Of a DNA stretch of 64,000 bases, positions 1 to 64,000 are shown in pieces; position 1 is the first letter of the stretch, and the number at the start of each line of letters is the position of its first letter. The DNA is taken from contig NZ_CP126980.1 in assembly GCF_030252345.1 (NCBI RefSeq), positions 1,201,501 through 1,265,500 on the forward strand, in the 5' to 3' direction. The notes beneath the pieces are model-generated. The model saw only the letters and a program-made list of their open reading frames with translations, was not told where the DNA came from and did not search any database. Origin of the DNA: Actinoplanes oblitus (lineage in GTDB: Bacteria; Actinomycetota; Actinomycetes; Mycobacteriales; Micromonosporaceae). A program made the translations under genes and the position numbers.

Positions 1-781
1 CACCGCGCAGATCGCCTTCGGCTCCCTGGTCTGGCTGCCGGTGCTGTTCCGCGCCCGCGCCGAGGACCAGGGCTATTCGACAGGCACCGCGGTGCTGGTG
101 GGCAGCGCGTTCGCGACGATCTTCCAGCTCGGGGCGGCACTGTCGATCCTCGGCGGGCTGGCCGGGGACCGGCTGCAACGGCGTACGCCACGAGGCCGGG
201 CCCTGGTGGCGGCGGTCGGTGTGCTGGCAGCGGTCCCGTTCTACGTGGTGTTGTTCTTCGTCCCGATGACGATCACCGTGCCGGACGGGGCGGGCACCGG
301 CGCGGTGATCCGCGGCGTGCTGGACAACGTGGTGACCGAGCCGACCGTCGCCGCCTGCCTGGGCATCGCGGTCTTCGCGTTGATGCTGACCTCGGCCAAC
401 TCGCCGAACTGGTTCGCCATGATCGCCGACGTGAACCCGCCCGAGCACCGCGGCACCGTCTACAGCCTGGGGAACCTGGTCAACGGCGTCGGCCGGGCCG
501 GTGGGAACGCCCTGGTCGGGGTGGCCTTCCAGCGGCTCTCCGGCGCGTTCCCGCCGCCGCTGAACTACGCGGTCGGGCTGGCCGCGTTCCAGTTCTTCTT
601 CATCCCGACCGGGGTCATGTACTGGCTGGCTAGCAGGACGGTGGCGGCGGACATGGCCGGCACGCACGCCGCCCTGCTGGCCAAGGCCTCAGCGAAGGGC
701 CCAGACGGTCACGTCGGTGGGGACCCGGCCGTCGTCGCCGAGGGGCTCGCTGCTCAGCAGGATCCGGACGCCATCCGGTAA
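1..781 (+). CDS. MFS transporter, C-terminal part (5' end outside window)
   Basis: This is the 3' end of a major facilitator superfamily permease; the reading frame is open from base 2 and the start lies upstream of the window. Several hydrophobic helices are visible. The loop GDRLQRRTPRGR looks like the MFS motif A between TM2 and TM3 (GxxxDRxGRR), here of the second half. The final ~40 residues are hydrophilic. The substrate cannot be inferred. The last 93 bases run antisense into the 3' end of the convergent alpha-glucosidase gene, so the two reading frames share DNA. A sugar transporter role next to a glucosidase is tempting but not supported by any residue I can see. Confidence 0.85.
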   Translation, partial: TAQIAFGSLVWLPVLFRARAEDQGYSTGTAVLVGSAFATIFQLGAALSILGGLAGDRLQRRTPRGRALVAAVGVLAAVPFYVVLFFVPMTITVPDGAGTGAVIRGVLDNVVTEPTVAACLGIAVFALMLTSANSPNWFAMIADVNPPEHRGTVYSLGNLVNGVGRAGGNALVGVAFQRLSGAFPPPLNYAVGLAAFQFFFIPTGVMYWLASRTVAADMAGTHAALLAKASAKGPDGHVGGDPAVVAEGLAAQQDPDAIR

Positions 782-2293
782 CGGCACGGCGGACGGGCCG
801 AAATTGGTCAGCACCAGAACGTCCTCGTTGTGGAACGCCAGGGTGCTCGCCGCGGACTCGATCCAGGTCAGCGACCCGGCACCGAGCCCGTGCTCGCGGC
901 GCGACCGCAGCGCCGACCGGTACAGCTCGTAGGTCGAGCCGGGCACGTCCACCTGCCGGTCCAGCGCGTACTCCGCCCAGGCCGTGGGCTGCGGCAGCCA
1001 GCTGTGGTCGCCCGGCCCGAAACCGTAGGACGGCGCGTCGGCCTCCCACGGGATCGGCACCCGGCAGCCGTCCCGCCCGCGCTCCGCGTGCCCGGACCGC
1101 TCCCGGGCCGGATCCTGCCGGAACTCGTCGGCCATCGTGGTGTGCTCCGGCAGTCCCAGCTCCTCACCCTGGTAGAGGTAGGCCGAGCCGGGCAGGCCCA
1201 GCATCAGCAGCGTGGCCGCCCGGGCCCGGCGCAGGCCCAGCCCGGTGTCCGGCTGCGGATCGCCGATCCCGATCCCCGGCTTGCGCTTCTCGTCCACCGG
1301 GTAGCCCAGCCGGGACGCGTGCCGCACCACGTCGTGGTTGGACAGCACCCAGGTGGTGGTCGCGCCGACCGCGCCGGTGGCGGCCAGCGAGGAATCGATC
1401 ACCTCGCGCAGCTCGCCCGGCTTCCAGGGCGCCTCCAGGTAGGGGAAGTTGAACGCCTGGTGCATCTCGTCCGGCCGGACGTACCGGGCCAGCCGTTCCT
1501 CGGGCTGCACCCAGGCCTCGGCGACCAGGATCCGGTCCGGTGAGTAGCCGTCCAGCACGGCGCGCCACTCCCGATAGATCTCGTGCACGCCCTCCTGGTC
1601 CCACATCGGCGGCGGCGGACCGGCCGGCTCCAGGCCGCCGAGCACGGTGGCCGGCTGCGTCCAGTCGGTCAGCGCGGCGTCCTTGACCAGGCCGTGTGCC
1701 ACGTCGACCCGGAAACCGTCCACCCCCCGGTCCAGCCAGAACCGCAGGATGTCCAGGAACTCGGCGCGGACCTCCGGATGGTCCCAGTTCAGGTCGGGCT
1801 GCGAGACGTCGAACAGGTGCAGGTACCACTGGCCGTCCGGGACCTGCTCCCAGGCCGGCCCGCCGAAGACGCTCTGCCACGAGTTCGGCGGTTCGTCGTG
1901 GAAGATGTAGCGGTCTCGCTCGGGGCTGCCGGGCGGCGCGGCGAGCGCGGCCCGGAACCAGGCGTGCTCGCTGGACGTGTGGTTCGGCACCAGATCCACG
2001 ATGATCTTCAGGCCGAGGTCGTGTGCCGTGCCGATCAGCTTGTCGGCGTCGCCGAGGGTGCCGAACCGCGGGTCGACGTCGCGGTAGTCGGCGACGTCGT
2101 AGCCGGCGTCGTGCTGCGGGCTGACGTAGAACGGGGAGAGCCAGACGGCGTCGACGCCGAGCTCGCGGAGGCGGGGCAGGCGGGCGGTGATGCCGGGCAG
2201 ATCGCCCATCCCGTCGCCGTTCCCGTCGGCGAAGGACCGCGGATAGATCTGGTAGATGACAGCGTCGCGCCACCAGGCGTCAGTGGAGGGCAT
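689..2293 (-). CDS. Alpha-glucosidase / oligo-1,6-glucosidase (GH13)
   Basis: A 534-residue glycoside hydrolase family 13 enzyme, the usual length for alpha-glucosidases of the oligo-1,6-glucosidase type; it would hydrolyse alpha-glucosidic bonds of short maltodextrins or isomalto-oligosaccharides, or act as a sucrose/trehalose-type hydrolase. The N-terminus DAVIYQIYPRSFADGNGDG is diagnostic. Conserved regions follow in order: DLVPNHTS, DGFRVDVAHG with the nucleophile Asp, ILVAEAWV with the acid/base Glu, and VLSNHDVVRH with the transition-state Asp. There is no signal peptide, so it is cytoplasmic. The 3' end overlaps the convergent MFS gene. Exact substrate specificity cannot be read from sequence. 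Confidence 0.95.
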   Translation of the reverse strand: MPSTDAWWRDAVIYQIYPRSFADGNGDGMGDLPGITARLPRLRELGVDAVWLSPFYVSPQHDAGYDVADYRDVDPRFGTLGDADKLIGTAHDLGLKIIVDLVPNHTSSEHAWFRAALAAPPGSPERDRYIFHDEPPNSWQSVFGGPAWEQVPDGQWYLHLFDVSQPDLNWDHPEVRAEFLDILRFWLDRGVDGFRVDVAHGLVKDAALTDWTQPATVLGGLEPAGPPPPMWDQEGVHEIYREWRAVLDGYSPDRILVAEAWVQPEERLARYVRPDEMHQAFNFPYLEAPWKPGELREVIDSSLAATGAVGATTTWVLSNHDVVRHASRLGYPVDEKRKPGIGIGDPQPDTGLGLRRARAATLLMLGLPGSAYLYQGEELGLPEHTTMADEFRQDPARERSGHAERGRDGCRVPIPWEADAPSYGFGPGDHSWLPQPTAWAEYALDRQVDVPGSTYELYRSALRSRREHGLGAGSLTWIESAASTLAFHNEDVLVLTNFGPSAVPLPDGVRILLSSEPLGDDGRVPTDVTVWALR

Positions 2294-2320
2294 GCCGCCA
2301 GCCTAGGCGCGGCACCGGGC

Positions 2321-3040
2321 TCACTCGTCCAGGATGGCGGCGAATCGCTCCTCGGCCAGGTCCAGCTGGTCCAGGATGTGCTCCTTGGCCTGGGTGGAGA
2401 GCGGCGTGTCCGGCCGCCCGATCAGCTCCCGCAGCTTCGGGACCAGCGGGCGGTACTTGGTCGCCGAGCGGTGCGCCTTGTCCAGCGTGGTGTGGATCAC
2501 CCCGACGCCGTTGTCGGTGAAGTCGGAGATCTTGATGACCCGGGCCCACGGATCGCGGTCCAGACTGTCCGCGACGTGCTCCCGGTACTGCTCGTGCCGG
2601 TCGCGGTCCGGGTCGTAGGCCGGGTTCGTCACCGACCGGACCAGGGCCGCCACCCGCGGATTGAAGCGCTGCGCGAGGACGGCCAGGGCCGCCTCGGTGG
2701 CCTTTTCGTACGAGGTGTCCGGTGCGATCCCGGCCAGCTCGGCCGGATGGTCCTCGACCGCGTCGTGCAGCAACGCCGCGACCAGCACGTCCACGTCCCG
2801 GACCTGGTAGTAGCGGATGATCCGGATGGCCACCCGGAGCAGGTGGTTGAGGTACGGCTCGCGGACCCGCCGGTCCTCCGCGTGCAGTGCCGCCGCCAGC
2901 ACCAGCGCCTCGGTCAGCCGTTCCCGCTCCGGCTCGGGGAACGACTCCAGCTCCAACTGGAAGCGTTGCCGGAGGCCGGCCTCGCCGTACACCTCGGTGA
3001 TCGCGTGCAGCGGCATCGACAGCAGCATCCGTGGCGCCAT
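2321..3040 (-). CDS. HD-domain protein, RelA/SpoT hydrolase-like (HD only)
   Basis: A 239-residue protein with the metal-binding HD pattern of (p)ppGpp hydrolases: PYLNHLLRVA near residue 80, LLHDAVEDHP near residue 105, and VIKISDFTDNGVG near residue 165, which corresponds to the KLADRLHN motif of RelA/SpoT. No synthetase, TGS or ACT domain follows, so it resembles a single-domain small alarmone hydrolase (MESH1-like). This would convert (p)ppGpp to GDP/GTP plus pyrophosphate, but another phosphate ester substrate is possible. It sits 27 bp upstream of the GH13 start on the same strand and may be co-transcribed with it. Confidence 0.75.
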   Translation of the reverse strand: MAPRMLLSMPLHAITEVYGEAGLRQRFQLELESFPEPERERLTEALVLAAALHAEDRRVREPYLNHLLRVAIRIIRYYQVRDVDVLVAALLHDAVEDHPAELAGIAPDTSYEKATEAALAVLAQRFNPRVAALVRSVTNPAYDPDRDRHEQYREHVADSLDRDPWARVIKISDFTDNGVGVIHTTLDKAHRSATKYRPLVPKLRELIGRPDTPLSTQAKEHILDQLDLAEERFAAILDE

Positions 3041-3082
3041 GCGGATCAGATATACCCGATCGTCGGCCGTGGCGGGGATCGA

Positions 3083-4153
3083 TCACGTGCCGGATGTGGC
3101 CGGACCCACCACCGGACCACCGGGTTCGGTGCCCGGTACGGCCGGTGCGGCCGGGGGTGTCGCGGCCGGTGGCGCCATCCGCTGTTGCGTCATCCGCGAG
3201 GGGACCGGGGCGCCGGCCACCGACGGGTCGAAGGTGGGCGGCCGCGGCGCCGGGCGTGGGCCGGGCGACGGGCGGGCGCTGCCACCGGCCCGGCCGGCCG
3301 CCATCGCGCGGGCCGCGGGAGAGAGCCGGAGCCCGCCCACCGAGGGCTGGCGCAGCGTCCAGGGCTGCGGCGTCTCGGCGTGCACGCCGCGCTTCGGGGT
3401 GCCGGCGCCGTCGGTGAACTCCTCCTCGGTCATCGCCTGCAACGCGCTCAGGGCCACCGCGACGATGATGATCGCGGTCAGCACGGTGATCGGCACGATC
3501 ATGGTGAGCGGCCGGATCCCGGAGGTGCTCGGCACCAGGGTGGGGTCCATCCGCACCGACATCGCCGCCATGCCGGTGTAGTGCATGCCGCAGACCGCTA
3601 CCGCCATCACCGCGGAGGCGCCGGCCACCCGGTGCAGGCCGCGTACCGAGACGGTGAACCACAGGGCGATCGTGCAGGCGGCCAGCGCGATCACCGCGGA
3701 CGCGGCGACCAGCAGCGGGTTGTAGTGCACCCGCGCGGACACCCGCATGCCCTCCATCCCGGTGTAGTGCATGGCCAGCACCCCACCACCGGTCAGCACG
3801 CCGGCCGCGATGGTCTTGGCGGTGCTTCGCCCGCCGTGCCCCACCACCATCAGCCCGATACCCACGGTGACCACCGAGAAGGCGAGGCTGAGCAGGGTGA
3901 CCGGGAGGTCGTAGCGGACCGGGCTGTCCGGCACGTCGAAGCCGAGCATCGCGGAGAAGTGCATCAGCCAGATGCCGCCACCGCCGATCGCGAACGCGGC
4001 GATCACCAGCCACCGGTTACGCCGGCCGCGACTGTGCGCGTCCCGCGCCCGTGCCGTGCAGAGCAACCCGAGGAACGAGCCGAGGTACGCCAGCAGCGTC
4101 GCGGCTATCGGGTTGAAGGCGCCGTAGGTGAAGTGGTGAACATGTGCAGCCAC
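3083..4153 (-). CDS. MHYT-domain integral membrane sensor
   Basis: A 356-residue membrane protein with about seven transmembrane helices and three MHYT signatures: WLMHFSAM (about residue 63), LAMHYTGM (about 127) and CGMHYTGM (about 172). In the family the Met/His residues are proposed to bind copper and to sense diatomic gases or redox. Unlike the founder proteins it carries no GGDEF, EAL or kinase domain. After the last helix (about residue 240) comes a Pro/Ala/Gly-rich cytoplasmic tail of over 100 residues without a recognisable domain. It reads in the same direction as the HD protein 42 bp downstream, so the two could form one transcript. Confidence 0.9.
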   Translation of the reverse strand: MAAHVHHFTYGAFNPIAATLLAYLGSFLGLLCTARARDAHSRGRRNRWLVIAAFAIGGGGIWLMHFSAMLGFDVPDSPVRYDLPVTLLSLAFSVVTVGIGLMVVGHGGRSTAKTIAAGVLTGGGVLAMHYTGMEGMRVSARVHYNPLLVAASAVIALAACTIALWFTVSVRGLHRVAGASAVMAVAVCGMHYTGMAAMSVRMDPTLVPSTSGIRPLTMIVPITVLTAIIIVAVALSALQAMTEEEFTDGAGTPKRGVHAETPQPWTLRQPSVGGLRLSPAARAMAAGRAGGSARPSPGPRPAPRPPTFDPSVAGAPVPSRMTQQRMAPPAATPPAAPAVPGTEPGGPVVGPATSGT

Positions 4154-4252
4154 TGGCTTACCTCGCGAAACTCGGCGATCGTCCGCGGGGGATTCAGTCA
4201 GATTTCAGCTGTCGTCCATCGCACGTCGAGTGCGTCGGCGCACCAAAGAGAT

Positions 4253-4290
4253 CGGGACCGCCTCGCGTCGGAGAACGCGAGACGGTCCCG
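4253..4290 (-). terminator. Long stem-loop, probable terminator
   Basis: An 8-bp outer stem (CGGGACCG/CGGTCCCG) stacks on a 7-bp inner stem (CTCGCGT/ACGCGAG) with one mismatch and a 6-nt loop. It lies just downstream of the leftward four-gene unit ending at 4327 and upstream of the MHYT gene. A short T-containing run follows on the minus strand. The bases between it and the MHYT start hold no gene I can support. Confidence 0.6.
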
Positions 4291-4326
4291 GAGCCGGTAC
4301 CGATGGGAGGAAGCGGGGGATACCGA

Positions 4327-4470
4327 TCAGGTGAAGATGCTGACGCCGCCCGGCCCGACCAGCAGGCCCACGATGATCAGCACAACACCCCAGAGGATCT
4401 GCCGCCGGAACAGCGCGAGAATGCCGGCGACCACGAGGATTACGGCGAGAATCCAGAGCAGTAGGTCCAT
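4327..4470 (-). CDS. 47-aa membrane peptide with GPGGVSIF motif
   Basis: A 48-codon frame starting ATG at 4470 encodes two closely spaced hydrophobic helices separated by FRRQ (about residues 21-24), then ends with GPGGVSIFT. The GPGGVSIF-type ending recurs in a family of tiny actinobacterial membrane proteins of unknown function, which makes this short frame credible. Hydrophobic residues cover nearly the whole peptide, so it should insert in the membrane as a hairpin. It lies 46 bp downstream of the metallophosphoesterase on the same strand, and a strong stem-loop follows. Confidence 0.8.
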   Translation of the reverse strand: MDLLLWILAVILVVAGILALFRRQILWGVVLIIVGLLVGPGGVSIFT

Positions 4471-4516
4471 GCCGGTCCGATACCCGATGTCCGGAAATCG
4501 AAAACCTGGTTCCGGC

Positions 4517-5269
4517 TCAGGCCGTCGCCAGTTCCTCGTGCTTGGCGTCCACAGTGTCGGAGAGCAGCTGATACACGTTGTACGCCTGCTTGATGACCGG
4601 GTGCGCGACGTTGCGGACCGGCACCCCGCCGGGGGTCCGGCCGCGCTCCGAGCCGTGGTGCGCGTGCCCGTGCAGGGCCAGGGCGGTGGGCGCGTCGTCG
4701 ATCGCCTGGCCGAGCTGGTAGCAGCCGAGGAAGGCGTAGATCTCCAGCGGCTCGCCGGTCAGGGTCTCCGGGACCGGCGCGTAGTGGGTCAGCGCGACGA
4801 GCGCGTCGCACTCCACCGAGCGCAGCGCCTCGCGCAGGCTGTCGGCGTACCGCTCGGTGGTACGGACGAAGTCCTTCGACTCGCGTTCGCCGAAGTTGCT
4901 CGCGCAGGCGCCCTTGAAGCCGCCGCCGAACCCCTTGGTGCCGGCCACCCCGAGCCGGTGCCCGCGGATCTCCAGCACGGTCGCGGTGCCCTCCAGCACG
5001 GTGATCCCGGCGTCGGTGAGCACCCGGGCGACGTCGTCCTGCCGGTCGCTCTGATGGTCGTGGTTGCCGAGCACCGCCACGACCGGCACCGCCAGTCCGC
5101 CGAACTCGGTGGCGAAGCACTTGGCCTCGTCCACCGTGCCGTGCCGGGTCAGGTCGCCGGCGACCAGCAGCGCGTCGGCCCGGCCCGGCAACTCCTCCAG
5201 GGCGGGCCGGTAGCGGCCCACCACGTCCTTGTCCACATGGACGTCGCCAACGGCGGCGATCCGGATCAT
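4517..5269 (-). CDS. Calcineurin-like metallophosphoesterase
   Basis: A 250-residue cytoplasmic enzyme with all motifs of the dinuclear-metal phosphoesterase fold: GDVHVD at residues 8-13, GDLTRHG near 38, GNHDH near 68, a later HY near residue 160, and HGHAHH near 200. The family cleaves phosphomono- or diesters, including cyclic nucleotides and cyclic phosphates; which one cannot be told. The start ATG overlaps the stop of the preceding small gene by 4 bp (ATGA), indicating translational coupling within the operon that starts with the nucleotidyltransferase. Confidence 0.92.
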   Translation of the reverse strand: MIRIAAVGDVHVDKDVVGRYRPALEELPGRADALLVAGDLTRHGTVDEAKCFATEFGGLAVPVVAVLGNHDHQSDRQDDVARVLTDAGITVLEGTATVLEIRGHRLGVAGTKGFGGGFKGACASNFGERESKDFVRTTERYADSLREALRSVECDALVALTHYAPVPETLTGEPLEIYAFLGCYQLGQAIDDAPTALALHGHAHHGSERGRTPGGVPVRNVAHPVIKQAYNVYQLLSDTVDAKHEELATA

Positions 5270-5514
5270 GAGATCTCCTCCACCTCGGTCGGCGCCTGGG
5301 TCCGGATGATGCCGATGTCGCAGGCGATCTCCAGGTCCGGGTAACGCGCGGTGATCTGCCGGCAGATCTCGTCCCGCCGTTGCGAGCTCTCCACCTCACC
5401 GCTGAGCACCAGCACGTGCTCCCGCTGCTGCACTGTCACACCCTGCTCGGAGATCCGGTCGTGCTCGGTCAGCAGACGCTGGATCTCGGCCTCCAGGTCG
5501 ATCTGTTTGGTCAT
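5266..5514 (-). CDS. Small BON-like protein
   Basis: An 82-residue acidic protein. The stretch GVTVQQREHVLVLSGEVES resembles the strand pattern of BON domains (short phospholipid- or ligand-binding alpha/beta domains), followed by the expected helix RRDEICRQITARYP and a second strand. No signal peptide is present, unlike OsmY-type BON proteins, so it is probably cytoplasmic. The ATG at 5514 is chosen because similarity begins there. It ends with an ATGA overlap into the metallophosphoesterase, so the two are produced together. The function is unknown. Confidence 0.75.
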   Translation of the reverse strand: MTKQIDLEAEIQRLLTEHDRISEQGVTVQQREHVLVLSGEVESSQRRDEICRQITARYPDLEIACDIGIIRTQAPTEVEEIS

Positions 5515-5537
5515 CTCAGGCCCTCTTCGTCGGACGA

Positions 5538-6107
5538 CTACCCGTCGGTGGACGGGAATGGCACCACGTCGAGCCGGTCCAGCAGGACGAGGAACGCCTC
5601 GGCGTACGGTGACTTGGCGGTCTCCCGCCGCACCCGGCCCCAGTCGATCTGCTCGCGCAGCGAGCGGGCGACCGGCAGCCCCTGGGCGAAATCGCAGTGA
5701 TGCTGGCTGTAACTGAGCAGCTTGTGGATCATCAGCTGGGTTGCCGAGAGCACCGGCATGTAGATCGCCTCGACGGAGATCCGCTCGGTGTCGGCAAGCG
5801 TCTCGTCGGTGACCGGAGTCTCCACCGGCCGGTAGATCAGATCCACCATCCGGTTGTCCTCGTACACCTTGACCAGCCAGTCCTCCGGCGGCTCCTCGGT
5901 CTGGAAACCGACCTTGGCCAGTTCCTGAAGAGCCCGCTCCTTGTCCTGCTCGCGGATCAGGAAGTCCACGTCGTGGTCGCTGGAATGGCCGCCGTGCGCG
6001 TACACGGCGAAGCTGCCGCCCAGCGCGAAGGGAATTTCCGCCGTCTTCAGGGAGGCGGCGACGCGTTTCATGGTGCCGGCCAGCCCCTCGTCGACCCGGT
6101 GCGGCAT
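5538..6107 (-). CDS. Nucleotidyltransferase-fold protein
   Basis: A 189-residue protein with the nucleotidyltransferase-superfamily pattern: a helix, then GGSFAVYAHG at residues 30-39, then DHDVDFLI at 44-51 with the paired metal-binding Asp residues, and a further Asp in MVDLIY near residue 88. Such stand-alone domains include antitoxins, MNT-type AMPylators and aminoglycoside nucleotidyltransferase relatives. No HEPN or AbiEii-type toxin partner lies beside it. The next genes in the operon are a BON-like protein and a metallophosphoesterase, so it may add and the esterase may remove a nucleotide group; that is speculation. Confidence 0.82.
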   Translation of the reverse strand: MPHRVDEGLAGTMKRVAASLKTAEIPFALGGSFAVYAHGGHSSDHDVDFLIREQDKERALQELAKVGFQTEEPPEDWLVKVYEDNRMVDLIYRPVETPVTDETLADTERISVEAIYMPVLSATQLMIHKLLSYSQHHCDFAQGLPVARSLREQIDWGRVRRETAKSPYAEAFLVLLDRLDVVPFPSTDG

Positions 6108-6246
6108 GGTGACCTCCTGTCCGTGTCCAGTTGATGACGACTACCCAGGGTGGCCACACCTTGAACCACTGACGATCATTCTGGTCCGGGACGCCCGGTT
6201 CGCGAGGGGGAACGCGGTGTGCGGCCCCCGGCTACCGTCGGTTGGT

Positions 6247-7206
6247 ATGTCCGCCCCCTCGGTTGGTCCCCCCGTCGCCGTGAAGCGCCCCGTCCGCACC
6301 GTCGCCCTGGTCGGTGTCGACGGCTCCGGCAAGACCACGCAGGCCCGGCTGCTCGCGGCCGCGCTGGCCGGTGCCGGGCACCCGGCGGTGTACCGGCAGA
6401 ACGCCGGCGGCCGGGCCTGGTTCGGCCGGCTGGCCGCCCGCTGGGGCCGGGGCGACGCCGAGGGGCTGTTCGGCCGGCGGGGCATGCTGCTCATCGAGTC
6501 GCTGCTGCGCTGGCTGGCGATCGCCCGGACCCTGCTGCGCCGCGCCGTCCGGCACGAGATCGCGGTGATGGACCGGTACGCGGCGTGCCAGTTCGCCAGC
6601 CTCCGGGCGCGGGGTGCCGGACCGGCCGCCGAACGGCGCGCGCGGCTGGCGTACCGGCTGTTTCCGCGGCCGGACGTGACGTTCCTGCTGGCGGTGGATC
6701 CGGCGGTGGCCCGGGAGCGGATCGACAGGCGGGGCACCGACCGGGAGTCGATCGAGTATCTGACGGCGGCGGACCGGGCCTATCGCTCGCTGCCGGAGGC
6801 CGCGGGGTTCGTGGTGATCGACGCGAACGGGTCGCCGGAGCAGGTGCACGCGGCGATCAGGGCCGGGTTGGCCGCGGCGATGGTGAGCCAGGCGGTCCCG
6901 GCGGCGGCCGGGTCATCCGCGATGGCGGCCGGGTCATCCGCGGTGGCGGCTGGATCCTCCGCGGTGGCCGGGACAACCCCGGGGGTGGCCGGGACAGCCC
7001 CGGGGGCAGCGGCGGGGACAGCCGCGGTGGCCGGGGGCAGGGGAGCCCCGGTGGCCGTGAGTGGGACGGCCGGGGCGGTCGCGGCCGGGCCGGCTGGGGC
7101 GACACCGGGCCGGCGCCGGGTCCGGGTGCGGACGCTGGTGCTGGCCGGCGTGCCGGCGGTGGCCGGGGCGGCGGTCATCGGGTGGCAGTTGGCGGAGAGT
7201 CTCTGA
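6247..7206 (+). CDS. Thymidylate-kinase-like P-loop kinase with membrane tail anchor
   Basis: Residues 15-210 form a dTMP-kinase-like NMP kinase: P-loop GVDGSGKTT at 23-31, a DRY-type motif VMDRYAA at 108-113, and an Arg-rich lid near residues 155-165. It would phosphorylate a nucleoside monophosphate in the cytoplasm. Residues 212-290 are an Ala/Gly/Ser-rich linker with near-exact AAGSSAVAAGSS repeats, and residues 295-315 form a single hydrophobic helix after an RRRVRVR basic stretch, typical of a C-terminal membrane anchor. ATG 6247 is the first start consistent with the kinase fold. It is divergent from the nucleotidyltransferase operon. It may not be the essential Tmk of the cell, because that enzyme is normally soluble and ~210 residues long. 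Confidence 0.85.
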   Translation: MSAPSVGPPVAVKRPVRTVALVGVDGSGKTTQARLLAAALAGAGHPAVYRQNAGGRAWFGRLAARWGRGDAEGLFGRRGMLLIESLLRWLAIARTLLRRAVRHEIAVMDRYAACQFASLRARGAGPAAERRARLAYRLFPRPDVTFLLAVDPAVARERIDRRGTDRESIEYLTAADRAYRSLPEAAGFVVIDANGSPEQVHAAIRAGLAAAMVSQAVPAAAGSSAMAAGSSAVAAGSSAVAGTTPGVAGTAPGAAAGTAAVAGGRGAPVAVSGTAGAVAAGPAGATPGRRRVRVRTLVLAGVPAVAGAAVIGWQLAESL

Positions 7207-7455
7207 CCGGCCCGGTTGGAGGTCGCGGGCCGGTCGCGCTCGAGGTCAGGTGCCCGGCTCGGTGGGGCTCCTGACGAGCATCGACGATCCGTTCGGTCCG
7301 GCCCGGCGCGCTCGAAAGCCCACCCTCCCAGGGGGATCCCCCGCTGAGCAGTGTGGCGGAAGATCGCTGGATCGCGCCGGTGGGCTGTGGACAACCCGCG
7401 CCTGTGGACGACGCGAGCGATCGACAGGACGGGGATCATGCCTGGCCGACGGGGA

Positions 7456-8139
7456 CTATGCCTGGCCGTAGACGGGAACCTGGGCGCCGCTGACCGGGGC
7501 GGACGCGTCCGAGGCGAGGAACAGGACGGTGCCGGCGATCTCCGCCGGGTCCACCCAGCGGCCGTGGTCGGCGTCCGGCATCGCGGCGCGGTTGGCCGGG
7601 GTGTCGATCACGCTGGGCAGCACCGTGTTGCAGCGCACGCCCTGCTTCTTGTACTCGACCGCGACGGTCGCGGCGAAGGCCAGCACCGCCGCCTTGGCGG
7701 TGACGTAGCCGGCCGCGCCCGGGAACGGCGCCACGGCGGCCCGGGACGAGACGCACACCACCGCGCCGCCGCCGGCCGCGATCAGGTGCGGCAGGGCGGC
7801 CGCGGTGGTCAGGTAGGTGGGTCGCAGGTTGGTGGTGAGCATGGCCTCGAACTCGTCGACCGGGGTGTCGGCGATCAGGCCGCTGCCGGCGTACCCGCCG
7901 ACCAGGTTGACCACCGCCTTCAGCGGGGCGTCCGGGTCACCGGCGGCGGTCGCCACGGCGGCGGCCGCACCGGCCGGGTCGGTGAGGTCGGCCGGGACGG
8001 CGACGACGCCGGCCGGCAGCCGGTCGACGGAACCGGGCCGGGCCGGGGCCACCACGCGCCACCCGGCATCCAGGAACGCCGCGATGGTGGCGGCGCCGAG
8101 TCCGCCGGTGCCGCCCGTGACAAGAGCAGTGTTGGTCAT
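7456..8139 (-). CDS. Short-chain dehydrogenase/reductase
   Basis: A 227-residue classical SDR. It has the cofactor-binding TGGTGGLG at residues 8-15, the NLVGG structural motif (NNAG equivalent) near 87, the catalytic Ser in VSSRA near 126, and YVTAK (catalytic Tyr and Lys) near 141. It is an NAD(P)H-dependent oxidoreductase acting on an unknown alcohol or ketone. A 10-bp palindrome CACGTACGTG lies 16 bp upstream of the start (8155-8164) and could be an operator. The 249-bp stretch 7207-7455 downstream holds no gene I can support. Confidence 0.92.
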   Translation of the reverse strand: MTNTALVTGGTGGLGAATIAAFLDAGWRVVAPARPGSVDRLPAGVVAVPADLTDPAGAAAAVATAAGDPDAPLKAVVNLVGGYAGSGLIADTPVDEFEAMLTTNLRPTYLTTAAALPHLIAAGGGAVVCVSSRAAVAPFPGAAGYVTAKAAVLAFAATVAVEYKKQGVRCNTVLPSVIDTPANRAAMPDADHGRWVDPAEIAGTVLFLASDASAPVSGAQVPVYGQA

Positions 8140-8677
8140 GGGAGCAGGTTGTCACACGTACGTGGATGTGCTTTTGCTCACTCCCGGCCGCTCGGGTGGC
8201 CGGCCGGGGGAATGTCACCGCATCGGGAAGCGTCACCCGGGCGGGCGAGTGAACTGTGGCCCACCGTGGCGCATTGTGGCCGATGGTCCCGTTCGACCTG
8301 CCGGTCACGCGGAGTGAGATCTTTTTTGATGTACGCGTTTGATTCAGGCCTGTCTGCTGCCGGTCGATGCTGCACGTGAACCCCAGGGACGGAAAAACCG
8401 TAGAACCAGGGTGACGAGCATCGCGGCGCCCAGGTGATGCCCGTCGCTGTGGACGATGAGAGGCCGATGGTGTTATGAGGCGCGCTACGGGTAACCGTCT
8501 ATCTGCAAGACGGCCGCAGAGAGATCGTACTCAGCTACCGCGCACTGGGCTCTCAGGTAAGACCCAGGCATTCGTGACACTTTCGACCAGCCAGCCGGAA
8601 TCAGCGCAGGCAGCCATTTGTTGTGTAGATGTCAGCAACCGCAATGCACGAGCTGCGGACGTTACGGGAGAGGGCTG
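8140..8677. other. Non-coding region upstream of the sigma factor
   Basis: This 538-bp stretch is flanked by divergent genes. It contains the CACGTACGTG palindrome at 8155-8164 near the SDR start and several short AT-rich blocks (for example near 8320-8345), lower in GC than neighbouring coding DNA. A long leader before the sigma gene is plausible. I can place no convincing -10/-35 pair, small RNA or coding frame here. Confidence 0.5.
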
Positions 8678-9679
8678 ATGGACGCAGGTAATGCCCGTAA
8701 CAGGGTTAGTGACGGCAATGAGGGGACCGTGGGCAACGTGGAGAAGAACACCGTGATGCGTACCGACCAGGTTGCCGAGGAGCGCGACCTCGTCGGAGTC
8801 TACCTGCACGAAATCTCCCGGACGCCGCTGTTGGACGCCGCGCGGGAGGTCGAGCTCTCCAAGGCGATCGAGGCGGGCCTCTACGCCGAGCACCTGCTCG
8901 AGCAGGGCGAGGAGCGTCGCGGCGTCAGCCGGGAGGAGCTGGAGCGACTGGTCACCGAGGGCCAGCGCGCCAAGGACCTGTTCATTCGAGCCAACCTGCG
9001 CCTGGTCGTCTCGATCGCCCGCCGCTACGTGCGGTCGGGCATGCCGATGCTCGACCTGATCCAGGAGGGCAACACCGGCCTGGTCCGCGCGGTCGAGAAA
9101 TTCGACTACGAGCGCGGCTACAAGTTCTCGACGTACGCGACGTGGTGGGTGCGCCAGGCGATCAGCCGGGCGATCGCCCAGCAGGAGCGCACCGTCCGTC
9201 TCCCGGTGCACCTGGTCGAGGACGTCAACCGGATGCGTAACGTCACCCGCCAGCTGGTGCGTGAGCTCGGCGGCGACCCGGAGCCGGAGCAGGTCGCGGC
9301 GGCCCTGGGCGTGACCGTGGAGCGGGTCAACGAGCTCACCCGCTGGGCTCAGGACACCGTCTCGCTGGACACCCCGGTCGGCGACGACGGCGACACCAAC
9401 CTGGGTGACCTGGTGGCCGACAGCGACGCCCCGTCGCCCGAGGAGATCGTGCTGAGCGCACTGGAGCGCCAGCGCATCGAGGGCCTACTCAACCACCTGG
9501 ACGACCGCTCGGCCGGCATCATGCGGGCCCGCTACGGCCTGGAGGACGGCCGCGAGCACTCGCTGACCGAGGTGGCCTCGCGCTTCTCGCTCAGCCGGGA
9601 GCGGATCCGCCAGCTGGAGATCCAGGCGCTCGGCCGGCTGCGCGAGCTGGCCCGGGCCGAGGGCCTGCAGGCCGCCTGA
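8678..9679 (+). CDS. Group 2 sigma-70 factor (SigB/Hrd type)
   Basis: A 333-residue primary-like sigma factor. Region 1.2 is DLVGVYLHEISRTPLL (about residues 38-53). Region 2 includes NLRLVVSIARRYVRSGMPML and the promoter-melting and -10 recognition stretch YKFSTYATWWVRQAISRAI. Region 3 follows, and region 4.2 is SLTEVASRFSLSRERIRQLE (about 300-320). The length and lack of a long N-terminal region match the non-essential HrdA/C/D or mycobacterial SigB class rather than the housekeeping HrdB. The ATG at 8678 has GGGAGAGG seven bases upstream; an in-frame ATG 60 bp earlier lacks a ribosome site. It ends at a perfect bidirectional terminator. Confidence 0.93.
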   Translation: MDAGNARNRVSDGNEGTVGNVEKNTVMRTDQVAEERDLVGVYLHEISRTPLLDAAREVELSKAIEAGLYAEHLLEQGEERRGVSREELERLVTEGQRAKDLFIRANLRLVVSIARRYVRSGMPMLDLIQEGNTGLVRAVEKFDYERGYKFSTYATWWVRQAISRAIAQQERTVRLPVHLVEDVNRMRNVTRQLVRELGGDPEPEQVAAALGVTVERVNELTRWAQDTVSLDTPVGDDGDTNLGDLVADSDAPSPEEIVLSALERQRIEGLLNHLDDRSAGIMRARYGLEDGREHSLTEVASRFSLSRERIRQLEIQALGRLRELARAEGLQAA

Positions 9680-9705
9680 CAATCCCTTCCCCCCGGATAA
9701 CGACT

Positions 9706-9737
9706 GGAGGCCGGCACCCCGCGGGGTGCCGGCCTCC
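9706..9737. terminator. Bidirectional terminator between sigma factor and NlpC/P60 genes
   Basis: A perfect 15-bp inverted repeat (arms GGAGGCCGGCACCCC and its complement) with a 2-nt centre lies between two convergent genes. There is only a short T run, as is usual in high-GC actinobacteria. Confidence 0.9.
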
Positions 9738-9753
9738 TTCACGTCCGGGTGCC

Positions 9754-10725
9754 TTACGACACGCGGCCGTACCCGGGACTGTCCGGGGTCATGATGTTGA
9801 TCGTTCGGTACAGCACGTCCCGGCCGGCCGACGGCGCGTCAATGATCTTGCCGTCGCCGACGTAGAGCGCGACGTGCCCGCCGCCCCGGTAGAACACCAG
9901 GTCGCCCGGCTTGAGCTGGCTCTTGTCGCTGAACATCCGCACGGCGCCCTTCTGGGCGGCCGCGTTGTGCGGCAGCGACTTGCCCGCCGCCGCCCAGGCC
10001 GCCATGGTCAGGCCCGAGCAGTCGTACGAGTCAGGACCGGCGTCGCCGAATCCGTACGGCTTGCCGACCTGCTTGAACGCGAAGGCGACCGCCTTGCCGG
10101 CCGAGCCCGCGATGTTCGGGATCGAGCCGGTGTAGGAGCCGGTGTCCTCGGTGGCGCTGCCGTAGAGGTCCTCGCGCATGTCATACAGCTTCTGCAGGTC
10201 CTTCTTGATCTTCTTCTTCTGCGCGTCCAGTTCCTGGATCTGCAGGTTCTGCTTCTGCTCGGTGGTCTTGAGGGCCGCCTGCTTCTGCGCGAAGGTCTGC
10301 GTGGTCTCGGTGTACGTGTCGATGTCCGCCTGGTTGGACAGCGTGATCTGCTCCAGGTAGCCCATCCGGTCGAGCAGCTCGCCCTGCTTGCCGCTGAGCA
10401 GCACCGTCATCGGGCCGACCCGGCCGGTGATGTACTGCGACGTGGCGATCGTCGACATCTTGGCGCTGGCCTGGGCGAGCGCCGCCTGGGCCGGCTTCAG
10501 CGAGGCGGACAGCTTCACCGCGTCCGCCTTGGTCTTCTTCAGGTCGAGACGCGTCTTGTTGTACGTCTCGGTGACGTCCTCGAGCTTCTCCGAAGCCTTG
10601 TCGATCTGCTTCTTCAAATCGCTCTCGGACGGAGCCGCGTGGGCGGCCACAGCTCCCGACGTGGTGATCGCAAGTGCGGTCAGCGCGACCACCAGCGCCC
10701 GGAGCCTGGTACGGGGGTGTGGCAC
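9754..10725 (-). CDS. Secreted NlpC/P60 peptidoglycan endopeptidase (RipA-like)
   Basis: A 323-residue cell-wall hydrolase. An N-terminal signal peptide (residues 1-31, cleavage after AHA) is followed by a long coiled coil (about 33-185, with Lys/Glu heptads), a short linker and an NlpC/P60 domain (about 205-323). The catalytic Cys is C236 in YDCSGLT and the catalytic His is H284 in GGHVALYVG; the third polar residue is probably D296 in IIDAP. The family cuts the D-Glu/mDAP bond of stem peptides during cell separation or growth. The coiled coil may keep the enzyme inactive until a partner binds. The 5' leader carries a c-di-AMP riboswitch, so synthesis should fall or rise with this wall-stress messenger. 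Confidence 0.95.
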   Translation of the reverse strand: MPHPRTRLRALVVALTALAITTSGAVAAHAAPSESDLKKQIDKASEKLEDVTETYNKTRLDLKKTKADAVKLSASLKPAQAALAQASAKMSTIATSQYITGRVGPMTVLLSGKQGELLDRMGYLEQITLSNQADIDTYTETTQTFAQKQAALKTTEQKQNLQIQELDAQKKKIKKDLQKLYDMREDLYGSATEDTGSYTGSIPNIAGSAGKAVAFAFKQVGKPYGFGDAGPDSYDCSGLTMAAWAAAGKSLPHNAAAQKGAVRMFSDKSQLKPGDLVFYRGGGHVALYVGDGKIIDAPSAGRDVLYRTINIMTPDSPGYGRVS

Positions 10726-10737
10726 TGGTCAGGGGCC

Positions 10738-10885
10738 TTTCTTCCGCTTTGGCCGCCTACCGGGTTAGCTGACGGGTTCGGGCTCGGAAGAAGGCCCTAC
10801 CGCGCGCGGCGCGGATTCACCCCCGGGAGATGGTTCCCCGGTTCACGAACGACGGGGGTGTCGTTCAGGATTCGGCGGCGTTGGC
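10738..10885 (-). promoter_or_regulatory. ydaO/yuaA-type c-di-AMP riboswitch
   Basis: On the minus strand, immediately before the NlpC/P60 gene, the conserved blocks of the ydaO-yuaA motif occur in order: a short hairpin (GAACGAC/GTCGTTC), GGGGAACC (10832-10839), GGGGGTGAATCC (10813-10824), then AGCCCGAACCCGTCAGCTAA running to GGTAGGC (10755-10783). This class binds cyclic di-AMP and is known in actinobacteria in front of wall-hydrolase genes, where ligand usually turns expression off. Outer boundaries are approximate. The coding start follows about 15-20 nt later, so control of translation start or of termination inside the aptamer/expression platform are both possible. Confidence 0.92.
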
Positions 10886-11065
10886 CGGCGCCATCGGAGG
10901 GTTTGTGGCTGCGGACCGGACCAACCGCATCAACTTATCGGGGAAGAAAACAAAATCAAGACCTCGCCGAGTGATTTCTTCCAATCGTCGGTCTTGCGAA
11001 GTAAATCCCGATAACCGGCTGTTATTCGATCCGCGCTGAGCGTTATTTCGACGCTGACGATCCTA

Positions 11066-11389
11066 CTAATCCTTCAGCGCGGGCTCGAGTGCGGCATTCG
11101 GCATCCAGTGCCGGGTGACCTGGCGCTCGGCCCAGAACGAGAAGAACGGGATGGTGCCGGCCAGCATCACGACGACCATCCGGCCGAACGGCCAGCGGAC
11201 CCGCCGGGACAGGTCGAAGGTGAGAAGCAGGTAGACCATGTACAGGAAGCCGTGCAGCGGGCCGATCAGGGCCACCAGCGTGGCGTTGTCGCCCAGGTAC
11301 TTCAGCGGCATGCCGACCAGCACGAGCACGACGAGGAGCACGCCGACGATCCAGGCGATGGTCCGGTAACGGGTGAGGGCGCCCTGCAC
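11066..11389 (-). CDS. DUF3817-type integral membrane protein
   Basis: A 107-residue protein with three or four hydrophobic helices and the motif GPLHGFLYMVYLLLTFDLSR around residues 43-62, characteristic of the DUF3817 / YdzA-like family. The function is unknown. It lies 21 bp downstream of another small membrane protein read in the same direction, suggesting a two-gene transcript. The region 10886-11065 to its left, which precedes the riboswitch, is comparatively AT-rich and probably holds the promoter of the NlpC/P60 gene. Confidence 0.85.
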   Translation of the reverse strand: MQGALTRYRTIAWIVGVLLVVLVLVGMPLKYLGDNATLVALIGPLHGFLYMVYLLLTFDLSRRVRWPFGRMVVVMLAGTIPFFSFWAERQVTRHWMPNAALEPALKD

Positions 11390-11410
11390 GGGGGTCTCCT
11401 TCTGCTTCTA

Positions 11411-11842
11411 CTACTTGACGATGCGGCCGGGGTAGTCGGCCGGCCGGGCGCCGGGGTGCTCGGCCAGCCAGGCCAGGTAGTCGTTGTACGCGTCGAGCTC
11501 CGGGTCGGCCGCACCGGGCTCGGCCGCCCGCACGGCGACCCGGACCGGGCGGCCCAGGGCGACCGGGGCGTCCGGATCGCGCTCCGGGGCGGGCGCCGCC
11601 GCGGACTCGTCGGCCGGCTCGCCGGCGGACCCGAGCTTGCGGCGGTGCAGCTGGATCTCGCGGATCCAGATGAACACCACGAAGCCGGCGAAGACCGGCC
11701 ACTCGAACATGTAGCCCCAGCTGAGCGAGTTACCTCCGGTCGCCCGGCTGAACTGCCACCAGCCGAGACCGAGACAACCCGCGGTCAGCACCAGCGCCAG
11801 GAGGTGCCGGGCGATCCATGCCGGGGTCCACAGCCCTTTCAT
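11411..11842 (-). CDS. Conserved small membrane protein, two TM helices
   Basis: A 143-residue protein. Residues 8-29 ([22 protein letters not shown]) and about 43-62 form two membrane helices, and [21 protein letters not shown] is a conserved loop seen in related actinobacterial proteins. The C-terminal half is Ala/Glu/Pro-rich and ends in a short predicted helix rich in Asp/Tyr ([17 protein letters not shown]). Relatives are sometimes labelled transcriptional regulators, but I see no DNA-binding motif. The start at 11842 is preferred because the membrane segment begins there. Confidence 0.75.
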
Positions 11843-11930
11843 GCACCCGAGCCTACCGGCGGGTTTGGCGGTCGCCCGCACGGGCAAGCCCCTGGACGAA
11901 CAGCGGCTCATGAGACAGCGGAGGTACACG

Positions 11931-12182
11931 ATGACGGATCCGGGATCCTCCGGCGGCGAGCCGGTGGACTTCGAGATCGGGGTCGACCCGGTGGGTCTGC
12001 CCGACGACGCCCTGTTCCGCGAACTCGCCAGCCTGTACCGGACCCGGCTGCAGACCCTGCGGCACGGTCCGGACGCGGCGCTGGAGAACCACTTCCGGCG
12101 CACCGCCGAGCTGGAGACCGAGTACATGGCGCGATATCCGGGACGTGAGATCGACCCCGCCCGGCTCACCCAGGACTTCTGA
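11931..12182 (+). CDS. Small conserved protein (DUF6158-like)
   Basis: An 83-residue acidic protein with the core [51 protein letters not shown] (given here as positions about 27-77). It resembles a family of small actinobacterial proteins of unknown function often labelled DUF6158. It is predicted to be all-helical. The ATG at 11931 has a GGAGG ribosome site six bases upstream, favouring it over an earlier ATG at 11841. The next gene starts 28 bp downstream on the same strand. Confidence 0.75.
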
Positions 12183-12210
12183 CCCGCCCGGTGTGGAAAG
12201 GACCCCCTAG

Positions 12211-12732
12211 ATGACCAGCCTGCAGGCCCGGGTCGCCGAGACGGCCCGGGCGTACGCGCCGCACGAGCACCGGCCGATGGCCGGCTATCTGGTCGCGATG
12301 GGCGCCTACGGCGCGCTCGCGGCCGGCCTGGCGGTGGCCGCCAAGATGACCGGCCGGACACCGCCGGAACGCCCGGCTCTGGCCGACGTGGTGCTGATCT
12401 CGATCGCCACCCACAAGCTGAGCCGGCTGGTCGCCAAGGACGCGGTGACGAGCCCGCTGCGGGCGCCGTTCACCCGATACACCGAACCGGCCGGAGCCGC
12501 CGAGCTCAACGAGGAGGTCCGGGACTCCGGCAGCAGTGTCAAGCACGGCATCGGTGAGCTGCTCACCTGCCCGTTCTGCCTGGCCGCGTGGGTGGCCACC
12601 GGGATGACCGGCGGGCTGGTGCTGGCGCCCCGGCTGACCCGGCTGGTGGCGACCGCGCTGACCGCGACCGCCGCCTCGGACTTCCTGCAGATGGCTTACT
12701 CGATGGCCAAGGAGAAGGCGGAGGGCAGCTAA
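12211..12732 (+). CDS. DUF1360 membrane protein
   Basis: A 173-residue protein matching the DUF1360 family of Bacillus and actinobacteria: hydrophobic segment at about 25-45, the conserved block [20 protein letters not shown] at about 58-77, [14 protein letters not shown] (conserved CPFC) at about 116-129, and another hydrophobic segment at 130-150. The function is unknown; it is probably membrane-associated. It is likely co-transcribed with the upstream small gene. Its stop overlaps the stop of a convergent small gene. Confidence 0.88.
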
Positions 12733-12935
12733 AGGGTACGCAGCGCCTCTTCGGCCTCGTCCTGCAGATACTCGCCCTCGGGTAGGGCGTCGATCCGGGT
12801 CAGCAGGGTGGCCGGCAGGTCCTCGGCGATCGCCCGGCGCTGCAGGTCACCGCTGCTCATCCGTTCCTCGGCGCGGTACGCGTCGTCGAGGAAGGTGGTC
12901 AGGCGGGCGTCGTCCCCGGTGGTTTCGTCGGTCAC
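12729..12935 (-). CDS. Small acidic hypothetical protein
   Basis: A 68-residue acidic helical protein (start taken at GTG 12935; a TTG at 12968 would add 11 residues). It has no motif I recognise; the sequence has the pattern of a small soluble helical protein with RLTTFLDDAYRAEERM and LLTRIDALPEGEY segments, resembling small conserved proteins of Micromonosporaceae. Coding bias fits. It converges with the DUF1360 gene and overlaps its stop by 4 bp. Confidence 0.6.
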   Translation of the reverse strand: MTDETTGDDARLTTFLDDAYRAEERMSSGDLQRRAIAEDLPATLLTRIDALPEGEYLQDEAEEALRTL

Positions 12936-12968
12936 GGCGGGTGGGGTACCCGGGGCCCGGCCGGGCAA

Positions 12969-13310
12969 ACGCGGGACGCTCGGCGACTGTAAGCCAGGTC
13001 ACAATAGCTACCGGAATCGTGGGCGGATGCCGAAGGTTGTGAACGGATGCCGGTGTGCCCAGTGTCCCCGGGCCTCACCCATCGCCTGCACGGAATACCG
13101 TTCGGCTGGAGCCGTGTTGAGCCACTCGCCGCGAGGCGACCTGCACACCGGCATCTACTTCGTTCGGCCCCCGGTTCGCCGGGGGCCGTACCGTTTCGCC
13201 GGCTCAGGCGTTTTTGAGCGTTCCCGGCGCAGAGGGTTTAAACGGACAACACCCCCCGATCGGGGCACCGAACCGCGCCTTCCCGGAATCGACATGGCAG
13301 TATCCGTCGA
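12969..13310. other. Intergenic region with a UUCG-capped hairpin
   Basis: This 342-bp stretch is less GC-rich than its surroundings. It contains a 9-bp perfect stem GGCCCCCGG/CCGGGGGCC closed by a TTCG tetraloop at 13166-13187, an unusually stable hairpin that may end transcription or form part of a leader. A short frame beginning at about 13027 is open but has no coding bias, so I do not call it. Confidence 0.55.
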
Positions 13311-14147
13311 GTGTCTGTACCGCAACGTCGCGTACCGGCCGCGCAGCGCGGCACCCGGTCCCACCGACGCGCCACCCCCGGTGGGGTGACCGCGCCCGGC
13401 CGGCCCCGCCGTCTCGTCGCCGGTGGCCGGCCCCGGCACGGCGCCGCCGATCTGCTCGGTCCCGGTGCCCCGCACCCGGTCGAACTGGCCGGCCTGTTGC
13501 ACGAGGTCACCGTGCGGTTGTTGAGCGCCGACACGCTCCAGCAGGCGCTCGACCGGCTGGCCGCGCTGATCGCCGGCGCGCTGCCCGGCACGACCCGCTG
13601 CGCGGTCGCGCTGATCAGTGAGGGCGGCCCGGTCACCGTCGCGGCCGCCGGGTCCGCCGGTGAGACGTCAGATCGGCTTCAGTACGGCGACGGCAGCGGC
13701 CCCGGGCTGGAGGCCGCCCGGACCCGCAGCCTCGTCACCACGCACGACCTGGGTGCCGACGAGCGGTGGCCGGAGCTAGCCGCGGCGGCCCGGGCGGACG
13801 GGATCGGCGCGGTCGCGGCGATCCCGCTGGACGTCCGGCGCACGGCGGTCGGCGCGCTCAGCGTCTGCCTGGGCCGGCCCGGCGAGATCGAGCCGGATCT
13901 GCTGCTCACCGCGATGGCGGTGGCCGGGCAGGCCGAGTTGCTGCTCGGTGAGCTGCATCGGCGGGAGACCCGGACCGAGGGGGCCGCGGTGGACCGGGCG
14001 GTCGGGGTGATCATCGCGCAGCGCGGGTGCGGGGTGCAGGAGGCCCACCGGATCCTGCGGGACAGCGCCCAGCGGCTCGGCCTGGACCAGATGGTGGTCG
14101 CCGAGCGCCTGGTCTCGGCGGCGGCCCGGAACCGGGCGGGCGCTTAG
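13311..14147 (+). CDS. GAF-ANTAR transcription antitermination regulator
   Basis: A 278-residue protein: residues about 55-200 form a GAF-type sensory domain, and residues about 210-270 form an ANTAR RNA-binding domain (AAVDRAVGVIIAQRGCGVQEAHRILRDSAQRLG is typical; positions about 218-250). ANTAR proteins bind paired hairpins in leader RNA and prevent termination; the GAF part would sense a small molecule or redox signal. The first ~45 residues are Pro/Arg-rich, so the true start may be GTG 13386 rather than GTG 13311. The gene ends in a 14-bp perfect terminator stem. No obvious two-hairpin ANTAR target is adjacent. Confidence 0.85.
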   Translation: MSVPQRRVPAAQRGTRSHRRATPGGVTAPGRPRRLVAGGRPRHGAADLLGPGAPHPVELAGLLHEVTVRLLSADTLQQALDRLAALIAGALPGTTRCAVALISEGGPVTVAAAGSAGETSDRLQYGDGSGPGLEAARTRSLVTTHDLGADERWPELAAAARADGIGAVAAIPLDVRRTAVGALSVCLGRPGEIEPDLLLTAMAVAGQAELLLGELHRRETRTEGAAVDRAVGVIIAQRGCGVQEAHRILRDSAQRLGLDQMVVAERLVSAAARNRAGA

Positions 14148-14155
14148 GGCCGGCG

Positions 14156-14191
14156 CCGCCGACCACGCCGTGGCCCCGGCGTGGTCGGCGG
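14156..14191. terminator. Terminator between ANTAR regulator and MhuD-like gene
   Basis: A perfect 14-bp inverted repeat (CCGCCGACCACGCC arm) with an 8-nt loop lies between convergent genes, so it can serve both. Confidence 0.85.
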
Positions 14192-14233
14192 ACGGCGGCC
14201 GGGCGCGTCACGCCCGGCCGGTCGGTGTGCTCG

Positions 14234-14548
14234 TCAGGCCCCGGTCTCCTTGTGGACCTGCTGGATCACCTCGAACTCCAGCAGGCTGGCGCCGGTGGCC
14301 ACCGGCTTGGCCCGCTCGCCGGAGTGGGCGGCCCGGGCGCCGCCCTGCGACCAGTTCTGGAACGCCTCCTCCGACTCCCACTTCGTGTACACGAAGTAGC
14401 GGTTGTCGCCGGCGACCGGGCGCAGCAGCTCGAAGGCGAGGAAGCCGGGCTCGTTCTCCACAGCGCCGTGCCGGGCGGCGAAGCGCTTCTCCAGTTCGGG
14501 GCCGGCGCCCTCGGGGACCTCAATCGCGTTGATCTTTACTACAGCCAT
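14234..14548 (-). CDS. mhuD: MhuD-type haem-degrading monooxygenase
   Basis: A 104-residue ferredoxin-like ABM-fold enzyme. The N-terminus MAVVKINAIEVPEGAGPELE and the end TGASLLEFEV closely follow mycobacterial MhuD. The three residues important for haem binding and catalysis in MhuD are at the same numbers: Asn7, Trp66 and His75. It should open haem and release iron, in MhuD yielding mycobilins rather than biliverdin and CO. It is monocistronic, with terminators on both sides. The symbol is assigned by similarity to the mycobacterial enzyme. Confidence 0.88.
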   Translation of the reverse strand: MAVVKINAIEVPEGAGPELEKRFAARHGAVENEPGFLAFELLRPVAGDNRYFVYTKWESEEAFQNWSQGGARAAHSGERAKPVATGASLLEFEVIQQVHKETGA

Positions 14549-14572
14549 GCGGTCACGCTAACGCGTGCTCAC

Positions 14573-14606
14573 CGGTACGGACGGCGGCGCGCTGCCGTCC
14601 GTACCG
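14573..14606 (-). terminator. Terminator downstream of the MFS drug exporter
   Basis: A perfect 13-bp inverted repeat (arm CGGTACGGACGGC) with an 8-nt loop lies 10 bp after the stop of the leftward MFS gene and before the MhuD-like gene. Confidence 0.8.
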
Positions 14607-14616
14607 TAAGCGGTTG

Positions 14617-16347
14617 TCAGTGAGTGGAACCCTCGCTGCCCGCCTTGACCCCCGCCTGGTTGTCGTCGTCGGCGACCGGGCCGGAGCCCGGACCGGGAAC
14701 GCCGGCGCTCTGCCCCGCCTGCGCCGCGTCGTCGGCGCGCTGCTGCTGGGCCGAGCGCATGGAGAGCGGGATCTCCGGCAGGAAGAGCACCACCACCAGG
14801 CCGACCAGCATGATGAAGAAGGCCATCAGGTAGACGACGTGCACGCTGTCGGAGAAGCCGACCTTGAACGGGTGGGTGAGCCCGTCGACGAACTTGTTGA
14901 TCACCGAGGTGTCGCTGAGCGCCGACTTCATGGCGACCTGGAGCTGCTGCACCTGGTCCGGGTGGGCCTGGGCCGCGGCCTGGAACGCCGCGTCGCTCTT
15001 GCCGGCGTCGGTGTACGCGTCGTTGATGTTGCCGGGCAGGACGTTGAACAGCACCGACAGGAAGACCGCGGTGCCCAGCGTGCCGCCCATCGAGCGGAAG
15101 AAGGTGACAGCGCCGGTGGCGACGCCGATCTCCCGGGGGGAGACCGCGTTCTGCACCGCGGTGATCATCGGCTGCATGTTGCCGCCCAGGCCGAGGCCCA
15201 TCAGCACCATGACCAGCATGGTCCGCCAGAGCGGGGTGTCCGCGCCGACCAGCGAGAACAGGAAGAGCGCGAGCACCATGAAGATGCTGCCGACGATCGG
15301 GAAGATCCGGTAGCGGCCGGTGCGGGCGATCAGCTGACCGGAGATGATCGAGCCGGACATGATGCCGAACACGAACGGGATCATCTGCAGACCGGCCATG
15401 GTGGCCGAGGAGCCCTTGACGATCTGCAGGTACAGCGGCACGGTCATCAGGCCGCCGAACATCGCGATGCCGAGGATCGTGCTGGCGCCGGTGCCGACGG
15501 CGATCGTCCGGTTGCGGAACAGTCGCAGGGGCAGCAGGGCCTCATCCTTGTAGGCCCGCTCGGCCAGCAGGAAACCGATCAGGCCGAGCGCGCCGAGCAC
15601 GTAGCAGGCGATCGAGCGACCGGAGTCCCAGCCCCAGGCGCGGCCCTGCTCGGCGACGGTCAGCAGCGGCACCAGGCCGATGATCAGGGCGACCGCGCCG
15701 GGCCAGTCGATCCGGTGGTTGACCCGGGTGTGCGGCAGGTGCAGCACCTTGGCCACCACCGCCATCGCGGCGACGCCGATCGGCACGTTCAGGTAGAAGA
15801 CCCAGCGCCAGCCGTCCACCCAGAGGATCTTGTCGGCGCCGGCGAAGAAGCCACCCAGGATCGGGCCGAGCACGCTCGCGGTGCCGAAGACGGCCAGGAA
15901 GAAGCCCTGGTACTTGGCGCGCTCGCGGGGCGGCACGATGTCCCCGATGATCGCCAGGGCCAACGACATCAGCCCGCCGGCGCCGATGCCCTGGATCGCC
16001 CGGAACGCGGCGAGCTGGTACATGTCGGTGGAGAGACCGCAGAGGAACGAGCCGACGATGAAGATGCCGATGGCGAACAGGAAGAACGGGCGCCGGCCGT
16101 AGATGTCGGACAGCTTGCCGTACAGCGGCGTGGAGATCGTCGAGGTGATGAGGAACGCCGTGGTGGCCCAGGCCTGGAGGTCGAAGCCCTTCAGGTCGTC
16201 GGCGATGGTCCGGGTCGCCGTGGCCATGATCGTCTGATCGAGGGCGGCGAGGAACATGCCCATCATCAGGCCGACGAGGATCGTGAGGATCTGTCGGTGG
16301 GTGAATTCCCCGGTCGATTTCTCGGCCGGAGGGCTGGGGTGGCTCAC
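14617..16347 (-). CDS. DHA2-family multidrug MFS exporter (EmrB/QacA-like)
   Basis: A 576-residue protein with about 14 transmembrane helices. FLAALDQTIMATATRTIADDL (positions about 34-54) is the hallmark N-terminal motif of the drug:H+ antiporter-2 family, and GKLSDIYGRRPFF near residue 88 is motif A. It would export hydrophobic drugs or natural products using proton motive force. The GTG start overlaps the stop of the upstream MarR gene (GTGA), so exporter and repressor are translationally coupled. The C-terminal ~60 residues are hydrophilic and Gln/Ala-rich. The substrate cannot be predicted. Confidence 0.93.
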   Translation of the reverse strand: MSHPSPPAEKSTGEFTHRQILTILVGLMMGMFLAALDQTIMATATRTIADDLKGFDLQAWATTAFLITSTISTPLYGKLSDIYGRRPFFLFAIGIFIVGSFLCGLSTDMYQLAAFRAIQGIGAGGLMSLALAIIGDIVPPRERAKYQGFFLAVFGTASVLGPILGGFFAGADKILWVDGWRWVFYLNVPIGVAAMAVVAKVLHLPHTRVNHRIDWPGAVALIIGLVPLLTVAEQGRAWGWDSGRSIACYVLGALGLIGFLLAERAYKDEALLPLRLFRNRTIAVGTGASTILGIAMFGGLMTVPLYLQIVKGSSATMAGLQMIPFVFGIMSGSIISGQLIARTGRYRIFPIVGSIFMVLALFLFSLVGADTPLWRTMLVMVLMGLGLGGNMQPMITAVQNAVSPREIGVATGAVTFFRSMGGTLGTAVFLSVLFNVLPGNINDAYTDAGKSDAAFQAAAQAHPDQVQQLQVAMKSALSDTSVINKFVDGLTHPFKVGFSDSVHVVYLMAFFIMLVGLVVVLFLPEIPLSMRSAQQQRADDAAQAGQSAGVPGPGSGPVADDDNQAGVKAGSEGSTH

Positions 16348-16832
16348 GCGGTCTCCCGTGGTGGTGCGCCGAGGTCGGTGCGCAGCAGCGCCTCGACGGA
16401 GCTGTTGAATTCTTCGAAGAGCTGGGCGAACGTGTCGACCCGCTCGGCCGGCCAGTCGCTCAGCGCCCGTTCCAGCAGGGCGGTCCGGGCGGTGCGCAGT
16501 CGTTCACAGGCCGACAGGCCGGCCTCGGTGACCGCCAGCCGGGAGGCCCGGCCGTCCGCCGGGTCGGCCTCGCGACGGGCCAGACCGGCCTTGACCAGCT
16601 GGGCGACCTGCCGGCTGACCGTCGACGGGTCGGCCTGTTTCAGGTCGGCGAGGTCGGTCACCCGCATCGGGCCCATCGCGCCCAGTGGCAGCAGCAGCAT
16701 CAGCGCGGAGAACTCGGCACCGAGGTCTCCGGTCTTGAGCATGCCTCTGAACCGCGGCCCCATCCGGATCAACCGGATGATTTCCTCGGACAACCGCGAT
16801 GCGCCGGCCGTGGCGGTCTGCTCGTCGTGCAC
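16344..16832 (-). CDS. MarR-family repressor of the adjacent exporter
   Basis: A 162-residue winged-helix protein: LGAMGPMRVTDLADLKQADPSTVSRQVAQL (positions about 55-85) is the MarR DNA-recognition region, and ARREADPADGRASRLAVT is the wing with its conserved DxRxxxLxLT pattern. It probably represses its own operon and is released by a ligand carried by the MFS pump. GTG 16832 is chosen with GAGGA upstream; further upstream in-frame codons lie in the promoter. It is the first gene of the MarR-MFS unit. Confidence 0.88.
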   Translation of the reverse strand: MHDEQTATAGASRLSEEIIRLIRMGPRFRGMLKTGDLGAEFSALMLLLPLGAMGPMRVTDLADLKQADPSTVSRQVAQLVKAGLARREADPADGRASRLAVTEAGLSACERLRTARTALLERALSDWPAERVDTFAQLFEEFNSSVEALLRTDLGAPPRETA

Positions 16833-16857
16833 GTGATTGCCGTCCTCAGGAGTGTGG

Positions 16858-16884
16858 GGACAATACGTGTAGCGTACAAGTTGT
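16858..16884 (-). promoter_or_regulatory. Candidate MarR operator/promoter
   Basis: About 25-50 bp before the MarR start lies an AT-richer, imperfect dyad: outer ACAA/TTGT ends with an inner TACG/CGTA pair around TGTAG. Size and position suit an autoregulatory MarR site overlapping the promoter. The call rests on symmetry and position only. Confidence 0.35.
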
Positions 16885-16924
16885 TGCGTGATGAACACAT
16901 GGGGGTGGGCCGGCTCGGCCGGGG

Positions 16925-17524
16925 TCAGCGCATGCGCCAGACCCCGGTTCGCAGTTCGCCGGTCTCCTCCAGGCTCTCCGGGACCGGCACCACGTACTCG
17001 GTGATCAGCTCGAAGAGCCGTTCCGGGAAATACCCACGCCCGGGGTCGCCAACCAGCACCGACGCACCGTTTCGCCGGAAGTCGCGCAATTGCCCGGCCA
17101 TCAACGGGGCGACGGTGGGGCTGTAGAAGACGTCGCCGGCCAGGACCAGCTCCGGCTGGTCCGGCGGTTCGGCCAGGGTGACCCCGTTGGCGGCCGCGTT
17201 GCGGTGCGCGGCGGCGACCGCGTCCGGATCGATGTCGGTGGCGGCCACCAAGGCGGCGCCGCAGCGGGCGGCGGCGATCGCGGCCACCCCGGAACCGGTG
17301 GCCACGTCCAGCACCCGGCGGCCGGCCGCCTCCGCCGGATGATCCAGCAGGTACCGGGCCAGGGCCTGGCCACCGGCCCAGACGAACGCCCAGAACGGCG
17401 GCGGGACGTCGCTGCGGAACTCGCCGCCGGTCAGGTCGAAGAGACCGACCGGGGCGTTGACCAGGTGCAGGGAGATCTCCGGGGCCAGCGGGACCGGGAG
17501 CAGGGCTGTCGGCGCGTCGAGCAC
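16925..17524 (-). CDS. Class I SAM-dependent methyltransferase (ETFB/nicotinamide N-MTase-like)
   Basis: About 199 residues from GTG 17524. Motif I is VLDVATGSGVAAIAAARCGA, followed by AATDIDPDAVAAAHRNAAANG (motif II/post-I), and LVLAGDVFYSP is motif IV. The order and the PPPFWAFVWAGGQALARYLLDHP preamble match the family containing ETFB lysine methyltransferase and plant/fungal protein methyltransferases (positions 40-130). The substrate is probably a protein lysine or a small amine. The open frame extends further upstream but without similarity and into the next gene, so the later start is preferred. Confidence 0.8.
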   Translation of the reverse strand: MLDAPTALLPVPLAPEISLHLVNAPVGLFDLTGGEFRSDVPPPFWAFVWAGGQALARYLLDHPAEAAGRRVLDVATGSGVAAIAAARCGAALVAATDIDPDAVAAAHRNAAANGVTLAEPPDQPELVLAGDVFYSPTVAPLMAGQLRDFRRNGASVLVGDPGRGYFPERLFELITEYVVPVPESLEETGELRTGVWRMR

Positions 17525-17601
17525 CCGGCGATTGTCCGCCTGCCGGCGGTGCGCCGCGCGGGGTTTTCCGGCCTTGTCCGGCCGGGCCGTGTCCTGTTCC
17601 C

Positions 17602-18090
17602 TCAGACCAGGGCGGTGACCGGCGGGTTCGCCATCAGCAGCCGGGCGCGGTACTCGGCGCGCAGCTCGGCGGCCCACGGGGTGTCCTCATCCGCCAGCAG
17701 CGGGCGGGCGGCCAGGAAGGCGGCCGCGGTCAGCGGACGGGCGGCGCGCTCCGGCGAGCGGCCCTCGGCCGCCATGATCAGCTCATCGAAGGTGTGCACG
17801 TCGACCCGGACACGCTCGGCGTCCAGGTGGTAACGCCCGAACCGGCCGACCACCACCGAGTCACGGCCGCGCACGCCCGGCTCCAGCGCCTCGCGCAGCA
17901 CCTTGAGGTCCGCCCGGACCACCGCCGGGGGGACGTCCACCAGGTCGGACAGCTCCACAAGCGACTGCTCGCCGTGCAGCGCCAGGAGGGCGAGCAGCCG
18001 GCGCGGGCGGTCACCGCCGAAGTCGTCGCCCGCGAGGCGGATGCCACGGGTGCGGACTTCGATGCTGCCGAAGAGCTGGATGTCGAACAT
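17602..18090 (-). CDS. SARP-like regulator, short form (OmpR-type DNA-binding plus partial BTAD)
   Basis: About 162 residues from ATG 18090. FDIQLFGSIEVRTRGIRLAG at the N-terminus and the following helices (RPRRLLALLALHGEQSL, VVRADLKVLREAL) match the winged-helix domain of Streptomyces antibiotic regulatory proteins (AfsR/DnrI). A second part resembles the start of the bacterial transcriptional activator (TPR-like) domain but ends early; typical SARPs are over 250 residues. No ATPase domain is present. It is divergent from a NarL-type regulator. It may be functional as a short form or be truncated. Confidence 0.7.
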   Translation of the reverse strand: MFDIQLFGSIEVRTRGIRLAGDDFGGDRPRRLLALLALHGEQSLVELSDLVDVPPAVVRADLKVLREALEPGVRGRDSVVVGRFGRYHLDAERVRVDVHTFDELIMAAEGRSPERAARPLTAAAFLAARPLLADEDTPWAAELRAEYRARLLMANPPVTALV

Positions 18091-18303
18091 GATGCAAAAT
18101 CGTGTCGGCGACGGCAGGCAGCGGCAAGCCCCAATGCGGGGGGTGCCCTCGGCCGAAAGACTGGTTACCGCGGCCGCTCGGCTGGCAACCTGGCGTCCTC
18201 GTGGCGCAACGGCCGCCTGTTGGTAGGGCGGGCAGGGTGGTGGGTAGTCCTTAGACTGCGCGGGGCTCATCGGGCCGAACCGCTGACAGAGGATGGTGTA
18301 CGC

Positions 18304-18963
18304 ATGGGAAACGGCGAGGCGATCCGAGTGCTCGTCGTCGACGGTCACCAGACCTTTGCTGAGCTGCTCGGACATGCCCTGGCAGGGCAGCCCGACCTGC
18401 TCTGGGTGGGGCATGCCCGGACCGGCGCGGAGGCGTTGCACCTCGCGTCCGAGCTGTCACCCGACGTCATCCTGCTCGATCCGGAGCTGTCCGATGCGGA
18501 CGGTATCGCGATCGCCCAGCTGATCCGGGTGCGCCAGCCGGACGTGCGTGTGGTGATCCTCACTGCCCGCGAGGACCCGGGTCTGATCAGCCGGTCCACC
18601 GCGTTCGGCGCGGCCGGCTTCATCTCCAAGAACGGTGCGCTGGCCGACGTGCTGAACGCGCTGCGGACCGCGCACGGCGGCGGGATGACCGTCTCCACCG
18701 ACATCATGGCCCGGCTGCTGCGCAGCACCGGCCCGGCCACCGTCACCCGGGCGAGCAGCGGCCTCACGGCGCGTGAGGACGAGGTGCTGCAACTGATGGC
18801 AGCCGGTCTGGACGCCCGCGCGGTGGCCCGCCGGCTGGGCATCAGCGTGCACACCTGCCGGGGGTACCAGAAGGCGGTACTCGCCAAGCTGGGCGCGCAC
18901 AGTCAGCTCGAGGCGGTGGCGATCGCCACTCGCCGCGGGCTGGTCCGGCCCGACCACCGGTAA
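18304..18963 (+). CDS. NarL/LuxR-type response regulator
   Basis: A 219-residue two-domain regulator. The receiver has VLVVDGHQTFAE (acidic pocket reduced to one Asp plus Gly/His), the phospho-acceptor in VILLDPELSD (D61), and a conserved Lys in FISKNG. A LuxR helix-turn-helix follows at about 150-212: LTAREDEVLQLMAAG, AVARRLGISVHTCRGYQKAV. No histidine kinase is adjacent, and the weakened acidic pocket suggests it could act as an orphan or atypical regulator. The 213-bp gap to the divergent SARP-like gene should contain the promoters. Confidence 0.88.
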   Translation: MGNGEAIRVLVVDGHQTFAELLGHALAGQPDLLWVGHARTGAEALHLASELSPDVILLDPELSDADGIAIAQLIRVRQPDVRVVILTAREDPGLISRSTAFGAAGFISKNGALADVLNALRTAHGGGMTVSTDIMARLLRSTGPATVTRASSGLTAREDEVLQLMAAGLDARAVARRLGISVHTCRGYQKAVLAKLGAHSQLEAVAIATRRGLVRPDHR

Positions 18964-19065
18964 ATTCGCCGATCACTCGCCGATTCGGTTCATCTGCGGA
19001 GGGCTGCGATCCGTATTGCCTTGCGGGCGTCGAGTGACGACGTCGCAGGGGAGAGGACATCGGCC

Positions 19066-20376
19066 GTGGACCGTACCGTCGCCGACGGGGCAACGCCGGA
19101 GTCGGCGGGTCAGCCGTCGGGAGAGCTGCCGCAGCGGCGGCGCGGAGAGCGGCTCTACCGTCATCCGGCCGGCCAGGAGCCGGGTCCGGCGGAATCCACC
19201 AGTTGGTTCGGGGACGCGGCGAGCACGCCGGCCACCCCGGGCGCGTCCGCGTCGCCCGCGTCGCCGGGCTCGCCCGCGTCGCCGGGTTCCGCCACCCCGT
19301 CTCCCGCGCCGGCCACCCCGCCGCCGGCGCCCGACTACGGGCCCGCCTCGCCGGCCGGGCCGGGCCGGGCGTCGTTCGGCTTCACCGCCGGGCCGATCAG
19401 TGGCAACCGACCGGCGGACTGGCCGGTCGCCGCGCCCGAGCCGGAACCCGGTGCCCTGCCGGTGGTGCGGCGCACGCCCGACGAGGCCGCGTCCGCCGCG
19501 TCCGCCGCGCCGGCCACCGCCCTGCCGTCCTGGGAGGAACCGCACTGGGCCAGCACGCTGAACCAGACGCCGGCGCGGCCGTCCGCACCCGCCGCGCCGG
19601 TGGCCGGCCCGCCGCGCCGGCGCGGATCGCGGCTGGTCACCGCGGGGATGACGGTGCTCGGGGTGGTCGCCCTGCTGGTGATCGCGCTGACCGGGGTGGT
19701 CTTCTACTCCGGCCCGGACTCCAAGGTCACCCAGATGCTGAATCTCGGCCGGGACACCGGCACCGGCGGGTCCCGGCTGGTGACCGCGCCGCTCAACGGC
19801 CGGACCACGGCTTCCTTCGAGATGCTGGCCGCCAGCGACCGGGTACGGGTGACCGTCGCCGACATCGGCGACGACCTGTTCCGGATCAGCACGCCGGACG
19901 ACTCGCCGCTGCGGCCCAGCCCACAGCTCAGCGAGGCCGGCGTACGCCTGCAGGTCACCCGGCAGGGTGACGGCGCGGACGGCGAGGTGGACGTGGTGCT
20001 CGCCCAGGCGGTGCGCTGGACGCTGCGGTTCTCCGGGTACGCCGCGGAACGCGACGTGGACCTCGGCAAGGGACAGGTGACCAGGATCGAGCTGGTCGGC
20101 GGGACGCGCCGGGCGGTGATGGCGCTGTCCGCGCCGGCCGGCACGGTGCCCGTGAAGATCACCGGTGGGCTGGAGGAGCTGACCCTGAAGGCGCCGGCCG
20201 GCAGCCCGATCCGGGTCAAGGTCGGCGGCGGGGCGGGCACTGTCACCGCCGGCACCCGCACCCTGCGGGACGTCGCGCCGGGATCGACGCTGACGCCGAG
20301 GAACTGGGACGCCGCCGGCCGGTACGACGTCGACGCCGCCTCGAAGATCACCCTGCTGAACGTGGAGGCGGGGTGA
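19066..20376 (+). CDS. Membrane-anchored protein with disordered N-terminus and beta-rich extracellular domain
   Basis: A 436-residue protein from GTG 19066 (GGGGAGAGGA upstream). Residues 1-185 are Pro/Ala/Ser/Gly-rich and probably disordered inside the cell. A run of Arg (PRRRGSRL) and one transmembrane helix follow at about 190-215 (MTVLGVVALLVIALTGVVFY). The outer ~215 residues are rich in beta-strand patterns with repeated VRVTV/RIELVGG/VKITGG/VKVGGG elements, reminiscent of beta-helix adhesin-like DUF4097 proteins. The function is unknown. The topology is that of a signal-sensing or envelope protein. Confidence 0.75.
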   Translation: MDRTVADGATPESAGQPSGELPQRRRGERLYRHPAGQEPGPAESTSWFGDAASTPATPGASASPASPGSPASPGSATPSPAPATPPPAPDYGPASPAGPGRASFGFTAGPISGNRPADWPVAAPEPEPGALPVVRRTPDEAASAASAAPATALPSWEEPHWASTLNQTPARPSAPAAPVAGPPRRRGSRLVTAGMTVLGVVALLVIALTGVVFYSGPDSKVTQMLNLGRDTGTGGSRLVTAPLNGRTTASFEMLAASDRVRVTVADIGDDLFRISTPDDSPLRPSPQLSEAGVRLQVTRQGDGADGEVDVVLAQAVRWTLRFSGYAAERDVDLGKGQVTRIELVGGTRRAVMALSAPAGTVPVKITGGLEELTLKAPAGSPIRVKVGGGAGTVTAGTRTLRDVAPGSTLTPRNWDAAGRYDVDAASKITLLNVEAG

Positions 20377-20398
20377 TCTCCGAGGCCGGCGCGCCGGA

Positions 20399-21628
20399 TC
20401 AGGACAGCACGCGGAGGCGGACCGTCTGCTCCATCGCGCGCAGCTGCTCCAGCACCTCGTCGCTGTAGCCCTTGCCGATGTCGGTGATCAGGTAGCCGTA
20501 CTCACCGCGGGTGCTCAGCAGCTGACCCTCGACGTTCACGTTGTGCTCGGCCAGGATCCGGTTGACCTGGGCCAGCACGCCCGGGGTGTTGACGTGCACG
20601 TGCACGATCCGGTGCAGGCCGGGCTGCTCGGGCAGGACCACGCCGGGCAGGTTCACACTCAGCGTGGTGTTGCCCTCGCGCAGGAACTTGGCCAGCTTGT
20701 TCGCCACGAAGCCGCCGATGTCGGACTGCGCCTCCTCGGTCGAACCGCCGATGTGCGGGGTGAGAATCACGTTCGGCAGGCCGCGCAGCTCGGAGAGGAA
20801 CTCGTCGCCCCGGCCTTTCGGCTCCTGCGGGAACACGTCGACGGCGGCGCCCGCCAGGTGACCGCTCTTCAGCGCGTCACGCAGCGCCAGGTGGTCGACG
20901 ACGATGCCGCGGGAAAGGTTGAGGAACAGGCTGCCGGGGCGCATCCTGGCGAACTGCTCGGCGCCGAAGAAGCCGGCGTTGCCCGGGCGGCCATCGACGT
21001 GCAGGGTGACGATGTCGCTCGTCTCCAGCAGCTCGTCCAGGCTGGCACAGCGGTGCGCGTTGCTCAGCGCCAGCTTGTCGGCGGTGTCGTAGAACGAGAC
21101 CGACATGCCGAGGTTCTCCGCGAGGACCGAGAGCTGGGTGCCGATGTTGCCGTACCCGATGATGCCGAGGCGGCGGCCGCGGATCTCGTGCGCGCCGTCC
21201 GCCGACTTGTCCCACACGCCGCGGTGCATCAGCGAGTTCTTCTCGGTGAGCCGGCGGGTCATCGCGATGATCTCGGCGATCGCCAGCTCGACCACCGAGC
21301 GGGTGTTGGAGAACGGGGCGTTGAAGACCGCGATGCCGGACGTCGAGGCGGTGGCCAGATCGATCTGGTCGGTGCCGATGCAGAACGCGCCGATCGCCAC
21401 CAGGCTGTCGGCGGCCGCCAGCACCTTCGCGGTGACCTTGGTCTTCGAGCGGATGCCGAGCAGGTGCACGCCGGAGATGCGCTCGATCAGCTCGGCCTCG
21501 TCCAGCGCGCTCGACACGGACTCGACAGCGAAGCCGTCCTCCTCGAGCCGGGACACCGCATCGGGATGGATGCTCTCCAAAAGCAGGACTCGCACCTTGG
21601 CCTGGTCGATCATCATCTTCCGTTCCAT
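20399..21628 (-). CDS. serA: D-3-phosphoglycerate dehydrogenase, E. coli-type with ACT domain
   Basis: A 409-residue enzyme, the length of E. coli SerA, catalysing 3-phosphoglycerate to 3-phosphohydroxypyruvate, the first step of serine synthesis. It has the NAD Rossmann motif GYGNIGTQLSVLAENLG, and catalytic regions NTRSVVELAI, NLSRGIVVDH (Arg), VDVFPQEP (Glu) and TPHIGGSTEEAQ (His). A C-terminal ACT domain starts at LHRIVHVHVNTPGVLAQ, the serine feedback site. Many actinobacteria use a longer SerA with an extra domain, so this could be a second isoenzyme. The start may be ATG 21628 or the ATG pair 12-15 bp later. Confidence 0.93.
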   Translation of the reverse strand: MERKMMIDQAKVRVLLLESIHPDAVSRLEEDGFAVESVSSALDEAELIERISGVHLLGIRSKTKVTAKVLAAADSLVAIGAFCIGTDQIDLATASTSGIAVFNAPFSNTRSVVELAIAEIIAMTRRLTEKNSLMHRGVWDKSADGAHEIRGRRLGIIGYGNIGTQLSVLAENLGMSVSFYDTADKLALSNAHRCASLDELLETSDIVTLHVDGRPGNAGFFGAEQFARMRPGSLFLNLSRGIVVDHLALRDALKSGHLAGAAVDVFPQEPKGRGDEFLSELRGLPNVILTPHIGGSTEEAQSDIGGFVANKLAKFLREGNTTLSVNLPGVVLPEQPGLHRIVHVHVNTPGVLAQVNRILAEHNVNVEGQLLSTRGEYGYLITDIGKGYSDEVLEQLRAMEQTVRLRVLS

Positions 21629-21931
21629 GTCTCGGTAGACCGCCCGGGCCGCCACGCCGAAGCCCAGTTCACAGGGCGTCAAGCCTAGTCCCCTCGCCGG
21701 CGGGGGCCGGTGCGGTGTGGGTGAGGTCCCAACAACCGGTCGGTTGCCGGTGCCTCCTGCTGTTCTCCGGTGTGTCGTCGCGGTGCGTCCCGGCCGGTGT
21801 GGCCGGGGCGGTTCAGTGCCTCCTCGCCGTTGTGCAACGCGCGATCCGGATCGTGGCAGCGCTGTCGCCGGCGGAAAACAGATTTTCCCGCCCGGTGGGT
21901 AACGCCGGTTCGTGCCACTTTGGGGGGTGCC
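21629..21931. other. Divergent intergenic region between serA and DMT transporter
   Basis: A 303-bp stretch between two outward-facing genes. It holds an AT-richer block near 21875-21900 (with an imperfect GCGGAAAA/TTTTCCCGC dyad) that may be a promoter element. No small coding frame has convincing bias or a ribosome site. Confidence 0.45.
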
Positions 21932-22816
21932 ATGCGGTCCGGGCGGTATTTTCGAGGGGTGGGAGGACTGGGGTGGGCCGCCGGACTCTCCGTGCTGTCC
22001 GCGGCCGCCTACGCGGCCGCCGCCGTGGCCCAGGAACGGCTCGCCGAGCACCGGCACCGCGGCCGGTCGCGCTGGGCGGCGGCGCTGCTGCTCACCGGGA
22101 CCGGCGTGGTCCTGCACGTGCTGGCGCTCAACTTCGGGACGGTCGCCGTGGTGCAGGCGCTGGGCACGCTGACCCTGCTGTTCGCGCTGCCCATCCAGGT
22201 GGTGCGCTATCACCGCCGGGTCAGCCCGGCGGCCTGGCGCGACGCCGCGCTCACGGTGGCCGGGCTGGCCCTGATCCTGTCCCTGTCGGTGCAGCCGGCC
22301 GGGCCGGCGCTGCTCACCGAGCCGGCGGTGCGGGTGCTGTCGGCGGTCACCGCCGGGGTGGTCCTGCTCGGCGCGCTCGGGGCGTGGCGGGCCGGGCCGC
22401 GGACCCGCGCGGTGCTGCTGGCCGGCGCGTCCGGGGTGGCGTTCGGGATCGCCTCGGTGCTGTCGAAAGCGGTGCTCGCGGCCCTCACCAACGGCGGCCC
22501 GGGACGGGTGTCCACGGTGGCCGGTGTGATGCTGGTGGCGCTGGCGGTGACCGGTTACCTGCTCGGGCAGCTGTCCTACCGGGGTGCCGGCCTGGCCGCG
22601 CCGCTGGCCACCGTCAGTGTGGCGAATCCGCTGGTGGCCGCGGTGGCCGGGGTGGTGATGTTCGGCGAGGGCGTGCGGTTCGGGACGGCCGGGCTGGTCA
22701 CCGCCGCGATCGCCGCGGTGGTGATGGGACTGGGCGTGACCGGGCTGGCCCGGCGCAGCGCCGGGTCGCCGCCGGACGACCCGCGCCTCACGGCGCCCGC
22801 GGCAGCAGCACAGTGA
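21932..22816 (+). CDS. DMT-superfamily (EamA/NIPA-like) transporter
   Basis: A 294-residue integral membrane protein with about nine or ten hydrophobic helices arranged as two similar halves, the layout of drug/metabolite transporters. The second half contains SVANPLVAAVAGVVMFGEG, a typical EamA-type segment. ATG 21932 is preceded by GGGGGG. The substrate is unknown (metabolite export or magnesium in NIPA relatives). Its last 29 bases overlap the 3' end of the convergent histidine kinase gene. Confidence 0.8.
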   Translation: MRSGRYFRGVGGLGWAAGLSVLSAAAYAAAAVAQERLAEHRHRGRSRWAAALLLTGTGVVLHVLALNFGTVAVVQALGTLTLLFALPIQVVRYHRRVSPAAWRDAALTVAGLALILSLSVQPAGPALLTEPAVRVLSAVTAGVVLLGALGAWRAGPRTRAVLLAGASGVAFGIASVLSKAVLAALTNGGPGRVSTVAGVMLVALAVTGYLLGQLSYRGAGLAAPLATVSVANPLVAAVAGVVMFGEGVRFGTAGLVTAAIAAVVMGLGVTGLARRSAGSPPDDPRLTAPAAAAQ

Positions 22817-23897
22817 CGTCGAGGCCGCCCTCGTCGCGGGCGTCGGCGCGGACGTCGCCGCCGTGCGCCCGGGCGACCGCCCGGACGATGGACAGGCCCA
22901 GCCCGGCGCCCGGGGAGACCAGCCGCTCGCTGCGGTAGCGATGGAACGGCTCGAACAGGCCGGGTACCTCGTAGCGGGGGATGACCGGGCCGGAGTTCCA
23001 GACCCGCAGCTCCACCCAGCCGTCCGGGCGGGTCAGCGTGTACACCCGCACCCAGCCGTTCGCCGGCACGTTGTGCCGTACGCCGTTCTCCACCAGGTTC
23101 TGCACCAGGCGTTCCAGCAGGACCGGGTCGCCGAGCACGGCCGCCTCGCGGGGCTCGGCGACCACCTTGACGGTGTCCGCGACGGCCACGTGGTCGACGA
23201 TGTCGGCGAGATCGACGTACGAGCGTTCGGTCACCTCGCGGTCCGAGCGGGCCAGCAGCAGCAGCCCGTCGATCAGCCGGCTGTGCCGGTCGTTGATCGC
23301 CAGCAGGGTGGTGCCGAGCTGCCGGACCTCCGGTGACACGTTCTCCGGCTCCAGCGCCACCTCGAGCAGCGTCCGGTTCAGAGTCAGCGGGGTGCGCAGC
23401 TCGTGGGAGGCGCTGGCGATGAACCGGCGCTGCCCGTCGAACGAGTGGTCCAGCCGGGACAGCATCACGTCGAACGTGTCGGCCAGCTGTTTCACCTCGT
23501 CCTCCGCACCGGTCAGGGCGATCCGCTCGTGCAGGCCGCGGTCGGCGGCCGGGGACTCGGCGATCCGCCGGGCGGTGGCGGTGATCTGGTGCAGCGGCTG
23601 CAGCATCCGGCCGGCGATCAGCCAGCCCAGCGCGATCGTCGCGGCACTCACCACGACCAGGGCTGTCGCGCCCTGGGTGAGCAGCGCGTGCAGGGCGTCC
23701 GCCCGGACGTCCCGCACGATGGTGTTGAGGGCCGCCGTCTGGCCGTCCGGGCCGATCACCGTCTGGGCGCGCTGCTCGCCGGTCACCATGGCGTCCCGGC
23801 CGACAAGTACGTAGGTGACGCCCAGCAGCACCAGGCCGGCCAGCACGAACAGGCCGCCGTAGACCAGGGTGAGCCGGGCCCGCACGGTGAGCGTCAT
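22788..23897 (-). CDS. Sensor histidine kinase
   Basis: A 369-residue kinase: TM1 at about 12-32, a short extracellular loop of ~45 residues, TM2 at about 78-97, a HAMP linker, then the HisKA dimerisation domain with the phospho-acceptor His165 in SASHELRTPL, the N-box NLVENGVRHN and the G-box GAGLGLSIV. It should phosphorylate the response regulator, whose stop codon overlaps its start (ATGA). The small loop suggests sensing of a membrane or envelope signal. With the divergent exporter genes it forms a probable drug- or peptide-sensing module. Confidence 0.93.
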   Translation of the reverse strand: MTLTVRARLTLVYGGLFVLAGLVLLGVTYVLVGRDAMVTGEQRAQTVIGPDGQTAALNTIVRDVRADALHALLTQGATALVVVSAATIALGWLIAGRMLQPLHQITATARRIAESPAADRGLHERIALTGAEDEVKQLADTFDVMLSRLDHSFDGQRRFIASASHELRTPLTLNRTLLEVALEPENVSPEVRQLGTTLLAINDRHSRLIDGLLLLARSDREVTERSYVDLADIVDHVAVADTVKVVAEPREAAVLGDPVLLERLVQNLVENGVRHNVPANGWVRVYTLTRPDGWVELRVWNSGPVIPRYEVPGLFEPFHRYRSERLVSPGAGLGLSIVRAVARAHGGDVRADARDEGGLDVTVLLPRAP

Positions 23898-24550
23898 CGG
23901 ATCCGGTACCCCACTCCCGGCTCGGTCAGCACCACCGGTGGGTCGCCGAGCTTGCGGCGGAGCTTCAGGATGGTCATCCGGACGGCGTGCGTGAACGGGT
24001 CGGCGTTCTCGTCCCACGCCTTCTCCAGCAGGGTCTCCGCGGAGACCGCGGTGCCGTCGGCCCGCAGCAGCTCGGTGAGCACGGCGAACTCCTTGCGGGA
24101 CAGCGGCACGTACCGCCCGTCCCGGTGCACCTCGCGGCGGTACGGGTCGAGGCTGATCCCGGCCCGGCGCAGCACCGGCGGGGCGGCCGGGCGGGCACGC
24201 CTGCCGAGCGCCGCGACCCGGGCCGACAACTCCCGGAACGCGAACGGTTTCGGCAGGTAGTCGTCGGCGCCGAGGGACAGGCCGGTGACCCGGTCGTCGA
24301 TGCCGGCCGCCGCGGTCAGCATCAGCACCCGGATGTCCGCGTTGCGCTCGGCCAGCACCTGGCACACCTTGTCGCCGTGCACCACCGGCACGTCGCGGTC
24401 CAGCACCACCACGTCGTAGTCGTTCACGTCGATCCGTTCCAGGGCGGATCCGCCGTCGTAGACCACGTCCACCGCGTACGCCTCGTGCCGCAGGCCCTGC
24501 GCCACCGCGTCGGCCAGCAGCGGTTCGTCCTCGACCACCAGGATCCGCAT
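23894..24550 (-). CDS. OmpR-family response regulator
   Basis: A 218-residue regulator. The receiver domain has acidic residues E7/D8, phospho-acceptor D51 (VVLDRDVP), T79 and K101 (KPFAFREL). The winged helix occupies residues about 128-218, ending VVLTEPGVGYRIR. It is co-transcribed with the kinase. The region between it and the divergent lipoprotein-exporter operon holds direct and inverted repeats that it probably binds. Confidence 0.94.
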   Translation of the reverse strand: MRILVVEDEPLLADAVAQGLRHEAYAVDVVYDGGSALERIDVNDYDVVVLDRDVPVVHGDKVCQVLAERNADIRVLMLTAAAGIDDRVTGLSLGADDYLPKPFAFRELSARVAALGRRARPAAPPVLRRAGISLDPYRREVHRDGRYVPLSRKEFAVLTELLRADGTAVSAETLLEKAWDENADPFTHAVRMTILKLRRKLGDPPVVLTEPGVGYRIR

Positions 24551-24574
24551 GCGTCCATCTTGACCCGGCGCGGT

Positions 24575-24610
24575 GTCACCCCGGCGTCACCGTTTTCCGT
24601 GACGCCGGGG
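24575..24610. promoter_or_regulatory. Direct and inverted repeats between two-component and exporter operons
   Basis: Two GTCACC half-sites (24575-24580 and 24586-24591) are spaced 11 bp apart, the spacing used by OmpR/PhoB-family dimers. Overlapping them is a perfect 12-bp inverted repeat (CCCCGGCGTCAC arm, 24579-24590 and 24599-24610) around an 8-bp spacer. It sits about 30-65 bp from the regulator start and 70-100 bp from the lipoprotein start, so it could control both directions. Confidence 0.6.
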
Positions 24611-24676
24611 AAACCCGCGCGTCGCTCTACTTCGGTGCGTGGTGGCCACCCGGCCGCCGGTGAAGGAGAGACGACG

Positions 24677-25243
24677 ATGAGGAAGGCGACCATCCTGGTG
24701 ACGGGCCTGACGCTGGCCGCGGCACTGGCCGGATGCGGGAAGGCGGGCGGCGGTGACCCCACCGTGGCGACCGCGCGCAGCGCGGCGCCGGGCGGCGAAC
24801 CCACCGCGTCCGCCACACCGTCCGACGATCCGGACGCCCCGGTCAAGTTCGCGAGGTGCATGCGCGAGCACGGGATGACCTGGTTCCCCGACCCGGTCGA
24901 GGGCAGGCAGACCCTCAAGATGCCGGAGAACGTCAAGCCGGCCGACTTCGAGGCCGCTCAGCAGGCCTGCAAGCAGTGGTCACCGGAGCGTGCGGGCAGC
25001 GGGCGACCGAACGCCGAGGACATGGCGAAACTCCGGCAGGTGTCCAAGTGCATGCGGGAGAACGGGGTGCCCACCTTCCCGGACCCGAACCCGGACGGCG
25101 GCATCGGCATCGACCGCAAGATGGGCATCGACCCCGAGTCGCCCACCTTCAAGGCCGCCGAGAAGAAGTGCGAACAGTACGGACCGAGGCCCGGCGACAA
25201 GCACACCGACCACGACGAGGCGGGAGCGGGGGGCAACGCGTGA
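24677..25243 (+). CDS. Secreted lipoprotein with duplicated Cys-containing motif
   Basis: A 188-residue protein with a lipoprotein signal peptide; the lipobox LAGC places the lipidated Cys at residue 20. After a Ser/Ala/Pro linker there are two copies of a motif (K/R)xxRCMREHG..FPDP ending in a second conserved Cys (residues about 58-104 and 116-170), so the mature protein is an internal duplication with four cysteines that may pair. Similar proteins often accompany MacAB-like exporters in actinobacteria. GTGA overlap with the adaptor gene shows co-translation. The function is probably accessory to export or sensing. Confidence 0.85.
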   Translation: MRKATILVTGLTLAAALAGCGKAGGGDPTVATARSAAPGGEPTASATPSDDPDAPVKFARCMREHGMTWFPDPVEGRQTLKMPENVKPADFEAAQQACKQWSPERAGSGRPNAEDMAKLRQVSKCMRENGVPTFPDPNPDGGIGIDRKMGIDPESPTFKAAEKKCEQYGPRPGDKHTDHDEAGAGGNA

Positions 25244-26295
25244 ACCGGACATGGACCACAGCCGCCGTGGCCGGCGCGCTGGTGGCCGCCGGGGTGGCGG
25301 CGTTCGTCCTGGTCGGTGGTCTGCCGGAGGGCGACACCCCGGCACGGGCCGGTGGCAGCGCGCCGGCCGCGACCGCCGACGTGACGAAGCAGACGCTCGT
25401 CGACAAGGAGAGCCACGACGGGACCTTGGGGTACGGCGACACGACCGCGCTCGCCTCCGGCCAGGACGGCACCGTCACCTGGATGCCCGCGGCCGGCGCC
25501 ACGGTCCGCCGGGGCAAGCCGCTGTACAAGGTGGACAACCAGCCGGTGCTGCTGATGTACGGCGCGATGCCCGCCTACCGCTCGCTCTCCGCCGGTGACG
25601 AGGGCACCGACGTCAAGCAGTTGGAGAAGAACCTCTGGGCGCTGGGCTACCGCGGCTTCACCGTCGACGACGAGTACACCTCGGCGACCGCCGACGCTGT
25701 CGAGCAGTGGCAGGACGACCTCGGCCTGGACGAGACCGGCACCGTCGACCTGGGCCGGGTGGTCTTCAAGCCCGGTGCGTTGCGGATCGACTCGCACACC
25801 GTGGAGCCCGGCGGCGCCGCCCAGCGCGGTGGTGAGCTGCTGCAGGTGAGCGACACCGGCCGGGTCGTCACCGTGGAACTGGACGTCGCCGACCAGCGGC
25901 TGGCCAGAAAGGGTGCCGAGGTCGAGGTCACCCTGCCGGACGGCACCGAGGTCCCGGGCCGGATCACCGGCGTGGAGACCACCGTCGAACAGGCGGAGAA
26001 CCCCGGCGAGGAGGACACCACCAAGGTCACCGTGACGATCACCTTCGACCGGACGCCGGCCGGGCTGAACCAGGCCGCGGTGTCAGTGCTCTTCGTCGCC
26101 TCGCAGGCCAAGGACGTGCTGACCGTGCCGGTCAACGCGCTGCTGGCGCTCGCCGAGGGCGGGTACGGCCTGCAGGTCGCCGACGGCGGCACCACCCGGA
26201 TCGTGGCGGTCCGGACCGGCCTGTTCGCCGACGGGCGGGTCGAGGTCTCCGGCGCCGGCCTGGCCGCGGGCATGAAGGTGGGTGTCCCGGCATGA
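25240..26295 (+). CDS. Periplasmic-adaptor-like membrane fusion protein with peptidoglycan-binding domain
   Basis: A 351-residue protein: N-terminal signal anchor (residues 5-25), a short biotinyl-lipoyl-like hairpin half ([20 protein letters not shown]), a peptidoglycan-binding type 1 domain ([20 protein letters not shown] to [10 protein letters not shown], about 117-165), then beta-barrel and membrane-proximal domains of the MacA/HlyD class. In Gram-positive bacteria such adaptors bridge an ABC permease to the wall. GTG 25240 and ATGA 26292 overlaps tie it to the lipoprotein and ATPase genes. Confidence 0.88.
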
Positions 26296-26951
26296 GCCCG
26301 GTGATCGAACTTCGCGGGGTCACCAAGACCTATCCGGGCGGGGTCACCGCGCTGCGCTCGGTCGACCTCACCGTCGAGGCCGGCGAGCTGATCGCCATCG
26401 TCGGCCCGTCCGGCTCCGGCAAGTCCACCATGCTGCACATGATCGGCACCCTGGACCGGCCGAGCAGCGGCACCATCCGGATCGACGGGCACGACGTGGC
26501 GGCACTCTCCGACCGGCAGCTGTCGGCGTTGCGGGCCCTGTCCATCGGGTTCGTCTTCCAGCAGTTCCACCTGGCTCCGGGCCGCACGGCGGTGGCCAAC
26601 GTCGCCGACGGGCTGCTCTACTCCGGCGTACCGAAAAAGGAGCGGGAGCGGCGCGCCGAGGCCGCCTTGACCCGCGTCGGCCTCGGCGATCGTCTCGGGC
26701 ATCGCCCGCATCAGCTCTCCGGAGGGGAGCGGCAGCGCGTCGCGGTGGCCCGCGCGGTGGCGGGCGACCCGGCGGTGCTGCTGGCCGACGAGCCCACCGG
26801 CAACCTCGACTCGGTGGCCGGCGCGGGCGTTGTCGACCTGCTGCGCGAGCTCAACGTCGCGGGCACCACGGTCCTGGTGATCACCCACGATCAGGAGATC
26901 GCCGGCTCGCTGCCGCGCCGGGTGCCGATGCGCGACGGGGCGGTGAGCTGA
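26292..26951 (+). CDS. MacB-type ABC transporter ATPase
   Basis: A 219-residue ATPase of the LolD/MacB family: Walker [11 protein letters not shown]-loop in FVFQQFHL, signature [14 protein letters not shown], Walker [14 protein letters not shown] and H-loop VITHDQE. It energises the adjacent FtsX-type permease. The permease gene starts directly at the next base after the stop. Confidence 0.95.
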
Positions 26952-28160
26952 ATGGCCGTCCTGGCGGAGTCACCGCGACGTTCGCCGCGCCCGGCCCGGC
27001 TCGGCGCCGGTGACCTGGTCCGGCTGGGCGGGGCCGGCCTGCGCTCGCGGCCGCTGCGGGCGGTGCTCTCGGCGCTGGGCATCGCGATCGGCATCGCCGC
27101 GATGGTCGCCGTCGTCGGCATCTCGGCCTCCAGCCGGGCCAACCTGGACCGGGCCCTGGCGCAGCTGGGCACCAACCTGCTCACCGTCTCGCCGGGCAAC
27201 ACCATGTTCGGCGAGGACGCCACCCTGCCCGACGAGGCGCTCTCGATGATCAAACGGATCGGGCCGGTCACCTCGGCCACCGCGGTCGGCAAGGTCACCG
27301 ACACCGCGATCTACCGCACCGACCGGATCCCGTCCGGCGAGACCGGCGGGCTCGCCCTGCTGGCCGCCCAGCTCGACCTGCTCACCACGGTCGGCGGCAG
27401 GATGGCCGAGGGCAGCTGGCTCAACGCGGCCACCGCCGAGTACCCGGCGGTGGTGCTCGGGTCGGCGGCCGCGCGCCGGCTGGGCGACGTGCCGGCGGTC
27501 TACATCGCCGGCCGCTGGTACCGGGTGATCGGCGTGCTGGACAGCGTGCCGCTCGCCGCGGAACTGGACGACGCGGTACTGATCGGGTGGGACGCGGCGA
27601 AGACGTACCTGAGCTTCGACGGGCACGCCACCACCGTCTACACCCGCTCGGTGGAGGCCCGGGTGGAGGCGGTGCGGGCGGTGCTCGCGGCGACCGCCAA
27701 CCCGAAGAACCCGGACCAGGTGCAGGTGTCCAACCCGTCCGACGCCCTGCTGCCGAAACGGGCCGCCGGCACCACGTTCAACGCCCTGCTGCTCGGCCTC
27801 GGCGCTGTCGCGTTGCTGGTCGGCGGCATCGGGGTGGCCAACACCATGGTCATCTCGGTGCTGGAACGACGGGCCGAGATCGGGCTGCGCCGCTCGCTGG
27901 GCGCCACCCGCGGGCAGATCCGCATCCAGTTCGTCGCCGAATCGCTGCTGCTGTCGCTGCTCGGCGGGCTCGGCGGGGTGCTCGGCGGGATCGCGGTGAC
28001 CGCGCTCTACGCCACCACCCAGGACTGGCCGATCGCCGTCCCGCTCTGGGTCACCGCCGGCGGGGTCGCCGCCACCCTGGTGATCGGTGCGATCGCCGGT
28101 CTCTACCCGGCCGTCCGGGCGGCCCGGCTGTCACCGACCGAGGCGCTGGCCGCGGCCTGA
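26952..28160 (+). CDS. MacB/FtsX-type ABC permease
   Basis: A 402-residue permease with one N-terminal TM helix (about 38-60), a large extracytoplasmic MacB periplasmic core domain (about 65-270), and three C-terminal TM helices in FtsX order. The LERRAEIGLRRSLGATRGQIRIQF segment is the typical coupling region after TM2. Such systems act by mechanotransmission and export peptides, lipoproteins or antibiotics. It forms a complete lipoprotein-adaptor-ATPase-permease unit with the genes upstream. Confidence 0.94.
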   Translation: MAVLAESPRRSPRPARLGAGDLVRLGGAGLRSRPLRAVLSALGIAIGIAAMVAVVGISASSRANLDRALAQLGTNLLTVSPGNTMFGEDATLPDEALSMIKRIGPVTSATAVGKVTDTAIYRTDRIPSGETGGLALLAAQLDLLTTVGGRMAEGSWLNAATAEYPAVVLGSAAARRLGDVPAVYIAGRWYRVIGVLDSVPLAAELDDAVLIGWDAAKTYLSFDGHATTVYTRSVEARVEAVRAVLAATANPKNPDQVQVSNPSDALLPKRAAGTTFNALLLGLGAVALLVGGIGVANTMVISVLERRAEIGLRRSLGATRGQIRIQFVAESLLLSLLGGLGGVLGGIAVTALYATTQDWPIAVPLWVTAGGVAATLVIGAIAGLYPAVRAARLSPTEALAAA

Positions 28161-28167
28161 CCGGCGC

Positions 28168-28410
28168 TCAGCGTGCCCCACCGGCCGCCGGCTCGTCGAG
28201 CAGCAGCCGGTGGGCACGCTCGTACAGATCGGGCGCGTCAGGCGTCTGCACCAGCGCGGCGACGATGGCCACCGCCTCCTCGTGCCGGGCGGCCCGGCAC
28301 CGGGACGCGGCCAGGCGGAAACCGAGCAGCACGCCGGCCACCAGAGCGACAGCGGCGACGGCGAAGAACAGGCTGGCGAGCATCCGCCGAGAATACTTCT
28401 CCGCCGACAT
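28168..28410 (-). CDS. Small single-pass membrane protein
   Basis: About 80 residues from ATG 28410 (an internal ATG at 28383 is possible). One transmembrane helix (LASLFFAVAAVALVAGVLLG) is followed by a basic cytoplasmic helix region (RLAASRCRAARHEEAVAIVAALV) and an acidic end. I recognise no family. It converges with the permease gene and is divergent from the secreted protein that follows. Confidence 0.6.
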   Translation of the reverse strand: MSAEKYSRRMLASLFFAVAAVALVAGVLLGFRLAASRCRAARHEEAVAIVAALVQTPDAPDLYERAHRLLLDEPAAGGAR

Positions 28411-28481
28411 TGATCCGTTCTGGGAGCGATCCCGTATCGATGGCCGAAGCAAGTCTTTGCCAGGGGGAGAGGCGCCGGCCA

Positions 28482-29489
28482 ATGTATCGGTCCAAAATCA
28501 GCAGCAAACCGCGTCGCTGGAAGGTGGTCGCGGTCGTCGGGGTCGCGGTGACCATCGCCGGCATCGGACTCGGGGTGGCTTCGGCCGCCGAGTCCACGCC
28601 CACCGTCAACTGCCCGGACGTGAAGATCAACGTGGCGGTGCCGGCCCAGGCGCAGAACGAGGTCAACCGCAACCTCGACCTGCTGAAGACCCAGATCGCC
28701 GAGGCGAACAAGCGGATCGCCGACACCAAGGGCCAGGGCGGCGCCAACTTCATCCAGAACGCCATCCTCGGCCCGCTGAAGGACAAGCGGTTCGCCGCCA
28801 TCAGCCGGATCGAGACGGCGATCGGGCGCAACGCGGCGAAGCCGAACCTGAACGCCGGCGGCCTGGCCGCCTGCACGCTCAACAAGGACGGCGGCGCGGC
28901 GCCGGCCAAGCCGGTGGCCACCGTGACCAACGCGGCGCCCGGCGCGAACCTGGGCATCCTGACGAACAGCTGCGACACCAGCAAGCTGACGCGGCACGAC
29001 GGTTTCCAGAAGGGCGACCGGTGCGTCTCCACCGAGTTCGGTGAGGTCGGCTCGGCGGCGAACAACCCGTCGCTGCTGATCACCGGCGCGCCCCGCCAGG
29101 TCAACCGGAACCAGGCCTTCACCCTGCAGGTCAGCACCCGCAACCTGATCCGCGACCGGTTCCTCGCGGCCGGCCAGGGCGGTTACTACGTGGAATCGAG
29201 CGTGCTCAAGAACGGCCTGGTGCGCGGCCACTTCCACACCGCGTGCCGGATGCTGGCGAGCACGAACGAGGCGCCGACCCCGGAAGGCGTCCCGGCGTTC
29301 TTCGTGGCCACCGAGGACAGCAAGGGCGGGCGGACGCCGGACACGGTGACCATCCAGGTCCCGGGGCTGCCGCAGTCCGGGCTCGCGCAGTGCGCGTCGT
29401 GGGCCGGTGACGGCTCACACCGGATTCCGATGATGGAGCGCGCCAACCAGACGCCGGCCTTCGACACGGTCCGCATCCGGGTCCGCTGA
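28482..29489 (+). CDS. Secreted protein of unknown function
   Basis: A 335-residue protein with a long signal peptide (RRWKVVAVVGVAVTIAGIGLGVASAAE, cleavage near residue 36). The mature part has an N-terminal helical stretch (about 55-105, EVNRNLDLLKTQIAEANKRIADTK) and a beta-rich C-terminal region of about 180 residues with four to six Cys that may form disulphides. No catalytic motif is recognised. GGGGGAGAG lies 12 bases before the ATG at 28482. The gene ends in a strong terminator and is the last host gene before the genomic island. Confidence 0.8.
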   Translation: MYRSKISSKPRRWKVVAVVGVAVTIAGIGLGVASAAESTPTVNCPDVKINVAVPAQAQNEVNRNLDLLKTQIAEANKRIADTKGQGGANFIQNAILGPLKDKRFAAISRIETAIGRNAAKPNLNAGGLAACTLNKDGGAAPAKPVATVTNAAPGANLGILTNSCDTSKLTRHDGFQKGDRCVSTEFGEVGSAANNPSLLITGAPRQVNRNQAFTLQVSTRNLIRDRFLAAGQGGYYVESSVLKNGLVRGHFHTACRMLASTNEAPTPEGVPAFFVATEDSKGGRTPDTVTIQVPGLPQSGLAQCASWAGDGSHRIPMMERANQTPAFDTVRIRVR

Positions 29490-29498
29490 CCCGACGAC

Positions 29499-29530
29499 GA
29501 GAAGGGCCCGCCGGCCGGTGGGCCCTTCTC
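29499..29530 (+). terminator. Terminator after the secreted-protein gene
   Basis: An 11-bp perfect stem (GAGAAGGGCCC and its complement) with a GC-rich 10-nt loop begins 10 bp after the stop codon, just outside the island. Confidence 0.88.
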
Positions 29531-29547
29531 GCAGGTCCGGGTGATCA

Positions 29548-29590
29548 GGCGCGCCCCGTAGGATTCGAACCTACGACCGACGGATTAGAA
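29548..29590 (-). repeat. Left attachment site: displaced 3' end of tRNA-Arg
   Basis: Carries the T arm and part of the anticodon arm of a tRNA-Arg but no 5' half, so it is not a tRNA gene. It differs from the intact copy at three positions, two of which are paired T-stem positions (a T:A pair instead of C:G on the displayed strand), so it retains a foldable T arm. After integration this is the original host end; the intact gene now carries the element's version. Confidence 0.88.
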
Positions 29591-29713
29591 CACTGCCGGG
29601 CGTGTCGACTCACCGGAGATCATCAGATCTCCGCTTGACCTGCCGAGACGCTGATTCGGTCCCGTTGCGGTCATCCAAGATCATGGTGATCCATCCGCGA
29701 TAACGCTGATTAT

Positions 29714-29732
29714 GGGTAACAAACTGGGTAAC
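29714..29732 (+). repeat. Left GGGTAAC direct repeat (possible integrase arm site)
   Basis: GGGTAACAAACTGGGTAAC contains two GGGTAAC boxes and matches 16 of 19 positions of 36887-36905 at the other island end. Both lie roughly 60-130 bp inside the attachment repeats in the same orientation. A 7-bp perfect dyad GGAGATC/GATCTCC sits at 29615-29632. The rest of 29591-29785 has no gene. Confidence 0.5.
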
Positions 29733-29785
29733 CGCTCCGCGCCCTCGCCGGAGTCATTCGTGCTGTTCAACGCTGGATTGGCCGG

Positions 29786-30712
29786 CTACCCCAGGGCCGA
29801 GACGATCTCGGTGGCGAGGTCCATGCTGCCGGCGGCGACGAATCGCTGTCGCCGGTCCATCGCCTTGGCTACCTCGTCGAACGTGTCGAACCCGTAGTCA
29901 AGGGATACGGGCTTGCCTTCCAGGTCAAGCACTGCTCCGCCGGAGGCGTGCAGGATGTAGTGCCCTGGTGCGAGGTCCCACACTGCGAAGCCCTTGGCGA
30001 ACTCGATGACGGACTCGGTCATACCGGCCGCGACATGGCACAGGCTGACCGACCCGAAGTCGACGCCGATGCGGCCCCGGCTCTTTCCGTCCGTGCCGGG
30101 CGTGTCCAACGCTTCAATGAGCCGGGTCTGCTGAGACAGGGGGATGAACCGCTCACCCGCCTTCATCAGGAAGTTGGTGACCAGGGACTCGGAAAGCTTC
30201 TTCGTCGAGCGCTGCTTCAGCTCGAACGTGTCGGAGTCCGCCGTGATGACGAAAGCGCGGTCAACGCCCTGGTCGTCACGTGCGCCGACGTAGAGCTGAA
30301 GGTGATGGAAGATGTCGCCCACCACGGCGACGATCGGCTGAGCCGCTGCGCGCGAGTAGACCATCACGTGCGTGTAGCCGAGCAGGCCCCGTACCGCCAG
30401 TTCGCTGGTGTCCAGGGGATCGACGAGCACGCACAGATCAGGGTCGGAGTTGTCGCCGATGACCTCCGGTTCGGCTTCCTCGGAGGCGTAGACGAACGAT
30501 CCGAGGATGGGGGTCAGGAGTTCCCGGTACCGGCGATGCATCCACAGGTCATGCTCGGACAGGAAGTTGTCCTCGTGGCGCAGGTTCTCGCTCTCGCCGC
30601 GCCTGCCGGTCAGAGCCGCTTCGATGAGTCGTGGCCGCAGCTCTAGCATCACCCCTCTCACCGTCTCGGCGATTTCGTGAGCGAGGGGTGGCATGTCCTT
30701 GGCCTGCTCCAT
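29786..30712 (-). CDS. Inositol-monophosphatase-superfamily phosphatase
   Basis: A 308-residue enzyme of the IMPase/FBPase/CysQ superfamily. The metal-binding residues are E78-E79 (ASEEAEPE), D98 and D101 in VDPLDTSE (DPxDGT motif, here with Ser/Glu variation), and D246 in AVWDLAPGHYILHASGG. It removes a phosphate from a small molecule: inositol phosphate, nucleotide 3'-phosphate or a sugar phosphate. It is the second gene after the regulator (19-bp gap, GGAGA ribosome site). In this cluster it may act opposite to the kinase at 34156-34986; this pairing is inference. Confidence 0.85.
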   Translation of the reverse strand: MEQAKDMPPLAHEIAETVRGVMLELRPRLIEAALTGRRGESENLRHEDNFLSEHDLWMHRRYRELLTPILGSFVYASEEAEPEVIGDNSDPDLCVLVDPLDTSELAVRGLLGYTHVMVYSRAAAQPIVAVVGDIFHHLQLYVGARDDQGVDRAFVITADSDTFELKQRSTKKLSESLVTNFLMKAGERFIPLSQQTRLIEALDTPGTDGKSRGRIGVDFGSVSLCHVAAGMTESVIEFAKGFAVWDLAPGHYILHASGGAVLDLEGKPVSLDYGFDTFDEVAKAMDRRQRFVAAGSMDLATEIVSALG

Positions 30713-30731
30713 CAGCGCGTCTCCAGTCCTC

Positions 30732-31937
30732 TCAGCGCAACTCCAACGGCGGTTCGATACCGGGTGGGCTCATCGTCGCTGCGATGAACACCGCCTCGAA
30801 AGTTGCCGCCTGAATGATCTTTGCTCCGGTGAGTTCTTCGAAGCTCTCGACTTCAAGCGTGTTGCCCTTCGTCATAGCTCCGAACACGGCGAAGTACAAC
30901 TCGGCACCGGGGTATCGCTCGCGTAGCTCTCGGGCCACCAGGCCCACCACGTCAGCATGCTTGACCTCGAAGTCGCAGATCACGATGACCGGAGCCTCCA
31001 CCGAGTCGGGGAAGTGTGATTCCGGCGCGAAGCTGATCGCGTTCCTCGCGCGGTTACAGCGGAGGTACCCGATCGAGCATCGGTTGAACTGAGCCGACGC
31101 CAGGAAGGTCGCCATCACGAGGCCGGCCTCATTGATGCCGAAGCAGATGTCCGCGTCCAGGCGGCGACCGAGACTCTTGATCTGCCTCATGATGCGCTGA
31201 ATCCCGAAGCCGAACGTGTTCCAGGTCAGATCTAGCAGGTGCCCGGGATTCGGGTTAGGCAGCGAGAACGCGCAGATGGCGGGGTTGCCGTTGTCAATCG
31301 TCGGCACCAGGAGGTTGAAGTCCGCGCCGATGATGTTGTCGACGTCCGGTGATCCGTCCACCACCGCGTTGCGTACGCGGAGCGTGTCGCTTGTCGCCGG
31401 AATGGAGGAGCGGACGGCGGTCATCTTCAGCGCCAACTGATCTTCTGGGGGCAGCTTTTCGTAAGCCTCCTGCACCAGGTCGCCTGGGGAGATCACTTCT
31501 TCCCCCATACGATGCGGGCTACGCCCGTATGCAGCCGCCAGGATGAGCAGGCTGGCGTACGACGGCGGAGATCCGACCCCAGCAGTTCCGCGCGACCGCG
31601 CCCAGCTCTCCCAGGCGTTGATCGTTGTCCCGCCCAACGTGGTCTGGTTGCCCGCGACGTCGTTGTATCGCACTGCGGCCTGGTCCTGGGAGAGCCCTGC
31701 GGCGTACCTGAATGCCTGAATGCTCGGTAGGTCGTCGTGCCGCTCCATCAGCTTGCGAGCCGCAGCCTTGACCGATCCGTACTCGAAGAAGAGGGCTTGA
31801 CCTTGGCGGGCAAGTTCCCGTCCACGCTTCTGCGGCGATTGGTTCTGTGGCGTTGTACTGCCCAAGATGGCCCTCCGACGCCCCGACCTACGGCTTCGGT
31901 CCTCACTGGTCGTGACGGCCACCTTACTGTTGCCCAT
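30732..31937 (-). CDS. XRE-type regulator fused to a phosphoribosyltransferase-like domain
   Basis: A 401-residue protein. Residues about 40-65 are a helical preamble; residues about 73-145 form a helix-turn-helix of XRE type (FRYAAGLSQDQAAVRYND, INAWESW, SYASLLILAAAYG). Residues about 240-355 resemble a type I phosphoribosyltransferase fold: GFGIQRIMRQIKSLGRRLDADICFGINEAGLVMATFLA, then VIVICDFEVKHADVVGLVARELRER at the place of the PRPP loop, but without the usual Thr-rich loop, so it more likely binds than converts a ligand. ATG 31937 lies inside a perfect palindrome, suggesting autoregulation. It is divergent from the radical SAM operon it probably controls. Confidence 0.72.
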   Translation of the reverse strand: MGNSKVAVTTSEDRSRRSGRRRAILGSTTPQNQSPQKRGRELARQGQALFFEYGSVKAAARKLMERHDDLPSIQAFRYAAGLSQDQAAVRYNDVAGNQTTLGGTTINAWESWARSRGTAGVGSPPSYASLLILAAAYGRSPHRMGEEVISPGDLVQEAYEKLPPEDQLALKMTAVRSSIPATSDTLRVRNAVVDGSPDVDNIIGADFNLLVPTIDNGNPAICAFSLPNPNPGHLLDLTWNTFGFGIQRIMRQIKSLGRRLDADICFGINEAGLVMATFLASAQFNRCSIGYLRCNRARNAISFAPESHFPDSVEAPVIVICDFEVKHADVVGLVARELRERYPGAELYFAVFGAMTKGNTLEVESFEELTGAKIIQAATFEAVFIAATMSPPGIEPPLELR

Positions 31938-31949
31938 CCTGATGGGCAA
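31930..31949. promoter_or_regulatory. Perfect palindrome overlapping the regulator start codon
   Basis: TTGCCCATC and GATGGGCAA form a perfect 9-bp dyad with a 2-bp centre; the ATG of the regulator is inside one arm. Further candidate sites in the divergent region 31950-32170 are GCACAC/GTGTGC (about 32020-32035) and TTGAC/GTCAA (32063-32080). Confidence 0.55.
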
Positions 31950-32170
31950 TGAATGCCAAGGCGCGTAGATCCGCAGGTAAAAGCTGCCCAGAGATCCGGT
32001 CGTCATTGGACTGGCACACAGGTGTGCACCCCGATCCGCAAGTGCGACTGTTCTCGCAGCGCTTGACCTTACGGAGTCAACGCCCCAGTTCCCCGCTCGC
32101 CGTCCCAGCACCGTGAAGCGAAGGCGGCGAGCGGCCATCAACGTGCAAATCCGGTGCGAGGAGGTGAGCA

Positions 32171-32437
32171 GTGGGGCACCGCGTTCCGTCCGTGAAGCGT
32201 GAGATTCTGCCCGGCGTCACCCTGACGGTGAGCGTCATGGGCGGCTACTCGATCGAGCGCGACGGCGAATACATCGGCTGGATTCATGCCAGCCTGGGAG
32301 ACCGCTGGAACGCATACGTCAGGCGACCGGGGAGCAGTGGGGACCTGGTCGGTCGCTATGCCCAGGACGACGCCGTGAGAGCCATCGTGGCCGCATGGGA
32401 AGCAGGTGCGGCCTTGCCCAACAAGTGCCGACCGTGA
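32171..32437 (+). CDS. Small protein of unknown function, first gene of radical SAM operon
   Basis: An 88-residue protein from GTG 32171, preceded by a strong GAGGAGGTGAG ribosome site. The sequence GGYSIERDGEYIGWIHASLGDRWNAYVRRP (positions about 24-53) has alternating hydrophobic residues as in a small beta-sheet, followed by a helix (AQDDAVRAIVAAWEAGA). I recognise no family. A role as recognition or leader-binding protein is conceivable given its position, but it does not look like a canonical RRE domain. GTGA overlap with the next gene shows coupling. Confidence 0.7.
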   Translation: MGHRVPSVKREILPGVTLTVSVMGGYSIERDGEYIGWIHASLGDRWNAYVRRPGSSGDLVGRYAQDDAVRAIVAAWEAGAALPNKCRP

Positions 32438-32757
32438 CGGGGCAGCGAGAGTATCCACCTGCCGCGCTGGTGCACTCCGAGTCGTGCCGGGACGTAGAGG
32501 GCATACGTGCGAGTGGCGCAGTCCTGATTCCGATGCTCACGCCGGCCATCGCCCGTGCGTACCCGAACGCTCGGATGCATTCGTGTTACCACTTCACGCT
32601 GCATGCGCGCGGGCTGGTGGAGACCATGCACTACCCGCCACATCCGTACGAGGAGTCCACGGTGGTCTACGCGGACGCAACCATGCCGCTCTGCAAGGTG
32701 TGCATGGGGACGCATAGCGCCCTTGACCGCCTGATCTTGCCGCCAGAGGTGCGCTGA
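32434..32757 (+). CDS. Small Cys/His-containing protein of unknown function
   Basis: A 107-residue protein from GTG 32434, overlapping the previous stop by 4 bp. It contains six His and four Cys; LCKVCMGTH at about residues 88-96 is a CxxC zinc-ribbon-like knuckle, and MHSCYHFTLH at about 47-56 may complete a metal site. Tandem HYPPHPYEESTVVYAD suggests a beta-rich fold. I do not recognise the family. The position between a small protein and the radical SAM enzyme suggests an accessory role in the same pathway. Confidence 0.7.
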   Translation: MTGQREYPPAALVHSESCRDVEGIRASGAVLIPMLTPAIARAYPNARMHSCYHFTLHARGLVETMHYPPHPYEESTVVYADATMPLCKVCMGTHSALDRLILPPEVR

Positions 32758-32790
32758 CACCCGCTTCCATCTCCGAGAACAGGGGACCGG

Positions 32791-33915
32791 ATGTACCAGG
32801 CAATCATCAGCCCACAGGAAAATCTGTTCGTCGCCGTCCGGGCTGGCCAACAAGCGGCGATGCAAATGCCCTCCGGCTACTACGCCGAACTCGCCGACCG
32901 AGCGGACACAAACGACATCGTGCCGGACTGGTTCAGCGATGCCGCCCGCCAAGCGTGGCAGATCGAACTAGCCGACTTGCCCATCGGCGACGTGCTCATC
33001 GTCCGTCCGCCGTCGGTCTCTCCCGTGACCTACAGCCGCGCCTCATGGGAGATCAACAAAGGCTGCAACTTCTCCTGCGAGCACTGCTACCTGGAACAGC
33101 GCCCGTTCACTGGCCTACCCCTGCCGGAGAAGCTGCGACTACTCGACATGCTTCGCGACATGGGAGTGATCTGGTTCGAGATCACCGGCGGGGAACCGCT
33201 CATCGACCAGGACTTCATTCCCGCCTACGAACACGCTCACGAAGCCGGAATGATGATGGAGATTCTGACCAACGGCTCCCGGCTCTACCGTGACGAGTTG
33301 CTTGAAGCGTTCACCTCACGTCGCCCACACAAGATCACCGTCTCCATGTACGGGGCCAGCCCGGAGACAGCCGACGCGCTCACCCAGACACGGGGCGCGT
33401 TCAAGAACGCCTATCGCGGTCTCGTTGCGGCGGCTGGAGCCGGTTTACCCCTTGAGGTCACGCTGATCATCACCAAGCACAACGTCGAGGAACTGAGCGA
33501 GATGCGTGCGATGGTGCGCGATCTGGGCCTGCCGTTCAAGGAGTACGGCTCCATCTCTCCGACCTATACCGGCAAGGGCACGACCCTGGAGACACAGGTC
33601 CCGGGCCTCATCGGTAAGAGCGACATCTTCCAGGGCTGCCCTGCCGGTCACACGTCCTTCCACGTCGACCCGCTCGGGTTCACCACGATGTGCAAGGTCG
33701 GCCGGGACAACCCCATCAACTTGATCACCGAAGGGCCTGATGGCCTGCTGCGTCTGCCCGCCATCGCAGACGCCCAAATGCTTCGCACGGGTGGATGTAC
33801 GGGCTGCAAGCTCTCGTCCGCCTGCCGGGTATGCCGACCCATGGCACGCGTGTACCAGGAGGCGAAGGCACCACTCAGTCACTATTGCCAGCACGGCATG
33901 AAGGAGGAGTCATGA
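32791..33915 (+). CDS. Radical SAM/SPASM peptide-modifying enzyme (candidate)
   Basis: A 374-residue enzyme. An N-terminal ~80-residue region precedes the radical SAM core; C92, C96 and C99 form CxxxCxxC in GCNFSCEHC, and GGEP lies at residues 133-136. A SPASM-type C-terminus supplies C283, C301 (GFTTMC), C336, C339, C345, C348 and C366, enough for two auxiliary iron-sulphur clusters; the spacing CX2CX5CX2C differs by one residue from the usual CX2CX5CX3C. Enzymes of this type modify ribosomal peptides (thioether, C-C or ether cross-links, epimerisation, decarboxylation). The next gene is a 54-residue peptide whose ATG overlaps this stop (ATGA), the usual arrangement for a substrate or partner. 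Confidence 0.88.
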   Translation: MYQAIISPQENLFVAVRAGQQAAMQMPSGYYAELADRADTNDIVPDWFSDAARQAWQIELADLPIGDVLIVRPPSVSPVTYSRASWEINKGCNFSCEHCYLEQRPFTGLPLPEKLRLLDMLRDMGVIWFEITGGEPLIDQDFIPAYEHAHEAGMMMEILTNGSRLYRDELLEAFTSRRPHKITVSMYGASPETADALTQTRGAFKNAYRGLVAAAGAGLPLEVTLIITKHNVEELSEMRAMVRDLGLPFKEYGSISPTYTGKGTTLETQVPGLIGKSDIFQGCPAGHTSFHVDPLGFTTMCKVGRDNPINLITEGPDGLLRLPAIADAQMLRTGGCTGCKLSSACRVCRPMARVYQEAKAPLSHYCQHGMKEES

Positions 33916-34076
33916 GCGCCATCCCCGTCGAGATCATCAGCCGTACCCCGAACACCGGCAACGCCGCGAAGCAGTTCCCCCGGCGGCAAGAGCCGGCCGG
34001 GATCGTCGTCACTCAGATCGACGCCCTGACCAAGGGCAACGAGCGCGGTTGCGGTGACGACAACCCGTACAACTAG
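33912..34076 (+). CDS. Candidate RiPP precursor peptide ending GCGDDNPYN
   Basis: A 54-residue peptide starting at ATG 33912 with a strong AAGGAGGAG ribosome site and a 4-bp overlap with the radical SAM gene. The first ~40 residues are leader-like (MSAIPVEIISRTPNTGN with hydrophobic IVVTQIDALTKG before the end); the last nine, GCGDDNPYN, are compact and carry the only Cys (C47) and the only Tyr (Y53), plausible targets of radical chemistry. Position and size fit a RiPP precursor; no named precursor family is recognised. The cysteine-near-C-terminus and terminal Tyr recall mycofactocin MftA only superficially. Confidence 0.72.
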   Translation: MSAIPVEIISRTPNTGNAAKQFPRRQEPAGIVVTQIDALTKGNERGCGDDNPYN

Positions 34077-34155
34077 CAGCATGTAGGGGTCGCCCCGGAG
34101 GGCTGTCGTGCCATGGCGTGGCTCACCGGGGCCGTCCCGAGCTAGGAGAAGGACT

Positions 34156-34986
34156 GTGCCTACCAGCCGCATTCCATACGCCGAATTGCCGGGAGCTGTT
34201 CGTCACGCGGTCGAGGACATCACCGGATCCCCCGAGTCGCTGGAGCCGGCAAGCGACGGCCTGAACAGTGCGATCGCGGTCAAGCTGAACAGCCCCAAGG
34301 GCGCGTACTTCGTGAAGGCTCTACCGGCTGATCACCGCTGGGTCCGGACGCAGCAACGCGAAGCAGCCATGGCGCCGTACCTAGACCTGGTCGCTCCGAA
34401 GCTGCACGCCCGCCTGACAGAGGGCGGGTGGGATGTCCTTGTCTTCGAGGCGCTGGAGGGACACCGCGCGGACTACGCGCCGAACTCGCCGGACCTACCC
34501 ATCGTCGTCGACCTGCTTCGCCGTATCGCTGGGATCCAATGTCCGCCAGTGACACTGCGATGCGCTGAGCAGCGACTCCAGGCGTACGCCGGAGCAGACG
34601 AATTGCGCTACTTCGCCGGTGACGCGCTCCTGCACACCGACCTGAACAACGCCAACGTCATCGTCACCGGCGACCGGGCGCGCGTCGTGGACTGGGGATG
34701 GGCAACGCAGGGCGCCCCTTGGCTGGATGCCGGCTACTGGGTGATCTGGCTCATCGCCGCAGGGCATACGCCCGACTCCGCCGAAGCGTGGGCATCGCTA
34801 TTGCCGTCCTGGCAAGCGGCTCATCCGCGAGCGGTCAACGCCTTCGCTGGCGCCAACGCACGCATGTGGGCTGACATCGGCGGCGCCGAACCGGACGCGT
34901 GGACACGCCGGCTTATCGATGCTTCCGCGGCCTGGCGTGACTATCGAGGAAGGAATACCGAAGCAGAATTGACTGAATTCAGTTGA
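34156..34986 (+). CDS. Aminoglycoside-phosphotransferase-fold kinase
   Basis: A 276-residue APH-family kinase from GTG 34156 (AGGAGAAGG upstream). ATP-binding Lys is K54 in YFVKALP, the catalytic loop is HTDLNNAN (H160, D162, N167), and the metal-binding DWG is at D179. Such enzymes phosphorylate small molecules (aminoglycosides, choline, homoserine) or peptides' side chains. It follows the peptide gene after 79 bp that contain a CCCCGG/CCGGGG dyad. In this cluster it may phosphorylate the modified product, e.g. as self-protection or maturation, with the divergent IMPase removing phosphate; this is inference. Confidence 0.85.
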   Translation: MPTSRIPYAELPGAVRHAVEDITGSPESLEPASDGLNSAIAVKLNSPKGAYFVKALPADHRWVRTQQREAAMAPYLDLVAPKLHARLTEGGWDVLVFEALEGHRADYAPNSPDLPIVVDLLRRIAGIQCPPVTLRCAEQRLQAYAGADELRYFAGDALLHTDLNNANVIVTGDRARVVDWGWATQGAPWLDAGYWVIWLIAAGHTPDSAEAWASLLPSWQAAHPRAVNAFAGANARMWADIGGAEPDAWTRRLIDASAAWRDYRGRNTEAELTEFS

Positions 34987-35090
34987 CCGGGGGTATGACC
35001 CCTTCAGCCTAATCAGTAAGACCGCCATGTCTTAGCAGCCCGCATTCTGCCACGGTTTCCAAGTCGCTCTGGATGCCTTAACGCATGTGC

Positions 35091-35122
35091 GATGGAGGCA
35101 GGTGATGTAACCTGCCTCCATC
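35091..35122. terminator. Hairpin between convergent island genes
   Basis: A perfect 13-bp stem (GATGGAGGCAGGT arm) with a 6-nt loop. A second smaller dyad GCTGCCG/CGGCAGC follows at 35139-35159. They separate the kinase gene from the leftward gene at 35200-36027. The rest of 34987-35199 is AT-richer and non-coding. Confidence 0.75.
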
Positions 35123-35199
35123 AATTCTGTAAGGATTAGCTGCCGCCTTGCTCGGCAGCCTAGATTGTCAAAGGTTCGCCACAATACCCTGCTGCGGCT

Positions 35200-36027
35200 T
35201 CATGGCTTCAGGCTGTCGACAATCCTACGCCAGATGCTCATACGCACCATTTCATCAGGATTCGACCCTTGCTCCGGCAGGGCGGGCAATTGTCGCGCGT
35301 ATACGACGCGCCGGTCCGGGAGTGGGGGGCATGTCGCGGCCCAGATAGGCGTCCCAAGCATAGCAGCGCGGCCCTGATCTGAGCCTTCGGGATAGTCGAT
35401 ACGGCCGAAAACTTGAAATAATACTTCAAGCTCTGCGCGCCCGGCGATGTGTGATCTACCTAGAGTGGTATAGATGGTCATCGCCGTTGTGACGGCCTTC
35501 TCTATGTCCTCTTCCTCACTCCAAGCGATAGCTCCGTTGATGTCCTCGTTGCCGCGTGAGAATGAAGAGACAAGCTTCGCCATTCCTACTGGCGCCGACG
35601 GGTACCATCCACCGCGAGCTTTGTAGTCATCATCAGACGCATATCCCTCGAAATTTCGCAAGGACCCACAAAGCGCGGCGAAGACCGGACCTTCCTCGGT
35701 ATCCGTGAAGCAGCTAAGCCAAGCAACGCGGTGACCGCCCTCTAGAAACGGAACCTCAGCCCATGTGACTTCCATGCGAGCCCGCACGTAAGTGCCAGGG
35801 TGAAGCAGTGTGCCGGTGTTGTCGCGAATTGCCGCTGTAACCTGCCGAGCGAGCCAGTAATCATTATTCTCTAGCTTACGCCTTTCCCCCCGGGCATCGA
35901 GGCCGGGTACCTTCGCCGTCACGCTGAACTCGACGCCGCCTTTCTGTGCCTCTGCTCTTTGGTGCAATTCGCGAAGTAGGCGGCGAGAAAGATAGATGTA
36001 CGACCTAGGGTGAGCGTCGATGGCCAT
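35200..36027 (-). CDS. Hypothetical protein (possibly DUF7019/SAVMC3_10250-like)
   Basis: A 275-residue soluble protein with lower GC3 than the host genes. The start RSYIYLSRRLLRELHQ resembles the opening of the SAVMC3_10250 (DUF7019) family of Streptomyces proteins of unknown function, followed by an alpha/beta pattern with GVEFSVTAKVPG, VRARMEVTWAEVPF and HRVAWLSCFTDTEEGPVFAALCGSLRNFEGYA. No catalytic motif is visible. It may belong to the island's original cargo rather than to the peptide operon. The family match is tentative. Confidence 0.7.
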   Translation of the reverse strand: MAIDAHPRSYIYLSRRLLRELHQRAEAQKGGVEFSVTAKVPGLDARGERRKLENNDYWLARQVTAAIRDNTGTLLHPGTYVRARMEVTWAEVPFLEGGHRVAWLSCFTDTEEGPVFAALCGSLRNFEGYASDDDYKARGGWYPSAPVGMAKLVSSFSRGNEDINGAIAWSEEEDIEKAVTTAMTIYTTLGRSHIAGRAELEVLFQVFGRIDYPEGSDQGRAAMLGTPIWAATCPPLPDRRVVYARQLPALPEQGSNPDEMVRMSIWRRIVDSLKP

Positions 36028-36217
36028 AAATTGAAGATATCAAATGAACGCAAGAGTTCGCTGGCGCGTAGCTTAGGTGGACTAGTGAAGCGGCCGACAC
36101 TCTCACGAGTGAAGCTAGAGCTACCGGGTAAGCGGGAAGCCCAACGTAGAGAGGCTCGGTGGGCAGGGTCCCAATAGCGAGATCCTGCCCTTTGCTGCCT
36201 CGCTATAGCTTTGAGCT

Positions 36218-36526
36218 CTACGCTGCTCGACTAGCGACGGCGAAACGTACGTTCACGCCGAGACCTCGACCGTGCTCAGACTGTGCCGGCTTCCAATCCA
36301 AGAACTGCACTTCCTGAACCCGTCCGAGCGAAGGTGCAAACTTCCCTTCTTCGCCGTTCAGGCATGCCTGAATTCGCGACCTGATTTCGTCGAGCGTGTA
36401 GGGGACGTATGCGCGAATGCTAATCTCCACAAGACGAGTGACAGCCTTGCCGTTACGGTGTTGGCTAACAAGCGTCCCGCTTGCGTATGCCTCCAGATCA
36501 GAGACTCTTGCAGAGGCATTATGCAT
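36218..36526 (-). CDS. Hypothetical protein in island
   Basis: A 102-residue frame with mixed GC3, like the neighbouring island gene. VTRLVEISIRAYVPYTLDEIRSRIQACLNGEEGK (positions about 29-63) looks like real alpha/beta protein, but no family is recognised and no clear ribosome site precedes ATG 36526. The 190 bp between it and the upstream gene hold a GGGCAGG/CCTGCCC dyad near 36155-36190. Moderately likely to be a real gene. Confidence 0.45.
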   Translation of the reverse strand: MHNASARVSDLEAYASGTLVSQHRNGKAVTRLVEISIRAYVPYTLDEIRSRIQACLNGEEGKFAPSLGRVQEVQFLDWKPAQSEHGRGLGVNVRFAVASRAA

Positions 36527-36635
36527 GGGTTCGCTGGCGAACTGCTTGCCTTCCGCCGTCGCATGGCCCCTTCCGGGGCCTCGATCGGGTTACGTGCGTC
36601 GTGGCGAACCCGTCAGCGGCGGAGAACTGCCAGGG

Positions 36636-36869
36636 ATGCCCTTCGCCGATGCCGCCAAGGCCCTGGCGCGGATCTTCGTGGGCAGCGGCTTCCCGTGGGC
36701 CACGCCGCCCACCTTTCGGCGTACGGTGGCGACGCTGCTCGACCAGGCCGGCGTTCCGATCGCAACGATCGCCGACCAACTCGGCCACACGGACCCCGCC
36801 ATGACGGCCAGGGTTTATCTCGGCCGCGACCTGATGGGCGACAAGCCCTCGGTCGCTGAGCATCTGTGA
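36636..36869 (+). pseudogene. Tyrosine integrase, C-terminal remnant
   Basis: About 78 residues similar to the end of actinobacterial phage-type integrases: TPPTFRRTVATLLDQAG then ADQLGHTDPAMTARVYLGRD. Present are the box II Arg (in TFRR), the His of LGH and the nucleophile Tyr of VYLGRD. Missing are the arm-binding and core N-terminal domains with the first catalytic Arg, and the usual HxFR His reads Pro. Upstream the frame has no integrase similarity, so the gene lost about 300 codons by deletion or rearrangement. Location beside the tRNA end is as in functional elements. Confidence 0.82.
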
Positions 36870-36886
36870 CGCTCAGCAGCCAAAAT

Positions 36887-36905
36887 GGGTAACAAAACAG
36901 GTAAC
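36887..36905 (+). repeat. Right GGGTAAC direct repeat
   Basis: GGGTAACAAAACAGGTAAC, partner of the repeat at 29714-29732, lies between the integrase remnant and the tRNA. Position and orientation fit arm-type recombinase or excisionase binding sites. Confidence 0.5.
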
Positions 36906-36960
36906 TTGACCACGAGAGCATGCGGCATCAGCCGCTGAGGCCCTGGTTAATACAGGGAGT

Positions 36961-37003
36961 GGCGCGCCCGGCAGGATTCGAACCTGCGACCGACGGATTA
37001 GAA
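36961..37003 (-). repeat. Right attachment site within tRNA-Arg 3' half
   Basis: Counterpart of 29548-29590, running from just outside the discriminator base to the anticodon region. It is the element-donated 3' end that restores the tRNA. Confidence 0.85.
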
Positions 37004-37035
37004 GTCCGTTGCTCTATCCGCTGAGCTACGAGCGC
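36963..37035 (-). tRNA. tRNA-Arg (anticodon TCT)
   Basis: A 73-nt cloverleaf read on the minus strand. The acceptor stem GCGCTCG/CGGGCGC has one G:T pair; D arm GCTC...GAGC; anticodon stem ACGGA/TCCGT with loop CTTCTAA (anticodon TCT, reading AGA); T stem GCAGG/CCTGC with TTCGAAT loop. The 3' CCA is not encoded. It is the insertion target of the adjacent island. Confidence 0.95.
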
Positions 37036-37048
37036 TGGCCAGCACATA

Positions 37049-38128
37049 CTAGGCGGTCGTGCCGGACTTGTCGTCCGCCTCGTCGGCTGCGTTCTCGACG
37101 GCGGCCTCGGCGGCCTCCAGGACCACCGCCCGGCCGCCCTGATCCTCCGGCGCCGGCGGGACGTCGATCTCCGGGGTGCCCGGGGCCGGGAGGAACGCGT
37201 CGACCCATCGGCCCAGCTCGCGGAAGACCTCGGCGCGGACCTCCTTGCCGGACAACGTCAGGTCGTGCTTGCCGCCGTTGAACTGGGCGATGGTCACCCG
37301 GGGGCCGAGGCCCGGCGCCCACCTGACGATGTGCTCCACGTCGAGAACGGAATCGGTCACGTGCACGTCCTCGTGCCAGGCGCGACCGCGGAACGTCCGA
37401 TCCGAGCAGGCGACCAGCACCGGGGCGTCGATGGACAGGCCGGCCTGCAACCGGCGCTGCCCGCGGCGGATCGCGGCCAGCCAGCCCATCCGGACCGGGA
37501 AGCCGAGAATCGGCTTCCACGCCAGGTCATAGGCCCATTCGCCGTGGTAGTCGCGGTGGATGCTCTGGCCGTAGAGGCCCAGCGAAGGGGTCGGCAATTT
37601 CCGGTACGGCGTCCGCCCGGTCGCCGCGATCAGCATCGCCATGGCCGGTCGGCGCACGAACCAGGGCAGGTTGAAGTCGAAGAACGGGCTGTTCAGAAAC
37701 AGTCCGTCGACGACGCCCTGCTCGCGGCGCGCATGGGCCCACAGCGAGGTGATCAGGCCCCCGGTCGAGTGGCCGGTGACCAGCAGCTGGTCATGGCCGT
37801 CCTCGTCGCGGATGATCCGGGCCGCCTCGTCCAGCTCCGGGTAGTACTCGGTCAGGCTGCGGGCGAAGTTCGGCGTCTGGTGCGGCAGCAGGCTGCGGCC
37901 GTACTTGCGCAGGTCGAGGGCGTAGAAATCCCAGCCGCGCGCGACGAAGAAGTCGGCCAGATGAGTCTGGAAGAAGTAGTCCACGAACCCGTGGACGTGC
38001 AGCACCGCCCGGCGCGACGGCTGCTCGGCGCGCCGCCGGACCAGCGTGGCCACAACCGGGCCCTCGTCGTCGGTGCCCAGCTCGATGGTGTGCCGCTCAT
38101 ACGGCCAGCCCAGGACGTCGGTCTCCAC
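37049..38128 (-). CDS. Alpha/beta hydrolase (monoacylglycerol-lipase/S33-like)
   Basis: A 359-residue cytoplasmic hydrolase: oxyanion-region HVHGFVDYFFQ (about 43-53), nucleophile elbow GHSTGG with Ser near residue 119, and the catalytic His in GGKHDLTLS near residue 293. The candidate acid is the Asp in DSVLDVEHI. It resembles the serine aminopeptidase S33 / lysophospholipase group, so an acylglycerol or ester substrate is likely. The C-terminal 40 residues are Ala/Glu/Asp-rich and disordered. It is divergent from ssb with a 163-bp gap. Confidence 0.88.
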   Translation of the reverse strand: METDVLGWPYERHTIELGTDDEGPVVATLVRRRAEQPSRRAVLHVHGFVDYFFQTHLADFFVARGWDFYALDLRKYGRSLLPHQTPNFARSLTEYYPELDEAARIIRDEDGHDQLLVTGHSTGGLITSLWAHARREQGVVDGLFLNSPFFDFNLPWFVRRPAMAMLIAATGRTPYRKLPTPSLGLYGQSIHRDYHGEWAYDLAWKPILGFPVRMGWLAAIRRGQRRLQAGLSIDAPVLVACSDRTFRGRAWHEDVHVTDSVLDVEHIVRWAPGLGPRVTIAQFNGGKHDLTLSGKEVRAEVFRELGRWVDAFLPAPGTPEIDVPPAPEDQGGRAVVLEAAEAAVENAADEADDKSGTTA

Positions 38129-38291
38129 CCGGACAGGTTACCCATGAGTACGCCGTGGCGCGCCATAACAGATCGACCCCGATCCGAGCCGGTCGTCCAC
38201 ATTTCCGCGTCGTCCACAGGCCGGGCCGCCCAGCGCCGCCCGGCGGGCCAGGCTCTGCCACGTCCGCTGCAATCGACGCAAGGAGACACCA

Positions 38292-38924
38292 GTGTTCGAC
38301 ACCCACATCGTCGTCGTCGGCAACGTGCTGACCAAGCCGGAGTGGCGCCGCACCACCAACTCCAACCAGCTGGTGGCGAACTTCCGGCTCGCCTCCACCG
38401 CCCGCCGGTACGACCGGGAGAACCGCTGCTGGGTCGACGGCAACACGCTCCGCGTCCGGGTCTCCGCCTGGCGCAAGCTCGCCGAGAACGTCGGATCCTC
38501 GATCAACATCGGTGATCCGGTGATCGTCTTCGGTCGCCTCTACACCCGCGACTGGCAGGACGAGGAGGCCAACCACCGCGTCTCGTACGAGATGGAGGCC
38601 CTCGCCGTCGGCCACGACCTGGCCCGCGGCCGATCCCGGTTCTACCGCACCCGGCCGGCGGCGACCAGCGCCCAGGAGGACACCGAGGCGGACGCCGTGA
38701 TCGGTGGCGAGCCGGCCGAGCCGGTGGCCGACAACGAGACACCGGTCCGGTACGGCGACGGCCTGCCCGAGATCGTCCCCGGTGAGGCCGAGCCGGCCTT
38801 CCTCGAGGTGGTCGCCGACCTGGCCGACGAGGAGAGCGCCACCGCGACGACCGCCGAGGACGAGCCGGCCACTGCCGAGATCCGGCGCACCCGCCGTACG
38901 AAAAAGGAGCCGGTAGCGGCCTGA
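38292..38924 (+). CDS. ssb: Single-stranded DNA-binding protein paralogue (SsbB type)
   Basis: A 210-residue protein: an OB fold at residues 1-112 (MFDTHIVVVGNVLTKPEWRR, NFRLASTARRYDRE, LRVRVSAWRKLAENV, DPVIVFGRL) typical of SSB. The C-terminal ~95 residues are acidic and disordered but end in RRTRRTKKEPVAA; the acidic DDDIPF tip that recruits repair proteins is absent. Actinomycetes often have a second SSB without this tip for chromosome segregation in spores or for DNA uptake. GTG 38292 is preceded by AAGGAGA. Confidence 0.88.
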   Translation: MFDTHIVVVGNVLTKPEWRRTTNSNQLVANFRLASTARRYDRENRCWVDGNTLRVRVSAWRKLAENVGSSINIGDPVIVFGRLYTRDWQDEEANHRVSYEMEALAVGHDLARGRSRFYRTRPAATSAQEDTEADAVIGGEPAEPVADNETPVRYGDGLPEIVPGEAEPAFLEVVADLADEESATATTAEDEPATAEIRRTRRTKKEPVAA

Positions 38925-39172
38925 GACCTTCCCGCACAGCCGCCACCCCGGGGTCTCTCCCTGCGGATTCCGGGGCGTGTGGCGCCCGGCGGCCCGGCCA
39001 CGTCGGGGTCCGGGGCGGGGCCGCCGGTGCGGGGCGGACAGGCATGCCGGATGGTGTCGACCGGTCCCGATTCCCTCGATCGGGATAGGCCGATCGTGCC
39101 GGTTCTCTCAACCGGGAGGCGGAGCGGCCCGGTTGGGCGGGAGACAACCGCAACCGGCAGACTGAAGCGGTG

Positions 39173-39631
39173 ATGCTGAAGGACATCCGCGCCATCGCCG
39201 ACGAGACGATGGTGCTAGCGCCCGAGGATCCGGACGCCGAACAGGTGAACACCAACTGGTTCGGCGCACCCCCGCATGAACGCCTGGGTACCTCGCCCGA
39301 CGAGGTGGTGGCCGTGTTCGAAGAGGTCGCCGCGGTCCTGCGCGAGCAGGTGTCCGGCCGCGGGCACCGGGGCACCGCGACCTTCTACGTGTGGCACGAC
39401 GCGGAAGCCGGCCAGCTGCGCTGCTCGGTCGGCACCCGCAAACCCAGCGATCTGGTGTTCCCGGTCGCCTACCAGGTGACCGAGGACCTGCGCGCGATAG
39501 TGGTGGAGTTCTTGGAGGATCGCGCACCCGGATCGATCCAGTGGGGTGCACTGGAGCCGGTGCCGTACCCGGAGTCGGAACCGGCGGCGCTGGCGGTCTG
39601 GGCGTTCGATCTGACGCCGTTCGGCCGCTGA
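39173..39631 (+). CDS. Hypothetical protein
   Basis: A 152-residue acidic protein from ATG 39173 (a GTG sits immediately before it). GTATFYVWHDAEAGQLRCSV and RAIVVEFLEDRAPGSIQWG look like ordinary alpha/beta strands, but I recognise no family. It ends 23 bp before cobD and may share its transcript. The 248 bp between ssb and this gene contain short GC-rich dyads but no gene. Confidence 0.7.
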   Translation: MLKDIRAIADETMVLAPEDPDAEQVNTNWFGAPPHERLGTSPDEVVAVFEEVAAVLREQVSGRGHRGTATFYVWHDAEAGQLRCSVGTRKPSDLVFPVAYQVTEDLRAIVVEFLEDRAPGSIQWGALEPVPYPESEPAALAVWAFDLTPFGR

Positions 39632-39654
39632 CCAGCAGAACCGGAAGGAAACAC

Positions 39655-40707
39655 GTGCCGTTTCGGTGGACCGCTGACGCGGCCGGACTGATCGCCGGAT
39701 ACCTGTTGGACGCCGCGCTCGGCGACCCGCGCCGCTACCATCCGGTCGCCGGGTTCGGCACCGCGGCCGCCGCCCTGGAACGCCGGGTCTACCAGCCCCG
39801 GCGCCGGGCCGGCGCCGCGTTCACCACGATCGCTGTGGGAGTCCCGGTCCTCGCCGGGCTGGCGGTCGGCCGGGCCACCCGGCGGTGGCCGGTCGCCCGG
39901 TTCGCGCTCACCACCGCCGCCACCTGGACCGTGCTGGGCGGTCGTACGCTCCGCAAGGAGTCCCGGGTGATGGCCCGCCACCTGGCGGCCGGCGACCTGC
40001 CGGCGGCCCGCGGCCGGCTCAACCACCTGTGCGGGCGGGACCCGGCCGCGCTCGACGAACCCGAACTGGCCCGGGCCACCGTCGAATCGGTGGCCGAGAA
40101 CACCTCGGACGCCGTCGTCGCCCCGCTGTTCTGGGGGGCGCTGCTGGGGCCGGCCGGGCTCCTCGGGTACCGGGCGGCCAACACGCTGGACGCCATGGTC
40201 GGGCATCGGTCGGCCCGGTACGCGCGGTTCGGCACGGCGTCGGCCCGGCTGGACGACGTGCTGAACCTGGTGCCGTCGCGGCTCACCGGACTGCTCACCG
40301 TCGCTGTCGCGCCGATCGGCCGCGGGTCGCCGCGGGAGACGTTGCGGGTGTGGCGGCGGGATCGGGCGGATCATCCGTCGCCGAACTCGGGGCAGTGTGA
40401 GGCGGCGATGGCGGGGGCGCTCGGGGTGCGGCTCGGGGGACGGAACGTCTATTTCGGACGTAGTGAGACAAGGCCGTTCCTGGGGGACGGGCCTCGGCCG
40501 GGGGTGGTGCATCTGCGGCGGGCGGCTCGGATCTCGGGAGGGGTCGGGGTGGCGGCGGTGTTGCTGGCGGCTGGGGGTGCGGTGGTTCGGGGTGGTTTCG
40601 GGGCGGTTGGCAGGAGGCGGGGGTGGGGGTGGGGCCCCAACGGGGCCACCAGCGCCACCAGCATGATCACCGCGACCCGCCCGACCACCACCCGGAGCCC
40701 CCGATGA
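39655..40707 (+). CDS. cobD: Adenosylcobinamide-phosphate synthase (CobD/CbiB)
   Basis: A 350-residue membrane enzyme joining the aminopropanol arm to adenosylcobyric acid. Conserved blocks: [13 protein letters not shown] (about 22-34), [31 protein letters not shown] (about 98-128), [21 protein letters not shown] and [18 protein letters not shown], and [23 protein letters not shown] near 240-262. After the last helix (about 315) there is an extra Gly/Arg/Thr-rich tail of ~35 residues not usual in CbiB. GTG 39655 follows GGAAGGAA. It overlaps cobQ by 4 bp. Confidence 0.93.
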
Positions 40708-42230
40708 CCGCGGGCCTGCTGATCGCCGGCACCACATCGGACGCCGGCAAGAGCGTCCTCACCGCCGGCATCTGCCGCTGGCTGCACCGCAACGGCGTCC
40801 GGGTGGCCCCCTTCAAAGCCCAGAACATGTCCAACAACTCGGTGGTCGTGGTCGCCTCCGACGGCCGCGGCGGCGAGATCGGCCGGGCCCAGGCCATGCA
40901 GGCCGAGGCCTGCGGCGTCGCCCCGGACCTGCGGTTCAACCCGGTGCTGCTGAAGCCCGGCAGCGACCGCTCCAGCCAGGTGATCCTGCTCGGCGAGGCG
41001 ATCGACACGGTCACCGCCGGCAACTACCGGTCGCTGCGCCCCAAGCTGGCCGAGACCGCGTACGCCACCCTCACCGACCTGCGCGCCGATTACGACGCCG
41101 TGATCTGCGAGGGCGCCGGCAGCCCCGCCGAGATCAACCTGCGCGAGGGCGACTTCGTCAACATGGGCCTGGCCCGCCGGTTCGGGCTGCCCACCCTGGT
41201 GGTCGGCGACATCGACCGGGGTGGCGTCTTCGCTGCCTTCTTCGGCACCCTGGCCCTGCTCTCCGCCGAGGACCAGGCGCTGGTCGCCGGGTTTGTGATC
41301 AACAAGTTCCGCGGTGACCTGGGCCTGCTCCAGCCGGGCAACGACATGATCACCGCGGTGACCGGGCGCCCGGTGCACGGGGTGCTTCCGTTCCACCGGG
41401 ACGTGTGGCTGGACGCCGAGGACTCGCTGGCGTACGGAACGACGCTGGGTCGTCCCGGCCCGCCGCAGGGCCGGGAGTGGCTGCGGGTCGCGGTGATCCG
41501 GCTGCCCCGGATCTCCAACGCCACCGACGCCGAGGCGCTCGCCGCCGAGCCCGGTGTCCGGGTGCACCTCACCGTCGAGCCGGGCGACGTCGCCGACGCC
41601 GACCTGGTGGTGCTGCCCGGTTCCAAGGCCACCGTCAGCGACCTGGCCTGGCTGCGGGAGACCGGGCTGGCCGGCGCGGTACTGGCACACGCGGCCGCCG
41701 GTAAGCCGCTGCTCGGCGTCTGCGGGGGCTTCCAGATGCTCGCCGAGTCGATCGACGACGAGGTGGAGAGCGGGCACGGCACCGTACCGGGACTGGGTCT
41801 GCTGCCGGTCGGCATCACCTTCGCGGCCCGCAAGACGCTGGCCCACAGCGCCGGGGCCGGGCTGGGCGCGCCGGTGCGCGGCTACGAGATCCACCACGGG
41901 CTGGTCAGCGCCGGTGACCCGGAGCCGCTGCTGCGGTACGCCGACGGCCGTCCGGAGGGCGCGGTGGCCGGTAACGTCTACGGCACCCACTGGCACGGCG
42001 CCTTCGAGTCCGACGAGTTCCGCCGCCGGTTCCTGACCGTGGCCGCCGCCCAAGCCGGTCGGCACGGGTTCACCGTCGCCCAGGACACCCGGTACGCCAC
42101 GATCCGCGAGCGCGCCCTGGACGTGCTCGGCGACCTGGTGGCCGAGCACCTGGACACCGAGGCGCTCTGGCGGCTGCTGGAAAAGGGTGCGCCACCAGGG
42201 TTGCCGTTCGTCGCACCAGGTGCCCCGTAA
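40704..42230 (+). CDS. cobQ: Cobyric acid synthase (CobQ)
   Basis: A 508-residue glutamine-dependent amidase of the late cobalamin pathway, amidating the b, d, e and g side chains of adenosylcobyrinate a,c-diamide. N-terminal synthetase part with P-loop-like [15 protein letters not shown] and [11 protein letters not shown]-terminal type I glutaminase with the nucleophile Cys in [10 protein letters not shown] (about residue 353) and His in [10 protein letters not shown]. It is translationally coupled to cobD (ATGA). Confidence 0.96.
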
Positions 42231-42330
42231 GGGTTCGACCCTGACGACATCGTTGCGTCCCGGGCGTACGTTGGGTCCGGCGCGGCGGTCGCCGCGCGGC
42301 CGGAAGTGCCACGAGGACGGGGTGTGATCC

Positions 42331-43407
42331 ATGACCACCGACGAGGAGAACCGACCGGTACGCCGCCGGGTGACGCTGACCGGGATCAGCTCGCGGGCCT
42401 GGGAGCATCCGGCCGACCGGGGCGCGCTGACCGCCCTGCGGGAGCTGCGCGGCTTCGACGACGTGGTGAAGACGTTCTTCGGGATGTGGAACGAGCGCGG
42501 CTTCCGGCTGGCCTACCTGGCCGGCTCGATCCGCGTCGACCACCGGCAGTACCCGCGGGTCTACCAGCGTTTCACCGAGGCGGCCAGCACGCTGGACATC
42601 GCCGAGCTGCCCGAGCTCTACGTGAGCCAGTCGCCGATCATCAACGGTTCCGCGATCGGCCTGGACAAGCCGTTCATCGTGATCACCACGGGCGCGGTGG
42701 AGAAACTCGACGACGACGAGCTGCGTGCCATGCTCGGGCACGAGCTGGGCCACGTGCGCAGCGGGCACGCCGTCTACAAGACCATCATGATGATCCTGAC
42801 CGGCTGGGCGGCGAACATCAGCTGGATCCCGGTGGGTGTCATCGCGCTGCGGGCGATCATCGCGGCGATGCTGGAGTGGTGGCGCAAGGCGGAGCTCTCC
42901 GCCGACCGGGCCGGTCTGCTCGCCGGGCAGGACCCGGCCGCCTCGCTGCGGCTGCTGATGAAACTGGCCGGTGGCGGCGACCTGTCGCAGATCGACACCA
43001 CGGCGTTCCTGGAGCAGGCCGCGGAGTACGAGGGCGGTGGTGACCTGCGGGACAGCATCCACAAGATCGGGATGACCGCGTGGAGCACCCACCCGTTCCC
43101 GGTCGCCCGGGCCGCCGAGCTGCGCAAGTGGATCGACTCGGGGGCGTACGCGCAGATTCTCGGTGGTGACTACCCGCGGCGTGACTCGGACGGGGACGCC
43201 TCGGTCACCGAGGACGTCAAGGCCGCCGCGAAATCGTATCGGGACGACTTCGCCAACTCGCAGGATCCGCTGGTCGGCCTGATCCGGCGGTTCGGCGACG
43301 GCGCCACCGACATGGCCGGCTCGGCCGCCGGGCGGGCGATGAACTGGGCGAGCGAGGCCCGCCGCCGGGCCCGCGGCGACGGTAACAGCGACGGCGAAGC
43401 CAACTGA
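42331..43407 (+). CDS. M48-family metalloprotease (HtpX-like)
   Basis: A 358-residue protein with the zinc site HELGH at about residue 136 (MLGHELGHVRSGHAVYK) and the third ligand Glu in AELSADRAG about 50 residues later. Two hydrophobic segments between the motifs (IMMILTGWAANISWIPVGVIALR) place it in the membrane. HtpX-like peptidases degrade misfolded membrane proteins. The C-terminal part has no extra domain. No obvious operon partner. Confidence 0.9.
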   Translation: MTTDEENRPVRRRVTLTGISSRAWEHPADRGALTALRELRGFDDVVKTFFGMWNERGFRLAYLAGSIRVDHRQYPRVYQRFTEAASTLDIAELPELYVSQSPIINGSAIGLDKPFIVITTGAVEKLDDDELRAMLGHELGHVRSGHAVYKTIMMILTGWAANISWIPVGVIALRAIIAAMLEWWRKAELSADRAGLLAGQDPAASLRLLMKLAGGGDLSQIDTTAFLEQAAEYEGGGDLRDSIHKIGMTAWSTHPFPVARAAELRKWIDSGAYAQILGGDYPRRDSDGDASVTEDVKAAAKSYRDDFANSQDPLVGLIRRFGDGATDMAGSAAGRAMNWASEARRRARGDGNSDGEAN

Positions 43408-43446
43408 TCGCGAAATCTGTCGGGGGACGGTTCTACGATCGGGCGC

Positions 43447-44799
43447 ATGAGCCTTACTGAATCCGAACTGCGCGCCAAAATCGCGCAGGAGATGCCCGGT
43501 GTCCGCGCCGACCTGGAACGGTTGGTGCGGATCCCGGGCGTCGCCTTCGAGGGTTTCGATCACGCGCACGTGGAGCGCTCCGCCGAGGCGGTCGCCGAGC
43601 TGCTGCGGGGTTGCGGCCTCGACACGCAGATCGTGCGGCACGGCGGCCAGCCCGCGGTGATCGGTCGCAAGCCGGCCCCGCCCGGCGCACCCACCGTGCT
43701 GCTCTATGCCCACCACGACGTCCAACCGGCCGGTGACCCCGCGCTCTGGGCCAGCGACCCGTTCGAGCCGGTCGAGCGGGACGGCCGGCTCTACGGCCGC
43801 GGCGCCGCCGACGACAAGGCCGGCGTGATGGCGCACGTGGCGGCGCTGCGCGCTTTCGGCGACCAGCTGCCGGTCGGCGTGGTGGTCTTCGTCGAGGGCG
43901 AGGAGGAGTACGGCTCGGATTCCCTCGACGCGATCATCCAGGCCCACCTGGACGAGTTGCGCTCCGACGTGATCGTGATCGCCGACTCCGGCAACTGGGA
44001 CATCGGCACGCCTGCCCTGACCACCTCGCTGCGCGGCCTGGTCAACCTGTTCGTCGAGGTCAAGGTGCTCAAGAGCGCCGTGCACAGCGGCATGTTCGGC
44101 GGTGCCGTGCCGGATGCGCTGATGGCCCTGTCCCGGCTGCTCAGCACGCTGCACGACGACGACGGCGAGGTCGCGGTCGGCGGCCTGGTCGGCCGCGAGG
44201 GCGCCAGCGTCGACTACCCCGAGGAGCGGTTCCGCCACGAGGCCGGGATGCTCGACGGCGTCGGCCTGGTCGGCCGTGGCACCATCACCGACCGGATCTG
44301 GACCAAGCCCTCGATCTCCGTGCTCGGCATCGACGCGCCGCGCACCCTGGAGGCCGCCAACGCCCTGCAGGCCACGGCGAAAGCCAAGATCGGCATCCGG
44401 GTCGCTCCCGGCGATGACCCCAAGTCGGTGTACGCGGCGGTCAAGAGCCACCTGGAGAAAAACGCCCCGTGGGGCGCGCACGTCGAGGTGACCCTGGAGA
44501 GCGACGGCGACCCATGCGTGATCGACGCGACGGGTGCCGGTTTCGAGGCGGCCCGCGCCGCGTTCCGGTCGGCGTGGGACGGCGTCGAGCCGGTCGACAT
44601 GGGCATCGGCGGCTCGATCCCGTTCATCGCCACCTTCCAGGAGCTGTTCCCCGGCGCGACGATCCTTGTCACCGGCGTGGAGGACCCGCACTCGGCCGCG
44701 CACGGGCCGAACGAGAGCCTGCACCTGGGCGAGTTCGAGCGGGTCTGCGTGGCCGAGGTGCTGCTGCTCAAGAACGTCGCGGAGACCCTGGCGAAATGA
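43447..44799 (+). CDS. M20/M25/M40 family dipeptidase
   Basis: A 450-residue cytoplasmic metallopeptidase: first zinc ligand His in LLYAHHDVQPAG, Asp in YGRGAADDKAGV, catalytic base and bridging Glu in EGEEEYGS, and the final His in EDPHSAAHGPNE. The VKSAVHSGMFGG segment is the lid-domain motif with a catalytic His. Matches the carnosinase-like/PepV-related dipeptidase group. It reads directly into the flavin monooxygenase gene after 18 bp. Confidence 0.93.
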   Translation: MSLTESELRAKIAQEMPGVRADLERLVRIPGVAFEGFDHAHVERSAEAVAELLRGCGLDTQIVRHGGQPAVIGRKPAPPGAPTVLLYAHHDVQPAGDPALWASDPFEPVERDGRLYGRGAADDKAGVMAHVAALRAFGDQLPVGVVVFVEGEEEYGSDSLDAIIQAHLDELRSDVIVIADSGNWDIGTPALTTSLRGLVNLFVEVKVLKSAVHSGMFGGAVPDALMALSRLLSTLHDDDGEVAVGGLVGREGASVDYPEERFRHEAGMLDGVGLVGRGTITDRIWTKPSISVLGIDAPRTLEAANALQATAKAKIGIRVAPGDDPKSVYAAVKSHLEKNAPWGAHVEVTLESDGDPCVIDATGAGFEAARAAFRSAWDGVEPVDMGIGGSIPFIATFQELFPGATILVTGVEDPHSAAHGPNESLHLGEFERVCVAEVLLLKNVAETLAK

Positions 44800-44817
44800 T
44801 CTAGGAGGGAGTCGCTG

Positions 44818-46296
44818 ATGGCCGAGCTGTCGTGTGAGGTCCTCGTGGTGGGTGCCGGCCCGACCGGGCTGATGCTCGCCAACTGGCTCACCCGTCTCGG
44901 GGTCCGGGTGCTCGTGGTGGACGGCAAGGACGGTCCCACCCGCGAGTCCCGGGCGCTCGTGGTCCAGGCGCGCAGCCTGGAGATCTACGATCAGCTCGGC
45001 ATCGGCGACCAGGTCCTCGACGCGGCGTGCCGGGCGGAGGCGCTCTCGCCCGGCACCGGGGCCCGGGTGTTCGGCCGGATCCCGGTCGGCCCGCTCGGGC
45101 AGGGCGTCACGCCGTACCCGTTCCTCGAGGTGCTCGAGCAGAGCCGCAACGAGGAGATCCTCTACGACAACCTGCGCAAACTCGGCGGCGACGTGGTCTG
45201 GGAGACGCCGGTGACGGCAATGACCCAGGTCGAGGAGGGCGTCGAGGCGAAAGTCGGCAACGACACCGTCCGGGCCCGGTTCTGCGTCGGCTGCGACGGG
45301 GCGAGCTCAGCGGTGCGCAAGGCCCGGCGGATCCCCTTCGAGGGCAGCACCAACGCGCACCGGTTCTACGTGCTCGACGCGGCCGCGGCGGCCGGCCTGG
45401 TGACCGGCGCCGTCAACGTGCGGCCCGGCGGCCGGGAGTTCCTGCTGGCGTTCCCGATGCCGGGCCGGGGCAACTGGCGGCTGATCGGCCTGATCCGGGA
45501 CGAGGACGCGGACGGCGTGCTGGACGAGGACGACGTGCGCGAGCGGCTGCGCTCCACCTTCGCGATCACCTTCGACAGGACCCGCTGGTTCGCCACCTAC
45601 CGGGTGCACCATCGCGTCGCCGCGGCGTTCCGGGACGGGCCGTTCTTCCTGGCCGGCGACGCCGGGCACGTGCACTCGCCGGTCGGCGCGCAAGGCATGA
45701 ACACCGGACTCCAGGACGCGCACAACCTGGCCTTCAAACTCGCCGACGTGCTCCAGGGCCGGCGCAAGGACACCTGGCTGGACCGTTACGAGGCGGAGCG
45801 CCGCCCGGTCGCCCGCACGCTGGTGGCCACCACCGACCGGCTCTTCCGGGCGGTCACCTCGGAGCGTCCGGTGGCCCGGGCGCTGCGAGGCGCCGCGATC
45901 CGCCTCGCGGCGCCGGTCGCCGTGCGAGTGCTGCCCCGCACCGCCGGTGGGTCCCGGTTGTTCCAGTACGTCTCGCAGATCCGCATCCACTATCCGATCG
46001 GTCCGGAGGCGCGGACCGCGGACGGCAAGCGTGATCCGGTGGTCGGCCGCCGGCTGCCCTGGACCGGTCGCAACTTCGCGGTGCTGCGCTCCGCCGACTG
46101 GCAGATCCACGGATACGGCGGGGTCGAGGGCACCGAGGCGCCCGACCTCGGCCTGCCGGTCCACATCTTCCCGGCCGCCCCGGCGACGGCCCTGAGACCG
46201 GGATATTTCTACCTGGTCCGGCCCGATGGCTTCGTGGCGTCACGCGCCGAGCCGGCCGAGGCGGAGGTGAAATTCCGGCACGCGATGGCGGTGTGA
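44818..46296 (+). CDS. FAD-dependent aromatic monooxygenase (PheA/TfdB-like)
   Basis: A 492-residue flavoprotein hydroxylase. FAD-binding GxGxxG in VLVVGAGPTGLMLANWL, the DG motif FCVGCDGASSAVRKA, and LAGDAGHVHSPVGAQGMNTGLQDAHNLAFKLA, the GD motif. It hydroxylates a phenolic or polyketide-like substrate with NAD(P)H; rifampicin monooxygenases belong to this family. The C-terminal thioredoxin-like part is present but short. The last codons fall in the first unit of a decayed tandem repeat. Confidence 0.9.
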   Translation: MAELSCEVLVVGAGPTGLMLANWLTRLGVRVLVVDGKDGPTRESRALVVQARSLEIYDQLGIGDQVLDAACRAEALSPGTGARVFGRIPVGPLGQGVTPYPFLEVLEQSRNEEILYDNLRKLGGDVVWETPVTAMTQVEEGVEAKVGNDTVRARFCVGCDGASSAVRKARRIPFEGSTNAHRFYVLDAAAAAGLVTGAVNVRPGGREFLLAFPMPGRGNWRLIGLIRDEDADGVLDEDDVRERLRSTFAITFDRTRWFATYRVHHRVAAAFRDGPFFLAGDAGHVHSPVGAQGMNTGLQDAHNLAFKLADVLQGRRKDTWLDRYEAERRPVARTLVATTDRLFRAVTSERPVARALRGAAIRLAAPVAVRVLPRTAGGSRLFQYVSQIRIHYPIGPEARTADGKRDPVVGRRLPWTGRNFAVLRSADWQIHGYGGVEGTEAPDLGLPVHIFPAAPATALRPGYFYLVRPDGFVASRAEPAEAEVKFRHAMAV

Positions 46297-46385
46297 TGAC
46301 GCGGCCGTGCGATTCCGGCGGCGCTGGCGGTGTGATCGCGGGCGGGTTCTGGAGGTGAGATTCCGACACTCGATGGCCGTGTGAT
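46264..46385 (+). repeat. Three degenerate tandem repeats at the 3' end of the monooxygenase gene
   Basis: Units at 46264-46297 (coding, includes the stop), 46307-46336 and 46352-46385 share GAGGTGA-ATTCCG-CGATGGC-GTGTGAT. The first and third match at 30 of 34 bases. They look like a small tandem duplication of the gene end that has drifted. Confidence 0.65.
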
Positions 46386-46413
46386 CGGGGTTCGGTCCTG
46401 TTAGGATTCGAAC

Positions 46414-46707
46414 ATGCGTTCGATAACCGCAGTTCCGCCGGGCAGCGTCGGGCGGGTGAAACCCGCTGGTCCGCGCGCCACTTTGGATCGGCTTCGGACT
46501 CGCGATCGGATCGAGTCGATCGCGCGGCTGCGCGCCGCGGTCCGGGCCCTGGGGGACGTCGATGTCTCCGGGTGGGACGACACCACCCTCACCGAGCATC
46601 TCGACGAGCTTTCCCAGGCGTTGTGCGGCATCGACGCCGAGCTGACCAGGGTTGCCGAGGCGGTCCGTGCCCGCGGTTTCCGCATCGACGAGCCGAGAGC
46701 GGCGTGA
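46414..46707 (+). CDS. Small protein resembling the start of a DUF222/HNH protein (possible relic)
   Basis: A 97-residue protein. RLRAAVRALGDVDVSGWDDTTLTEHLDELSQALCGIDAELTRVAEAVRARGF (positions about 39-90) has the spacing of the DUF222 N-terminal region of 13E12-repeat HNH endonuclease-like proteins, but the frame stops before the HNH domain. It could be a remnant or an independent helical protein. No clear ribosome site. Confidence 0.5.
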   Translation: MRSITAVPPGSVGRVKPAGPRATLDRLRTRDRIESIARLRAAVRALGDVDVSGWDDTTLTEHLDELSQALCGIDAELTRVAEAVRARGFRIDEPRAA

Positions 46708-47187
46708 CCACCGGAGGTGCATGATCGCCGGCCGCGCGAGGGACCGGGAAAATCAAGATCAAATGCTTCATGTGCGCACGTCCGCTGGGGTTCGGACCGC
46801 ATGCTCCCGCGCGGGCCGAGGGCGGCGATCTGGCCGCTGCGCGTCCAAAGCGATCGCCACCCTCTTCATTGTCCGTGGGCGGTCACGGTCAAACCGCAAC
46901 GTCAAACCCCGGTCGAGCCGTGGCGTCAAGCGGCGGCGCGTTGGTTGCAGCGTCGAGCGGTGGCGTTGAGCGGTTGGGTCGGTGGCGGCGTTGAGCGGTG
47001 GCGTCGAGCGGTGGCGGCGTCGGGTGCGGGCGTTGAGCGGCGTCGAGTGGTGGCGTCAAGTGCGGCGTTGAGCGGTGGCGGCGTTGAGCGGTGATGTTGG
47101 ATGCGGCGTTGAGTGGTGGCGTCGATTGCGGGGCGGAACCGTGGCGTCGGGGCACCGGGCGGTGGCTGCCGCTGCGAGGATGGATCT
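46708..47187. repeat. Degenerate minisatellite upstream of the DNA ligase gene
   Basis: About 480 bp without a supported gene. Between about 46915 and 47140 the unit GGCGTTGAGCGGTGGCG or close variants (GGCGTCGAGCGGTGGCG, GGCGTTGAGTGGTGGCG) recurs roughly ten times in one orientation with small gaps. All six frames are low-complexity here. The first part (46708-46914) is ordinary intergenic DNA. Confidence 0.75.
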
Positions 47188-48738
47188 ATGCGGTTCGTAG
47201 ACATTGCCGCGACCTCGGCCGCGGTCGCCGCGACGGGCGGGCGGAAGGCGAAGATCGAGCTGCTGGCTGACGCGCTGCGCCGGCTGGAGCCGGACGAGAT
47301 CGCTGCCGGTTCCGCCTATCTCGCCGGTGAGCTGCGGCAACGGCAGACCGGGGTGGGTTATGCCGGGCTGCGTACCCGGCCGGCGCCGGCCCTGGAGCCG
47401 ACCCTGACCGTCGCCGCGGTCGACGCGGCGATCGCCGAGATCGCCACGGTGTCCGGCACCGGGTCACAGGCGCGCCGCCGGGAGTTACTGGGGGCGCTGT
47501 TCGGGGTGGCCACCGCCGACGAGCAGCGACTGCTGGTCGGCCTGTTCGGCGGCGAGCTGCGGCAGGGCGCGCAGGCCGGACTGCTGGCCGAGGCGGTCGC
47601 GGTGGCCGCCGGGGTGCCGGTCGCCGCCGTACGCAGAGCCCTTCTTCTCTCCGGTGATCTCAAGCAGGTCGCGGTCGCCGCGCTGAGCGGCGGTGCCGCC
47701 ACGCTCGCCGGCATCAGCCTGCGGGTCGGTACCCCGCTCACCCCGATGCTCGCGCAGAGCGCCCCGGACGTCGGCGCGGCGCTGCTGGCCACCGGCGCCC
47801 CGGCGGTGATCGACACCAAGCTCGACGGCATCCGGATCCAGGTGCACCGCTCCGGTGACGAGGTGGCCGTCTTCACCCGCAGCCTCGACGACATCACCGC
47901 GCGGCTGCCCGAGGTGGTGGCGGCGGTCCGGGCGCTGCCGCTACGCGAGGTGGTGCTCGACGGCGAGGCGATGGCGCTCGACGAGCAGGGCCGGCCGCGG
48001 CCGTTCCAGGAGACGTCGAGCCGCGCCGCGACCAGGGCGAAAAGCAACCCGCTGGCGCTGGTGCCGTACTTTTTCGATCTTCTGCATCTGGATGGCGCCG
48101 ACCTGCTGGACGAGCCGGGCCGGGTGCGCTGGGCGGCGCTGGCCGACGCGCTGCCGGCCGAGTTGATCGTCGGGCGGGAGACGGTCGAGACCGAGGAGCA
48201 GGCGGCCGCCGTGTTCGCCGCCGCCCTGGCCGCCGGGCAGGAGGGCGTCGTGGTCAAGGCGCCCGAGGCACCCTACGACGTGGGCCGCCGTGGTGCCGCC
48301 TGGGTGAAGGTGAAACCCCGGCACACCCTGGACCTTGTGGTGCTGGCCGTCGAGTGGGGACACGGGCGGCGCAAGGGCTGGCTGTCCAACCTGCACCTGG
48401 GCGCCCGCGATCCGGAGACCGGCGGCTTCGTGATGCTCGGCAAGACGTTCAAGGGGCTCACCGACGAGTTGCTGCGCTGGCAGACCGAGCGGTTCAAGGA
48501 ACTGGCCGTCGAGGACGACGGCTGGGTGGTGCGGGTGCGGCCGGAGCAGGTGGTGGAGATCGCGTTCGACGGGGTGCAGACGTCGCCGCGGTACCCGGGC
48601 GGGGTGGCGCTGCGGTTCGCCCGGGTGCTGCGCTACCGGGACGACAAGCGGGCGGCGGAGGCGGACACCATCGACGCGGTCCGGTCGATCGGTGTCACAG
48701 GGCAGCCAGACTCCGGACGTAATTCACCTGCTGATTGA
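47188..48738 (+). CDS. ATP-dependent DNA ligase
   Basis: A 516-residue ligase. An N-terminal helical DNA-binding domain (1-200) precedes the adenylation domain with active-site Lys in DTKLDGIRIQVHR (motif I), VLDGEAMA (motif III), VPYFFDLLHLDG (motif IIIa), EGVVVKAPEAPYDVGRRGAAWVKVKPR (motifs IV-V) and a C-terminal OB domain. It resembles mycobacterial LigB; it seals nicks using ATP and is usually non-essential beside LigA. ATG 47188 has GAGGA upstream. Its end overlaps the convergent gene by 44 bp. Confidence 0.94.
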   Translation: MRFVDIAATSAAVAATGGRKAKIELLADALRRLEPDEIAAGSAYLAGELRQRQTGVGYAGLRTRPAPALEPTLTVAAVDAAIAEIATVSGTGSQARRRELLGALFGVATADEQRLLVGLFGGELRQGAQAGLLAEAVAVAAGVPVAAVRRALLLSGDLKQVAVAALSGGAATLAGISLRVGTPLTPMLAQSAPDVGAALLATGAPAVIDTKLDGIRIQVHRSGDEVAVFTRSLDDITARLPEVVAAVRALPLREVVLDGEAMALDEQGRPRPFQETSSRAATRAKSNPLALVPYFFDLLHLDGADLLDEPGRVRWAALADALPAELIVGRETVETEEQAAAVFAAALAAGQEGVVVKAPEAPYDVGRRGAAWVKVKPRHTLDLVVLAVEWGHGRRKGWLSNLHLGARDPETGGFVMLGKTFKGLTDELLRWQTERFKELAVEDDGWVVRVRPEQVVEIAFDGVQTSPRYPGGVALRFARVLRYRDDKRAAEADTIDAVRSIGVTGQPDSGRNSPAD

Positions 48739-49294
48739 TGGTGATCACGTCCCGCTCGTGGTGGGTGGGGATGCGGGCGACGTACTGCCTCGGGCCGCTG
48801 GTGACGGTGACCTGCACGCTGCCCTGCGGCACCGACTCCTTGACCAGGAAGAGCAGCAGGCTGAACCCGGCGGTGAAGCAGACCCCGGCGACGCCGACGA
48901 TCTTGGCCCAGGCCGGGGTGCGTCGCTGGGTCACCCAGAAGTCGTTGACCTGCCACTGCGAGCCGGACAGCGGGAAGTCGCCGGCCGGGGTGCGGATCAC
49001 CGACGAGGTGATCTCGATCTCGGCGATCTGGACGATCACCGGACCGGAGGCGTAAGGCTCGGGATCGGCCGGGACCTGCGCAGCGGCGCCGGCAGCGCTC
49101 GGCGGCACCGCCGGAAAACCGGTGGGGCTCGGCGGCGCTGAGGGGTAGCCGGTGGAGCTCGGCGGGACTGCGGGGTAGCCGGTAGGGCTCGGTGGGGCCG
49201 GGGCAGGTGCGGGCGGCGGCGTGGCGGGGCTCGACGGCGGGCCGGGCGGGGCCGGCGCGGGGGTGCCCCAGGGATCGTCCGGCGGGAAGGTCAT
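48695..49294 (-). CDS. Proline-rich single-pass membrane protein
   Basis: A 199-residue protein. Residues 1-75 contain repeated (S/T)PTG(Y/F)PAVPPS units; about 80-125 form a beta-rich segment (VIVQIAEIEITSSVIRTPAGDFPL and QWQVNDFWVTQRR); one TM helix at about 132-152 is followed by a C-terminal 45-residue tail with many Val/Thr. DUF6232-like proteins in actinobacteria have such a layout, but I am not sure of the assignment. Possibly envelope-associated. The last 44 bases overlap the ligase gene. Confidence 0.75.
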   Translation of the reverse strand: MTFPPDDPWGTPAPAPPGPPSSPATPPPAPAPAPPSPTGYPAVPPSSTGYPSAPPSPTGFPAVPPSAAGAAAQVPADPEPYASGPVIVQIAEIEITSSVIRTPAGDFPLSGSQWQVNDFWVTQRRTPAWAKIVGVAGVCFTAGFSLLLFLVKESVPQGSVQVTVTSGPRQYVARIPTHHERDVITINQQVNYVRSLAAL

Positions 49295-49304
49295 GCTCCG
49301 GACA

Positions 49305-50210
49305 TTAATCCGCGCCGTTCTGCGCCGCGAGCCTGCGGTCGGCCTCGTCGACCCGGTCCACCGGCTGTTTCGCGGCCTTGCGCTGGTCGGCGGCGGCCAC
49401 CCGGTCGCGCGGACGCTCGGTGGGGCCGTCCGGGGCGGCCCGCTCGCCCGGCGGGGTGTTCGCGCCGTGCGCCTCCCGGCGGGCCTGGTAGCCGTAGAGC
49501 AGCAGGGCCATCACCGAGAACAGCCACCACTGGACCGCGTACCCGCCGTTCTGCCAGGCGTCCTCGTGCTCGATCGGCACCGGGACGAAGGCCGGATCGT
49601 TGGCCGGGGTCTGCGAGGTGACGAGCACATACGCCCCATAGACCGGGAAGGGCAGCTCGCCGGCGAGCCGGGGCAGGTTCAGCCGCCGGGTGTCCAGCCG
49701 GCCGTCCCGTCGCTCGACCGGGGCAGGTCGGCTTTCCGACAGGTGAACCTTGCCGACCACTGTCACCTCACCGGCCGGGGCGGCCGGAGCCTGCGGGCCG
49801 GCCAGTGCACCATCCGCCGCCGGTGGCACCCAGCCCCGGTCGATCAGCACCGCCGCGCCGTCGGCCAGCACCAGCGGCGTGAGAATCTCGAAACCCACCT
49901 CGCCGTTCACCGTGCGACCCCGGGCCTGGATCTCGTGAGCCGGGTCGTAGCGCCCGGTGACGGTGACCTTTGTCCAGGCCAGCGACTTGCCGGGGGAGGC
50001 GCCGGCGGTGCCCGGGGCGGTCGGCGCGGCCAGGACCGAGGTCAGCGGAACGGCCTGGACGGAATCCGCGGCATCGATCCTCATATTGATCTCGTGGCGC
50101 TCGTGGTACCGGTGGAGCTGCCAGTTGCCGAGCAGCACCATGATCACTGAGGCGACCACGGCCAGGACGGCGGCGCCCAGCCAGCGCGGGGTAAGCAGGA
50201 ACCGGTACAC
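49305..50210 (-). CDS. SURF1 family protein
   Basis: A 301-residue membrane protein with an N-terminal TM helix (about 8-27; RFLLTPRWLGAAVLAVVASVIMVLLGNWQLHRY is the family signature) and a second near residue 230 (NGGYAVQWWLFSVMALLLYGY). SURF1 proteins help insert haem a into cytochrome c oxidase of the aerobic chain. The long C-terminal tail is Arg/Ala-rich. It ends 10 bp before the start of the Pro-rich protein gene and may be co-transcribed. Confidence 0.92.
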   Translation of the reverse strand: MYRFLLTPRWLGAAVLAVVASVIMVLLGNWQLHRYHERHEINMRIDAADSVQAVPLTSVLAAPTAPGTAGASPGKSLAWTKVTVTGRYDPAHEIQARGRTVNGEVGFEILTPLVLADGAAVLIDRGWVPPAADGALAGPQAPAAPAGEVTVVGKVHLSESRPAPVERRDGRLDTRRLNLPRLAGELPFPVYGAYVLVTSQTPANDPAFVPVPIEHEDAWQNGGYAVQWWLFSVMALLLYGYQARREAHGANTPPGERAAPDGPTERPRDRVAAADQRKAAKQPVDRVDEADRRLAAQNGAD

Positions 50211-50321
50211 CCCCCGAGGCTACCCGGCGAGGCGGTAGCCTCCGCCGCAGCCGGGTACTGTGCGAACTTCCGGCGGCCAATACCACGTGACCGCCGGTCC
50301 GCGTAACCCTCGGGGGAGACA

Positions 50322-52454
50322 TTGATCACCGCCCAGCCTCGTCTGGTCGTGAGTGCGCCGTCATCCGGCCACGGCAAGACCGCGATAGCCGTCGGGCTGC
50401 TCGCCGCGATGGCAGCCCGTGGCGTCCCCACGGCGGGGTTCAAGGTCGGCCCGGATCACACCGACGCGGCGTACCTCGGATTGGCGGCCGGACGCCCGGG
50501 CCGCAACCTGGACCCGCGCCTGGTCGGCGCGCAGCGCATCGCGCCGCTGTTCGGGCACGGCGCGTCCGGCGCCCAGCTCTCCGTGATCGAGGGCGCGATG
50601 GGCCTGTTCGACAGCCTCACCGGCCAGCCGGAGATCGACGGCACCGCTGCCGTCGCGGCCACCCTGCGCGCCCCCGTCGCCCTGGTCGTGGACGTGGCGG
50701 CGATGGGTCACTCGCTGGCCGCGCTGGTTCACGGGTTCCGGATGTTCGACGAGATGGTGCACCTCGGCGGCGTGATCCTGAACCGGGTCGCCTCGCCCCG
50801 GCACGAGCAGATGCTGCGCAGCGCCCTGGACGACATCGGCATGCCGGTGCTCGGCGCGCTGCGCCGCGGTGACCTGCCCAACGTGCTGCCGTCCCGGGCG
50901 CACGGCCTGGTCCCGGTGGCGCACCGGACCGTCGAGGCCGGCCGCGCGGTCCGCCGGCTGGGCGAGGCGGTCGCCGAGTCCCTCGACCTCGACCGGCTGA
51001 TGGCGCTGGCCAACTCGGCGCCGCCGCTGCCCGGCCCGCTCTGGACGCCGGCCGAGGCCGGCGAGGCCGCCGAGGTCCGCCCGGTGGTCGCGCTCGCCGG
51101 TGGTCCGGGAGCGCCTTACACGTACGTCGAGACCGCCGAACTGCTCACCGCCGCGGGAGCCGACGTCGTGGTGGTCGACCCGCTCCGGGACGAGTCGCTG
51201 CCGCCGGGCACCCGGGCCCTGGTCGTCGGCTCCGGCCTGCCCGAGGGGTACGCCGAGGAGCTCTCCGCCAACCGGCGGCTCTGCGCCGACGTGGCGAAGT
51301 TCGCCCGGGAGGGCTGGCCGGTGGTGGCCGAGGGGGTGGCCCTGCCCTGGCTGGGCCGCGACCTGGACGGCCGGCCGATGTGCGGGGTGCTGGACATCGC
51401 CGGGATCACCGGGGAGCAGACGGTCGCCGGGTACCGGGAGGCGACCGCGCCGGGCAGCTCGGTGCTGGCCCCGGCCGGCGCCCGGATCACCGGGTACAAG
51501 CAGCACCGCGCCCTGGTGACCCCGCGGGCCGGCACCTCGCCGGCCTGGACCTGGTCGGGCGGGAACCCGGAGGGCTTCGTCTGGCGGCAGGTGCACGCGT
51601 CCCAGTTGGGCCTGCACTGGGCGGCCGCGCCGGAAATCGCGAAGCGCCTGGTCACGGCGGCGATCGCCGGACCGGCGATGGCATCCGGCACGGTCCCGCA
51701 GATGTCCGCTCCGCAGATGCCGGGTTCGCATCCGGCGCCGCAGATGTCCGGCCCGCAGATGCCGGGCCAGCAGATGTCCGGCGCGCACCCGGGGCCGCCG
51801 ATGCCCGGGCCCGTGCCGCGGGTCAGCGAGGGGCTCGCCCAGCCGGTCCCGATGCCGATGAGCGCGTCCCTGCCCGGCCCGGCGCAGGGTGGTCCGGGAC
51901 AGACCGGTCCGGTGCCGGGCACCCCCGGGCCGGGTCCGGTTCCGCCGGCCGAGTTCGGTCCCGGCTCCGGCCACGCGGGGGAGTACGGGCCCGGTCCGAT
52001 TCCGGCCGGTGATTTCGCCCAGGATGGGCCGCACGGTGAGTACGGCCACGACCGGCCGCACGGTGAGTACGTCCAGGATGGGCCGCACGGCCAGTATGTC
52101 CAGGATGGGCCGCACGGCGAGTTCGTCCGGGATGTACCGCATGGTGAGTTCGCCCAGGGCGCGCCGCACGGCGACTTCGGCCAGGATGTGCCGCCGCCGA
52201 ATGGTCCGGTACCGGGGATGGCGCCGGCGCATGGCCCCGGGGTGGGACCGATGAACGGTCCGATTCCGGGGACGGGCCCGGCGAACGGTCCGGTGCAGGG
52301 GATGGCCGGGGCCAACGGGCCGATTCCGCCGCGTCCCGGGTCCGGGATGCCCAATGCGGGCCCGGCGCACGGGCATCCAGGGCCCGGCTCCTCCCACGGT
52401 CCGGAGGGGACACCTGACAACCGGCCGACCACGGACATCCCGATTCCGTCCTGA
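50322..52454 (+). CDS. Cobyrinate a,c-diamide synthase-like (CobB) without amidotransferase Cys, with repeat tail
   Basis: 710 residues, much longer than usual (~450). Residues 1-445 follow CobB/CbiA: P-loop SAPSSGHGKTAIAVG, FKVGPDHTDAAYL, IEGAMGLFDS, a type I amidotransferase core and the final VHASQLGLHW. The nucleophile motif AEC(G/A)G reads AEGVA (E337-G338), so glutaminase activity should be lost. Residues 450-710 are low-complexity: PQM(S/P)G repeats, then six 9-residue PHGEYVQ-type repeats. The gene may use free ammonia or a partner, or no longer make cobyrinate diamide. It starts 111 bp after SURF1, divergent. Confidence 0.85.
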   Translation: MITAQPRLVVSAPSSGHGKTAIAVGLLAAMAARGVPTAGFKVGPDHTDAAYLGLAAGRPGRNLDPRLVGAQRIAPLFGHGASGAQLSVIEGAMGLFDSLTGQPEIDGTAAVAATLRAPVALVVDVAAMGHSLAALVHGFRMFDEMVHLGGVILNRVASPRHEQMLRSALDDIGMPVLGALRRGDLPNVLPSRAHGLVPVAHRTVEAGRAVRRLGEAVAESLDLDRLMALANSAPPLPGPLWTPAEAGEAAEVRPVVALAGGPGAPYTYVETAELLTAAGADVVVVDPLRDESLPPGTRALVVGSGLPEGYAEELSANRRLCADVAKFAREGWPVVAEGVALPWLGRDLDGRPMCGVLDIAGITGEQTVAGYREATAPGSSVLAPAGARITGYKQHRALVTPRAGTSPAWTWSGGNPEGFVWRQVHASQLGLHWAAAPEIAKRLVTAAIAGPAMASGTVPQMSAPQMPGSHPAPQMSGPQMPGQQMSGAHPGPPMPGPVPRVSEGLAQPVPMPMSASLPGPAQGGPGQTGPVPGTPGPGPVPPAEFGPGSGHAGEYGPGPIPAGDFAQDGPHGEYGHDRPHGEYVQDGPHGQYVQDGPHGEFVRDVPHGEFAQGAPHGDFGQDVPPPNGPVPGMAPAHGPGVGPMNGPIPGTGPANGPVQGMAGANGPIPPRPGSGMPNAGPAHGHPGPGSSHGPEGTPDNRPTTDIPIPS
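52023..52184 (+). repeat. Six 27-bp tandem repeats in the CobB-like tail
   Basis: Six in-frame units encode (D/G)xPHG(E/Q/D)(Y/F)x(Q/R/H). They differ by single bases, indicating expansion and drift. The period of nine residues gives a hydrophilic, probably disordered tail. Confidence 0.85.
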
Positions 52455-52701
52455 TCGTTGCGGCGGCCGGCCTCCCGCAGGCGTCGCGCTGCCGCCCGGC
52501 GGATGTCGGTGTCCGATTCCGCCGGACCGCCGAGGCCTGTCCGGCATCGGATCGCGGAACCTTGGTGGTGATCCCGCCCACGCGCGGTGAGGTGCCGCTG
52601 AGCGGCCGGCCCGGCAACCTCGGGACCGGTCGCCGGCGGAGCCCGCCGGAAGCGGCCCAGCGTGCCAAAACGGCGATCGGCGGACCGGAAATTGTCGTAC
52701 C

Positions 52702-52720
52702 CCCCTCGTACCGTGAGGGG
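52702..52720. promoter_or_regulatory. Inverted repeat upstream of the mycothiol-dependent-isomerase-like gene
   Basis: CCCCTC and GAGGGG flank a 7-bp spacer 24 bp before the GTG 52745. It may be an operator or leader hairpin. The rest of 52455-52744 has no gene. Confidence 0.4.
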
Positions 52721-52744
52721 CACGACAACCGAAGGAGGACGACC

Positions 52745-53398
52745 GTGGCCGCCCGTCTGCCGCTGGATCTGGACCCGCCGGTTCGTCAGCTCAGAGCACT
52801 GCTGCTGGGGGTCGACGACCGCGAGCTGACCGCTCCCACACCCTGCCCGGGCTGGTCGGTCGCGACCCTTCTCGATCATCTGATGCGGCTGGCCGAGGCG
52901 TTCGCCGAGGCCGCCCGCAAAGGCGCCGACACGTCCGCCGCCGGTCCGCCGCCGGCCCCGTCAGCGGCGCACCTGTCGCCGCACTGGCGCAGCCGCCTCC
53001 CGATCCTGCTGGAGGAGCTCGCCACCGCGTGGAAGGACCCGGCCGCGTGGCTCGGCGAGGCCCGGGCCGGCGGGGTCACCATGCCGGCCCGCGCGATGGG
53101 CACTGTCGCGGCCAACGAGCTGGTGATGCACGGCTGGGACCTGGCCCGCGCCACCGGGCAGGACTTCGCTGCCGACCCCCGTGTGCTGACCACCCTGATC
53201 GACTTCCTGGCCGCCGGCCCACCCGGCGGCACCCCGGGCTTCCTGGGCCCGCACCTCCCCATCGACCCGGACGAGGATGCCCTGCCCCGGGCCCTGGCCC
53301 TGGCCGGTCGCGACCCGGCCTGGCGTCCTCCCCGCATCCGCGACGTCCCCTCCGCCCAGCTGCGCCGACAGCACCCACCCGCCGCCCGCTCCGCCTGA
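52745..53398 (+). CDS. DinB/maleylpyruvate isomerase-type mycothiol-dependent protein
   Basis: A 217-residue member of the TIGR03086-like / MDMPI N-terminal family: TPCPGWSVATLLDHLMRLAEAFAEAA (positions about 33-58) with the metal-site His, and VANELVMHGWDLARATGQ (about 119-136) with another His/Asp set. The four-helix DinB fold uses a metal and mycothiol or no thiol. Substrate unknown. GTG 52745 is chosen because AGGAGG lies seven bases upstream. Confidence 0.87.
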   Translation: MAARLPLDLDPPVRQLRALLLGVDDRELTAPTPCPGWSVATLLDHLMRLAEAFAEAARKGADTSAAGPPPAPSAAHLSPHWRSRLPILLEELATAWKDPAAWLGEARAGGVTMPARAMGTVAANELVMHGWDLARATGQDFAADPRVLTTLIDFLAAGPPGGTPGFLGPHLPIDPDEDALPRALALAGRDPAWRPPRIRDVPSAQLRRQHPPAARSA

Positions 53399-53547
53399 CC
53401 GGCATGCGGTTCGCCGGCGGCGCCGGGGCGCGTGAGCGGCGATCGGCGGCGGGGCCGGCTCGATGGGGCCAGCGCTTCGGGCTGGCTGGGGCCCGCGAGG
53501 TGTTGGCCGAGCGAGGGCGTTGCGGCGACCCCGGCACGGGCTGGTGG

Positions 53548-55710
53548 TTACGAGACCAACTTGTCGGAGGGTGGGGTGAACTTGAGTTTGGGCTGGCCCT
53601 TGAGGGCGTCCCGGAGGGTTTCCGCGACCGTGTACTTGGAGATGGTGGAGCGGCTGGTGCCCACGTAATGCTCCGGGTTGTCCGGGTCGGCGACGAAGGC
53701 TGACGCCGCCAGCTGCGGGGTGAAGCCGCTGAACCAGGCGGTCTTGTTGTTGTCGGTGGTGCCGCTCTTGCCGGCCACCGGGCGGCCCAGGGTGGCGAAG
53801 ACCATCGGCGACGTGGCCCAGCCGCCGCAGCCACCGCGGGCGGCGCCGTAACCGGTGACGCAGCGGGCCGCGTCGGTCGCGGCGCGGGCCACGTTCTCGC
53901 TGAAGACGCGGTGGCAGCGCGGGGCGGCGATCACCCTGCCCTGGTACATCGCGTCGGTGCCGTCGGTCTTGCGGATCGCGGTGACCGGCAGCGGCTCGCA
54001 GTACCGGCCCTCGGCCGCGACGGTGGCGAACGCGTTGGCGATCTCCACCGGGGTGGCGTCGCTGACCCCGAGGGTGAACGCGCCCCACCCGGACGCGTGC
54101 TCCGGCGTGGCCAGCCGCCGGTCCACCTCGGTACGCCACTTGAGCCCGAGCCGCTCGGCCATCGCCACCGCCTTCTCCGCGCCGACCCGCTGCTCCAGCT
54201 GCACGAAGTAGGTGTTCACCGATTTGCCGAACCCGCTCCACATGGTCTGCGTGCCGGTCATCGACTTGCTGGAGTTCTTCGGGCACCAGTGCGTCCCGCA
54301 GGTGGCCGGCCCGGGCGCGGTGATGTATTTCGAGACGAACCGTTCCGGCGAGTAGAACGACGTGGAGAGCGGCAGCCCGGCCTCCAGCGCCGCCAGCATG
54401 GTGAAGATCTTGAAGGTGGAGCCGGCCTGGTACCCGGCCATGTCGCCGCCGCCGAGCAGCGGGTTCACCGTGTTCGGATAGTTGCCCCGGACATCGGAGT
54501 CCTGGGCGTGGTCGCTGTGCTTGCCGTTGTCGTCCTGGTGCAGCGAGTATTTGCGGTTCACCGCCATGCTGACGATCCGCCCGGTCCCCGGCTGGATCAC
54601 CACCTCGCCGTGCGCGAACGGGCTGTTGCGCTTCTCCTTGGCCAGTACGTGCTTCATGGCCGCGGCCTGCACCTTCGGGTCGATCGAGGTGATCACCCGA
54701 TAGCCGCCGCGCCGCAGGTTCTCCTCCCGGTCCAGCACCGTCGCGCCGAACGCCGGCTGCTCCCGCCACCAGCTCTTGAAGTAGTCGCAGAAGAAGCCCC
54801 AGTCGTTGTGCTCGTCCGGGACGGAGACGCAGTCGTTCGGCGGGGCGCTCAGCTTCAGCTTGATCTTGGCTTTCCGCGCGGACGCCGCCTGCGCCGCGGT
54901 GATCGAGCCCATCTTCCGCATCTGGTCGATCACGTAGTCGCGCCGCTCCCGGGCCGCTTCCTGGTCCTTGGTCGCCGGGTCGTACGCCGACGGCGCCTTG
55001 ACCAGCCCGGCCAGCAGCGCCGCCTCGTTCAGCGTGAGGTCTCTCGCGGGTTTCGAGAAGAACACCTCGGAGGCGGCGTAGATCCCGTACGCGCGGTGGC
55101 CGAAGTAGGCGGCGTTCAGGTAGCGGGCCAGGATCTCCTGTTTGCTGAGGCGCTGCTCGACCTCGATGGCCAGCCGCATCTCCCGCAGCTTGCGGGTGGC
55201 GGTCTGCTCGGTGGCCTCCAGGGCCTCCTTCGGCGTCCGCGCGCTGTCCCGCAGCGCCATCCGGACGTACTGCATGGTCAGCGTCGAGGCGCCCTGGGAG
55301 ACCCCGCCGGCCTGCTGGTTGGCGACGAAGGCGCGGGCCACCCCCTTCGCGTCGACGCCGTGGTGCTCGTAGAAGCGGGTGTCCTCGGAGGCCACGATGG
55401 CCTGGGTGATGTAGGGCGACATGTCCCGGAGCGGCACCTGCCGCCGGTACTCCTCGTAGAACATGGTCAGCAGCGTCTTGCCGTCCTTGGCGTAGACGTA
55501 GCTGGTCTGCGCGGCGGGCACCTCGGTGAGCTGCTCGGGCAGGTTCGCCAGGGCGTCGGTGCCGGCCTTGACGCCCATCCCGGCCAGGGCCGTGAAGGGA
55601 TAGGAGAGGCCGGCGATGACCAGGCCCGCGATGAGCCCGGCGCGGATCAGGAGGGCGACTCTTCCGGCTACGGTGGGGCGTCGGTCAGTCACCCTTCGAA
55701 GGTATGACAA
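53548..55710 (-). CDS. Class A penicillin-binding protein (bifunctional)
   Basis: A 720-residue cell-wall synthase: N-terminal TM helix (about 20-45), glycosyltransferase GT51 domain with SEDTRFYEHHGVD (catalytic Glu) and QGASTLTMQYVRM, then a transpeptidase with STFK (nucleophile Ser), SVN and KSGTT motifs. It polymerises and cross-links peptidoglycan outside the membrane and is the target of beta-lactams. ATG 55710 or GTG 55692 are both possible. It is divergent from cobC-type gene with 57 bp between. Confidence 0.95.
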   Translation of the reverse strand: MSYLRRVTDRRPTVAGRVALLIRAGLIAGLVIAGLSYPFTALAGMGVKAGTDALANLPEQLTEVPAAQTSYVYAKDGKTLLTMFYEEYRRQVPLRDMSPYITQAIVASEDTRFYEHHGVDAKGVARAFVANQQAGGVSQGASTLTMQYVRMALRDSARTPKEALEATEQTATRKLREMRLAIEVEQRLSKQEILARYLNAAYFGHRAYGIYAASEVFFSKPARDLTLNEAALLAGLVKAPSAYDPATKDQEAARERRDYVIDQMRKMGSITAAQAASARKAKIKLKLSAPPNDCVSVPDEHNDWGFFCDYFKSWWREQPAFGATVLDREENLRRGGYRVITSIDPKVQAAAMKHVLAKEKRNSPFAHGEVVIQPGTGRIVSMAVNRKYSLHQDDNGKHSDHAQDSDVRGNYPNTVNPLLGGGDMAGYQAGSTFKIFTMLAALEAGLPLSTSFYSPERFVSKYITAPGPATCGTHWCPKNSSKSMTGTQTMWSGFGKSVNTYFVQLEQRVGAEKAVAMAERLGLKWRTEVDRRLATPEHASGWGAFTLGVSDATPVEIANAFATVAAEGRYCEPLPVTAIRKTDGTDAMYQGRVIAAPRCHRVFSENVARAATDAARCVTGYGAARGGCGGWATSPMVFATLGRPVAGKSGTTDNNKTAWFSGFTPQLAASAFVADPDNPEHYVGTSRSTISKYTVAETLRDALKGQPKLKFTPPSDKLVS

Positions 55711-55767
55711 ATCGCCTCATGTTCCCCAGGAATCCGTCAGAGAACGCGAGTCCGGCATGCTGGGGCC

Positions 55768-56826
55768 ATGACGTTCGATCTCGATCATCACGGCGACGCC
55801 GAGGTGGAGGCGGGCCTGATCGATCTCGCGGTCAACGTGCGGCACCAGGCGATGCCCGCCTGGCTCGCGGACCCGATCGCGGCCTCGCTGAGCCGGCTCG
55901 CCGCCTATCCCGACGCCACCGAGGCGACCGCCGCGGTCGCCGCCCGCCATCGCCGGGACCCGGCCGAGGTGCTGCTCACGGCCGGTGCCGCGGAGGGGTT
56001 CGTGCTGCTCGCCCAGGCGCTGCGCGGCGCCCGCCGGCCGGTCGTGGTGCATCCCCAGTTCACCGAGCCGGAGGCCGCGCTGCGCAACGCCGGGCACCGG
56101 ATCGAGCGGGTGCTGCTGCCCGAGGCGGACGGTTTCCGGCTGGACCCGGCGCTGGTGCCCGACGACGCGGACCTGGTCTTCGTGGGCAACCCGACGAACC
56201 CGACGTCGGTCCTGCACCCCGCCGAGGACCTGGCGAAACTGGCTCGCCCCGGGCGGGTGCTGGTGGTCGACGAGGCGTTCGCCGACACCACGTACCGGAA
56301 AGGGTGTCCGGGCGAACCGGAATCCCTGGCCGCGCGCGGCGACCTGCCCGGCCTGGTCGTCGTGCGCAGCCTGACCAAGACCTGGGGCCTGGCCGGCCTG
56401 CGGATCGGCTACCTGCTCGGCCCGGCCGAGGTGCTGGCCCGGCTGGTCGCGGTCCAGCCGCTCTGGGCGGTCTCGACGCCGGCGCTGGCCGCGGCGACGG
56501 CGTGCGCGTCGCCGGTCGCGATCGCCGCCGAGCGCGAGATCGCCGCCGAACTCGCCGCCGAACGCGCCCACCTGGTGGAACGTCTGCGGGAGGTGCCGAA
56601 CGTCACGGTCGCCGGCACCCCGGCGTCCGCTTTTGTTTCGGTACGCACGCCGGGTGCTGATCAGATCCGCGTCGAGCTGCGCAAACGCGGCTACGCGGTG
56701 CGCCGTGGCGACACCTTCCCGGGTCTGGGTCCCGACTGGCTCCGGTTTGCGGTGCGCGACACTGCCACCACGGACCGATTCGTGCAGACTCTGCGGGAAG
56801 TCCTCGATGAACGACCCGAGGAGTGA
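55768..56826 (+). CDS. cobC: CobC-type PLP-dependent L-threonine-phosphate decarboxylase/aminotransferase-like
   Basis: A 352-residue aminotransferase-fold enzyme with Schiff-base Lys in SLTKTWGLAGLRIGY, NPTNPTS and LVVDEAFAD. Similarity to histidinol-phosphate aminotransferase and the position in front of cobT and a siroheme/precorrin methyltransferase favour the cobalamin (CobC/CobD-threonine-P decarboxylase) role: it would supply aminopropanol phosphate for the nucleotide loop. The symbol follows Pseudomonas-type naming and is tentative. Confidence 0.85.
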   Translation: MTFDLDHHGDAEVEAGLIDLAVNVRHQAMPAWLADPIAASLSRLAAYPDATEATAAVAARHRRDPAEVLLTAGAAEGFVLLAQALRGARRPVVVHPQFTEPEAALRNAGHRIERVLLPEADGFRLDPALVPDDADLVFVGNPTNPTSVLHPAEDLAKLARPGRVLVVDEAFADTTYRKGCPGEPESLAARGDLPGLVVVRSLTKTWGLAGLRIGYLLGPAEVLARLVAVQPLWAVSTPALAAATACASPVAIAAEREIAAELAAERAHLVERLREVPNVTVAGTPASAFVSVRTPGADQIRVELRKRGYAVRRGDTFPGLGPDWLRFAVRDTATTDRFVQTLREVLDERPEE

Positions 56827-56907
56827 GCGGGGAGTGCGGCGAGACCCGAGCCGAGTCCCCGCGCGACATGAGCCGAGAGCGAAGCGAGAAGTGACCGAGG
56901 AGCGCCC

Positions 56908-57960
56908 GTGACCCTGGAGACCACCCTGGCAGCCATCCGCCCGGCCGACGAGCAGGCCATGGCGGCCGCCCGCGAGCTGCAGGCCCGGCTGACCAAACCG
57001 GCCGGTTCGCTCGGACAGCTGGAGGAGCTGTCGGTGCGCCTGGCCGGGCTGGCCGGGGTCTGCCCGCCGCCGCTGCCCGCCCCGGCCACCGTCGCGGTCT
57101 TCGCCGGTGACCACGGCGTGCACGCCCAGGGCGTCACCCCGTGGCCGCAGGAGGTCACCGCCCAGATGGTGGCGAACTTCGTGGCCGGCGGCGCGGTGGT
57201 CAACGCGTTCGCCCGGCAGGCCGGCGCCGACGTGCTGGTGGTCGACGCCGGGGTGGCGATCCCGCTGCACGGCGGGCCGACCCTGCTGGAGGCGAACGTC
57301 CGCCGCGGCACCCGGGACATGACCGTCGAGCCGGCGCTGACCCGCGAGGAGGCGCTCGCCGCCGTCGAACTGGGCGTCGCGGTCGCCGGCCAGCTCGTCG
57401 CCGCGGGCGCGAAATGCCTGCTCACCGGGGACATGGGGATCGCCAACACGACTCCGGCCGCAGCGCTGATCGCGGTCTTCACCGGCAGTGACCCGGCCAC
57501 CGTGACCGGGCGGGGGACCGGCATCGACGACGCCATGCTGGCGCACAAGACCGAGGTGATCGCGGCGGCGCTGGCCCGGCACACACCGGTCGCGGCCGAC
57601 CCGCTCGGCGTGCTGGCCACCGTCGGCGGCCTGGAGCACGCCGCGCTGGCCGGTTTCATCCTGGGCGCCGCCGCGAACCGGGTGCCGGTGGTCGTGGACG
57701 GCGTGATCGCCGCCTCGGCCGCCCTGGCCGCCGCCGCGTTCGCCCCGGACGCCGTCGCCGCGATGGTCGCCGGGCACCGCTCGGCCGAGCCGGGTGCCAC
57801 CGTCGCGCTCGCCCACCTGGGCCTGGAACCGCTGCTCGACCTCGGGATGCGCCTCGGCGAGGGCAGCGGCGCGGTGCTGGCGCTGCCGATCGTCGCGGCA
57901 GCGATCCGGGTCCTGCACGAGGTGGCGACGTTCGACGCGGCGGGAGTGTCCGAGAAATGA
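56908..57960 (+). CDS. cobT: Nicotinate-nucleotide-dimethylbenzimidazole phosphoribosyltransferase
   Basis: A 350-residue CobT: LTKPAGSLGQLEELSVRLAG, VFAGDHGVHAQGVTPWPQEVTAQMV, GDMGIANTT, VTGRGTGIDD and the catalytic Glu in RLGEGSGAVLAL near the end. It makes alpha-ribazole phosphate for the lower ligand of B12. GTG 56908 is preceded by GAGGAG. The 81-bp gap after cobC contains short AGCGAG-like repeats. It overlaps the next gene by 4 bp. Confidence 0.96.
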   Translation: MTLETTLAAIRPADEQAMAAARELQARLTKPAGSLGQLEELSVRLAGLAGVCPPPLPAPATVAVFAGDHGVHAQGVTPWPQEVTAQMVANFVAGGAVVNAFARQAGADVLVVDAGVAIPLHGGPTLLEANVRRGTRDMTVEPALTREEALAAVELGVAVAGQLVAAGAKCLLTGDMGIANTTPAAALIAVFTGSDPATVTGRGTGIDDAMLAHKTEVIAAALARHTPVAADPLGVLATVGGLEHAALAGFILGAAANRVPVVVDGVIAASAALAAAAFAPDAVAAMVAGHRSAEPGATVALAHLGLEPLLDLGMRLGEGSGAVLALPIVAAAIRVLHEVATFDAAGVSEK

Positions 57961-59162
57961 GCCTGTACCCCCTCGCCCTGCGCCTCGACGGCCGCCGCGT
58001 GCTGGTCGTCGGCGGCGGCACGGTGGCCACCCGCCGGGTGCCCGCGCTGATCGCGGCCGGTGCCCGGGTGGAGATCGTCGCTCCCGAGCTGACCCCCGCG
58101 CTGCGGGCGTACGTCGACGCGAGCCGGGCGACCTGGACGCCGCGGCGCTTCGAGCCGGCCGATGTCCAGGGCGCCTGGCTGGTGCACGTGGCCATCGACG
58201 ACCCGCGGGCCGCTGCCGAGGTCAGCGCGGCCGCCGAGGATCACCACATCTTTTGCGTACGGGCGGATGACCGCGATGCCGCCACCGCGTGGACGCCGGC
58301 TGTCACCCGGCACGGGCAGGTGACCGTCGCGGTGACCGACGGCGGTGACCGCCGCCGGGCCATGGCGGTCCGTGACCTGGTCGCGCACGCGCTCGAGGCG
58401 GCGCCGCCGGCCGCACCCGAGCTGAAGGGCGTGGCGCTGGTCGGGGCCGGCCCGGGCGACCCGGAGCTGATCACCGTGAAGGGCCGCCGGCTGCTCGCCG
58501 CCGCCGACGTGGTGGTCGCCGACCGGCTGGTGCCCGGCATGCTCCTCGGTGAGCTGCGCCCGGAGGTCGAGCTGATCGACGCCGCGAAGATCCCGTACGG
58601 GCCGTCGGCCGCCCAGGAGGAGATCAACCGGATCCTGGTGGACCGGGCGCTGCAGGGCCGGTTCGTGGTGCGGCTCAAGGGCGGCGACAACTTCGTCTTC
58701 GGCCGCGGCGGCGAGGAGGCCCTGGCCTGCGCCGAGGCCGGCGTCCCGGTGCTGGTGGTACCCGGGGTGACCAGCTCGATCGCGGCGCCCGCGCTGGCCG
58801 GCATCCCGGTCACCCACCGCGGGGTGGCGCACGAGTTCACGGTGGTCTCCGGGCACATCCCGCCGGACCACCCGGACTCGCTGGTCGACTGGCCGGCGCT
58901 GGCCCGGCTGCGCGGCACCCTGGTGGTGCTGATGGGCCTGAAGAACCTGCCGAAGATCGCGGAACGGCTGCTCGCCGAGGGCCGGGACACGGACACGCCG
59001 GTCGCGGTGATCCAGGAGGGCTCCACGGCGCACCAGCGGTCGTTGCGCAGCACGCTCGGCGCGGTCGCCGGCGAGGTGGCGGCCGCCGGGATCCGCCCGC
59101 CGGCAGTGGTGGTGATCGGCGAGGTGGTCGCCGCCACCAGCGCGTTCACCCCGGCCGGCTGA
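57957..59162 (+). CDS. cysG: CysG-like uroporphyrinogen-III C-methyltransferase with precorrin-2 dehydrogenase domain
   Basis: A 401-residue fusion. Residues 1-150 form an NAD-binding precorrin-2 dehydrogenase domain (VLVVGGGTVATRRVPALIAAGA). Residues 158-400 form SUMT: GVALVGAGPGDPELITVKG, VVRLKGGDNFVFGRGGEEA and GVTSSIAAPALAGIPVTHRG. It makes precorrin-2 and can oxidise it to sirohydrochlorin, feeding both siroheme and cobalamin. No C-terminal ferrochelatase is evident, though the N-terminal domain could supply it. Some authors would call this cobA. ATGA overlap with cobT. Confidence 0.93.
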   Translation: MSLYPLALRLDGRRVLVVGGGTVATRRVPALIAAGARVEIVAPELTPALRAYVDASRATWTPRRFEPADVQGAWLVHVAIDDPRAAAEVSAAAEDHHIFCVRADDRDAATAWTPAVTRHGQVTVAVTDGGDRRRAMAVRDLVAHALEAAPPAAPELKGVALVGAGPGDPELITVKGRRLLAAADVVVADRLVPGMLLGELRPEVELIDAAKIPYGPSAAQEEINRILVDRALQGRFVVRLKGGDNFVFGRGGEEALACAEAGVPVLVVPGVTSSIAAPALAGIPVTHRGVAHEFTVVSGHIPPDHPDSLVDWPALARLRGTLVVLMGLKNLPKIAERLLAEGRDTDTPVAVIQEGSTAHQRSLRSTLGAVAGEVAAAGIRPPAVVVIGEVVAATSAFTPAG

Positions 59163-59183
59163 CCCGGGCGTACGCCAGGCGGA

Positions 59184-59213
59184 CGGTGCCGGGCCGCAAG
59201 CGGCCCGGCACCG
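59184..59213. terminator. Bidirectional terminator between cysG and otsA
   Basis: A perfect 14-bp stem (CGGTGCCGGGCCGC arm) with a 2-nt centre lies 21 bp after the cysG stop and before the convergent otsA stop. Confidence 0.9.
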
Positions 59214-59224
59214 AACCGCATGGT

Positions 59225-60637
59225 CTACGCGTCTGCCGGCTTCTCGGTGTCGTCGACGCCCAGCTCGTCGAGGAACGTGCGGGCCCAGCGAGCGACGTCG
59301 TGCGTGCGCAGGTGCCGCTGCATGACCCGCATCCGGCGCTTGAGCTCGGCCGGCTCCGCGTTGATCGCCCGCAGCAGCGCGTCCTTCACCCCGTCCGGGT
59401 CGTGCGGGTTGCACAGGAACGACTGGCGAAGCTCCGTGGCGGCGCCGGCGAACTCGCTGAGGATCAGCGCGCCCCCGGTGTCGCCACGGCAGGCGATGTA
59501 CTCCTTCGCCACCAGGTTCATCCCGTCCCGCAGCGGGGTCACCATCATCACGTCGGCGGCCGCGTACATCGCGGCGAGTTCCTGCTTGCTGACCGATTGA
59601 TGCAGGTAGTGCACGGCCGGGGTGCCGACCTTGCCGAACTCGCCGTTGATCCGGCCGACCTCGCGCTCCACCTTGACCCGCAGCGTCTGGTAGTGCTCGA
59701 CACGCTCCCGGCTGGGCGTCGCCACCTGCACCATCACCGCGTCGCCGACGCTGAGTTTCCCGTCGGCGAGCAGCTCGCGGAACGCCTTGAGGCGCAGCTC
59801 GATGCCCTTGGTGTAGTCCAGCCGGTCGACGCCGAGGATGACCGTTTTCGGGTCGCCGAGCTCGGCCCGGATCTGCTTGGCCCGGGCCTGCACCGACGGG
59901 TCGGCGGCCAGCCGCTCCATCTCCTTGGTGTCGATGCTGATCGGGAACGCGCCGGCTTTCACCTTGCGCCCGTCCACCTGGATCGACTGGCCCTCGTAGC
60001 GCAGGCCGAGCAGGTGCCGGGCCAGCCGGACGAAGTTCTGCGCGGCCAGCCGCTGCTGGAAGCCGACCAGGTCGGCGCCGAGCAGGCCGCGCAGGATCTC
60101 GGCCCGGAACGGCATCTGCATGAACAGCTCGATCGGCGGGAACGGGATGTGCAGGAAGAAGCCGATCCGCAGGTCGGGGCGCATCTCGCGGAGCATCGCG
60201 GGTACCAGCTGGAGCTGGTAGTCCTGCACCCAGACGGTGGCGCCCTCGGCCGCGACGTCCGCCGCTGCCTCGGCGAACCGCTGGTTGACCGCGCGATACG
60301 AGTCCCGCCAGCGGCGCTTGTAGGCGGGCGTCTCGACGGCATCGTGGTAGAGCGGCCAGATCGTCGCGTTCGACTGGCCCTCGTAATAGCGCTCGAGCTC
60401 GTCGGCGCTCAACGGCACCGGATGGATGTGGATGCCTTCGAGGTCGAACGGGTCGGGGGCGGGTCCGTCCCCGCCGGCCCAGCCGATCCACGTGCCACGG
60501 TGCTCGACGAGCACCGGGTGCAGTGCTGTGACCAGGCCGCCCGGGCTGGGCCGCCACTGGCGTTCCCCGCTCGGGAGGGTTACCTCGTCCACGGGCAAAC
60601 GGTTGGCGACGACGACGAAGGAACTTCGTTGGGCCAC
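59225..60637 (-). CDS. otsA: Trehalose-6-phosphate synthase
   Basis: A 470-residue retaining glycosyltransferase GT20 making trehalose-6-phosphate from UDP- or GDP-glucose and glucose-6-phosphate. [78 protein letters not shown] in order. GTG 60637 is chosen because GGAGGT lies nine bases before it; longer frames extend into the promoter. No trehalose phosphatase gene is adjacent. Confidence 0.95.
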
Positions 60638-60747
60638 GCTGAGTACACCTCCGGGTGGTTTCTGTTCCCCAGTCGAGCCTACTGTGCGTAGCCGCCTGGG
60701 GTCGTACCCGACTCTGGTCATACGGTTTTTGACCGGGGTGCCATCCT

Positions 60748-61290
60748 GTGCCGGTGAGCCCCCTCGATGATCATTCCCAGCATCGGCGTCCAATCTTCTA
60801 CCCTGTGGTGATCGCCACGGTGCTGCTCACGATCATCGGGATGATCGGCGGGTACCTGCTCAGCGAGCGGAAGGACCGCGCCCCGGTGGTCGCAGCCTCC
60901 ACCGACGCCCCTTCCTATACCCCCTCGGAGGGCCCATCCCTCCTGCCCACCGACGGGTTGTGCCCGCAGCAGACCCAGGACCTCGGGCCCTCGCAGGGCG
61001 CGCAGGGCGAGCTGTCCCAGGTGCTCCGGCGCAGCACCACCCGCGGGACGGCGATCTGGATCTGCCAGGACGATGTCGGCCAGCTCTTCTACCACGCCAA
61101 CAAGGGCGGCGAGTCGGCCGTCTGGGAGGAGGGCAAGACGGCGCTCTTCCTGCGCGGCGTGCGGCTGCTGCCGGACGGCAGCTACGAGGGGACCGCGTCG
61201 GACGGGAGTATCTTCAATCTGAACAACGAACGTCTGCTGATCACCCGCCTCGGCGGCAAGCAGCAGGTCCAGGACTTGGCCCCGGAGTGA
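60748..61290 (+). CDS. Membrane-anchored extracellular protein of unknown function
   Basis: A 180-residue protein: short cytoplasmic N-terminus, TM helix at about 16-40, Ser/Pro linker, and an outer domain with two Cys (LCPQQ and IWICQDD) and beta-type segments ([33 protein letters not shown]). GTG 60748 or GTG 60754 may start it. Not recognised further; resembles conserved Micromonosporaceae proteins next to ettA. Confidence 0.75.
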
Positions 61291-61387
61291 CCGCCAGGGG
61301 TTGACGTTCACGGCGCCCACGGGACCTGGAAAGATTGTCCTTTGATTCCGGCACCGACAACTCACGATCTCGGAGGTAGGGCACACC

Positions 61388-63064
<1,677 letters not shown>

Positions 63065-63096
63065 GCCGATCCGCAGCGGCACACCGAAGCAGCATC

Positions 63097-63627
63097 GTGA
63101 CTGATTCTGGTCGGTTCATCCACGAGGTGCCCGTGCGCTGGTCCGACATGGACGCGTACGGGCACGTCAACAACGCGCGCTTCCTCACGCTGTACGAGGA
63201 GGCGCGCGTCGCGATGTTCTTCGTCGGGGCCCGCAAGCACGGGCTCGGCTCGTTCGAGGAGGGCATCGTGATCGCCCGCCACGAGATCGACTATCTGCGG
63301 CCGGTGGACTTCGGCGAGCCGGTGCGGATCGAGATGTGGATCTCCGAGCTGCGGGCGGCGGCGTTCACCGTGGCGTACGAGCTGTTCGACGACGGGGTGC
63401 TGGCCAGCCGGGCGAAGTCGGTGTGCGTGCCGTACCACCTGGCGAACGGGCATCCGCGGCGGCTCTCGGCCGAGGAGCGGGCGTTCCTGAAGCCCTACCT
63501 CGGGGTTGCCGGGGGCGGGTCCTCCGATCCCGGACGCGGCTCTCCCGATTCCCGGGGTGCCGGGGGCGGCTCTCGCGATTCCGGGACCGCCGGGGGCGGG
63601 CCGCTCGATGCCGGGGGCGGGTCATGA
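63097..63627 (+). CDS. 4HBT-type acyl-CoA thioesterase
   Basis: A 176-residue hot-dog-fold protein. VRWSDMDAYGHVNNARFLTLYEEARV (positions about 13-38) holds the catalytic Asp of the 4-hydroxybenzoyl-CoA thioesterase family. It hydrolyses acyl-CoA of unknown chain type. The last ~40 residues are Gly/Ser/Asp-rich with three (A/S)GGGSRDS-like repeats, unusual for the family. It follows ettA by 32 bp and overlaps the next gene (ATGA). Confidence 0.88.
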   Translation: MTDSGRFIHEVPVRWSDMDAYGHVNNARFLTLYEEARVAMFFVGARKHGLGSFEEGIVIARHEIDYLRPVDFGEPVRIEMWISELRAAAFTVAYELFDDGVLASRAKSVCVPYHLANGHPRRLSAEERAFLKPYLGVAGGGSSDPGRGSPDSRGAGGGSRDSGTAGGGPLDAGGGS

Positions 63628-64000
63628 GTGGGCACGGCCTGCTCGGGGTTCCCGACGCGGGCGCGTTCCTGGCCCGGCTGACCCGGCTTGACCCCTCGGC
63701 ACCGGTCCGATTGCGATCAGTCGGCGGCCGGACCGCGCTCTGGGCGCACCTGCCCTGGGACGTCCTTGTCACCCGCGAGGTGGCCGGCCCCGGGCCGGGC
63801 GACGCCACGGTCTCGGCGGGCGCCCTGCTCGCCGTGCTCGCCGCCGGCGGCGAGGACCTGCCCGAGCGGCGGGACACCCAGTGGCGCTGGCCGCTGCCGC
63901 CGGCCGCGAGCCAGGCGATCGAGTCGGTCGCCGGTGCCGAGCTGACCCGGCTCGCCGTGGCGGCCGCCGGCACGCTGCGGGAGGTGTCCGCGGGCGGGGT
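63624..64000 (+). CDS. Hypothetical protein, 5' part (runs off window)
   Basis: The frame opens with ATG overlapping the thioesterase stop and stays open to the window end (about 125 residues). Ala/Arg-rich with no recognised domain so far: FLARLTRLDPSAPVRLRS, ALWAHLPWDVLVTREV and GALLAVLAAGGEDLPERRD. Good codon bias and coupling support it as real. The C-terminal part is missing. Confidence 0.7.
   Translation, partial: MSGHGLLGVPDAGAFLARLTRLDPSAPVRLRSVGGRTALWAHLPWDVLVTREVAGPGPGDATVSAGALLAVLAAGGEDLPERRDTQWRWPLPPAASQAIESVAGAELTRLAVAAAGTLREVSAGG

Follow-up and report, generated by a model that had tools for sequence, protein, structure and literature searches.

A conserved actinobacterial gene set for a radical SAM enzyme, a short peptide, and either a kinase or an acetyltransferase is a candidate RiPP pathway

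Introduction

Do a radical SAM enzyme and the short peptide encoded directly behind it on a tRNA-associated island of Actinoplanes oblitus constitute a RiPP pathway, and which of the surrounding genes belong to it? We analyzed a stretch of 64,000 nucleotides from this organism (the window), whose genome comprises 9.8 Mb in one contig. A preliminary description had grouped enzyme and peptide with a kinase, two small proteins, and a divergent regulator-phosphatase pair. Comparison with related loci pointed to a smaller unit. As judged from conserved gene neighborhoods, the core consists of three genes, coding for the radical SAM enzyme, the peptide, and either a kinase or an acetyltransferase, and the locus very probably represents a RiPP pathway, one of a family that is widespread among soil actinobacteria and has no name.

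Results

Gene layout of the locus

All genes of the set as first described were found in place (Table 1). The tight overlaps ascribed to them were present between the genes for the small protein and the Cys/His-rich protein (GTGA) and between the radical SAM and peptide genes (ATGA), whereas the Cys/His-rich protein and radical SAM genes are separated by a gap of 33 bases. A ribosome-binding-like sequence, GAAGGAGGAG, is located just 5' of the peptide gene start. Of nine window proteins searched against Pfam, three had a match: the radical SAM enzyme, the product of the IMPase gene, and that of a DUF7019 gene. The regulator and the kinase had none, and neither did the peptide or the small proteins.

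Table 1. Features of the island, in window coordinates
Feature	Position	Strand	Remarks
attL-like left copy of tRNA-Arg end	29548-29590	.	40/43 bases identical to 36961-37003
IMPase-family gene	29786-30712	-	PF00459; separate module, same island
Regulator-like gene, divergent	30732-31937	-	Separate module, same island
Small protein	32171-32437		88 aa
Cys/His-rich protein	32434-32757		107 aa
Radical SAM enzyme, SPASM-like C terminus	32791-33915	+	374 aa
N-terminal domain, putatively RRE-like	32791-33030	+	Residues 1-80; from model and fold alignments
CxxxCxxC	about 33064-33087	+	Residues 92-99; radical SAM motif
C-terminal Cys set	about 33637-33888	+	Residues 283-366; SPASM-like order
Precursor peptide	33912-34076	+	54 aa, end RGCGDDNPYN
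Presumed core RGCGDDNPYN	about 34044-34073	+	Within precursor peptide
APH-fold kinase	34156-34986	+	276 aa, GTG start
Tyrosine integrase remnant ORF, C-terminal part	36417-36869	+	PF00589, 27.8 bits, residues 95-135
tRNA-Arg(TCT), integration site	36960-37035	-	Same tRNA beside cassette in L007, L008, L009
attR-like right copy within tRNA-Arg	36961-37003	.	Repeat partner of 29548-29590

Enzyme and peptide genes are coupled across relatives

Related loci were collected from a scan in which each species was represented by a single genome (53 loci, L005 to L057), from a search of Micromonosporaceae (25 of 300 genomes positive, own genome included; L058 to L086), from a phylum-wide search for which the distant branch had been aligned as query (6 of 396 genomes positive, own included), and from a search with the distant-branch alignment in the genus of genome G460, where 73 of 392 genomes were positive and the best matches were taken as L119 to L147. 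This genus is probably Streptomyces, as are most named loci of the 53-locus scan. As the fractions for Micromonosporaceae and for the genus of G460 illustrate, the distribution was patchy. L001 to L004, from the search of the own genome, and L061 and L091, which are the window itself, were not entered. Out of 117 places entered, 12 with a partial enzyme match (L046, L049, L052, L054, L055, L056, L057, L081, L082, L085, L086, and L092) were removed before counting, which left 105 loci with a near-full-length enzyme. Since some places recur in several locus sets, non-identical enzyme sequences were counted as well, and by this measure the 105 loci correspond to 93.

A small ORF directly 3' of the enzyme gene, ending in C-x(1-5)-[DNEH][DS][NAQ]P[YHFN] plus 0 to 2 residues, was present at 104 of the 105 loci; L135, L136, and L138, which end in DDNPN, were missed by the search pattern and included in the 104 by eye. 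The sole exception, L053, is a decayed copy with a stop in the leader and a missing enzyme end, in which the motif end is lost ahead of an acetyltransferase gene. At the removed loci, the motif peptide was present downstream in L046, L052, L054, L085, and L092, lay on an inverted part in L049, L081, and L086, and looked frameshifted in L055; it was not seen at L056, L057, and L082, the last of which ends at a contig edge. The coupling of enzyme and peptide that had been read from the window thus holds across relatives. Enzyme homologues consistently without the peptide gene had been named beforehand as the outcome that would speak against it, and the reverse was found.

The peptide is conserved at its C terminus

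Across the loci, the shortest peptides have 43 aa and the longest exceed 60 aa. A protein search returned 12 relatives, the window's own peptide included, and a profile built from 31 precursors retrieved 1013 protein clusters at E ≤ 1; the names Glycomyces, Actinophytocola, and Protofrankia occurred among the 120 precursor clusters listed. The motif was present in 126 of the 126 matches listed, which are top-ranked and hence biased toward good matches. Because nearly all enzyme loci share the C-terminal motif and the profile finds this many clusters, we do not regard the peptide as a chance ORF. Neither Pfam nor NCBIfam gave a match for the precursor family. The precursor of L051 (P0160) bears the UniRef name "Albusnodin family lasso peptide," which we took as an automatic annotation, since no lasso-type gene was matched among the nine window proteins.

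In the 31 diverse precursors, only Met1, Cys47, Asp50, and Pro52 (window numbering) were invariant and Asp49 and Asn51 were conserved to at least 90%, while the middle of the peptide varied. The wider locus set included replacements of Asp50 by Ser (L013 and L083) and of Asn51 by Ala or Gln (some loci), and the spacing from Cys to DD was unequal between branches. The ending GCGDDNPYN, singled out earlier, thus proved to be the conserved part of the peptide. With a conserved C-terminal motif and a variable middle, the anatomy is that of leader, linker, and core. The alignment of the 31 precursors contained no conserved Ser/Thr column, and the window motif GCGDDNPYN itself has neither residue.

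The enzyme has conserved cysteines and a SkfB- and SuiB-like fold

Searching Pfam, the enzyme matched PF04055 with 55 bits, and a protein search returned 1003 relatives at E ≤ 1e-20. C92, C96, and C99 were invariant in 58 enzyme homologues, as were the C-terminal cysteines except for C366 (at least 90%). The seven C-terminal cysteines follow a SPASM-like order with a spacing of Cx2Cx5Cx2C, and the Pfam SPASM model gave no match; the usual SPASM spacing is Cx2Cx5Cx3C. In the structural model, the N-terminal domain comprised three strands followed by three helices, with pLDDT values mostly above 90, and the fold alignments with SuiB and SkfB, for which ranges alone were reported, began at residues 1 to 4. 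At the level of fold, this domain may resemble a RiPP recognition element (RRE). SkfB and SuiB led the fold search with the enzyme model, SkfB being the top Foldseek match and BlsE the second. In a comparison of sequence profiles, BlsE, which acts on a small molecule, ranked first among the relatives of solved structure, and SkfB came after it. All NCBIfam matches were below cutoff, the best being the mycofactocin maturase (80.2 versus 265 bits). PADLOC, run on seven proteins, gave no defense match save for the radical SAM enzyme, which matched models of viperin type, and a reading as a defense system was rejected on these grounds.

The third gene varies together with one residue of the motif

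The gene after the peptide codes for an APH-fold kinase at 75 of the 105 loci and for a GNAT acetyltransferase at 29, with the contig ending at this point in L030. At L089 and L134, the kinase match starts 640 to 820 bases downstream. The GNAT assignment was confirmed by Pfam in all three proteins tested (PF00583 above cutoff). The kinase named in the preliminary description thus belongs to the conserved set, and its assignment to the APH fold agreed with the structural model (pLDDT 95.8), the nearest folds of which, those of choline and homoserine kinases, corramycin phosphotransferase, and aminoglycoside kinases, are tied within about 1 Z. Residues K54, E69, H160, D162, N167, and D179 were invariant in 35 homologues; we take these to be the catalytic residues of the APH fold, and because of their invariance the kinase is probably active.

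The kinase was accompanied by Tyr in the motif at 64 of 64 non-identical kinase loci. This count includes 62 loci as printed plus L038 and L040, where the pattern had caught SQPG and the true end is CNDDNPYR. Among 27 non-identical acetyltransferase loci with a precursor, the residue after Pro was His in 20, Asn in 3, Phe in 2, and Tyr in 2 (L073 and L075). Given these proportions, Tyr goes with the kinase and not with the radical enzyme; a requirement of the radical enzyme for Tyr was rejected, as His, Phe, or Asn occurs at this position in the GNAT branch along with an intact enzyme gene. In the simplest reading, the kinase may act on or recognize the motif Tyr, and we tentatively put forward this residue as its likeliest phosphate acceptor. 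A phylogenetic test of the association between kinase and Tyr was underpowered, with 2 kinase/acetyltransferase changes on the tree and one supported independent pair. The chance of at least 3 residue changes all falling in the GNAT branch (26 rows, 20% of tree length) was 0.008, which is a naive, post hoc estimate and not a proper test.

Neighboring genes are not part of the core

The divergent pair had been described as a regulator and a phosphatase and counted among the parts of the system. The phosphatase was verified as an IMPase (PF00459, 53 bits), and the label "XRE-PRTase" for the regulator is unproven: this protein had no match at E ≤ 0.1 in Pfam or NCBIfam and a single, chance-level match (E 0.81) by sequence in the PDB. 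A search of 200 Micromonosporaceae genomes found the pair in 15, the own genome among them, and its two genes adjoined in 16 of 16 fetched loci. A radical SAM match was absent from 12 of these 16 loci (flanks up to 1.5 kb), and a radical SAM gene was found in the flank at 4 (window, L149, L151, and L152). At L162, a fragment matching the kinase lies beside the pair, and in L005 to L008 the pair also adjoins the enzyme. Since it mostly occurs without the radical SAM gene, the pair was rejected as a system part; by its distribution it is a portable module in its own right. Likewise assigned to the system at first, the two small proteins encoded upstream were found by tblastn (E ≤ 1e-3) besides the window only in L005 (of the 53 loci) and in L064/L149 (of 29 and 16 loci, respectively), i.e., only in the nearest relative, and were therefore rejected as core components. 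Upstream of the core, inspection by eye of the 53 loci plus the window revealed XRE-like proteins with long C-terminal regions in 24, a Cys/His-rich protein in 17, a NUDIX-like gene in 9, and DUF5753-like regulators in 9. Because upstream genes differ between loci, the core appears to be wired to local regulators.

The cassette lies on a decayed integrative element

As the preliminary description of a tRNA island implied, the cassette lies beside tRNA-Arg(TCT) and is flanked by a repeat of the tRNA end. Between the repeat copies, which are separated by 7,413 bp, lie the cassette, the regulator pair, the DUF7019 gene, and the integrase remnant. Read from this arrangement, the cassette is the cargo of a decayed 7.4-kb integrative element at tRNA-Arg(TCT). 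Of four congener loci, two (L095 and L096) had an empty site, in which the left neighbor gene adjoins the same tRNA and no island match was found; in L098 the tRNA is about 1.2 kb off, and in L097 there is none in the flank. Among 51 loci scanned for tRNAs, tRNA-Arg(TCT) was found beside the cassette in L007, L008, and L009. L007 and L009 code for a 398-aa integrase, the end of which closely resembles the window remnant (by eye), and carry flanking repeats of 40 bp and 36 bp, respectively; no flanking repeat was found within locus L008. With a remnant resembling the integrase end and with flanking repeats, the window island looks like a decayed sibling of the L007/L009-type elements. At most of the remaining loci the scan found no tRNA, and this vehicle is therefore not a general one.

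Discussion

The conserved gene order and the peptide motif suggest that the radical SAM enzyme very probably modifies the short peptide. In the proposed pathway, the N-terminal domain, as a putative RRE, would bind the peptide leader, M[ST]AVxVEI..., and the enzyme would attack the C-terminal motif by radical chemistry, with the invariant Cys capturing the intermediate so that a thioether would link it to Asp or Asn of DDN. By analogy with sactipeptide- and ranthipeptide-type chemistry, such a Cys-Asp/Asn bond is the best candidate, if not quite a probable one; with the unequal spacing from Cys to DD, ring size would differ between branches. The APH-fold kinase would then modify the product, with the motif Tyr as the likeliest acceptor, if again not quite a probable one, and in the related branch the GNAT acetyltransferase in the same slot would acetylate it, either as tailoring or for self-protection. 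Leader removal, and export if any, would be left to genes outside the cassette. Against the pathway speak the first rank of BlsE by sequence profile, the missing Pfam SPASM match, the unequal spacing from Cys to DD, the few changes behind the link of kinase and Tyr, and the fact that no dedicated protease or transporter was recognized in the six gene families present at ≥9 of the 53 loci (own gene calls, inspected by eye). Taken as a whole, the loci could even define a new RiPP family, in which a radical-crosslinked peptide receives a kinase-installed phosphotyrosine in DDNPY, a sister branch uses acetylation with the position freed for His, Phe, or Asn, and a swappable capping or self-protection step is partly spread by small integrative elements. 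We consider this full picture speculative and rather unlikely to hold in every part.

The same pathway could also operate with the kinase or acetyltransferase serving not in maturation but in self-resistance, by inactivating a peptide antibiotic that the radical SAM enzyme makes. An interchange of kinase and acetyltransferase is expected of antibiotic-protecting enzymes and is what the slot after the peptide exhibits, and the top Foldseek match of the kinase is an antibiotic-protecting enzyme; we give this version a real but minor chance. That the product is a cofactor- or signal-type intracellular peptide, following a mycofactocin- or PQQ-like logic, and not an antibiotic, is improbable, given that the enzyme scores 80 bits with the mycofactocin maturase model against a cutoff of 265 and that sparse distribution and carriage on an integrative element better fit an accessory trait. 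Viperin- or BlsE-like action on a small molecule or nucleotide, with the peptide as regulator or toxin instead of substrate, would agree with BlsE as best relative by sequence profile, with viperins among the fold matches, and with the PADLOC pVip match spanning the radical SAM core (E 6e-16), but the NCBIfam viperin score of 45.4 bits against a cutoff of 180, the C-terminal Cys set, the N-terminal domain aligning with SuiB and SkfB, and the concentration of peptide conservation in the C-terminal motif make it very improbable.

Modification of the peptide by the radical SAM enzyme thus is the reading that we prefer. Its components, a radical SAM maturase, a short precursor, an APH kinase, and a GNAT, are of known kinds. 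The motif words CNDDNPY, CGDDNPY, and DDNPYR were absent from the full texts searched, and among the papers listed, titles and the opening parts of abstracts contained no description of the gene set; subscription journals may hold an earlier one. Through the comparison, a kinase gene and genes that databases label no more precisely than "radical SAM protein" and "hypothetical protein" become parts of a single pathway that can be tested. Since the swap of kinase and acetyltransferase is tied to one substrate residue, it predicts the site of kinase action, and a tailoring site is thereby proposed from evolution, ahead of chemistry.

Phosphotransferases are known from RiPP clusters, namely, the APH-type kinases of the thioamitide and kintamdin pathways (KinD), and these kinases work with a lyase on Ser/Thr (PMC9415263). 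Unlike in this kinase-lyase type, the precursors described here have no conserved Ser/Thr as a kinase target, and no HopA1-type lyase was matched by Pfam among the nine window proteins. Mycofactocin (MftA/MftC) resembles the present system in its actinobacterial radical SAM maturase, which gave the best NCBIfam match, and in a short precursor modified at the C terminus. It differs in that the enzyme scores far under the cutoff and in the C-terminal motif, which is VY in the mycofactocin precursor, and the partner genes. In the streptide system (SuiB/SuiA), SuiB makes a carbon-carbon crosslink; the enzyme is 13% identical to SuiB, and the residues for the SuiB crosslink are not conserved in this motif. 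Sactipeptides and ranthipeptides (SkfB/SkfA, CteB/CteA, freyrasin, and NxxcA) share with the loci a short Cys-bearing precursor beside a radical SAM enzyme that has additional Cys clusters, and a Cys in the core, here the invariant Cys47. In contrast to these, the short C-terminal motif of the precursors contains a single Cys or two, the partner is a kinase or acetyltransferase, and the thioether is a prediction. For the predicted bond, the Cys-Asp thioether of freyrasin and the Cys-Asn thioether of NxxcA (PMC8326336) provide precedents.

Natural variants of the precursor and arrangement of the enzyme gene

The second Asp of the precursor's C-terminal motif (GCGDDNPYN in the window) was found to be near-invariant outside two loci with relatives of the cassette, L013 and L083, whose precursors carry Ser in its place (ending CGDSNPYGD). 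This natural Asp-to-Ser variant is helpful for locating the crosslink acceptor.

At a third locus, L049, the radical SAM enzyme gene lies in two nearby parts on opposite strands, with residues 1-217 encoded on one strand and residues 210-358, the precursor and the kinase on the other. The same arrangement was seen in L081 and L086. The split looks like an inversion inside the operon and may represent a real switch, decay or an assembly error.

Features of the window and of related loci
Feature	Coordinates	Remark
Precursor of L013	9125-9295 (L013)	Ends CGDSNPYGD
Precursor of L051 (P0160)	9122-9268 (L051)	Homologous precursor
Split enzyme gene	6259-8651 (L049)	
Gene adjoining island on left	28473-29489	Considered together with 26952-28160
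Regulator-IMPase pair	29786-31937	
DUF7019-family gene	35200-36027	On island, between cassette and integrase remnant

Other genes and annotations

The regulator-IMPase pair, present in 15 of 200 Micromonosporaceae genomes with mostly different neighbours, is a portable module of two genes. The DUF7019-family protein is SAVMC3_10250-like, scoring under the NCBIfam cut-off. For the protein encoded left of the island, each congener genome contains many matches, and its own genome contains eight. UniRef labels P0160 "Albusnodin family lasso peptide," a name that was probably assigned automatically and in error.
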